A stretch of DNA of 38,138 nucleotides from Bacteroidales bacterium. GTDB taxonomy: Bacteria > Bacteroidota > Bacteroidia > Bacteroidales > WRLA01. A program made the position numbers and the translations under genes. This document shows positions 1 to 38,138 of this stretch, in pieces. Numbering within the stretch: the first letter of the stretch is position 1; each line of letters opens with the position of its first letter. The notes beneath the pieces were generated by a model. The model saw nothing but the letters and a program-made list of their open reading frames with translations, ran no database searches and had not been told where the DNA came from. The DNA lies in NCBI GenBank assembly GCA_031254805.1, contig JAIRTP010000107.1, positions 1 to 38,138 on the forward strand. Reading direction: 5' to 3'.

Positions 1-101
1 GTACCATTTTATTGAGTTTTATAGCACGAAGATAGTAATAATTATTTGAATATAAAAATATTATGACGCTTTTTTTGCTTAAAATCATTCTAAATAATAA
101 C

Positions 102-118
102 TTTTGTGTTGCACAAAA
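102..118. repeat. Short perfect inverted repeat
   Basis: Two 7-bp arms, TTTTGTG and CACAAAA, are separated by TTG. The TTGTG...CACAA core resembles operator half-sites of Crp/Fnr-type regulators, but the arms are closer together than in the classical 16-bp site. It lies in the otherwise featureless first 238 bases, so it could equally be a weak RNA hairpin. No gene start follows it inside the window. Confidence 0.25.
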
Positions 119-238
119 ACACTAACATATTTTACTGATTTTAAGCGAGTTAAATTTTAGAAGTTCCCTATTGATAATGCTCGTCGTACTTGCCTGTTTC
201 AGTCTTCTGGTATGAATCGTTGCATAAAAGATCCTTTT

Positions 239-534
239 TCAGACGATTGGGGTCAAATTTATATGTCCCGGAGGAACTGAAATAGACTCGTCATAAACTA
301 CTATTATGGAATCTCCCAAATTAGGATCGAAAACGCCGCTTGGCCGACCTTCGGTCTGACGACTAATAGTTTCTCCTAGAGAAATAAGCAAAGACGTTAT
401 GAGTTCTTGATTATACGACCACCCTAATATTTGCACAGTATGGTCAGATTGGTTTGTATAATCAAAATTTCGATTAATATAATGATCAACCGTACAAGAA
501 GAGTTAATCCTACAAATAATAATTTTACTTTCAT
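239..534 (-). pseudogene. Small lipoprotein gene with a one-base frameshift
   Basis: The ATG at 534-532 opens a typical lipoprotein signal (Met-Lys-Val-Lys then LLFVGLTLL) in one frame. The -1 neighbouring frame continues as SSCTVDHYINRNF and stays open to a stop at 239. The two frames meet in a CTTCTTG run near 494-505, where a single extra base would give ...GLTL-S-C, a good lipobox, and a product of about 98 residues. The mature part includes the segments ILGWSYNQEL and VFDPNLGDSIIVVYDE and is not recognised. The total length of 296 nt is one base short of a whole number of codons, which fits a one-base deletion. It may be a true pseudogene, a sequencing error or a chance open frame. Transcription could start from the -7 element at 708-715. 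Confidence 0.4.
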
Positions 535-707
535 GATATTGTTTATTAGAGATCAAAATAGAAGGACAATAATTTATCAATTTTTTTATCGGTTACACCC
601 GCAAGTTTATGTTCTTTCAATTCTTGACTCAAACCATGTAGCTATATGTACGTCTTTAATTATTGATTATTAATTTTGATCTACATTTGATAAAAAATAA
701 TATTGCA

Positions 708-715
708 CAAAATTA
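708..715 (-). promoter_or_regulatory. Candidate Bacteroidetes -7 element TAATTTTG
   Basis: On the minus strand the octamer TAATTTTG matches the Bacteroidetes consensus TAnnTTTG. It sits about 10 nt past the purL stop and would drive the broken lipoprotein frame to its left. No convincing -33 TTTG is seen, so this is a weak call. Confidence 0.3.
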
Positions 716-724
716 CTCGGCGTT

Positions 725-3700
725 TTATTGATCGTTTCTATTCAACTGCTCGTCAATCCACTTTCTGGCATTCACAAAAGCTTCGATCCAAGGCGTTACC
801 TGATGTCCGGCGTTACCGTTATCCGAAGGATAAAACCCCCATTGCCAAGGATAAACCGATCGTTCCAAATGAGGCATCATCGCTAAATGACGTCCATCGA
901 GCGAGCAGATCGCCGCAGCGTTATAATCCGAACCGTTTGGATTGGCAGGGTAGGTTTCAAAGCTGTATTTCATTGGTATCGCATATTTTGATTCCTCCTC
1001 AGGAAGATAGAATTTACCTTCTCCATGAGCAATCCAAATACCTAAACGACTTCCAATCAAAGATTTCAACATGACTGAATTATTTTCCAAAATATTAACC
1101 GTTAGAAAATTCGATTCAAACTTATGCGAAGCGTTATGCAACATTTTCGGTTTTTTCTCAAATTCCGGATACACTAAATCCAATTCGGTCATCAATTGGC
1201 ATCCGTTGCAAACGCCAAGGCTTAGCGTATCTTTTCTTTTATAGAAATTGTCTATTGCTTGTTTTGCCAATGGATTGTATTTCAGAGCTCCTGCCCATCC
1301 TTTGGCGGAGCCTAAAACATCGGAATTACTGAATCCGCCGACAAAGACGACCATATTAACATCTTTCAAATTTTCGCGTCCCGAAATCAAATCGGTCACA
1401 TGTACATCTTTCACATCGAATCCGGACAGATGGAGCGACCATGCCATTTCTCTGTCTCCATTTACTCCTTTTTCTCGGATAATGGCTGCTCTTATGCCTG
1501 TCTCGACCCTGCGGCCGCGCACAATGCCGTAATCGGCGTATAATCCGTTGAATTTTACAGGAAACTGAACACTGTGTTCATGTTTTTTATAATTTTCAAA
1601 ACGTTGTAACGCCAATGTCTCGCCGCTTTGTTTTTTGTCGAACAGATAAGAGGTTTTAAACCAAAGATCACGAAGAGAAGGAATGTCAAAATGATGGGTT
1701 TTGCGCGACGTCTTCAACGCTAAAACATTTCCTTTGATCGGTTCTCCGATAATTTTAAAATCAATTCCATTCTCTTCCAAACAACTGAAAACAGCTTTAT
1801 TATCCTTCACTTGAATGACAACGCCGGGATTCTCGCTGAACAAAAGCTCTACATCGTCGTTGGCTGTTATTTCGGTAAGATCAAGCGACATTCCCCAGCC
1901 GTTTTGAGCAAAATTCATCTCCAATAGCGTGGTAATCAGCCCGCCCGACGCAATATCATGACCTGCTAAAATATTTTTCCTGTTGATCAAATCTTGGATA
2001 GCGTTGAATTTTTTAATAAACGTTTTACCATCCGCCATATCCGGCGTCTCATTGCCGATTGCGCCTACAACCTGCGCTAAAGCAGAGCCTCCTAATGTGC
2101 GTTTCCCGTTGGAAAAATCAATAAATATCAGTTTACTGTTTTCGACAGGTTTAACGACAGATTCGATAATATTTTTTATATCCGATATTTCAGCTATGGC
2201 GCTTATGATAACCGTTCCCTGCGAATAAACAATTTGTCCATCAGGATATTTTTGTGTCATTGAGAGCGAATCTTTTCCCGTTGGAATATTGATATTCAAA
2301 TCAATAGCGCATTGAGCGACAGCTCCAACAGCGCGATATAAACGATCGTTTTCGCCTTTAGTTTTAGCCGGCCACATCCAGTTAGCGCTCAACGAAACGC
2401 CTTTTATTCCATGCCTTAAAGGAGCCCAGACCAAATTGGTCAAAGATTCCGCAACGGCTAAACGACTTCCCGCCTCAGGATTGGCAATAGCTACGACGGG
2501 AGCGTGTCCAATGGAGGTTGCAATTCCAGCCGTTCCTCTATAGTCGATCGCTACGGCCCCCAAATTATTCAAAGGCAACTGTAACGGGCCTGCGCATTGT
2601 TGTTTTGCAACTTTGCCGCTGACGGAACGATCTACTTTATTGGTTAGCCAATCTTTACATGCCACCGACTCAAGTTGTAAGACAGATTCTATATAACTGT
2701 CGATTTTGTTAACATCATATTTTGGAGCTTTATAATTGGTTGTGACGCGATTATCTTGTAAGACTGTTTTCGGAACTTTGCCAAAAAAATCGTTCAAAGC
2801 GAGGTCGATCGGTTTTTCTCCATCTTCTTTTTCAAAGATCAATTTACAATCGTCGGTTATTTCTCCGACAACATACATGGGCGTTCGTTCGCGCGCGGCG
2901 ATACGTTCCATCAAAGGAATATTTTTCTTTCTTAGAACCAATCCCATACGCTCTTGCGATTCATTTCCAATGATTTCGCGAGCAGATAAAGTAGAGTCGC
3001 CCACAGGAAGTTTGTCAACGTTGATATGACCGCCGGTAGCTTCTACCAATTCTGAAAGGCAATTAAGATGGCCGCCTGCTCCGTGGTCGTGAATAGAAAT
3101 AATCGGATTGTTTGCCATTTCAGTAAATGCGCGAATGGTATTCGCTACTCTTTTTTGCATTTCCGGGTTGGCGCGTTGAACAGCGTTCAACTCTATGGCG
3201 TTATTATATTCTCCTGTCGCTACGGAAGAGACGGCTCCACCGCCCATACCGATACGATAATTGTCGCCTCCCAATACAATGATCATATCGCCGGGTTCAG
3301 GCGTATCTTTTTCGCTGTCATCATGTTTTGCAAAACCGACTCCTCCCGCTAACATGATCACTTTGTCATATCCGAAATGTTTATCGTTCTCAGTATGTTC
3401 AAAAGTCAGTAAGGAGCCGCAAATCAGCGGTTGTCCGAATTTATTGCCAAAATCGCTGGCTCCATTGGACGCTTTTATCAAAATATCTTCCGGTGTATGA
3501 TAAAGCCAAGAACGTTCTTTAGTGAACTGCTCCCAAGCGCGCGGCGCTTCGCCGTTCCTGCTGTACGAAGTCATGTAAACTGCCGTTCCTGCAATCGGCG
3601 TACTTCCTTTTCCGCCGGCCAACCGGTCGCGTATCTCTCCGCCCGTTCCTGTCGACGCGCCGTTGAAAGGTTCTACGGTCGTTGGAAAGTTGTGCGTTTC

Positions 3701-4435
3701 GGCCTTCAGACTAATTACCGATTGCGTTTCAGATATTCTGAAAAGATCCGCGGTATCTTGAGACGCCGGAGCAAATAGTTCCATGTCAGGACCTAAAATG
3801 AAAGCGACATTATCTTTGTATGCTGAAACGATATAATTTGGATTCTTGTTCGATGTATTTTTAATGAGCGCAAATAAGGTATCTTTTTTCTCTTCTCCAT
3901 CGATGACAAAAGTTCCATTGAAGATTTTATGACGGCAATGCTCGGAATTGACTTGCGCAAATCCGTATACTTCGCTATCAGTCAATTTACGATGGATTTT
4001 TTTACTGATACTGTTCAAATAGGCGATTTCATCATCGCTCAATGCAAGCCCTTCTTGTTGATTATAAGCGACAATATCGTCAATGTAAACAATCGCTTCC
4101 GGTTCTTTATCAATAGTAAAAATATCTTGCCCTGGATTATGATAGCACATTTGCAACATCGGATCGAAAGAGGCGTCCTGTTCGCATTTGGTCAAAAGCT
4201 CAATACGCGATATTCCTTCAATGCCCATATTTTGCGTAATCTCTACGGCGTTGGTGCTCCAAGGAGAGATCATTTCTTTGCGAGGACCGATATAATCTCC
4301 TTTGAGCGTATCTTCCGGAACAATTTTGGCGTCTCCAAAAAGCCAAATAAGTTTTTCGATTGTTGGCGTATCAAATTCTTTTTGCGTAATAAGCGCAAAG
4401 TAAATGTTTTCCGAACCTTTGAAAAAGAGCGTCAT
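725..4435 (-). CDS. purL: Phosphoribosylformylglycinamidine synthase, single-chain (PurL)
   Basis: This enzyme of purine synthesis converts FGAR, glutamine and ATP into FGAM, glutamate and ADP in the cytosol. At 1236 residues it is the large fused type, with an N-terminal PurS-like region, two AIR-synthase-like halves and a C-terminal class I glutamine amidotransferase domain. The amidotransferase triad is visible as Cys1076 in LGVCNGC and His1189/Glu1191 in MMPHLE. The synthase part contains the ETHNFPT and GTGGEIRDR motifs typical of the ATP-binding FGAM synthase core. The ATG start at 4435 has a TAATTTTG promoter element about 30 nt upstream. The gene stands alone and is divergent from the barrel gene at 4586. 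The reading frame is intact and of full length, so the assignment is secure. Confidence 0.98.
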   Translation of the reverse strand: MTLFFKGSENIYFALITQKEFDTPTIEKLIWLFGDAKIVPEDTLKGDYIGPRKEMISPWSTNAVEITQNMGIEGISRIELLTKCEQDASFDPMLQMCYHNPGQDIFTIDKEPEAIVYIDDIVAYNQQEGLALSDDEIAYLNSISKKIHRKLTDSEVYGFAQVNSEHCRHKIFNGTFVIDGEEKKDTLFALIKNTSNKNPNYIVSAYKDNVAFILGPDMELFAPASQDTADLFRISETQSVISLKAETHNFPTTVEPFNGASTGTGGEIRDRLAGGKGSTPIAGTAVYMTSYSRNGEAPRAWEQFTKERSWLYHTPEDILIKASNGASDFGNKFGQPLICGSLLTFEHTENDKHFGYDKVIMLAGGVGFAKHDDSEKDTPEPGDMIIVLGGDNYRIGMGGGAVSSVATGEYNNAIELNAVQRANPEMQKRVANTIRAFTEMANNPIISIHDHGAGGHLNCLSELVEATGGHINVDKLPVGDSTLSAREIIGNESQERMGLVLRKKNIPLMERIAARERTPMYVVGEITDDCKLIFEKEDGEKPIDLALNDFFGKVPKTVLQDNRVTTNYKAPKYDVNKIDSYIESVLQLESVACKDWLTNKVDRSVSGKVAKQQCAGPLQLPLNNLGAVAIDYRGTAGIATSIGHAPVVAIANPEAGSRLAVAESLTNLVWAPLRHGIKGVSLSANWMWPAKTKGENDRLYRAVGAVAQCAIDLNINIPTGKDSLSMTQKYPDGQIVYSQGTVIISAIAEISDIKNIIESVVKPVENSKLIFIDFSNGKRTLGGSALAQVVGAIGNETPDMADGKTFIKKFNAIQDLINRKNILAGHDIASGGLITTLLEMNFAQNGWGMSLDLTEITANDDVELLFSENPGVVIQVKDNKAVFSCLEENGIDFKIIGEPIKGNVLALKTSRKTHHFDIPSLRDLWFKTSYLFDKKQSGETLALQRFENYKKHEHSVQFPVKFNGLYADYGIVRGRRVETGIRAAIIREKGVNGDREMAWSLHLSGFDVKDVHVTDLISGRENLKDVNMVVFVGGFSNSDVLGSAKGWAGALKYNPLAKQAIDNFYKRKDTLSLGVCNGCQLMTELDLVYPEFEKKPKMLHNASHKFESNFLTVNILENNSVMLKSLIGSRLGIWIAHGEGKFYLPEEESKYAIPMKYSFETYPANPNGSDYNAAAICSLDGRHLAMMPHLERSVYPWQWGFYPSDNGNAGHQVTPWIEAFVNARKWIDEQLNRNDQ

Positions 4436-4465
4436 ATTTTATTTTGTATTTGTGATTTAATCGTG

Positions 4466-4473
4466 CAAAATTA
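4466..4473 (-). promoter_or_regulatory. Candidate purL promoter, -7 element TAATTTTG
   Basis: TAATTTTG on the minus strand fits TAnnTTTG and lies 30 nt before the purL ATG, giving a short leader. No PurR-like operator or riboswitch can be recognised in the 150-nt divergent gap. Confidence 0.45.
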
Positions 4474-4554
4474 AGAAAAATAAGTCGGTTGGTAGTGAAT
4501 ACTATATAAACTTTTTTCATTCGTATGTCATGTCTCGTTTTTCTTAAAAAATGC

Positions 4555-4562
4555 TACCTTTG
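4555..4562 (+). promoter_or_regulatory. Candidate promoter, -7 element TACCTTTG
   Basis: TACCTTTG is an excellent match to the Bacteroidetes -7 consensus and lies 23 nt before the ATG of the barrel gene at 4586. The predicted start point near 4568 leaves a leader of less than 20 nt. It probably also drives the S41 gene behind it. Confidence 0.55.
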
Positions 4563-4585
4563 TCAAAAATTACAAAATCAAATAA

Positions 4586-5281
4586 ATGAGACGTTATTTT
4601 TTATTATTTATGATTATTATTTCTCTATCTCTTAGCGCATTAGGGCAGACGGAGAAAAATAAGCTGTACATCGGAGTCGCACCGGGAATTACCATTAATA
4701 AGCTTTATAGCTCTACGGGTTATAGAAAAGATACAAATTATAAAAATGAAAGCGGATTTTCATTTGCGATCCCGTTGCGATACGAATTTTTTCATTGGTT
4801 GGCGGTGCAGGCTGATCCGGGATTGATCTCGAAAAATTATAAAATAGTTCACAATGCTTATTTGGATGGGAACACGTACAATATTTATAACAATGCTTTT
4901 ATTAACAAGTATTTACAACTCCCTGTAATGGCTCATTTGTCGATTGGCGGACAAAAATTAAGAATTTTCTTGAATGCGGGCGGATTTATCGGGTATCAAG
5001 TGGGAGCGCGTTTGGAAGGAGTTAATATCATTATCGCGTATTATCGATATGATGAAAAATATGAATTTGATTCGAGAAAAGATAATCGCTTTGAGTATGG
5101 AATATTAGGAGGTTTAGGCGTAAAATATAATACAAAATCATGGACGCTTTTTGCTGAGGGCAGGTTTCATTACGGACTGTCCGATTTGCAAAAAGATTAT
5201 ATGTTACATCAAATACCGCGTTATAATAATACTTTTTTAATCCAGGCAGGCATTTTGTTTAATTTCTTTAAAAGTAAATAA
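4586..5281 (+). CDS. Outer-membrane beta-barrel protein, PorT-like family
   Basis: This is a 231-residue protein with an N-terminal signal peptide (hydrophobic stretch residues 4-18, likely cleavage just before QTEKN). The mature part alternates aromatic and polar residues in strands such as LYIGVAPG, FAIPLRYEF and WTLFAEGRFHYG and ends in LIQAGILFNFFKSK. This is the pattern of small Bacteroidetes outer-membrane barrels (OMP_b-brl_2/PorT-like). It is followed after 2 nt by the S41 lipoprotein, so the two are co-transcribed and probably act together at the outer membrane. No ligand can be inferred. The start is the first ATG after the TACCTTTG element. Confidence 0.7.
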   Translation: MRRYFLLFMIIISLSLSALGQTEKNKLYIGVAPGITINKLYSSTGYRKDTNYKNESGFSFAIPLRYEFFHWLAVQADPGLISKNYKIVHNAYLDGNTYNIYNNAFINKYLQLPVMAHLSIGGQKLRIFLNAGGFIGYQVGARLEGVNIIIAYYRYDEKYEFDSRKDNRFEYGILGGLGVKYNTKSWTLFAEGRFHYGLSDLQKDYMLHQIPRYNNTFLIQAGILFNFFKSK

Positions 5282-5283
5282 TT

Positions 5284-6450
5284 ATGAATCGTTTAAAAAT
5301 ATATATCATACTGTGTTTATTAACAATAATCACATTTATCTCTTGTCGCAAAAATATTCCGGAAATGATCCCTCCCGAAGATTATCCGGGAAATGACTTT
5401 TCTTCTGTTTTCGAGAGTTTTTGGACGGGAATGAATCATAACTATCTCTTTTGGGATATTGATGCTACCGATTGGGATCATGTTTACAAACATTACAAGC
5501 CTCTTTTCAATCAATTGAATATCAAAAATGACGACGATATCCGTAAAGCATATGAATATTTTAAGGAGATGACCGCCGGATTGGTCGACGGACATTATGC
5601 TATTTATTTCAAGAAATCGCCTATTCAAAATTCAACAATTAGGCCTTCGTTTTCCAGAAAAAAGATGGAAAAAGGATATCACAATCCGATTCCTTTAAAT
5701 TATTTTACCGACAAATTACCGAAGCTTTATCTTAACGACTATAAGAGAGGAATTTCCGAAACGGAATATGGCAAATTGGCGGCTGTTTCGGGAGAACTGC
5801 GCGGCGATATTTTATATTTATATTTCAGTAATTTTTTATTCGAACAATTGGCTTCTGGCGATCCTGTTTTGTCGGTTATAGATTATTTCTTTAACAGTTT
5901 GAAAAATGCGAAAGATTTTAAAGGAATTATTATTGACGTAAGAGGCAATGGAGGCGGCAACATAGCCGATCTTAATAAAATTTTATCAAGTTTGATTAAT
6001 GATCCGATTACAATTGGTTATTTGCGCGGAAAAATGGGAGATGGAAGGCTTGATTATACGCCTTGGACGCCTTATACGATCATTCCTCCTTCGAATGCTT
6101 ATATTAATCTTCCGATAGTCGCGTTGGTCGATTTGCATTCGGCAAGTAGTTCGGAACTAATGGCTATGGGAGTATCAAGATTATCAAACGGATATGTTGT
6201 GGGAGAGCGCACATGGGGAGCGCAAGGGCCTCTTGCAGAGAATTTTATTTACAACGGCGGACAATTTTCAACCGCATTTATGGAGTTGGTTTATACATCT
6301 TCTTTGATGACAAAATCTGCCGATGGAAATATTTATGAGGGAGTCGGTTTTCCGCCCGACGTAGAGGCAAAATACGATGAAAATCTGTTGAATTCAGACA
6401 AAGATATGCAACTTGAAACGGCAATACAAGTTATTTATGATCATAAATAG
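5284..6450 (+). CDS. S41-family (tail-specific/C-terminal processing type) protease lipoprotein
   Basis: This is a 388-residue lipoprotein. The signal runs to Cys21 in the lipobox FISC. An N-terminal helical cap (FWTGMNHNYLFWDID) precedes the catalytic S41 fold. That fold shows the core strand IIIDVRGNGGG, the serine segment HSASSSELMAMG and the C-terminal turn EGVGFPPDVEA. In CtpA-type S41 enzymes a lysine follows the serine in the turn G-E-R-T-x-G-K. Here the same turn reads GERTWGAQGP, so that lysine is absent. The protein may therefore use another dyad, as some Bacteroidetes S41 members may, or may have lost activity. It lies 2 nt after the barrel gene, with which it forms a pair. The likely location is lipid-anchored in the outer membrane or the inner leaflet of the periplasm. 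Confidence 0.8.
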   Translation: MNRLKIYIILCLLTIITFISCRKNIPEMIPPEDYPGNDFSSVFESFWTGMNHNYLFWDIDATDWDHVYKHYKPLFNQLNIKNDDDIRKAYEYFKEMTAGLVDGHYAIYFKKSPIQNSTIRPSFSRKKMEKGYHNPIPLNYFTDKLPKLYLNDYKRGISETEYGKLAAVSGELRGDILYLYFSNFLFEQLASGDPVLSVIDYFFNSLKNAKDFKGIIIDVRGNGGGNIADLNKILSSLINDPITIGYLRGKMGDGRLDYTPWTPYTIIPPSNAYINLPIVALVDLHSASSSELMAMGVSRLSNGYVVGERTWGAQGPLAENFIYNGGQFSTAFMELVYTSSLMTKSADGNIYEGVGFPPDVEAKYDENLLNSDKDMQLETAIQVIYDHK

Positions 6451-6472
6451 ATGCTTTTTTTCCTGCTCTTTG

Positions 6473-6496
6473 GTCGGAAATTTACAATTTTCCGAC
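6473..6496. terminator. Hairpin between convergent genes, possible terminator
   Basis: Perfect 8-bp arms GTCGGAAA and TTTCCGAC surround an 8-nt loop, 23 nt after the S41 stop codon. A T-rich stretch (TTTGTATCG, then a T6 run) follows on the + strand. It is a plausible factor-independent or pausing terminator for the barrel/S41 pair. The weak U-run limits confidence. Confidence 0.4.
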
Positions 6497-6838
6497 TTTG
6501 TATCGCGTTTTTTGTCGGCTAATTTTTTACGTCCATTCGCTTTGTGACTTTTAATCCAATTTGTTCACAGCGTTATTGTTAACGCCGTACAATTCGCAAC
6601 AACGCCTTTTATGCATCTTGATTTTATTATTGCAATATCGCGTTTGCATATCGCTTTGCGTTTTTTCATTGCGCCTGCGCGAAAGCCCTGTTTTTCTGTG
6701 AGTTTTATCTCTTTTTTCATGCTGTAAAGGCATGGAAATATTTCAAACCGCCAAACTTTTTTATAAATTTATTTGTGGCTGATTAATAATAAGTGATCGG
6801 ATTTTCTTCCGACTGCTCGTAGACAAACTCGCTTTTTT
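6497..6838. other. Intergenic stretch between convergent genes, no supported gene
   Basis: The 340 bases between the S41 hairpin and the end of gatD contain no credible gene. A minus-strand open frame of 60 codons (6551-6733) is very rich in Arg, Lys and Cys and matches nothing recognised. A short arm pair TCGGA/TCCGA with a 6-nt loop lies just after the gatD stop but has no T-run, so a gatD/gatE terminator cannot be confirmed. Confidence 0.5.
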
Positions 6839-8224
6839 CTATTTGTGTACTTTTTTGATGAACTCTTCAACTTCTGGAACGCCGCCTTGGTAGACGAGAT
6901 AGCCGTTATACGGTTCGCGTTCTGTAATTTCATCATTGACAGGCGTAAGCATTAATTTTTTCACCTCTTCGGGATCGTGCGTTTGTCCTAAAGCCCACCC
7001 CAGTTTGATAAAAGCCACTTCAGGGAGCATATTTCCGGCAGGAATAATCCCTTTTGCCATCATATCGCGTCCGGTATCATAAACGAACATGTGAACGTAT
7101 CCCCAAATGGTTTGCAAGGTCATATATTGATGAACGCCAGATTTTTGCGCTCTTTCAATAGCCGGATACATCTCTTTGTTAACGTGTCCTAATCCGGTTC
7201 CAACCCAAACGACGCCTTTATAACCTTGTTCGACAATGGCGTCCAAAACGCCCGGTTTCATTCCCGGATAATAATACAGCATGGTTACTCGATCGTCGAA
7301 AGCAGGAATAATCTTCACATTTCTATCTTGACGACGAGGGTTGTATTGCTCTTTGATATGCGTAACTCCTTTTCTGGTAATACTTGCAATGGGCGTGTCG
7401 CCAATTGTTCGGAAAGTAGAACGATAGGAAGAATGCATTTTACGTACGCGCGTTCCTTTGTGCAGCAATCCGTATTCGTCGGAAGTAGGACCGAACATAC
7501 AAACCAAAACTTCTGCAATATCGCCATGTCCGGCAGCAGTCATTGCATGCATCAAATTGAGCGCTGCATCGGAACTGGGGCGGTCGGAAGAGCGTTGAGA
7601 ACCAACTAAAACGACAGGAACGGGTAAATTTTGACACATAAAAGTCAAAGCGGCTCCCGTATGATGCAAAGTATCGGTTCCGTGTCCGATAACAATCCCC
7701 TCGATACCGTTTTCAATCTCTTTTCCGATCTGTTTGGCTAAGGCGATATATTGCGAAGGCCCCATATTTTCAGAAAAAACGGCAAATATTTTCTCCGTAT
7801 CCAAATTGCAGATTTCAGCCAATTCGGGGACGGCTCCATATAATTCTCCCGGAGAAAATGCCGGAATAACGGCTCCCGTTCTGTAATCCAAACGAGAAGC
7901 AATCGTTCCGCCCGTTCCCAATAACTTCACATGCGGAAGGCCTTCCGTATATGGAAATTCTTTCTCAGGAACTTTATAATTTGCTTTTTTATAGCCAGTT
8001 TCTTTCATGCCGGTAATGGTGCGGATATCTATTCCAACATTATATCCTGTAGGTATTTTCAAAACAATATGAAAATGGTCGTCGTTTTCCGCGCGGGGTA
8101 ATACCGTTCCATTAAAATTACCGCGCGTAGTTTCGACCTCCGCCGTTCCCCAAACGCGTACGTTATATTTCTTTAGCGTTCCGAGCGCTTCGCCTTTATA
8201 TCCTTGAAAAAAATCTTCGTTCAT
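6839..8224 (-). CDS. gatD: Glu-tRNA(Gln) amidotransferase subunit D, archaeal type (GatD)
   Basis: GatD is the glutaminase half of GatDE, which turns Glu-tRNA(Gln) into Gln-tRNA(Gln). It has 461 residues, the GatD length, and not the roughly 330 of a plain asparaginase. Residues 1-90 form the N-terminal beta-barrel extension (TGYNVGID motif) and residues 97-435 the asparaginase-like domain. Catalytic threonine motifs are GTGGTIAS (Thr104/Thr107) and HGTDT (Thr183-Asp184), and a lysine follows in RVRK262. The segment VGSQRSSDRPSSDAALNL is typical of archaeal GatD. The gene begins 42 nt after the gatE stop, in the same order and strand, so both subunits are produced together. The family is recalled as archaeal, which makes its presence in this Bacteroidales context unusual. 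The domain layout argues against a simple asparaginase, and ansA is separately present at 21297. Confidence 0.93.
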   Translation of the reverse strand: MNEDFFQGYKGEALGTLKKYNVRVWGTAEVETTRGNFNGTVLPRAENDDHFHIVLKIPTGYNVGIDIRTITGMKETGYKKANYKVPEKEFPYTEGLPHVKLLGTGGTIASRLDYRTGAVIPAFSPGELYGAVPELAEICNLDTEKIFAVFSENMGPSQYIALAKQIGKEIENGIEGIVIGHGTDTLHHTGAALTFMCQNLPVPVVLVGSQRSSDRPSSDAALNLMHAMTAAGHGDIAEVLVCMFGPTSDEYGLLHKGTRVRKMHSSYRSTFRTIGDTPIASITRKGVTHIKEQYNPRRQDRNVKIIPAFDDRVTMLYYYPGMKPGVLDAIVEQGYKGVVWVGTGLGHVNKEMYPAIERAQKSGVHQYMTLQTIWGYVHMFVYDTGRDMMAKGIIPAGNMLPEVAFIKLGWALGQTHDPEEVKKLMLTPVNDEITEREPYNGYLVYQGGVPEVEEFIKKVHK

Positions 8225-8266
8225 TCTTCTTGCTTTTTTAGTTGTTGTTTTTTTTAAAACAGTTTG

Positions 8267-10222
8267 TTAAATCTTTTTTGACAATTCGGTTAAATCAATA
8301 TTTCCTAAGCTAACGCCCTTGAGCGCCCCCATGATGCTGTTGATTTTGTCGTGAGCGTTCGCGCCTTTTTTTGCAGAAATAAATTTTTCTTTCAACAACT
8401 TGATTCTGCTAATGATCTCCTCTTTTGAGATCTTTTTATATTTCATAATCGTCAAAATAGATTCAAAATCCATTTGAGGATTCAAGAACATTTGCTCAGT
8501 CATTTTAGGAGCGATGGCATAATCGATATTTCGATCTTTCAAGAAGGCAAATAATTCATATAAACGATGAATATCGAAAGGAATAGCTCCATATTTTCCA
8601 TGTAAATATTTGAGTTTGTGACCAAAGAAAACGCCGATAAATTTTGGATTGATATCTAAGTTCTCCATGATCTCCTTCATTAAGGGGTAATAATTTTTTG
8701 AAAAAATATAACTGAAGGTATCTTCCGGAATGCCCCAAATGACTAATTGACCGTATCTTTCTGAAAGATCTTCGGGAATATTTTTGCGCAATTTTTCGAT
8801 ATGCGCATCTTCCAAAGGAATCGGAACGGAATCCGTATCGGGATACATCCGGTCGGCTCCCGGCAATACGCGCTCAAAAATCGTCGTCCCATCTTCAAAA
8901 CTTTTACGCGTCTCTTGCGGAACGCCGTCAAAAGTCATCAAAGCACGTTCTTCGATCACATCCAAAGCCATTGGAATATCTCTTTCAGGTCCCCAAAAAA
9001 GTATTTGAGCGTCTTCTTCTTTTGCATTCAATTGACGCGCGATCTTTTTCCAGCCGGCGTCGTCTAATAACGATTCTAAATCTTCCGAACAAGTCATATT
9101 AGGTTTTTCAATACAAGCTATGACTTTCAATCTGTTGATAAACTCATCATAGAACGGTTTGCCGGGTTGTGTGAAAAATGAAAGTAGATTTTTGAAATGC
9201 GGCAGATTGATCGCGTATATTTTACAGCCGTTTTCCACAGCTTTTCGGATCGCATCTGAAACATTCGAAAATTGTGTATGATTTAATTCAACATGATTCG
9301 CTTTCCATTGCTCTTTTTTACAACGTTTTAATAACTCCTCCCGAATATAGAGCAACGCCCATTGACGAAACGCCTCGTTATGAGAAAGTTCAGGAATCCA
9401 TTTGGTGTGCGCAACGCCTTTTATTTCGACTCTGGTACCGCCTTTACAACTTACGTTCACATCTTCGCGTCCCGCTCCGATTCCCGTTCTTACTTTCCCC
9501 GTGCTTCTGTTGAGAAAACGAATATGATCGCATACTTCTTTTACTTCGTCGGGATTTCTCATTTCCGGCGAAGTAACCGTTTCGATCAACGGCATTCCAA
9601 GCCTATCGGTGCGATAAATACGCGTATGCCCGATGTCGGATATTTCACGGCAGGAATCTTCCTCAATGCTTAATTGAATAAGATGAATTTTTCTGTTATT
9701 TTTCAAAGTAAGCTCGCCGTCAATTCCAATAATGGCGGTTCTCTGAAATCCGGTAGGAATAGAACCGTCCAAATATTGTTTACGTGTTATATGAACCTCG
9801 CCGACGATCTTTAGTTTAGAAAGCAGCGAAATTTCAATGGAAATATCCAACGCTTCGCGATCAATAGGAAAAGGAGGCGTATCATCGACGTCATAAGTAC
9901 ATGCCGTATTGTTAGCAATGCGATAAATGATCTCTTTTTTCGTTTTAAACTCCATCAACGCCGTTCCGTCATATTCGCCCAATTCAGAGAGCGTAGGACG
10001 CATGTGGCGTATCAATTCAGCGTCGTATTCGTCCGGTTTTTGAAAAATTCCCGCCGGACAGTTACAAAAGAGTTTCTTTTTAGTCAAAAGTTGTTGATGC
10101 ACTTCGAGCCCCGACATAAAACCAATTCGGTCATAATCGGCCTGCGTCGCCTCTTTACGGTTTACATAGCCAATGACGTTTTTGCTCGATTCGTAATTCT
10201 TTAAAGCGTTATTCGTACTCAC
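8267..10222 (-). CDS. gatE: Glu-tRNA(Gln) amidotransferase subunit E, archaeal type (GatE)
   Basis: GatE binds Glu-tRNA(Gln), phosphorylates the glutamate with ATP and accepts ammonia from GatD. The GatB-like core begins with IGFMSGLEVHQQL, followed by the zinc-site-like KLFCNCP and the kinase segment around EEDSCREISD. The central GVPQETRKSF...TTIFERVLPGADRMYPDTD region is the AspRS-like (GAD) insertion that distinguishes GatE from GatB. A helical tRNA-binding tail of the YqeY type (ANAHDKINSIMGALKG) closes the protein. The frame extends to a TTG at 10249, but a GTG at 10222 (Met-Ser-Thr-Asn-Asn) is the better start, giving 651 residues. GatE is usually about 620-640 residues, against about 480 for GatB. 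It is the first gene of a two-gene operon with gatD. Confidence 0.93.
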   Translation of the reverse strand: MSTNNALKNYESSKNVIGYVNRKEATQADYDRIGFMSGLEVHQQLLTKKKLFCNCPAGIFQKPDEYDAELIRHMRPTLSELGEYDGTALMEFKTKKEIIYRIANNTACTYDVDDTPPFPIDREALDISIEISLLSKLKIVGEVHITRKQYLDGSIPTGFQRTAIIGIDGELTLKNNRKIHLIQLSIEEDSCREISDIGHTRIYRTDRLGMPLIETVTSPEMRNPDEVKEVCDHIRFLNRSTGKVRTGIGAGREDVNVSCKGGTRVEIKGVAHTKWIPELSHNEAFRQWALLYIREELLKRCKKEQWKANHVELNHTQFSNVSDAIRKAVENGCKIYAINLPHFKNLLSFFTQPGKPFYDEFINRLKVIACIEKPNMTCSEDLESLLDDAGWKKIARQLNAKEEDAQILFWGPERDIPMALDVIEERALMTFDGVPQETRKSFEDGTTIFERVLPGADRMYPDTDSVPIPLEDAHIEKLRKNIPEDLSERYGQLVIWGIPEDTFSYIFSKNYYPLMKEIMENLDINPKFIGVFFGHKLKYLHGKYGAIPFDIHRLYELFAFLKDRNIDYAIAPKMTEQMFLNPQMDFESILTIMKYKKISKEEIISRIKLLKEKFISAKKGANAHDKINSIMGALKGVSLGNIDLTELSKKI

Positions 10223-10287
10223 GTATCTTTTATTTATATTGTTTATCAAAAAAGTTATATTCTATAACCGCTTATTTTTTAAGGCCT

Positions 10288-10295
10288 CAAAAGTA
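10288..10295 (-). promoter_or_regulatory. Candidate gatE-gatD promoter, -7 element TACTTTTG
   Basis: TACTTTTG on the minus strand fits TAnnTTTG and lies about 65 nt before the preferred GTG start of gatE. Its presence suggests that the GatDE operon is transcribed by the host sigma factor, which would mean it has adapted to a Bacteroidetes promoter. Confidence 0.45.
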
Positions 10296-10549
10296 TGAAA
10301 AAAATGCGCATGATAAAGCATAACCGAAGAATTAAAAGAGAACTCGCTCTTTATTCAAAAGTCCGCCTCTTCTTGCTTACAAATCTCTCATCGCGCATAA
10401 GCTCCATTAAAGATTAAAATTTTATTGGCAAAAAAAAAGTAATGAACATTTTTACAGATAAAATTAGCAAAAAGATTGTTTAAACAAATATCTTTTCTTT
10501 TATTTTTCAACCGTCCAATTATTTACAAAAATAAATTATCGAAAATTTT

Positions 10550-10557
10550 TACCTTTG
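10550..10557 (+). promoter_or_regulatory. Promoter of lipoprotein/barrel pair, -7 element TACCTTTG
   Basis: TACCTTTG lies 26 nt before the ATG at 10584. Because this promoter falls inside the upstream part of the open frame, the longer reading from 10476 cannot be the true gene start. Confidence 0.6.
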
Positions 10558-10583
10558 CAGAGAAATATATTAAGTTTCATCTT

Positions 10584-12344
10584 ATGAAAAAATACTTCTT
10601 TTTACTATTCATAATATTGGGAATATTGCTTTTGGGCGGATGCAAAAAAAAATTAACTGAAGAATATTATGTCGATATTCCAGCCCCCGGTTCTATAAGC
10701 GAATATGATGTTTCGATCAACTCTGAAAACGTGGGAGACACCATTGTCGCTAATTATCCTTGTTTGAAGTACGACATAGATTATCCTGATAATTGTTCCG
10801 CTAAAGCGGAGATTAGGCACAATTTCAAAACAGACACTATAAATATCAGACATTCAGGATATATTCCTGTTCCTAACGACGACGATAGAATGCAGTTAAA
10901 AATCTTGATCTACGATAAATCCGAAGATCAAGGCGCCGGTTCTATTTCAGGAAGATCAGGCATCGCCGTTGATTCTTTGGAATGGCCGATTATCGTCGAT
11001 ATGAAACCGACAAAATTAGATATCAACTTAAACGCGATGAGCGATAAGGAGTATAAATTATCTTGGAGCGAACCGGTCGAATATTATGGAAAGCCAAGTT
11101 ATTACGAAATCAGGCAATATAATGAGGAAAACAAAATTGTCGCGACAGAAGCTTTTGCAATTTTAAAAGAGTTGACGCCTAACAGTTATTTTAGTGTGAA
11201 AGCTTTTTACGACTATGAATATCTTAATACTTGGGAGGGAGGATTTCTTTTTAGCATGCAGACAAGGATCATCACGGAAGAGATTTCCAACGATCAAATA
11301 TTGCTCTCTTGGGAGCCGATTTACAACTCCGTTTATACCGTGCAGATTGGCGATTCTTTACAAATTTCATATATCGTCGATACAAGTATTCTGATAAAAA
11401 CACCTCCATTCGGCATACAAGAAGGCATCATGGTGACGGCAAAATTCGGCGCGCTTCAAGAAACTACATACGGATCGTTTAGGCGGGAGAAAGATTTGAA
11501 ACAATCGGCGACAAATCTTTTTTTGTTGAACCCTGAAAATGACGAACTATATTCGGCGGCGACAAATAATCTATACTGTTATCAGTTGCCTGATTTTAAT
11601 ATCGTCGGACAAAATACAGGTACTTTTTCTGATTTCAGTTCAATATGTTATGTCGCTTCGAAAAGCAAATTTATAGGAGTTGCGGGCAACTTGTGCGAAG
11701 TGTTTACTAAAAAGTCATTAACAAGAGAAAAGACTATCAATTTGGCTTCAGTGGCAAACCATACAAAAGTCACCTTATCAAGCGATAATATTATCCATAT
11801 TCTTTCTTTATATTCCGACAAATTATCATGCGAAACTTACGGTTTGGTCAATGGAGAATTTATAAGTTCTTTTCCATTGGAAGAACCTCGCGATAAACTT
11901 AATACCGACATGGACATTTCAATAAACGGCAAGTATATTTATGTATACGACCACGTTTATCAACAATTTAGTTATTATGTTAAATCCTCAAGCGGATATG
12001 AAATAATCCGGTCGGAAGAAATACCATATGAATCATTGTCTTTTAATCCAAATAATGAAGAGGAATTATTTGTCCAAAAAGAAGGCATCGTTGAAGTATT
12101 AAATTGTTCCGATCTCTCATCAAAAAGAGAAATTCAAGTTGTTGAAGGTAAAATGTGCAACATCGACCCGAAATCGAACAATATGTTATTCGATGCCGAA
12201 ACCAAATTAATTATCACCAATGCGAGCGGAACTATCCTTTTAGAAATAGATTTTAAAAAGTCGTCTTCGTTATATAAAGCACAATTGTTAGGCAATGCAA
12301 TACTATATGAAAATTACGCTTTAGATATTTCTAAATATTTATGA
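10584..12344 (+). CDS. Lipoprotein with fibronectin-III-like domains and a propeller-like C-terminal half
   Basis: This is a 586-residue protein. The ATG at 10584 gives a clean lipoprotein signal (MKKYFFLLFIILG, then LLLGGC with Cys20), and a promoter lies directly upstream. Residues of about 140-310 read as two Ig/fibronectin-III-like modules, for example YKLSWSEPVEYYG, LTPNSYFSVKAF and ILLSWEPIYNSVY. The second half has repeated short beta segments around phrases such as LLNPENDELYSAATNNLYCYQL, shortened here to ELYSAATNNLYCYQL, and FSSICYVASKSKFIGVAG, as in seven-bladed propellers. No catalytic residues are recognised. The ATGA overlap with the next gene couples it to a predicted barrel, repeating the barrel/lipoprotein partnership at 4586-6450. 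A cell-surface or periplasmic binding role is a guess. Confidence 0.6.
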   Translation: MKKYFFLLFIILGILLLGGCKKKLTEEYYVDIPAPGSISEYDVSINSENVGDTIVANYPCLKYDIDYPDNCSAKAEIRHNFKTDTINIRHSGYIPVPNDDDRMQLKILIYDKSEDQGAGSISGRSGIAVDSLEWPIIVDMKPTKLDINLNAMSDKEYKLSWSEPVEYYGKPSYYEIRQYNEENKIVATEAFAILKELTPNSYFSVKAFYDYEYLNTWEGGFLFSMQTRIITEEISNDQILLSWEPIYNSVYTVQIGDSLQISYIVDTSILIKTPPFGIQEGIMVTAKFGALQETTYGSFRREKDLKQSATNLFLLNPENDELYSAATNNLYCYQLPDFNIVGQNTGTFSDFSSICYVASKSKFIGVAGNLCEVFTKKSLTREKTINLASVANHTKVTLSSDNIIHILSLYSDKLSCETYGLVNGEFISSFPLEEPRDKLNTDMDISINGKYIYVYDHVYQQFSYYVKSSSGYEIIRSEEIPYESLSFNPNNEEELFVQKEGIVEVLNCSDLSSKREIQVVEGKMCNIDPKSNNMLFDAETKLIITNASGTILLEIDFKKSSSLYKAQLLGNAILYENYALDISKYL

Positions 12345-13066
12345 TTATGAAAATTACGATCCTAACTTTTATTTTTGTTACTGCATTCATCGTTTCGTCA
12401 AGATCTCAAGAGATTGTAGGCGGATATTCTCTCGGTTATGGCTCTTATCAATTACGAGATATTAAAAAAGATCAGATTCAAGCGTTCAATAATATTAATG
12501 CCACTTATGTAGACGTAAAAATTATGGAAGATTTTCCGGGATGGATATTTCAGGAATTTTACATCGGATACAAATTCGGAAATTCCGAAGCGGGCGGTCG
12601 TTATAATTATTACACAACATCCGGAAGAAATTATTTGGCTGATTACTCAGGCTGTTACAGGAATGATATTTTTATTAAAGGAAATGTCCTAGGAGTTTAT
12701 TACAAAGTATATTTTATTGATTTTCCGCTTAGTGAAACCGTACGATTCGATATGAATTTTACTATTACGGGAGGATTGATTTTCAATAAATATATATCGG
12801 AGGAATCTTTGGAAATATATAACCGGCCTTCGGCAAACAAATTAAATACTGTAACGTATAAATCTGTCAATGGTTTTTTTCTTCCTTCCTTTACTCCTCA
12901 AGTTTGGATTAAGGAATATATAGGAATAAATTTAAATATAGGCTACGAAATTGATATACAAAGTTATCTATTCAAAAATACAAACGGGGACAATATAGGC
13001 GTTAATTGGACGGGTATAAGAATCTCATTGGGCGTATGCGGAAAAATTCCGTTGCAAAAAAAATAA
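12341..13066 (+). CDS. Predicted outer-membrane beta-barrel protein, unknown function
   Basis: This is a 241-residue protein with a signal peptide (MKITILTFIFVTAFIVSS, cleavage near SRS/QE). The mature part has strands rich in Tyr, Phe and Gly, such as GGYSLGYGSYQL, EFYIGYKFGNSEAGG and YIGINLNIGYEIDI, compatible with an 8- to 10-strand barrel. The ATG at 12341 overlaps the TGA of the preceding lipoprotein gene by the ATGA arrangement. An ATG two codons later (12347) gives the more usual signal peptide and may be the real start. The family is not recognised beyond the barrel pattern. Pairing with the preceding lipoprotein suggests a joint outer-membrane complex. Confidence 0.55.
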   Translation: MIMKITILTFIFVTAFIVSSRSQEIVGGYSLGYGSYQLRDIKKDQIQAFNNINATYVDVKIMEDFPGWIFQEFYIGYKFGNSEAGGRYNYYTTSGRNYLADYSGCYRNDIFIKGNVLGVYYKVYFIDFPLSETVRFDMNFTITGGLIFNKYISEESLEIYNRPSANKLNTVTYKSVNGFFLPSFTPQVWIKEYIGINLNIGYEIDIQSYLFKNTNGDNIGVNWTGIRISLGVCGKIPLQKK

Positions 13067-13248
13067 ATAATCGACATAAGAGCGTCAATTTAATGAGCGC
13101 ATTTCGATTTTTAATTTTGAATAATTATCAATCCAAAATTTTAACGTTCTTTCTTTGTAGCAATTCTTAAAAATAGGCGTTTTACGGATAATCGTTGTTT
13201 TATAACTTTTTTTTCTTAAAAACAGACGACGCATATTGTTTTTGAAAA

Positions 13249-13256
13249 TATCTTTG
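13249..13256 (+). promoter_or_regulatory. pckA promoter, -7 element TATCTTTG
   Basis: TATCTTTG matches TAnnTTTG and lies 45 nt before the pckA ATG. A second weaker candidate, TAATTTTG, is at 13112-13119. The 235-nt gap after the barrel gene shows no clear terminator. Confidence 0.55.
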
Positions 13257-13300
13257 CACGAAGAAACACATGTTATATAGAAATAGAGCAAAAAAAAATT

Positions 13301-14941
13301 ATGAATTACAATTTAGACGTTATTAAAAACGATTTAAAAAATTATGGAATTGAGAATGTCGCCGAGATATTCTACAATCCTACTTACGAGCAACTTTATA
13401 AAGATGAAACCGATCCTTCGCTGACGGGATTTGATCGCGGCATCGAGACCTCTTTAGGAGCCGTAAATGTCGATACGGGCATTTTTACGGGACGTTCGCC
13501 AAAGGATAAATATATTGTTGAAGAAGACTCCTCCAAAGAGCATATCTGGTGGGCTAATCCTGCGAGAAAAAGTTCGGACAATAAACCGCTTTCTCAAGAA
13601 AAATGGAATTATTTATACAAATTGAGTATGCAACAATTATCCGGCAAAAAACTTTATGTGATCGACGCTTTTGTCGGAGCCAATGAAAATACCAGATTAA
13701 AAGTACGCGTTATTGCCGAAGTCGCTTGGCAAGCTCATTTTGTAAAAAACATGTTTATTCGTCCTTCCGATGAAGAATTAAAAGATTTTAAACCTGATTT
13801 TATTCTTTATAACGCTTGCAAAACGGTTAATACGAAATGGCAAGAAATGGAGATGAACAGCGAAGTATACGTCGCTTTTCATCTGCAAGAAGGGAAAGCT
13901 GTGATCGGCGGCACTTGGTATGGCGGCGAGATGAAAAAAGGGCTTTTTAGCGTCATGAACTATCATTTACCGCTGAAAGAAATCGCATCTATGCACTGTT
14001 CCGCCAACGTAGGCGAACAAGGCGATACGGCAATTTTCTTTGGGTTGTCCGGAACCGGAAAAACAACTTTATCCGCCGATCCCAATCGTAAACTTATCGG
14101 CGATGATGAACATGGATGGGACGATGATGGAGTTTTCAATTTTGAAGGAGGTTGTTATGCAAAATGTATCAATCTGAGCGCTGAGAAGGAACCTGATATA
14201 TATCATGCGATTACCCGGGACGCGCTTTTGGAAAATGTGGTTATAGATCCGGTCGCGAAAATGCCCGATTTTGACGATGCCGGCAAAACGGAAAATACGC
14301 GCGTTTCTTATCCGATCTATCACATCCAAAATATTGTAAAACCTGTTTCTAAAGCCGGTCATGCAAAAAAAGTGATCTTTTTGACGGCAGATGCTTTTGG
14401 CGTATTGCCTCCGGTGGCAAAGTTGAATAGCGATCAAACAAAATATCACTTTCTGACAGGATATACCGCAAAACTTGCTGGAACCGAACGAGGTATCAAA
14501 GAGCCTTCCCCTACTTTTTCTTCCTGTTTTGGCGCGGCATTTTTACTTTTACATCCGACTGTTTACGCAAAAGAACTTATCAAGAAAATGGAATTGCACA
14601 ACGCAACAGCATATTTAGTGAATACCGGCTGGGTTGGCGGAAGTTACGGGACAGGAAAACGTATTGATCTGAAAACTACCCGCAAAATTATCGATTATAT
14701 TTTAGACGGGACTTTAGACAAAGCTGAATTTACGACCATTCCGGTTTTCAATCTTGAAATACCTAAATCGTTGCCTGATATCGACAGCGCTATTTTAGAT
14801 CAACGCGCCATTTGGTTGAGCGCAAAAGATTGGGAAAAGGCGGCAATTGATCTGGCTTCAAAGTTTATCAAGAATTTTGAAACGTTTACTGATAACGAAG
14901 AGGGAAAACGATTGGTCGCGGCCGGTCCGATCATAGCTTAA
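13301..14941 (+). CDS. pckA: Phosphoenolpyruvate carboxykinase (ATP)
   Basis: PckA interconverts oxaloacetate and phosphoenolpyruvate with ATP/ADP. In Bacteroidales it often runs in the CO2-fixing direction on the way to succinate. The 546-residue length is normal for the ATP-dependent family. Visible signatures are YTGRSPKDK-like [13 protein letters not shown] near residue 63, the kinase-1a P-loop GLSGTGKT (residues 248-255) and the metal/nucleotide segment [11 protein letters not shown]. The region [15 protein letters not shown] near the C terminus is also typical. The ATG follows an A-rich tract instead of a Shine-Dalgarno site. fbaA begins 40 nt after its stop, so the two carbon-metabolism genes may share a transcript. 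Confidence 0.98.
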
Positions 14942-14950
14942 ATTGCACTT

Positions 14951-14958
14951 TATTTTTG
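14951..14958 (+). promoter_or_regulatory. Candidate fbaA promoter, -7 element TATTTTTG
   Basis: TATTTTTG matches TAnnTTTG, begins 10 nt after the pckA stop and lies 23 nt before the fbaA ATG. fbaA could therefore be expressed on its own as well as by read-through from pckA. Confidence 0.4.
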
Positions 14959-14981
14959 TTGAAAATCAATATATTAATAAT

Positions 14982-16055
14982 ATGGACTATTTTGGAAAAA
15001 TAAAGCCCGGCGTTGTGACCGGCGACGACGTTCAAGAGATATTTCGTATTGCCAAGGAGCAAGGATTTGCTTTGCCTGCGGTGAATTGTGTCGGAATAGA
15101 CTCTATAAATGCGGTTTTGGAAGCGGCAGCAGAAGTAAAATCGCCCATTATTGTGCAAATCAGCAATGGCGGAGGCGCATACATTACGGGAAAATCTATC
15201 TCTAACGAAGGGGAAAAGGCGGCAATTGCCGGCTCTATATCGGCGGCAAAACATATTTGGAAAATAGCTGAATTTTATGATATTCCGATAATTTTGCATA
15301 CGGATCATTGCGCAAAAAAACTGCTTCCATGGATCGACGGACTTTTAGAAGCAAGTGAAAAACATTTTGCAGAAACGGGCAAACCGTTGTTCAGCTCTCA
15401 CATGCTTGATTTATCCGAAGAGCCGTTGAAAGAGAATATTACCATCAGTAAAAAGTATTTAAAACGAATGGCAAAAATCGGCATGACGTTAGAAATAGAA
15501 TTGGGTTGCACCGGCGGCGAGGAAGACGGCGTAGATAATACAGGAATCGACAACGCCAAGCTTTATACGCAACCGCAAGATGTAGCGTACGCTTATGAAG
15601 AATTAGGAAAAATAAGCCCTCGTTTTACGATTGCGGCAAGTTTCGGAAACGTACACGGCGTATATAAACCCGGCAATGTACGATTAGAACCAAAAATCTT
15701 GGATCATTCCCAGAAATATGTTGAAGAAAAATTCAAAACAGCTCCTAAACCGGTGAGTTTTGTGTTTCACGGCGGTTCTGGCTCGTCATTAGAAGAGATC
15801 AGAGAAGCAGTAAGTTATGGCATAGTGAAAATGAACATCGACACCGATACGCAATGGGCTACTTGGAAAGGCGTAATGAATTATTACAAAAAATATGAAG
15901 CTTACCTGCAAGGACAGATCGGTAATCCCGAAGGCGATGATAAACCTAATAAAAAATATTACGATCCGAGAAAATGGCTTCGCGAAGGCCAAGTATCCAT
16001 GCGCGACCGCGTCAAAATCGCTTTCGAAGATTTGAACGCAATAAATAGAAATTAA
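14982..16055 (+). CDS. fbaA: Fructose-bisphosphate aldolase, class II (type A)
   Basis: This zinc enzyme splits or forms fructose 1,6-bisphosphate in glycolysis and gluconeogenesis. The 357-residue product matches the E. coli FbaA-like class IIA length (about 359). The catalytic aspartate and zinc histidine are seen as HTDHC (Asp108, His109), with further metal or phosphate ligands in GNVHGVY and VFHGGSGSS and the NIDTDTQWA loop. The ATG at 14982 starts MDYFGKIKPGVV, as in homologues. An upstream TTG at 14943 would overlap the promoter element and is rejected. A strong terminator at 16096-16120 ends the pckA-fbaA unit. Confidence 0.97.
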   Translation: MDYFGKIKPGVVTGDDVQEIFRIAKEQGFALPAVNCVGIDSINAVLEAAAEVKSPIIVQISNGGGAYITGKSISNEGEKAAIAGSISAAKHIWKIAEFYDIPIILHTDHCAKKLLPWIDGLLEASEKHFAETGKPLFSSHMLDLSEEPLKENITISKKYLKRMAKIGMTLEIELGCTGGEEDGVDNTGIDNAKLYTQPQDVAYAYEELGKISPRFTIAASFGNVHGVYKPGNVRLEPKILDHSQKYVEEKFKTAPKPVSFVFHGGSGSSLEEIREAVSYGIVKMNIDTDTQWATWKGVMNYYKKYEAYLQGQIGNPEGDDKPNKKYYDPRKWLREGQVSMRDRVKIAFEDLNAINRN

Positions 16056-16095
16056 GGCTATTTACACCGATAATATTTTCACATAAAATAGATTG

Positions 16096-16120
16096 AAAAG
16101 AGGCAAAAGCCTCTTTTTTT
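16096..16120 (+). terminator. Rho-independent terminator after fbaA
   Basis: Arms AAAAGAGGC and GCCTCTTTT are separated by an AAAA loop and followed by a continuing T-run. It lies 40 nt after fbaA and 15 nt before the end of the convergent permease gene, so it may serve both directions. Confidence 0.9.
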
Positions 16121-16134
16121 GTGGTAAAATGGAG

Positions 16135-17364
16135 TCACTTTTTACTTTTAAAATAGGAGTTATTTATTCTTAGAACAGGAATAAGCGAGGTAATAAATCC
16201 GATAGCGATAATGGTAATTAAAATGAAAACGATATCCCAGAATTTTATAACGACGGGATAATAATCAACGATGAAAGAACCTCCTTCGCTACCCAAAGGA
16301 ATAATTCCAAAAATAATTTGCAGGTAGCATGAAAATAATCCCGCAACAATTCCGATCAACACGCCCATCGTAGATTGCAGCAATCCTTGCCATAAAAAGA
16401 TATAACGAACATTTTTAATAGAACTTCCCATAGCGTTCAGTATATACATATCCTTCTCTTTATCAACTATAAGCATAGATATGGAACTGATCATATTAAA
16501 AGCGGCTATCAACACAATAAAAGATAAAATCAGATACACTGCCCATTTCTCGGAACGCATCACTTTGTAGAGCGTTTTTTGTTGCTCGAAACGATCCAAA
16601 ACTTTAAATTCATGTCCGACAATATCAGCGACCTGCTGCTTGATCTTAGCCGCTTCTTTATCATCTACAGTCCAAACTTCATAATACGAACGCAATGAAT
16701 CGTAATTGAATAGTTTCGCCGCAAAACGTAACGGAACGATTACATATGTTTCGTCCAATTCCTGCTGAACGGAAAAAACGCCCGACGGAATGATATTCAT
16801 TCGGTTGAACGAAGCGGCGCTTAAAGAACTCTTGGATGTACGTTGCGGAGCAATCAAGGTAAGTTGCGTAAAATAATTCCGAATATTTACGCCTAAAAAA
16901 TACCAAACGCCCGCGCCCATCACAGTATAATTCAAATCGCCTTGTTCCAATAAAAATTTACCGTCGATCAGCATAGAATCAAGCATCGTAAAAGTTTGAT
17001 AATTGGGACTTACGCCTTTCACACGTACAATATGTTGAAGATTGTCATATTCCGAAAGCGCATTCTCTTCTATCACTTCTACGACGTGCAATACAGATGG
17101 GATATCTTCAAGTTGCGCAATCTTAGTACTATCTGTCGGAAAATGTTTTCCTTCGGCGGCTTCTATTTTCAACGGCGTATCAAAAGTATTCATCATGGAT
17201 ATCACCAAACTTTCGATACCGTTGAATACCGAAAGTAAAATGACCAACGCCATACTTCCCATGGCAATAGCAATAATAGATATGACAGAGATAATATTGA
17301 TAATATTTTTTCGCTTCGCCGAAGAAGCCGCATATCGTTTTGCTATATAAAAAGGAAAATTCAC
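16135..17364 (-). CDS. ABC transporter permease, LolC/LolE (FtsX-like) family
   Basis: This is a 409-residue inner-membrane protein with the LolC/E layout. One TM helix near residues 20-45 is preceded by the family start NFPFYIAKRYA. A periplasmic domain follows (about 46-265), then three TM helices (about 270-300, 315-345 and 375-400). LolC/E proteins extract lipoproteins from the inner membrane with the LolD ATPase. No ATPase gene lies nearby, so the partner must be encoded elsewhere. The start codon is GTG at 17364, supported by the conserved N terminus. It is the last gene of an rbfA-methyltransferase-permease unit on the minus strand. A MacB-like or other FtsX-type role cannot be excluded. 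Confidence 0.85.
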   Translation of the reverse strand: MNFPFYIAKRYAASSAKRKNIINIISVISIIAIAMGSMALVILLSVFNGIESLVISMMNTFDTPLKIEAAEGKHFPTDSTKIAQLEDIPSVLHVVEVIEENALSEYDNLQHIVRVKGVSPNYQTFTMLDSMLIDGKFLLEQGDLNYTVMGAGVWYFLGVNIRNYFTQLTLIAPQRTSKSSLSAASFNRMNIIPSGVFSVQQELDETYVIVPLRFAAKLFNYDSLRSYYEVWTVDDKEAAKIKQQVADIVGHEFKVLDRFEQQKTLYKVMRSEKWAVYLILSFIVLIAAFNMISSISMLIVDKEKDMYILNAMGSSIKNVRYIFLWQGLLQSTMGVLIGIVAGLFSCYLQIIFGIIPLGSEGGSFIVDYYPVVIKFWDIVFILITIIAIGFITSLIPVLRINNSYFKSKK

Positions 17365-17404
17365 TTTTAATAATTTATATTTATCTCATAATAAAATAAA
17401 TAAG

Positions 17405-18223
17405 TTACTCTTTCCAAGCCTTTACAATCAAACCTGTTCCCGTCTTATGTTGGGAAGTTGCGTCAATCCAATTCAGCAACAGACACCAAGGAAAGAATAT
17501 GATATAATGAAACGGTAAAATGGTGTAAAACAATTTAGAAACATTAAGTATGGAGATCGGAAATTTCATAGAAAGGTTCCATGAAATCCGTCCGGGAATA
17601 CCGTAACTATAATGCGCTTCCGTCCTTGAAAATCCCGCTTTTTTTAATTGCTCTTGGATGGCGTCGATATTATAACCGTCGCGAACATGTTCGTCAATAA
17701 ATGAATGTTCATCTTTATCGTGTTCATGCACGTCGGAGCCGCCTTGATCCGACGGCGTAGATATGAGCAACATCCCGTTGGATTTCATCGCTCTGAAAAA
17801 ACAGGAGAAAACCTGATCATCTTCTTCAATATGTTCCATAACATCCACGGAAAGAATGAAATCGTAGCAATTTTCATCTTTCAATTCAGTAAGATCCTGC
17901 TTGAAAAAATATGCATTTTTCAATCCGGCTTCTTTGAAAAAGCTATTACAATCAAAAACTTGTTCTTCTTTTACATCGATGCCTTTAATTTGCCATGCGG
18001 GAAACTTACGAGCCAAAAAATAAGAATATTGTCCAAACCCCATTCCGGCGTCAAGAGTTTGCAATGGCGTTTTCTTGCAATTTTTAAAATTGCTTTTTAT
18101 CGCCCGTTTCACATGCCAAGTCCTTAATAAAAGGACATCTAACAATCGGTAAAATAATTTTCGTAATACCGGTTTTTTATTAAAAACACCGCCGAGTTCT
18201 CTTTTTATCGGATCATATTTCAT
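17405..18223 (-). CDS. Class I SAM-dependent methyltransferase
   Basis: This 272-residue protein carries Rossmann-fold SAM motifs. Motif I is LDAGMGFGQYS (about residues 57-67), the acidic post-I residue is in IKGIDVKEEQ, and motif IV is DFILSVDVMEHIEEDD with the adjacent methyltransf_11/23-type helix. Motif LLISTPSDQGG follows. The C-terminal 60 residues are hydrophobic (LFYTILPFHYIIFFPWCLLL, residues of about 230-250), suggesting membrane association. The substrate is unknown; lipid or glycan methylation would fit a membrane-bound tail but is inference. The start ATG lies 22 nt after the rbfA stop, so it is co-transcribed with rbfA and the permease. Confidence 0.85.
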   Translation of the reverse strand: MKYDPIKRELGGVFNKKPVLRKLFYRLLDVLLLRTWHVKRAIKSNFKNCKKTPLQTLDAGMGFGQYSYFLARKFPAWQIKGIDVKEEQVFDCNSFFKEAGLKNAYFFKQDLTELKDENCYDFILSVDVMEHIEEDDQVFSCFFRAMKSNGMLLISTPSDQGGSDVHEHDKDEHSFIDEHVRDGYNIDAIQEQLKKAGFSRTEAHYSYGIPGRISWNLSMKFPISILNVSKLFYTILPFHYIIFFPWCLLLNWIDATSQHKTGTGLIVKAWKE

Positions 18224-18244
18224 ATTCTGACTTGATTAGATATA

Positions 18245-18583
18245 TTATTGTCTGAGCAAGTTATCAATATTTTCGATGTAATCCAATGTGTCGTCCTCAA
18301 AAAAAGCTAATTCCGGCACAACGCGAAGTTGATGGCGAATGCGATTACCCAATAATAACCGTATCTCTTTATGGCTATTCTGTATCCCCTTCAACAATGC
18401 TTTTTTGTCGGCCACGGCAAAAAGGCTTAAATATATTTTTGCAATGGACAGGTCGCTGGTTACATGAACTTTCGTAACAGTAATCAACACGTTTCCATAA
18501 TTATTTCGCGCCTTTTCGGACAATATCTCTCCTAAGTCTTTCTGTAATAATCTTGCGATTTTTTGTTGTCTTTGCGATTCCAT
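18245..18583 (-). CDS. rbfA: 30S ribosome-binding factor A (RbfA)
   Basis: RbfA is a small KH-type protein that binds the 30S precursor and assists 16S rRNA maturation. The ATG at 18583 gives 112 residues starting MESQRQQKIARLLQKDL, matching the family N terminus. The core contains VTVTKVHVTSDLSIAKIYLS-like strands (here ITVTKVHVTSDLS) and a C-terminal RVVPELAFFEDDTLDY, typical of RbfA. A longer frame from 18616 would start upstream of the promoter element and is rejected. The TACCTTTG element at 18588-18595 ends only 4 nt before the ATG, so the mRNA may be leaderless. It is the first gene of the rbfA-methyltransferase-permease unit. Confidence 0.93.
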   Translation of the reverse strand: MESQRQQKIARLLQKDLGEILSEKARNNYGNVLITVTKVHVTSDLSIAKIYLSLFAVADKKALLKGIQNSHKEIRLLLGNRIRHQLRVVPELAFFEDDTLDYIENIDNLLRQ

Positions 18584-18587
18584 AGCG

Positions 18588-18595
18588 CAAAGGTA
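18588..18595 (-). promoter_or_regulatory. rbfA promoter, -7 element TACCTTTG
   Basis: TACCTTTG on the minus strand is a perfect consensus match placed 4 nt from the rbfA ATG. With the usual distance of about 5-7 nt to the start point, transcription would begin at or next to the A of ATG. Confidence 0.55.
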
Positions 18596-18600
18596 CGAAT

Positions 18601-18633
18601 AAAAGAAAAAAGCCACCCGAAAAGGATGGCTTT
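18601..18633 (-). terminator. Rho-independent terminator of the exb cluster
   Basis: On the minus strand AAAGCCATCC and GGGTGGCTTT form a stem (one mismatch) with a short TTTTC loop, followed by a T-rich tail. It lies 24 nt after the last exbD stop and directly before the rbfA promoter, separating the two units. Confidence 0.85.
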
Positions 18634-18656
18634 ATATCAGAAATCACTATTAATAG

Positions 18657-19121
18657 TTATCTTTTATCTTTTCTCTCTGCCGCCGCATAACTGATCTTAA
18701 ATGCACTGGATTTACGCAGTTCTTGTTTTACATCGACTACGACGCCCATTTTTACATCCTTATCAACTTTCAAAGCGGTAGTTAAAAGTTTTCTATCTAC
18801 TTCGTCGCGCGCTTCTCGTTCACTCGCTATAAATTCGGCGATCGAGGCGGGCGTTGCAAACTGGTCGTTCAATTGAATACGGGCTTCTGTCCCTAATTTT
18901 TTATCAAGAGGAGCTCCGATATAAATAAAACTTACCAGCGACTTTTTCTCCAATTTTTGCGCTTCGCTTGCTTGAGGCATAGACTGTTGCACTAAGATAT
19001 TACTCTCCCTCATCGATACGACCATCATGAAAAAGAATAACATCATAAATACGATATCGGGAAGAGAGGAGGTCGATAATCCGGGAACCTCTTTTTGTTC
19101 TTTTGATACAAACTTTGACAT
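18657..19121 (-). CDS. exbD: ExbD/TolR-family biopolymer transporter, second copy
   Basis: This 154-residue protein has a single N-terminal TM helix (about residues 21-42) that carries the conserved aspartate Asp22 (LPDIVFMMLFFF), expected to line the proton path. A periplasmic domain follows. With ExbB it forms a motor that uses the proton motive force to energise TonB-type or other envelope machinery. The ATG overlaps the upstream exbD stop as TAATG, and an unusually good ribosome site, AGGAGGG, lies 8 nt upstream, so expression is coupled to that gene. It ends the operon before a strong terminator. Confidence 0.9.
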   Translation of the reverse strand: MSKFVSKEQKEVPGLSTSSLPDIVFMMLFFFMMVVSMRESNILVQQSMPQASEAQKLEKKSLVSFIYIGAPLDKKLGTEARIQLNDQFATPASIAEFIASEREARDEVDRKLLTTALKVDKDVKMGVVVDVKQELRKSSAFKISYAAAERKDKR

Positions 19122-19708
19122 TAGTTATTCCCTCCTATATTTTCCGGTTCAGCTTCGGATATTGATACGGGTATGGCTTTTTGAATAGCTTCAATTTTTG
19201 CCTGATCAATCAAATCCGTAAAGCTAACGCCAAATTGTTCTTTACTTAATTCATTACGCAATTCATTAATTGCAGCTGCTAATTCATTCTGTACCTGGAG
19301 ATACATGTTATAAGAAGTTCCTCTGTCGTTTTGCAGCGAGATGATACCTCTCGACGCCATGTATGTGCCTCCTAATAAAGGAATTTCCACTTCTCTCTTT
19401 TCAGACCACTCTTCGCTGTTATTCCGATTAGAAATAAACATTTTAGTAATATCTCTTAGTTCCGAGATATCCGCCGGTTTTCCTTTTACCAGCATCATAT
19501 CAGCAGAATTGATACGTACTTCTAATAAATTACGTTTTCTAATCTCCGGAGGCGTCATAGTCGGATCCAATGGAGGAGGTAATATCCTGGTAATACCTGA
19601 ATCGACATTCATCGTTGAGGTAATAAGAAAGAAGATAAGCATGATAAATGCTATATCCGCAGTCGAAGTAGAATTAAGTTCTGGTACTTTTCTCTTTTTA
19701 TGTGCCAT
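19121..19708 (-). CDS. exbD: ExbD/TolR-family biopolymer transporter, first copy
   Basis: This 195-residue protein has an N-terminal TM helix at about residues 17-38 with conserved Asp18 (TADIAFIMLIFFL). It has a longer periplasmic part than the second copy, including the segment LEVRINSADMMLVKG. It overlaps the following exbD by one base (TAATG) and lies 19 nt after the 4-TM gene. Two different ExbD copies beside one ExbB recur in Bacteroidetes, as far as recalled, and may build a mixed complex. Confidence 0.9.
   Translation of the reverse strand: MAHKKRKVPELNSTSTADIAFIMLIFFLITSTMNVDSGITRILPPPLDPTMTPPEIRKRNLLEVRINSADMMLVKGKPADISELRDITKMFISNRNNSEEWSEKREVEIPLLGGTYMASRGIISLQNDRGTSYNMYLQVQNELAAAINELRNELSKEQFGVSFTDLIDQAKIEAIQKAIPVSISEAEPENIGGNN
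19130..19136 (-). promoter_or_regulatory. Strong Shine-Dalgarno site AGGAGGG
   Basis: AGGAGGG is centred about 11 nt before the ATG of the second exbD. Shine-Dalgarno sites are rare at the other gene starts here, so this one stands out. It lies inside the end of the preceding exbD and suits re-initiation at the TAATG overlap. Confidence 0.6.
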
Positions 19709-19727
19709 AATAACCTACGTTCCTTTC

Positions 19728-20186
19728 TTATTTTTTAATACTTCCTCTAACGCTCATGAATATAGTTGCGAGAATGATTAATCCAACTATGATATAGGTC
19801 AAATATAAGAATGAACCTACAAGCGCCGACGTACTCTCTGAAAGATTGTATTTTTCTAAGAATTGGCTTGAAAGCTCATTAGAAGATAAAGTATAGCAGA
19901 TAAACCAAAGTACTGCTATGGCAACGATTCCCAGCAAGCTTTTCAACGCTTTTTTAGGAGCGGAGACCATTTGCACAATAGGAAATATCAACATAACAAC
20001 AATGGTTATAGCTAAAGCAATATATGCTATATACATCATAGCATTTAGAGAGGTTGATGCTAAACCTTCAGGCGTAGGCTTATTGCCGATATTGCCGTCA
20101 ACCACGGTCAATATGGTAAAAAGAAGACCGGCGGCAACTAATACAATAACGGCAATTCGAGTTATTAAAATTAATTTCTTACTCAT
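19728..20186 (-). CDS. Four-helix membrane protein of the exb cluster, unknown function
   Basis: This 152-residue protein has four clear hydrophobic helices (about residues 7-27, 49-70, 82-99 and 124-146) joined by short loops, with basic ends MSKK and RGSIKK. No catalytic or binding motif is visible. It lies 24 nt after exbB and 19 nt before exbD, on the same strand, so it is probably a partner or assembly factor of the ExbB-ExbD motor. The family is not recognised beyond this position in the cluster. Confidence 0.75.
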   Translation of the reverse strand: MSKKLILITRIAVIVLVAAGLLFTILTVVDGNIGNKPTPEGLASTSLNAMMYIAYIALAITIVVMLIFPIVQMVSAPKKALKSLLGIVAIAVLWFICYTLSSNELSSQFLEKYNLSESTSALVGSFLYLTYIIVGLIILATIFMSVRGSIKK

Positions 20187-20210
20187 AGCTAAAAAATTTA
20201 GAGTTGATGA

Positions 20211-21020
20211 TTAATTTTTTGCATGGTATTCCGCCAAGATATCCATAAAAGTAATAGAGCTATCTTCCATATCGTTGACGATACTTTCTATTTTACTTAA
20301 AACAAAGTTATAGAAAACTTGTAATACCATTGCAACAATCAAACCGAATACGGTGGTCAAAAGAGCTACTTTCATACCTCCCGCAACGATAGTCGGAGAA
20401 ATATCCCCTACTCTTTCGATATTGTCAAATGCTTGAACCAGACCGATAACCGTTCCCAAGAATCCTAATGAAGGAGCTAATGCGATGAACAACGTAATCC
20501 ATGAAGTTCCTTTTTCAAGATTTCCCATCATTACGCCGCCATAGCTTGTAATAGCTTTTTCAACATCGTCAAGGTTTCCGTCATAACGATCAAGGCCTTG
20601 ATAGAAAATACCTGCAACAGGGCCGCGCGTATTCCTGCAAAGTTCTTTTGCCTCTTCCATTTCTCCTTTTCTCAACAGATCTTCGATATTGGCAAGTAAT
20701 TTTTTCGTATTGGCTTGAGACAAGCCTAAATATATCATTCTTTCAATACACAATGCCAAGCCGATAATTAAAAGAATAAGGATTGGAGCCATCCAGCCCA
20801 CGCCGCCTTCGATAAATTTTTCTTTCAAAACTTGATGAAATGCTTTATCTTCTTCCACGCCGTCAAACAAAGATGTTTGCGCTGCCGGAGCAGGCGTCGT
20901 TTCTTGAACCGTTTGTTCTACTTGAGTCGGTTGTTCTGCTTCTGGGTCTTGAGCGTTTGCAAACGATGCCCCAAACGTAAGAATTCCTGTGATCGCTAAA
21001 AGTGCAAATACTTTTTTCAT
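20211..21020 (-). CDS. exbB: ExbB/TolQ/MotA-family proton channel protein
   Basis: This is a 269-residue inner-membrane protein. A signal-like segment (residues 1-23, cleavage near ANA/QDP) is followed by a Glu/Gln/Pro-rich linker to about residue 65. Three TM helices follow, near 75-97, 175-200 and 213-240. The MotA/TolQ core is seen in FIALAPSLGFLGTVIGLVQAF, shortened here to APSLGFLGTVIGLVQAF, and GMKVALLTTVFGLIVAM. The extra N-terminal signal and linker are common in Bacteroidetes ExbB. It is the first gene of the four-gene unit. No TAnnTTTG element is found in the 90 nt before it, and tRNA-Ser lies just upstream on the same strand. Confidence 0.93.
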   Translation of the reverse strand: MKKVFALLAITGILTFGASFANAQDPEAEQPTQVEQTVQETTPAPAAQTSLFDGVEEDKAFHQVLKEKFIEGGVGWMAPILILLIIGLALCIERMIYLGLSQANTKKLLANIEDLLRKGEMEEAKELCRNTRGPVAGIFYQGLDRYDGNLDDVEKAITSYGGVMMGNLEKGTSWITLFIALAPSLGFLGTVIGLVQAFDNIERVGDISPTIVAGGMKVALLTTVFGLIVAMVLQVFYNFVLSKIESIVNDMEDSSITFMDILAEYHAKN

Positions 21021-21107
21021 AACTCTTTTTTTAATTTGGATGTTTAACTTTAATTTACTTTTTACTTCTTTTTTAAAATATGATTATATAACTATCTTAC
21101 TTAATTT

Positions 21108-21196
<89 letters not shown>

Positions 21197-21203
21197 GTTT
21201 ATT

Positions 21204-21223
21204 TGATTATCAACAGATAATCA
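21204..21223. repeat. Perfect 8-bp inverted repeat before tRNA-Ser
   Basis: Arms TGATTATC and GATAATCA are separated by a 4-nt loop and lie 8 nt upstream of the tRNA 5' end. There is no T-run on either side. It may be a processing or termination structure for ansA read-through, but the function is not clear. Confidence 0.3.
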
Positions 21224-21296
21224 TCTTTCAATGAACTCATTTTTGCAGGCGCTAATATACGCCATTTTTTTAAACGCAAAAATTAAAAAAATATTA

Positions 21297-22310
21297 TTAC
21301 TCCAAAACAGTCATTTCTCCCCTTAATGAGGCGGATAACAATTCCAACGTCTTTTCCTGATCATATTCCTGCCCTAATAAAAACATCAACTTGGTAATGC
21401 CCGATTCAGCGGTAATATCGTGTCCTCGCGCAATGCCTTCCATGTCTAAACTCGCTTTATATTTTCCATGCGATACGCCTCCCATAATACATTGAGAAAC
21501 ATTATAAAAGATAATTCCTTTTTCGATAGCTTGCTTCAATTCATCTTTAAACCAAGCTACAGTAGGAGCATTTCCGTTACCATAGGTTTGAAGTACGACG
21601 CCTTGAAGGTTTTCCATATTAAAAAAATCCCGAATCATTTTCTGCGTAATACCTGGAAAAAGCCTCAAAACATTGATATTGGCGTTGAACTTATAATGAA
21701 CTTTTAACGCTTCCTGACTACGTGGAGCAAAATACCTTTTATTATATTTGATATGTACGCCTACATTTGCTAATGAAGGATAACTTCCGGAAAGAAACGC
21801 GTCAAAATTTTCAGCGGTAAGTTTAGTCGTCCTATTTCCTCTAAACAGTTTACTGTCAAAATAGAGACATACTTCCGGTACCAATCCTTCCGATGCAATG
21901 ACAATCGAAGTGATAAAATTTTCCCTACCGTCGGTACGAAGGCTGTTGACAGGAAGTTGAGAACCGGTAATCACTACGGGTTTATTGAGATTTTCCAGCA
22001 TAAAACTCAACGCCGAAGCGGTATACGACATAGTATCTGTTCCATGCAAAACGACAAAGCCGTCGTAATCGTTATAATTTTTCTCAATAATACCGGCTAT
22101 TTCAACCCAATTTTCAAGCATAACGTCGGAACTGTCAATAATTTGTTTGGCGCTGATATAATCAATACGACTCGGATATTCTTTCAAAACAGGAATACGC
22201 TCGTAAATATTTTCAAAATCGATCGGTTCTAACTTATGCGTTTCGAGATTACTGATCATCCCGATCGTCCCCCCTGTATATATGACTAAAATGGCGTTTT
22301 TCTTATCCAT
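21297..22310 (-). CDS. ansA: Type I L-asparaginase
   Basis: This cytoplasmic enzyme hydrolyses asparagine to aspartate and ammonia. It has 337 residues, the normal type I length, with no signal peptide. The catalytic threonine motifs are VIYTGGTIGM (Thr12/Thr15) and LHGTDTMSYTASAL, followed by GSQLPVNSLRTDGRENF, typical of AnsA. It lacks the N-terminal barrel of GatD at 6839 and is therefore a separate asparaginase. A TAACTTTG element lies about 65 nt upstream of the ATG. tRNA-Ser follows about 100 nt downstream on the same strand. Confidence 0.95.
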   Translation of the reverse strand: MDKKNAILVIYTGGTIGMISNLETHKLEPIDFENIYERIPVLKEYPSRIDYISAKQIIDSSDVMLENWVEIAGIIEKNYNDYDGFVVLHGTDTMSYTASALSFMLENLNKPVVITGSQLPVNSLRTDGRENFITSIVIASEGLVPEVCLYFDSKLFRGNRTTKLTAENFDAFLSGSYPSLANVGVHIKYNKRYFAPRSQEALKVHYKFNANINVLRLFPGITQKMIRDFFNMENLQGVVLQTYGNGNAPTVAWFKDELKQAIEKGIIFYNVSQCIMGGVSHGKYKASLDMEGIARGHDITAESGITKLMFLLGQEYDQEKTLELLSASLRGEMTVLE

Positions 22311-22373
22311 TTCCTTATTTTATGAACATAGCTCATTGATTATTAATACTAATTAATATAAAATATATTCCGG

Positions 22374-22381
22374 CAAAGTTA
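22374..22381 (-). promoter_or_regulatory. ansA promoter, -7 element TAACTTTG
   Basis: TAACTTTG on the minus strand fits TAnnTTTG and lies 63 nt before the ansA ATG. It sits at the edge of the decayed transposase patch, so the insertion element may have arrived just upstream of an existing promoter. Confidence 0.5.
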
Positions 22382-22583
22382 ACTAAAATATTTCTTTGGA
22401 AACAAACGCTCATTATTTCAACTAAGGCAAACGCGTGAAATTTTTTAAGCGCCTCTAAATACCTTAAAACCGGATTCGTTTTTTTGAATGTTGAATAAAA
22501 ATATTTGTATAACCTGTCAGAAATACTTAAAATATACATTCAAAAATTTCATGTGTTTGCCCTAATGCAAGACCTCTTTCGTC

Positions 22584-23097
22584 TTATTGCTTCACAATCT
22601 TTCGCGGAACAATATATTTGTTCTCTATGCAGATTTTCTTCGTCGGACAGTTTTGTCCGGTTTCGATTTTCCTTGTCATTGTCTTCTTGAGATTGAAAAA
22701 CATGAGATAGTTTTCATGCTCTTCAATTTCGGCTTTTTCGAATGCAAACATTTCCGGAGCCTCTTTCAACAATGCTTTTTTCGGGTAATGAAAGCAGCTA
22801 TCTTTTATCAATATAGATTCTATTTCCTTGATAATTTTGCAGACGCGACTTTCTGATACTCCGTAAGTAATGCCAATGTGAAATTGGGTGCGATACTCCC
22901 TGTAGTACATCAGTAATAGGAGTTTATTTGCATTACTCAGTTTAGCTGGAGTCCTCGGTTGAGATGCTTCCTCGTTTTATACTTGGTTTCGTATACCATT
23001 TCCAACATTTGATCAAATGCTTTCCGTTTTACTCCTGTAAACGTTTGAATTGGGATGCTCTTATTTTTTTATATTGTTGTAAAACATGCTGCAAATA
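22584..23097 (-). pseudogene. IS5-type transposase remnant, frameshifted and truncated
   Basis: Reading the minus strand from an ATG at 23097, three frame segments join into a transposase N terminus. The first is YNNIKKIRASQFKRL, the second FTGVKRKAFDQMLEMVY, and the third TPAKLSNANKLLLLMYYREYR. The third continues into the helix-turn-helix FHIGITYGVSESRVCKIIKE and the phrase YPKKALLKEAPEMF. These match the HTH_Tnp_4 region of IS5-like transposases. One frameshift lies near 23042-23048 and another near 22945-22955. The DDE catalytic part cannot be recognised. Weak echoes may continue to about 22350 but overlap the ansA promoter. No intact terminal repeats or target duplication were found by eye. 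The element is inactive. Confidence 0.75.
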
Positions 23098-23213
23098 TAA
23101 TATTTTATCCAAACTATTTCCCGAAGACATCTATAAAAAACGGAACTACGTAAACGGGAAAGATTCTAACACAATGATAAGCAGGGAAGTTCTTGTGAAG
23201 AATACATATACCA

Positions 23214-23252
23214 AATAAATATGATTTTTGTCCATTAAAAATCATATTTATT
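23214..23252. repeat. Perfect 16-bp hairpin downstream of tldE, possible terminator
   Basis: Arms AATAAATATGATTTTT and AAAAATCATATTTATT are perfectly complementary and surround a 7-nt loop. The hairpin lies about 97 nt after the tldE stop on the minus strand and begins inside the stop codon of a short + strand frame. It is AT-rich and not followed by a clean T-run beyond the stem. It could be a bidirectional terminator or a remnant of a small mobile element. The rest of 23098-23348 shows no supported gene. Confidence 0.5.
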
Positions 23253-23348
23253 GGTTGAATTTAAGGATCAATAAACCCATTAGCAGCTAAATCTTTTTTA
23301 GCTCCGGGCGATTATTAAGATCTGCTCTGAAGAAATATTGGATATCTA

Positions 23349-24668
23349 TTACACTCCGCTAAAATTGACTTCGGCAAATGTTAATGAAGGAATACGATAA
23401 GACGAACTCAACCTCGGATCGTTGCCCGCTTCTATCAAGTTCTTCCATAGATCTATCAAATTTCCGGTAATATTCATTTCGTTAATTGCTTGCGCCATAA
23501 CGCCGTTCTCTATTAAGAACCCTTCGACTCCATAGGAAAAATTTCCTGTTGAGCTATTTTGATTTCCTCCATTAAATCCGGTTATCAAAATGGCTTTTTG
23601 TTGCGACTGTATCAGTTGCTCCAGATTCTTATTTCCTAATTCAAATATTAAAGTCGACGGACCGCTAATAGTTTGCGGCATATTCAATTTCTTGGCATTA
23701 TAAGTGTCTAAAAAGAAAGTATTTAAAGCGCCTTTTTCAAATATGGTTCTCTTTTTTGTGGCGACGCCTTCATAGTCGTAATAACGCGCTCCGGAAGTTT
23801 TTATCAAATGCGGGTCGTCAATCAACGTCAATTTATCCGAGCCGACTTTTTCCCCCATTTTGTCCATCAAGAAGGAGTTTTTTTGTTGAATAGAGCTACC
23901 GTACAAAGCGGAAAGCATAGGAGAGAGTAGACGAGAAGCATTCAGATAATCTACGACCATGTTATATTTTCCGGAAGCGACCTTTTTTTGTCCTAATTTT
24001 CTCAAACAACGCTCAAAAGCCTTTTTCCCCAAGCCTGATTTTTTTAACTCGTTGAAATATAGCGAACTTTCCCACCATCCTTCCGAAGGACGCGCATCGC
24101 CTTCGCCTTTCATAGAGATTCCGGCGCTGACGCTGAACCATGTAGAAGATTTTTCCGCTTCAAAACCGTTACTTTGAATCATATAACCAACGCTATCGCC
24201 GTCGGAAAATCCTCCGTTGACAGAGACGATCCGGTCGTCGCTGTTATACACCTCCTCCACATTAGATTTTGCGATTTGCAACTTCTCGTCGGGAGATATA
24301 TTATTAATGTTTTTGTCGTAAAGTTGAAGATCATGGCCGCCTCCTTGATAACATAGCGAAATATCGGGCAACATCCTGTATTCGTCTTTTTCCAAAAAAC
24401 GCGTAGCGGCGATACCTTGTGTGATAAATTTTTCGATTTCCTCCTTTTTAAGCCGGTTTGTACTGTATTGGCCATAACGCCCGTCGACAAACAATTCAAT
24501 ATTCATGGAACTTTCAGACGCTTGTTGTAATTTTTCCAACAGAAGGTCTCTATAATTAAAAGAGCTGCTTGTTCCTGAATAAATGGAAACGCGACATGCT
24601 TGACATCCGTTTTGCAATGCATATTGCATGGCTCCTTGCGCTAATTCTTTATGCTGATTTGTTATCAT
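23349..24668 (-). CDS. pmbA: TldE/PmbA-family metalloprotease subunit
   Basis: This is a 439-residue member of the TldD/TldE (PmbA) family. TldE lacks the zinc motif and pairs with TldD to form a protease that degrades unfolded peptides and, in some species, matures peptide antibiotics. Family features are the N-terminal RVSIYSGTSSSFNYRD strand-turn, the central GKYNMVVDYLNASRLL and the C-terminal NQNSSTGNFSYGVEGFLIENG. No HExxxH is present, as expected. There is no signal peptide, unlike the TldD beside it. It begins 33 nt after the tldD stop. The ATG start fits the family length. Confidence 0.9.
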   Translation of the reverse strand: MITNQHKELAQGAMQYALQNGCQACRVSIYSGTSSSFNYRDLLLEKLQQASESSMNIELFVDGRYGQYSTNRLKKEEIEKFITQGIAATRFLEKDEYRMLPDISLCYQGGGHDLQLYDKNINNISPDEKLQIAKSNVEEVYNSDDRIVSVNGGFSDGDSVGYMIQSNGFEAEKSSTWFSVSAGISMKGEGDARPSEGWWESSLYFNELKKSGLGKKAFERCLRKLGQKKVASGKYNMVVDYLNASRLLSPMLSALYGSSIQQKNSFLMDKMGEKVGSDKLTLIDDPHLIKTSGARYYDYEGVATKKRTIFEKGALNTFFLDTYNAKKLNMPQTISGPSTLIFELGNKNLEQLIQSQQKAILITGFNGGNQNSSTGNFSYGVEGFLIENGVMAQAINEMNITGNLIDLWKNLIEAGNDPRLSSSYRIPSLTFAEVNFSGV

Positions 24669-24701
24669 ATTTTATTCAAAATCAAATTTTACAATAATAT
24701 T

Positions 24702-26219
24702 TTATTCTCCTCCGACAGTCAATTTGCTGACTAATGCCGCCGGCATTCCACAAGTTACAGGACATGATTGTCCGTTTTTACCGCACGTCCAAGTTCCGTT
24801 ATCAATGGAAAGATTATCGGCGACCATCACAATATCCGCCAACGCTTGAGGGCCGTTTCCGATGATATTAATGTCTTTGATCGGCTGCGTAAACTTTCCG
24901 TTCTCAATCAGATAACCCGATTTGACGAAAAAAGTAAAATCTCCCGCGCCAATTTGCACTTGCCCGTTGGTGAAGACATCGCAATAAACGCCATATTTTA
25001 CATCGGCAATCATATCCGCCTCTTTCACATTACCGTTTTCCATATAAGTCGCTCTCATACGAGGTATTGGCATATGGCGAAAGGACTCGCGACGACCATT
25101 TCCGGTTGATTTTAGGCCGTAATATTTGGCGCTCATGCGGTCATGGAGATAGCTGTTCAAAATTCCTTCTTTAACGATATAGGTTTTTTGTCCCAAAACT
25201 CCCTCGTCATCAATGTTAACCGAACCGCGATTATAAGGAATTGTGCCGTCATCGACAACATTGATTACTTCCGAACATATTTTTTTACCTAATTTATCGG
25301 AAAAGATCGAGGTGTTTTTTCTATTAAAATCTGCTTCAAAAGCGTGTCCGATCGCTTCATGTAATAAGATTCCAGATCCGCCCGCTCCCATTACGACAGG
25401 CATTTCTCCGCCTTTTGGTTGAATAGCGGTGAAAAGTATCGACGTTTTTTTGACAGCCTCTTGCGCTAATTGTTCTACAATATCGTCGTTCAAAAATTCA
25501 TAACCCATCATGAATGCGCGCGATGCGCCTCCATTCTCTATCTCTCCGTTTTGTTCCATGATACATGTCGCCGACAAGGTTGTCATGGGTCGGTAATCAT
25601 TAAAAAATTCTCCTTCCGAATTGTAAAACATGACAACCGATGATGTGTCGGATAGTGAAACAATCACTTTCGAAACGCGATGATCTAAATCGAAAATTCT
25701 GTCGTTCAACTTTTGAAGATACGGAGCTTTTTGTTGTATAGTGATATCTTCCCACGATTTTTGTACGGGATAATAATTTTTAAATTCCTGTACGTTAATA
25801 TTGTTCGCTCCCTTTTTTGCATTTCCCGAAGCTATGCGCGCCGCTGTTTTTGCCGCTTTTAGCATCTCTTCCAAAGTTACTTCCTCAACATACGCATAGC
25901 CGGTTTGCTCGCCGACGACAACGCGTACGCCCATCCCAAAATCAATATTTGAATAGGTTGAATTGACTTTATTATCTCGCAACGTTACGCTATTATAAAA
26001 GGTATGTTCAAAAAACAAGTCGGCATATTCTCCTCCCTTTTCTAAGGCGGTGTTTATGACTTTTTTTAAATCTTCTGCGCTAACGCCAAAATGATTCATC
26101 GTTGCCGATGCGCTTTCCGGAACTCCTGCAGCGCATGATTGTAATAGATGCGGTACCACGGCGACGCCCACGACTGCCATTCCACTCATTTTTAAAAATT
26201 CTCTACGATTATATTTCAT
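24702..26219 (-). CDS. tldD: TldD-family zinc metalloprotease with twin-arginine signal
   Basis: This 505-residue TldD-type protease carries the zinc motif HEAIGH (His287, Glu288, His292) followed by AFEADFNR. The C-terminal cysteine region CGKNGQSCPVTCGMP is expected to supply the third ligand. The N terminus carries a twin-arginine motif NRREFLKMSG (Arg5, Arg6), a hydrophobic stretch and a cysteine in LLQSC (Cys29). This suggests Tat export and possible lipidation. Classical TldD is cytosolic, so this is a variant. A start at Met11 would remove the Arg pair, but the motif is too complete to be accidental. It precedes tldE by 33 nt, forming the tldD-tldE unit. Confidence 0.92.
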   Translation of the reverse strand: MKYNRREFLKMSGMAVVGVAVVPHLLQSCAAGVPESASATMNHFGVSAEDLKKVINTALEKGGEYADLFFEHTFYNSVTLRDNKVNSTYSNIDFGMGVRVVVGEQTGYAYVEEVTLEEMLKAAKTAARIASGNAKKGANNINVQEFKNYYPVQKSWEDITIQQKAPYLQKLNDRIFDLDHRVSKVIVSLSDTSSVVMFYNSEGEFFNDYRPMTTLSATCIMEQNGEIENGGASRAFMMGYEFLNDDIVEQLAQEAVKKTSILFTAIQPKGGEMPVVMGAGGSGILLHEAIGHAFEADFNRKNTSIFSDKLGKKICSEVINVVDDGTIPYNRGSVNIDDEGVLGQKTYIVKEGILNSYLHDRMSAKYYGLKSTGNGRRESFRHMPIPRMRATYMENGNVKEADMIADVKYGVYCDVFTNGQVQIGAGDFTFFVKSGYLIENGKFTQPIKDINIIGNGPQALADIVMVADNLSIDNGTWTCGKNGQSCPVTCGMPAALVSKLTVGGE

Positions 26220-26293
26220 ATTTTGACAATTTATTCAATACAAATCTATGATGATAAAGATGCTCGCAAAAAAGCGCGTCTTTTATCAAACTG

Positions 26294-26301
26294 CAAAGTT
26301 A
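26294..26301 (-). promoter_or_regulatory. tldD promoter candidate, -7 element TAACTTTG
   Basis: TAACTTTG on the minus strand lies 75 nt before the tldD ATG. A second candidate, TAGATTTG, is at 26241-26248. The 288-nt gap to thiH otherwise holds only a 7-bp arm pair TCCATAC/GTATGGA followed by T7 on the + strand (about 26448-26486). No gene is supported there. Confidence 0.45.
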
Positions 26302-26507
26302 AGAAATAATAAGATTTTTCCATCAAAAAGAGACAATAAATTTGTCAAATAAATGCAATCTTGTCGAAAAATATATTTTCAGTCGATTATTATGACCGAA
26401 TAGGAGCGAGTAACTCTAAATAAGCTTAGTCTTAATATTAGATCCTCCATACAGTAAAATTGTTTGGTCGTATGGAATTTTTTTGCATTATCCGACAATC
26501 ATAATTT

Positions 26508-27626
26508 TCAATTCAACGCTTGATCCCAATCTTTCCAAACAGCTTCATAATGATGTGATTTTACAACTTCTAGAATCTCCTTTGGAGAGCGATTGTCGTT
26601 CACGGAAAATTGTTCCAGTTCTCCCGTTACACAAGCTGCATAGCCGCCCGGATCGGTTTTCGATCCGGCGCTCATTGAAGTAACGCCAAGCGTAAGCATG
26701 TTATCGCGAAATTTTTGACTTTCGCGGGTTGATAAAGCAATTTCTATATCGTTATCAAAAATACGAAAAGCAAAAATTAATTGCGCTAACTCTTTGTCGT
26801 TCATTACAATATTTGGTTGAAAGATGTCGCCCTCATGTGGGCGCATTCGTGGAAACGATATCGAATATTTGGTGCGCCAATAATGTTTTTGAAGATAACG
26901 AAGATGTAAAGCCATCATGGTTACATCTGTTCTCCAATCTTCTAATCCAATCAAAACACCCAATCCCATCTTATGAATGGTTGCTCTACCCATTCTTTCG
27001 AACGTATCCAATCGCCGCTCAAAATTGGATTTGATCCCTTTCGGATGATATATCTTATATCGCTTCTGATTATAAGTCTCTTGATAACAATAAACGGCAT
27101 TCAACCCGGCATTAATCAAACGTGTATATTCTTCTTGCTTTAAAGGCTGCACCTCGAGGGAAATGGAAGCAAAATAAGGTTTTATAAGCTTTATTGCATT
27201 TTCCATGTAATCTATCCCTACCTGCCGGGGTGATTCTCCCGCGACTAATAAAATATGTTCAAAACCGCCCATCGATTTGATCGCTTTTACCTCTTTGAGA
27301 ATCTGTTCATCGTTGAGAATCATGCGATGGATTGGATTGTTGTGATTAAATCCGCAATAAATGCAATGATTAACGCACGCATTGCTTAAGTATAACGGAA
27401 TGTAAAACTGCATAGTCTTTCCAAAACGTTGCTGCGTATATTTACGGCTCAACGCCGACATCGGCTCCAAATATCGTTCCGCCTCCGGAGATATCAAAGC
27501 CATAAAATCGTAAATATCATGATGGCGTTTTGCTAAAACCCGTTCTACGTCGACGCTTTTAATTGAATAAATATATTTTTTGGTCTCTTCCCATGAATAT
27601 TGTTTTAACTCCTCTAAAAAACTCAT
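26508..27626 (-). CDS. thiH: 2-iminoacetate synthase (ThiH)
   Basis: This radical-SAM enzyme cleaves tyrosine to give 2-iminoacetate (dehydroglycine) for thiazole synthesis, and is used instead of ThiO by anaerobes. It has 372 residues, the normal length. The [4Fe-4S]/SAM motif CxxxCxxC is seen as CVNHCIYC with Cys84, Cys88 and Cys91, following YIPLYLSN. The C-terminal BATS-type region includes the segment TSMSAGSKTDPGGY. It is the last gene of the thiamine locus, 124 nt after the thiC stop. thiF, which often follows thiH in Bacteroidetes, is absent here, and the next minus-strand gene is tldD. Confidence 0.96.
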   Translation of the reverse strand: MSFLEELKQYSWEETKKYIYSIKSVDVERVLAKRHHDIYDFMALISPEAERYLEPMSALSRKYTQQRFGKTMQFYIPLYLSNACVNHCIYCGFNHNNPIHRMILNDEQILKEVKAIKSMGGFEHILLVAGESPRQVGIDYMENAIKLIKPYFASISLEVQPLKQEEYTRLINAGLNAVYCYQETYNQKRYKIYHPKGIKSNFERRLDTFERMGRATIHKMGLGVLIGLEDWRTDVTMMALHLRYLQKHYWRTKYSISFPRMRPHEGDIFQPNIVMNDKELAQLIFAFRIFDNDIEIALSTRESQKFRDNMLTLGVTSMSAGSKTDPGGYAACVTGELEQFSVNDNRSPKEILEVVKSHHYEAVWKDWDQALN

Positions 27627-27750
27627 CTAACTTAAATACTGAAATATGAATAACTGAAATATGAATAACCAATGTATTGAATTAAATAATCTTACGCGAC
27701 GTCTGTAACCTGCAACTTCGTAACTTGTTATTATTTAATCATCTTCAAAT

Positions 27751-29847
<2,097 letters not shown>

Positions 29848-30861
29848 TTACTGCTCTTGTTGTTTAAAAAACGATTCCGTTCTGGTTTTTATATTATGCT
29901 GCAGATTTCCTGCGTACAAAAATGCTTCCATTAGATGCAAATTTCCTAAAGGAAAAAGATCGTTTGCCCCTTCGGCATAACAATCTTGCGGATCAATATC
30001 GGTGCAGATCATATTATGATTATTTAGATATCCGCCTGTAACATGCGGGATGAGCGTGTAAGTGGCATTGTGAGCATTCCATAAAGCCATTCCTAAATGC
30101 TCTTCTTTAGTTGCCATAGTCGTATCTGTTTTCCAATTTATAGGGTTAATTCCCATTGCGTTATGACTCAAAATCGGCGATACTGCTTTAGGATTGGTCA
30201 AAGAATTATACACAATAATACAATGCGTATCAGAACTGTCTTTAGCTGAAATTAAACGATGCGGATAAGCGGTTAAATCTTCCGATCGAATTTCAAACCC
30301 AATCATATAGGCCGCTATCATCTGCTGAAATTGCGCGTCCGTCATGCTGTTTTTCAAAAGTTCTATCAAAACGGAAGCCCCCTGACTATATCCCATTAAA
30401 ATAAATGGGCGTCCATTATTGAAATGCTTCATGTAATACTGAAAAGCATTGGCAATATCTTCTACCGGAATTTTGCTCTTTTCTAACCGCGCTTTCCTGT
30501 CGCTTCTATAAATATCCAAAATTATCTGGCGATAATACGGCGCATAAAAATTGTAGTCGTCTCCGGCATATACCGTCTGAAAAAATTGTTGATTGGAATA
30601 TGGAACCTTTCTTTGACTTGGCTGATCTATGTTAGTCCAATTCAAAGAGTTGCCGTTTGCATCGACCGGATTGGATGGTAAAGTAGGATAGACATAAAAA
30701 ATATCAACCGGCTTCTGATTTTCGACTGCCGGATCGGTAAACCAATAGATTGCATCGCTGTAATCCGGAGCGGACGGAATAATCTCTTTTTTTGCTTCCT
30801 GATTGGCGCACGACGCTAATATCAAAACGACAAGGACAAGAAATGATTTAATTTTTTTCAT
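29848..30861 (-). CDS. DUF3089 alpha/beta-hydrolase lipoprotein
   Basis: This 337-residue lipoprotein starts at the ATG at 30861. A TTG at 30870 is a weaker start. The lipobox LILASC places the cysteine at residue 18. The nucleophile elbow GYSQG puts serine at about residue 159, in the order expected for DUF3089 lipase-like proteins, with VDIFYVYPTLPSNPVD near the N terminus. The substrate is unknown; esters at the cell surface are possible. It lies between thiG (40 nt upstream) and thiC, in an operon of cytoplasmic thiamine enzymes, where an exported hydrolase is unexpected. It may be an insertion or may process an extracellular thiamine-related ester. Confidence 0.85.
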   Translation of the reverse strand: MKKIKSFLVLVVLILASCANQEAKKEIIPSAPDYSDAIYWFTDPAVENQKPVDIFYVYPTLPSNPVDANGNSLNWTNIDQPSQRKVPYSNQQFFQTVYAGDDYNFYAPYYRQIILDIYRSDRKARLEKSKIPVEDIANAFQYYMKHFNNGRPFILMGYSQGASVLIELLKNSMTDAQFQQMIAAYMIGFEIRSEDLTAYPHRLISAKDSSDTHCIIVYNSLTNPKAVSPILSHNAMGINPINWKTDTTMATKEEHLGMALWNAHNATYTLIPHVTGGYLNNHNMICTDIDPQDCYAEGANDLFPLGNLHLMEAFLYAGNLQHNIKTRTESFFKQQEQ

Positions 30862-30909
30862 GATTTTCAAATTTTATAAGAAACATTTTTATTTGAATTT
30901 TTGTATTGT

Positions 30910-31677
30910 TTAATCCAGAAAAGCCGTCAACGGACTGCTGGCGTCCGCTTCGCGATGAGGAGTTGCCAATTGCGCTTCATAAGCCATTCTGCCGCTCTCT
31001 ACAGCCATTTTAAAAGCTTGCGCCATAACGTTTGGATCGCCCGCCACAGCAATGGCGGTGTTGATCAAAACAGCGTCGGCTCCTATTTCCATCGCTTCCG
31101 CCGCATGAGACGGCGCGCCTATTCCCGCATCCACTACGACGGGGATATTGCTCTGTTCGATAATGATTTCTAAGAGATCTTTCGTTCTCAGACCTTTATT
31201 AGAGCCTATCGGCGCGCCTAACGGCATAACCGTGGCCGCGCCGACTTCCTCCAATAATTTACATAAAACCGGATCGGCAGAAATATACGGCAACACCACA
31301 AATCCTAATTTTACTAACTCTTCCGTAGCTTTCAATGTCTCGACAGGATCGGGCAACAAATAGCGCGGATCGGGATGAATTTCTAATTTCAACCAATTGG
31401 TCTCAAATATTTCTTGCATCATCTGAGCTGCAAAAACCGCCTCTCTCGCATTACGCGCACCGGAAGTATTTGGCAGTAACTGGATTGTCTCTTTGTTAAT
31501 ATACTCCAGCATATTATCTTCCGGAGTATGCAGATCGACACGTTTCATGGCTACGGTAACCATCTCTGTTCCAGATGTTTCAATAGCTTGTTGCATCAAT
31601 TGGTTGGAACTGAATTTTCCTGTCCCTAAAAAAAGACGGGAATGAAACGTTTTCCCCGCTATAACTAATGAGGTCAT
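30910..31677 (-). CDS. thiG: Thiazole synthase (ThiG)
   Basis: ThiG condenses deoxyxylulose 5-phosphate, dehydroglycine and the ThiS thiocarboxylate into the thiazole phosphate. It has 255 residues. The active-site region shows [12 protein letters not shown], a lysine-bearing VTVAMKRVD and the phosphate-binding [23 protein letters not shown] (shortened here to [19 protein letters not shown]). The start ATG is 8 nt after the thiE stop, so it belongs to the thiS-tenI-thiE-thiG block. It works with ThiS (32909) and ThiH (26508). Confidence 0.97.
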
Positions 31678-31685
31678 CTTTTTTA

Positions 31686-32309
31686 TTATCTATTTACTAA
31701 ATTTACAATTCTCCTTGTTTTTTCAATCGGATTCTCTGCTTGCAATATTTCAGAGGAAAGCGCGACGCCTATAACTCCTGTTTGCATCAAACTTTCAATA
31801 TCATTCTCTGTAATACCTCCGACAGCAACGACAGATATGGCTATTTCCTGTTCTTTGCATTGTTGCATGATTTTTCTATAACCGTCAAGTCCGAGTATGG
31901 GACCCAGATTTTTCTTTGTGTCGGTTAAGCGAAAAGGACCTAGGCCGATATAGTCGACTCCGTCGTCAATCAATTGGAGGATATCTTCAAAAGTGTTCGC
32001 TGTTCCTCCGATTATAAAATCGTCTCGAAGTATAGCGCGCGCTTCTTTTACCGGCATATCCATTTTTCCCAAATGAACGCCGTCGGCTCGTATTTTTTTT
32101 GCCAACGTTACATGATCGTCCATAATAAAAATCGCTCTGTGTATTATACAAAGTTCTTTAACTTTCAAAGCGGTTTCTTCCATTGTTTCCATTGGAATTT
32201 CTTTCATTCTCAACTGAAGCCATTTACAGCCGCCTTCTAATGCTATTCTTGCTGATTCTACATGATCATACCGATCTGTTTTGTTTGTAATAAATTGAAA
32301 ATTAATCAT
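31686..32309 (-). CDS. thiE: Thiamine-phosphate synthase (ThiE)
   Basis: ThiE joins HMP pyrophosphate and thiazole phosphate to thiamine phosphate. It has 207 residues and a TIM barrel with the pyrophosphate-binding LQLRMKE (residues 31-37), VHLGKMDMP and the C-terminal [10 protein letters not shown]. These are the classical ThiE residues, in contrast to the TenI-like copy upstream. Its ATG overlaps the stop of the TenI-like gene as ATGA. It is followed by thiG after 8 nt. Confidence 0.95.
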
Positions 32310-32905
32310 ATGGACACTTCTTTTAATTTTATAAAATGTTTTAATAAATTTTGCATATCTTTATTCTCGTCAAAATATTTCCAAAGAGCGCCCAAAATGA
32401 CGGCGCCTCCAAATCCCCATTTTTTTGCCTGCAAAATGTTTTCAGCGTTTATACCGCCTAAGGCAAAAATTCGTTCATTAATAATCCCATTTCGACGAGC
32501 TTTTTCTAACTCTTTTTCTGAAAAAGCGGCTTGATATCTGGATTTTGAGATGCTATTGAAAATCGGACTCAAAAAGAGGTAATCAAATTTCGAATATTGG
32601 CTCAGTTCTTCAATAGCGTGACACGAACGACTCAAACTTTCTCGAAAGCCAACAGGAGCAACGTTATTACGACTGTTCAAATGAATGCCTTTTACCGAAA
32701 AACGCTCTGCAAGCTCAAAATGATCGTGCAGCACAATATATTGATGAAAATCTTTGCTAATCGCATCCAATAATTGAACCATTTGAAATTCATTGGAATA
32801 TGGCTTTCGCAGGTGCAATAAATGCAATCCTTCAGCAAATAGAAGATTCAACGCTTCTGCTTCTTTATTGAAAAAGATCTCCGGAGTCATTACCGCTAAT
32901 TTCAT
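32306..32905 (-). CDS. TenI/ThiE-family protein, probable thiazole tautomerase
   Basis: This 199-residue protein has the ThiE/TenI TIM barrel. It shows LHLLHLRKPYSN in place of the QLRxK motif of ThiE, along with GIHLNSRNN and FALGGINAENI. Loss of the QLR substrate residues suggests the TenI branch, which in B. subtilis isomerises the thiazole product of ThiG. The gene lies 3 nt after thiS and overlaps thiE by ATGA, so all three are tightly coupled. A second true ThiE cannot be ruled out without a structural comparison. Confidence 0.85.
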   Translation of the reverse strand: MKLAVMTPEIFFNKEAEALNLLFAEGLHLLHLRKPYSNEFQMVQLLDAISKDFHQYIVLHDHFELAERFSVKGIHLNSRNNVAPVGFRESLSRSCHAIEELSQYSKFDYLFLSPIFNSISKSRYQAAFSEKELEKARRNGIINERIFALGGINAENILQAKKWGFGGAVILGALWKYFDENKDMQNLLKHFIKLKEVSI

Positions 32906-32908
32906 TTT

Positions 32909-33109
32909 TTATCCTCCCGAAACAGCTTTTATCACAATTACTTTATCGCCGTCATAAAGAATCGTCTCGTCCCACGCCGTTTTTTTTACGACTTGATTAT
33001 TTACCGCAACAGCAAATTTGAACTCTTTATAACCGATTTCATCAATCAATCGTTCTAAAGTACAACCTTCGGCAACTTCGCGGGAATTGTTATTTATTAT
33101 TATATTCAT
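32909..33109 (-). CDS. thiS: Sulfur carrier protein ThiS
   Basis: ThiS is a ubiquitin-like protein of 66 residues that carries the sulfur for thiazole synthesis as a C-terminal thiocarboxylate. The C terminus ends Val-Ser-Gly-Gly, as required. The beta-grasp core shows INNNSREVAEGCTLERLI and VAVNNQVVKKTAWDET. A longer frame begins at 33145, but the ATG at 33109 matches the family start. Activation needs ThiF, which is not encoded in this window. The tenI-like gene starts 3 nt downstream. Confidence 0.95.
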   Translation of the reverse strand: MNIIINNNSREVAEGCTLERLIDEIGYKEFKFAVAVNNQVVKKTAWDETILYDGDKVIVIKAVSGG

Positions 33110-33167
33110 ATTATTATGATTCAAGATTTCAAGTTTAAGATTCAAAATTTAAATTTTATATATGCTT

Positions 33168-33296
33168 TCACTTTACTTTGTTTAAGATAAAACTTCCATT
33201 GACTTCGCCGCACAATCTTTTTAAAATATAAAGAAATTGAACATATTCTTTATCTCCGCTTTTTTCAAATCCTTCAAAAAATGAAATTGTTCCCAT
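33168..33296 (-). CDS. Possible 42-residue protein between thiD and thiS
   Basis: A minus-strand ATG at 33296, 35 nt after the thiD stop, opens 42 codons ending at 33168. The product begins MGTISFFEGFEKSGDKEY and continues VQFLYILKRLCGEVN, with ordinary amino-acid composition. No family is recognised. It fills most of the otherwise empty 222-nt gap in the thiamine locus. No promoter element is seen. It may be a real small protein or a decayed gene. Confidence 0.3.
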   Translation of the reverse strand: MGTISFFEGFEKSGDKEYVQFLYILKRLCGEVNGSFILNKVK

Positions 33297-33331
33297 GTTC
33301 TATCTAAAATTTCTTAATTCATCTTGATTTT

Positions 33332-34162
33332 TTAACTTTGAACTGTCATTCTTTTTGGATCAAAAAAGTGATTGACAGGGCCTGATCCTTTTCCGATCGT
33401 TACATCGCTTCCTGCTTGCAGCGCTTTTGTCAGATAGACTTTTGCCAACCAAACAGCTTCTTTCAATTCCTTTCCAAGCGCTAAATAAGCCGCGATGGCC
33501 GACGACAATGTGCAACCTGTGCCATGCGTATTTTTGGTATAAACCGTTGGCAAGGAAAAAGTCATCGGATCCGATTCTTTTACAACCAAATAATCCGTTT
33601 TCTCAACGCCAATTCGATGACCGCCTTTGAGCAATACGGCTTGCGCTCCTTTTTCTATTAAGGTATAAGCTCCGGAAATCATATCGTCGTCATTCTCTAT
33701 TTTAATTCCGGACAATATTTCCGCCTCAAAAATATTGGGCGTAATAAGGGTCGCACGCCGGAATAATTCCGAAACAATGACGGAGATCGTTTCACTTTCA
33801 ATCAATTTGGAACCGCTCTCAGAGATCATAACTGGATCTAATACAACATATTTTGGACAAAATGCATCAATCGCATCTGCAATAATCCGCACCGCTTCCG
33901 CATTGTGCAGCATACCGATCTTTACCGCATTGGGAGCAAAATCTTCAAACACGGCGTTTAGTTGTTTGGATAATATCTCAGGCGAAATAGCTTGAATACC
34001 CGTTACGCCTAAAGTATTTTGCGCCGTAATAGCGGTAATTACCGATGTTCCGAAGACGCCCAATGCCGAAAAAGTTTTTAAATCGGCCTGAATTCCAGCT
34101 CCGCCGCCGCTATCAGATCCTGCAATGGTACAAGCCATAGGATAACGCAAACTTTTCTGCAT
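33332..34162 (-). CDS. thiD: Hydroxymethylpyrimidine/phosphomethylpyrimidine kinase (ThiD)
   Basis: ThiD phosphorylates HMP and HMP phosphate to HMP pyrophosphate, the ThiE substrate. It has 276 residues and the ribokinase-like fold. The N-terminal [16 protein letters not shown] motif, the [11 protein letters not shown] segment and the C-terminal anion-hole region [20 protein letters not shown] are all present. It is the first gene after a TPP riboswitch, so it is repressed by thiamine pyrophosphate. The remaining thi genes follow on the same strand. Confidence 0.97.
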
Positions 34163-34189
34163 CTTCTTTGTATTTTAAATTTGAAAAAA

Positions 34190-34285
34190 GGAGTGGAAAA
34201 GTACCGAAAAATACCATACAGCATTATCTGCATCAGGTTCTTAGAATATGATCTCAGTCATGTTCCGGCGCCCCTTTTCTTTTAC
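34190..34285 (-). promoter_or_regulatory. TPP riboswitch (THI element)
   Basis: On the minus strand the conserved parts occur in order: GGGGCGCC (34267-34274), CTGAGA (34252-34257) flanked by the ATGA/TCAT P3 stem, and ACCTGATGCAGATAATGCTG (34219-34238). The 3' side is GTATGGTA, a looser form of the usual GCGUAGGGA. It lies between a TATCTTTG promoter and thiD. TPP binding is expected to lower expression of thiD and the downstream thi genes. The end is approximate, as no clear terminator or anti-SD was identified. Confidence 0.92.
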
Positions 34286-34287
34286 CG

Positions 34288-34295
34288 CAAAGATA
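34288..34295 (-). promoter_or_regulatory. Promoter of riboswitch-thiD, -7 element TATCTTTG
   Basis: TATCTTTG on the minus strand is a perfect match and places the start point at about 34282, right at the 5' end of the TPP aptamer. Confidence 0.65.
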
Positions 34296-34514
34296 GCGAT
34301 ATTTTTATGATAACTGAAATAAAAAGAAAAAAACTTTATTCATTTGACGATTTAATATTAGCGGGCGCTTTTTTCGCTGTCGTCGGCGCACTCTTTCACT
34401 TATCTGTTTTACGAAGAGCGAACTAATCAAGCTTTTTACTCAAATTGAAGAAAACATCCTGTTAACGCCATGACGATTAATTATAAATAACGCGTTCCAT
34501 ATTATTATTTTGGC

Positions 34515-34522
34515 TATTTTTG
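34515..34522 (+). promoter_or_regulatory. Candidate promoter of the polysaccharide genes, -7 element TATTTTTG
   Basis: TATTTTTG fits TAnnTTTG and lies 284 nt before the dehydrogenase ATG at 34806, predicting a long leader of about 278 nt. No nearer TAnnTTTG was seen. Polysaccharide loci in Bacteroides often have such leaders, used by UpxY-type antiterminators, but no upxY-like gene is present in this window. Confidence 0.4.
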
Positions 34523-34539
34523 CAAACTCAAGAGATGCG

Positions 34540-34554
34540 ATCCGACGGTCGGAT
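34540..34554. repeat. Inverted repeat ATCCGAC-G-GTCGGAT at start of leader
   Basis: Perfect 7-bp arms around a single central G lie about 12 nt after the predicted start point. It could be a protein-binding operator or a small RNA hairpin at the 5' end of the leader. Confidence 0.4.
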
Positions 34555-34685
34555 TGTAATATGATTATTCTTGATTAGATTATAGTTTGTTTAATAAAAA
34601 TTTTATAGTTGTAGAGATCTATTTTTCTTGTTTTATAAGTGGGTAATTATTTTTATCTCTATCCAGAAAAGAGACCGTAACTTTA

Positions 34686-34796
34686 ATGAAAAAAATAGTG
34701 ACGAAATATATTTCGCGAAACTCGAAATTCAAATTATTAGGCAAAAGAAAACTTAAATTGTTCGCATCTAAGAACTTTCAGTTTTTCGATTATTAG
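34686..34796 (+). CDS. Possible 36-residue leader peptide
   Basis: An ATG at 34686 opens 36 codons ending TAG at 34794-34796, only 9 nt before the dehydrogenase ATG. The product begins MKKIVTKYISRNSKFK and is highly basic, with a C-terminal FQFFDY. No family is recognised. Its placement at the end of a long leader would suit a leader peptide or translational coupling, but it may be chance. Confidence 0.2.
   Translation: MKKIVTKYISRNSKFKLLGKRKLKLFASKNFQFFDY
34702..34715. repeat. Perfect 14-bp palindrome CGAAATATATTTCG
   Basis: The palindrome overlaps a second one, TTTCGCGAAA (34711-34720), and a further GAAATTC follows. Several GAAA/TTTC half-sites in about 35 nt look like a possible operator in the leader of the polysaccharide genes. 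Confidence 0.35.
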
Positions 34797-34805
34797 TTAT
34801 AAATT

Positions 34806-36080
34806 ATGTATATGGGAAAAATTAAAATTGGCGTTATCGGATTAGGATACGTAGGGTTGCCTATAGCGCGTCTTTTTTCAACAAAATACAAAACAATAGG
34901 ATATGATATTAATGAAAAAAGAGTCGTCAAATTGAATCAAGGTATTGACGATACTTTAGAGGTTGGTAATGCATTGTTGAAAGAGGCTGTTGAAAGTGGA
35001 AACTTTATCTGTTCAAGTAATTTAAACGATATAAAAGATTGTAACTATTATATCGTAACGGCGCCTACGCCGGTAGATGAAAATAATAATCCTGATTTTA
35101 TGCCATTGCTCAAAGCAAGCGAAACGGTTGGAAAGGTGATTTCAAACGGCGATATCGTGATCTATGAATCAACTGTATATCCGGGAGCGACAGAGGAAGA
35201 GTGCATTCCTGTTATAGAAAAAAAATCAGGATTGAGATATAATATTGATTTTTTTGCGGGATATAGTCCAGAACGAATAAATCCGGGCGATAAAGAACAT
35301 ACCATAGAAAAAATCAAGAAAGTAACATCCGGTTCTACGCCTGAAATTGGAAAATTAGTGGATGCGCTTTATGCTTCGGTCATTACTGCAGGAACACATT
35401 TGGCTCCGAATATCAAAGTGGCGGAAGCGGCAAAAGTTATAGAAAATTCTCAAAGAGATATAAATATTGCTTTTGTGAACGAACTCTCGAAGATTTTCAA
35501 TAAAATGAATATAGATACCTACGATGTCTTAGCCGCGGCTGGAACAAAATGGAATTTTTTAAATTTCAAACCGGGACTTGTCGGCGGTCATTGCATCGGC
35601 GTTGATCCTTATTATTTAGCGCAACGCGCTCAACGGTTCGGTTATCACCCTGAAATTATTCTTGCCGGACGAAAACTTAACGACGGAATGGGAGAACATG
35701 TGGCTTCTCAAGTTATAAAATTGATGCTCAAGAAAAATATTCCGGTAATTAATTCCGGTATTTTAATTTTGGGGATTACATTTAAAGAAAATTGTCCGGA
35801 TGTACGCAATACCAAAGTAGTCGATATTGTTAAAACTTTACATGAATATAATGTAAATGTAGATGTTTGCGATCCTTGGGCTAATCCGGAAGAGGTGAAG
35901 GAAGAATATGATTTGGAGATAAATACATGCATCCCTGATAAAAAATATGACGCCGTCATTCTTGCCGTCGCACACAACGAATATAAAGAATTAGATATAC
36001 GTCAATTCAGAAAAGAGAAATCTATCGTTTATGATGTAAAAGGACTTTTGGATAGAGAGTTGGTTGACGGAAGGTTATAA
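34806..36080 (+). CDS. Nucleotide-sugar dehydrogenase (UDP-HexNAc 6-dehydrogenase type, TviB/WbpO-like)
   Basis: This 424-residue NAD-dependent dehydrogenase oxidises the C6 of a UDP-N-acetylhexosamine to a uronic acid for surface polysaccharide. The N-terminal Rossmann motif [17 protein letters not shown] is followed by the central [13 protein letters not shown] and the catalytic cysteine in [14 protein letters not shown] (Cys263). The C-terminal UDP-binding domain includes [16 protein letters not shown]. These features fit the TviB/WbpO/VipA branch rather than UDP-glucose dehydrogenase. ATG codons at 34806 and 34812 are both possible. The epimerase follows directly, as in Vi-type loci. Confidence 0.92.
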
Positions 36081-36103
36081 TATTGCCGACTTCATTTATT
36101 GAT

Positions 36104-37120
36104 ATGGTGGAAAATAAGAAAAAAGGCGGTGAAATTTGCAGACTGATTAGTGGTCAAAGGATTCTTGTGACAGGCGGCGCGGGATTTATAGGGTCTAATC
36201 TTTGTGAAACGCTTTTAGAATCAGACAATCAAGTTGCATGTTTAGATAATTTTTTCACCGGTAAACGTGAAAATATTGAGGATTTTTTCTCTAACCCTAA
36301 CTTTACATTGATAGAAGGGGATATTCGCGATTTTGATATTTGTAAAAAAGCGGTTGAAAATGTTGATTATGTCTTGCATGAAGCCGCTTTAGGGTCTGTT
36401 CCGCGCTCTATACAAGATCCTATTACGACCAACGAGGTTAATATCTCCGGATTTTTGAATATGCTTGTCGCTGCGCGCGATGCGCAAGTGAAACGCTTTG
36501 TTTATGCCGCCAGTTCATCAACTTATGGCGATTCCGCCGCTCTTCCCAAAGTAGAAGATGTTATTGGCAAACCGCTTTCGCCTTATGCCATTACTAAATA
36601 TGTCAATGAGTTGTATGCCGACGTTTTTACGCGTACTTACGGCATGGAAACGATCGGATTGCGTTATTTTAATGTTTTCGGCCGTCGGCAAGATCCTGAT
36701 GGAGTTTATGCCGCCGTTATTCCTCTGTTTGTAAAACTTTTGATCAATCATGAAAGCCTTGTGATAAACGGCGACGGCGAATATTCCCGCGATTTTACTT
36801 ATATCGATAATGTCATTCAAATGAACCTGCTGGCTATGATAACCGATAATCCTAATGCAATCAATCAGGTTTATAACACAGCTTACGGAGAACGAACTAC
36901 TTTAAATCAATTAGCTGAATATTTGAAAGAATTTTTATCTAAATATGATCCTGAAATTGCAAAAGTAACGATTAAACATGGATCATATAGAGCCGGCGAT
37001 ATTCCACATTCTTTGGCAAATATCGAAAAAGCTAAAAAACGTTTAAATTATAATCCGCAATATTCGATAAAAGAGGGATTGAGAGAAGCCGTGGAGTGGT
37101 ATTGGAAAAATTTGAGGTAG
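36104..37120 (+). CDS. NAD-dependent epimerase, UDP-GlcNAc 4-epimerase type (TviC/WbpP-like)
   Basis: This 338-residue short-chain dehydrogenase/reductase has the NAD-binding GGAGFIG at residues 24-30, the catalytic ASSSTYG and YAITK (Tyr161, Lys165), and the segment [16 protein letters not shown] typical of UDP-HexNAc epimerases such as WbpP and TviC. It would provide UDP-GalNAc from UDP-GlcNAc. The ATG at 36104 is preferred over a TTG at 36083, which adds only seven residues. It starts 23 nt after the dehydrogenase stop, and together the two give a UDP-HexNAc uronic acid route. Confidence 0.92.
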
Positions 37121-37132
37121 CCAAGGAGCAAT

Positions 37133-37151
37133 AAAATAAATGTGTTATTTT
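37133..37151 (+). terminator. AT-rich hairpin after the epimerase
   Basis: Arms AAAATAA and TTATTTT surround a 5-nt loop, 13 nt after the epimerase stop. The stem has no GC pairs, so termination would be weak. The remaining bases up to 37342 hold no supported gene. A GTG-started + frame (37188-37391) overlaps the opposite gene and is rejected. Confidence 0.3.
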
Positions 37152-37342
37152 GTACTGCTGTTTTTAACTTTAAAAGAATAATAAATAGTGGGAAGAAAAC
37201 CTTTCGCATATGTTTTCATGACTTTATCGATTCTCCTGATTTTATCGGTTTATAGACGACTCTTGTCAGATTATCTGCAAGCAAGACGAGCGGCGTTCCA
37301 CCGCATCATGTCGGCGAGTAAAGGGAAAGGATTTTGCCACAA

Positions 37343-38138
37343 TTATATATTGAGATTGCACAAATTATTTCGCCCGAAAACTAACTCATAGTTTGAAATT
37401 GGAGGACATAACAAATTATAAATACATTCGTTACATGGCGCCACTTTATATTTACTTTTTAACCATATAGAATTTTCATCAGTAATTAAATTATATATTA
37501 AATGTTTCAGATTCAGGTCGTCAATATTGCATACAGGAAGTAAATTAATATTGGAATAAACGTTTTCTTGTATATCAATAAATATTTTTCCAAAGAAAGT
37601 AGGATTTGATATTTTTTTTGCAATTAAATCAAATAGGGATTCTTTAACTGATAAACAGTCTTCTTCAGAAACAAACACATTCTTTTTAAAAAAAACATAA
37701 TTATTTCCATTAAAATATGGTCTGAAAATATAATTTTTCAGTTTGAACTTATTGATGATAATCTCCGCTTCTTCCATTTGCTTATAAGTTTCTACAATGA
37801 ATACTACTTGAATTCTTTCTTGTTCAATCACAGACTCCCATAATTTAAAATGCTTCTCATCGTAAGGAAAATCAACTAAAATAATTTTGGTATCATATTC
37901 ATTAATTAAAGAAATCATTTGTTGTGAATATCCTTCAATCCAATCTTTATAATAAAAATAATAGAAGATATTATATGTGGTTCTATTTAAATAATTTATA
38001 AGTGATTCCATTTGTGAATATTTAAAAATATTTCCGCCTAGGATATTGATATTGACCTTGTTTTTTTCTATTTCTTTAATGATTTTCTCAATTTTAGATA
38101 AAAGCAATTCCCTTTTTTTCGATTCGTATATTGGAAAT
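37343..38138 (-). CDS. Pseudo-radical-SAM protein, GG-Bacteroidales peptide system (partial)
   Basis: The C-terminal part of a protein runs off the right edge. The frame continues without a stop to 38138 (FPIYESKKREL precedes the TTG at 38107, which is therefore not the start). At least 264 residues are visible. The C terminus has the SPASM-like Cys pattern PCNECIYNLLCPPISNYE, then FGRNNLC. I recall this as typical of the TIGR04150-type pseudo-rSAM protein that accompanies a radical-SAM maturase and a GG-motif precursor peptide in Bacteroidales. The radical-SAM CxxxCxxC part is not in the visible portion. The function is thought to be in peptide (RiPP) maturation or recognition. The maturase, precursor and transporter would lie beyond the window. 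It is convergent with the polysaccharide genes. Confidence 0.75.
   Translation of the reverse strand, partial: FPIYESKKRELLLSKIEKIIKEIEKNKVNINILGGNIFKYSQMESLINYLNRTTYNIFYYFYYKDWIEGYSQQMISLINEYDTKIILVDFPYDEKHFKLWESVIEQERIQVVFIVETYKQMEEAEIIINKFKLKNYIFRPYFNGNNYVFFKKNVFVSEEDCLSVKESLFDLIAKKISNPTFFGKIFIDIQENVYSNINLLPVCNIDDLNLKHLIYNLITDENSIWLKSKYKVAPCNECIYNLLCPPISNYELVFGRNNLCNLNI

Follow-up and report, generated by a model that had tools for sequence, protein, structure and literature searches.

We find that a GatDE pair, with intact catalytic residues and an operon arrangement, is deeply conserved in Bacteroidota, where it coexists with GlnRS. The pair was examined in a contig of a Bacteroidales genome (GCA_031254805.1, lineage WRLA01; JAIRTP010000107.1), positions 1 to 38,138 of which are referred to here as the window. 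With modest confidence, we interpret the two proteins as a genuine Glu-tRNA(Gln) amidotransferase that would operate in parallel with GlnRS, as a second route to Gln-tRNA or as a rescue system.

The gatDE locus

Both genes lie on the minus strand in operon order, gatE first and gatD following after a gap of 42 bases. The gatD gene (6839..8224) encodes 461 aa, comprising the GatD N-terminal barrel and a type I asparaginase-like amidase. The product of gatE (8267..10249 or 8267..10222), about 650-660 aa long, consists of a kinase/transamidase subunit, an AspRS-like insertion, and a tRNA-binding tail. No ATG lies upstream of the conserved GatE core; translation starts at a non-ATG codon, either the TTG at 10249 or the in-frame GTG at 10222 that the first-pass annotation had given as the upper limit of the pair.

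Comparison with curated protein models confirmed the pair as GatD and GatE of the GatDE family. GatD scores 490 bits against the NCBIfam equivalog gatD_arch (cut-off 324), and the Pfam domain GatD_N (PF18195) is found above its cut-off, N-terminal to both asparaginase domains. GatE passes two equivalog models, PRK04028 (466 bits, cut-off 456) and NCBIfam gatE_arch (391 bits, cut-off 319.6). For both proteins the closest PDB chains are archaeal, from Pyrococcus abyssi (1zq1) and Methanothermobacter thermautotrophicus (2d6f). The T-T-D-K catalytic set of GatD is kept in the alignment to 2d6f_A; in Methanothermobacter numbering, the sites read off the 2d6f alignments (GatD T101, T177, D178, and K254 and GatE H15) are all conserved. 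Across 29 sequences the catalytic core is invariant, and GatD of the window is 54-87% identical to full-length GatD of other Bacteroidota. Public annotation models already call such proteins GatD and GatE, and the genes are therefore not unknown.

Since GatD has an asparaginase fold and GatE a GatB core, the two genes might instead be a misannotated asparaginase (AnsA) and GatB. Domain content and model cut-offs lead us to reject this reading, to which we assign a negligible probability. GatB models score at most 122 bits on GatE, far below GatB cut-offs of about 315 or more (338 for the best-scoring model), whereas GatE scores above the GatE cut-offs. The GatD_N domain, the AspRS-like insertion, and the length of GatE, which the first-pass annotation had named as a distinguishing feature from GatB and which stands as evidence for its assignment, also argue against misannotation. 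Moreover, the window contains a separate, real type I asparaginase at 21297-22310 (minus strand), 28% identical to GatD; a tRNA-Ser(GGA) gene (21108-21196) adjoins it.

An AlphaFold2 model of GatE, built from 29 homologues (mean pLDDT 79.6), most closely resembles the archaeal GatE structures 2d6f (Z 29.9) and 1zq1 (Z 26.8), with GatB chains below both (Z about 22-25). Because model residues 293-428 match the insertion domain of AspRS (Z about 9-12), the predicted AspRS-like insertion is judged to be real. The insertion, together with the N-terminal barrel and archaeal-like catalytic motifs of GatD, had led the first-pass annotation to GatDE rather than AnsA plus GatB, and these observations were all borne out. 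It had also described an operon behind a Bacteroidetes-type promoter. The operon stands, but the promoter is a weak prediction: TACTTTTG (10288-10295, minus strand), upstream of gatE, fits the Bacteroidetes -7 element, although no -33 TTG was seen at the usual spacing from it and the pattern TAnnTTTG is common by chance, with 56 occurrences in the window where 44 would be expected.

Distribution and descent of GatDE in Bacteroidota

The gatE_arch model identified proteins above its cut-off in 30 of 394 Bacteroidota genomes, encompassing several families of other classes and the genome of the window. Within a 246-genome sample drawn evenly across Bacteroidales (each at least 95% complete), 99 genomes from at least 49 family-level groups encode a GatE-type protein; GatB is present in only 5. 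A scan of named genomes yielded more than 500 relatives; the 80 retained are mostly Bacteroidales, among them the isolates Marinifilum flexuosum DSM 21950 and Labilibaculum euxinus A4. GatD lies downstream of GatE on the same strand at 71 of these 80 named loci, usually after a gap of less than 60 bases. Where the two are not adjacent, the genomes checked encode GatD at another site, with the exception of one partial 1.6 Mb genome. No third neighboring gene is conserved across the 80 named loci, and no virus contigs with matches were found. One genome from the same genus as the window (G002) lacks both GatE and GatD.

In a GatE tree of 60 rows (IQ-TREE, LG+C20), two deep clades separate Bacteroidales from most sequences of other classes, with the two archaeal sequences, both from the PDB, outside. 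Long branches were flagged, and two sequences depart from this pattern: L081, labeled as belonging to another class, falls among Bacteroidales, and the divergent L079 falls outside. GatE of the window groups with that of the Bacteroidales bin Kf353_bin79 (77% identity), then joins G001, a member of the same genus, and then other Bacteroidales genomes. Pairwise GatE distances correlate with those of GluRS, both overall (r 0.91, 16 taxa) and within the order (r 0.74, 12 taxa; Mantel p ≤ 0.0005), indicating long vertical retention under selection. The gatDE genes thus show the pattern of an old Bacteroidota pair kept vertically, with patchy losses.

These results bear on the earlier suggestion that this lineage had acquired an archaeal route. 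The family name and the closest solved structures are archaeal, which would fit a recent horizontal transfer of GatDE from archaea into the lineage of the window. However, GatE reaches at least 49 family-level groups of Bacteroidales and extends to further classes, archaea lie outside the two deep Bacteroidota clades, and GatE distances follow those of GluRS. Distribution, tree, and distance correlation thus largely reject such a transfer, which we regard as very improbable, and an acquisition special to this lineage is contradicted by the position of its GatE inside a broad, old Bacteroidota clade. The tree, with its two archaeal sequences, speaks neither for nor against an archaeal origin of the Bacteroidota GatE clade as a whole, nor for a particular direction or date of any transfer; the ancestor of the phylum may have received GatDE by an ancient transfer. 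A GatE-like stretch lacking an annotated gene was also seen on a 987 kb plasmid of the haloarchaeon Natrinema thermotolerans (CP031304; L266, 5001-5966). It matches half of the query, possibly as a broken or split gene, and was left out of the tree.

GlnRS in genomes that encode GatDE

Full-length GlnRS is encoded by 77 of the 79 GatE-positive genomes tested from the order, by 26 of 29 from other classes, and by about 45 of 48 named GatE-positive genomes. In one single-contig genome (G608), gatE, glnS, and the GluRS gene gltX share the same contig, so neither contamination nor binning accounts for this coexistence.

The two exceptions in the order are the genome of the window and G511. The former assembly (96.8% complete, 127 contigs) contains one GluRS and one detected tRNA-Gln (UUG). 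Searches of it for glnS and gatB, in line with a check proposed in the first-pass annotation, revealed neither: no GlnRS or GlnRS fragment was found with the catalytic domain, the full protein, or the glnS model, and the sole PF02934 match is GatE itself, leaving no GatB. The idea of a GatDE route beside GlnRS holds for the group, although GlnRS is not in this particular assembly. This gene complement could reflect a species that has lost GlnRS and makes Gln-tRNA only through GluRS and GatDE, as archaea do. We consider this quite improbable: GlnRS is retained in two same-genus genomes (G001 and G002) and in Kf353_bin79, the nearest relative; its absence from two of 79 genomes matches the rate expected from genome incompleteness; and tRNA-Gln and GluRS are not remodeled (see below). 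Given that 77 of the 79 GatE-positive genomes carry GlnRS, its absence here is most simply an assembly gap. The neighbors of glnS vary among close relatives (mgtE/porP, parAB/priA, dnaA, and others; L045, L046, L199-L204), so its position is not syntenic and a gap in the assembly that contains the window could not be placed. G511 (99% complete) encodes GatE without a GlnRS match; here too GlnRS may have been lost or may fall in a gap of the assembly, and it is present in the same-genus sibling, G586.

Other combinations were also observed. Three genomes of the order (G011, G016, and G565) have GatB and no detected GlnRS, and it would seem that GatCAB, not GatDE, replaces GlnRS in this order. 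In another class, G317 and G344 (both 99% complete) encode adjoining GatE and GatD together with GluRS and a protein resembling GatB, with no detected GlnRS. In these genomes Gln-tRNA synthesis may be divided between two amidotransferases.

Predicted role beside GlnRS

By homology with the archaeal system, GatD, through its asparaginase-like T-T-D-K site, would release ammonia from Gln or Asn and pass it to GatE. GatE would then use ATP to activate the Glu side chain on mischarged Glu-tRNA(Gln) and amidate it, yielding Gln-tRNA(Gln). Next to GlnRS, this reaction may provide a second route or mend Glu-tRNA(Gln) made by GluRS. Such a parallel role is the most likely one because the hosts have retained GlnRS as well, and their GluRS looks ordinary. 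The Bacteroidota proteins resemble archaeal GatDE (2d6f, 1zq1) in having both subunits, the same domain order and catalytic residues, and the AspRS-like insertion of GatE; they differ in that their GatE sequences form a separate deep clade and their hosts retain GlnRS. With bacterial GatCAB they have in common the chemistry and the catalytic core of GatB and GatE, but the amide is supplied by the asparaginase-like GatD rather than the amidase-type GatA.

Archaeal GatDE is reported to recognize the D-loop and the A1:U72 pair of tRNA-Gln, which in archaea also carries C12:G23 and A73 (PMC9499178). The tRNA-Gln sequences recovered from the order instead have U1-A72 and G12:C23, with A73 nearly always present; A73 is common to archaea, GatDE-positive genomes of the order, and their GatDE-negative relatives. 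The 1-72 pair, singled out for inspection in the first-pass annotation, is thus of the bacterial type. No consistent tRNA-Gln difference separates GatDE-positive from GatDE-negative genomes of the order, and an archaeal-type remodeled tRNA-Gln was not found in the former. A non-discriminating GluRS had likewise been suggested as a feature to look for. Among 33 GatDE-positive and 16 GatDE-negative sequences, no GluRS column tracks GatDE (highest mutual information 0.314; 95% permutation level 0.354), and nothing points to a dedicated enzyme of this kind. Arg358 (Thermus numbering) is invariant, even in genomes without GlnRS, and is therefore not diagnostic. As far as their sequences indicate, neither tRNA-Gln nor GluRS is visibly remodeled.

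The identity of the tRNA-Gln determinants counts against the amidation proposal, and redundancy with GlnRS leaves the benefit of GatDE unexplained. A serious rival, though one we consider unlikely, is that bacterial GatDE has shifted to a different job, acting on another mischarged tRNA or on a substrate other than Glu-tRNA(Gln). Long coexistence with GlnRS and host tRNA-Gln without A1:U72 and C12:G23 would fit such a shift. In contrast, the core and catalytic residues match those of archaeal enzymes, both proteins pass equivalog cut-offs, and no conserved neighboring gene suggests another pathway. Amidotransferases are kept despite direct charging elsewhere: Deinococcus, Thermus, and Bdellovibrio have GatCAB beside GlnRS and AsnRS (PMC4206432). 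There, however, GatCAB works with a non-discriminating AspRS to make Asn on its tRNA; the only known substrate of GatDE is Glu-tRNA(Gln). Amidation of Glu-tRNA(Gln) in parallel with GlnRS is the role we continue to favor. More tentatively, we speculate that about 40% of Bacteroidales combine GlnRS with an ancient GatDE adapted to U1-A72 tRNA-Gln and acting as a fidelity rescue or a nitrogen-responsive route, with GlnRS lost in some members, perhaps including the species of the window, and GatDE left there as the sole route.

The GatDE and GlnRS pattern in Bacteroidota appears to be unremarked in the open literature searched; among the open-access papers naming GatDE, none of those read describes it from bacteria. 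A 2022 review describes GatDE as now restricted to archaea (PMC9499178). Of the 14 Bacteroidetes in a 2014 survey covering 366 bacterial genomes, 12 were assigned to the group with GlnRS but no GatCAB, and GatDE goes unmentioned there (PMC3927822). A further paper states that no bacterium was known to have both Gln-tRNA routes (PMC4206432). Surveys class Bacteroidetes as GlnRS-only because only GatCAB was looked for. At the gene level, widespread bacterial GatDE beside GlnRS contradicts all three statements. It also bears on the argument that co-evolution of GatDE with archaeal tRNA-Gln kept GlnRS out of archaea. The cultured species M. flexuosum and L. euxinus make the proposed role testable. 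GatDE-positive Bacteroidales appear to encode two routes to Gln-tRNA where one is normally enough.
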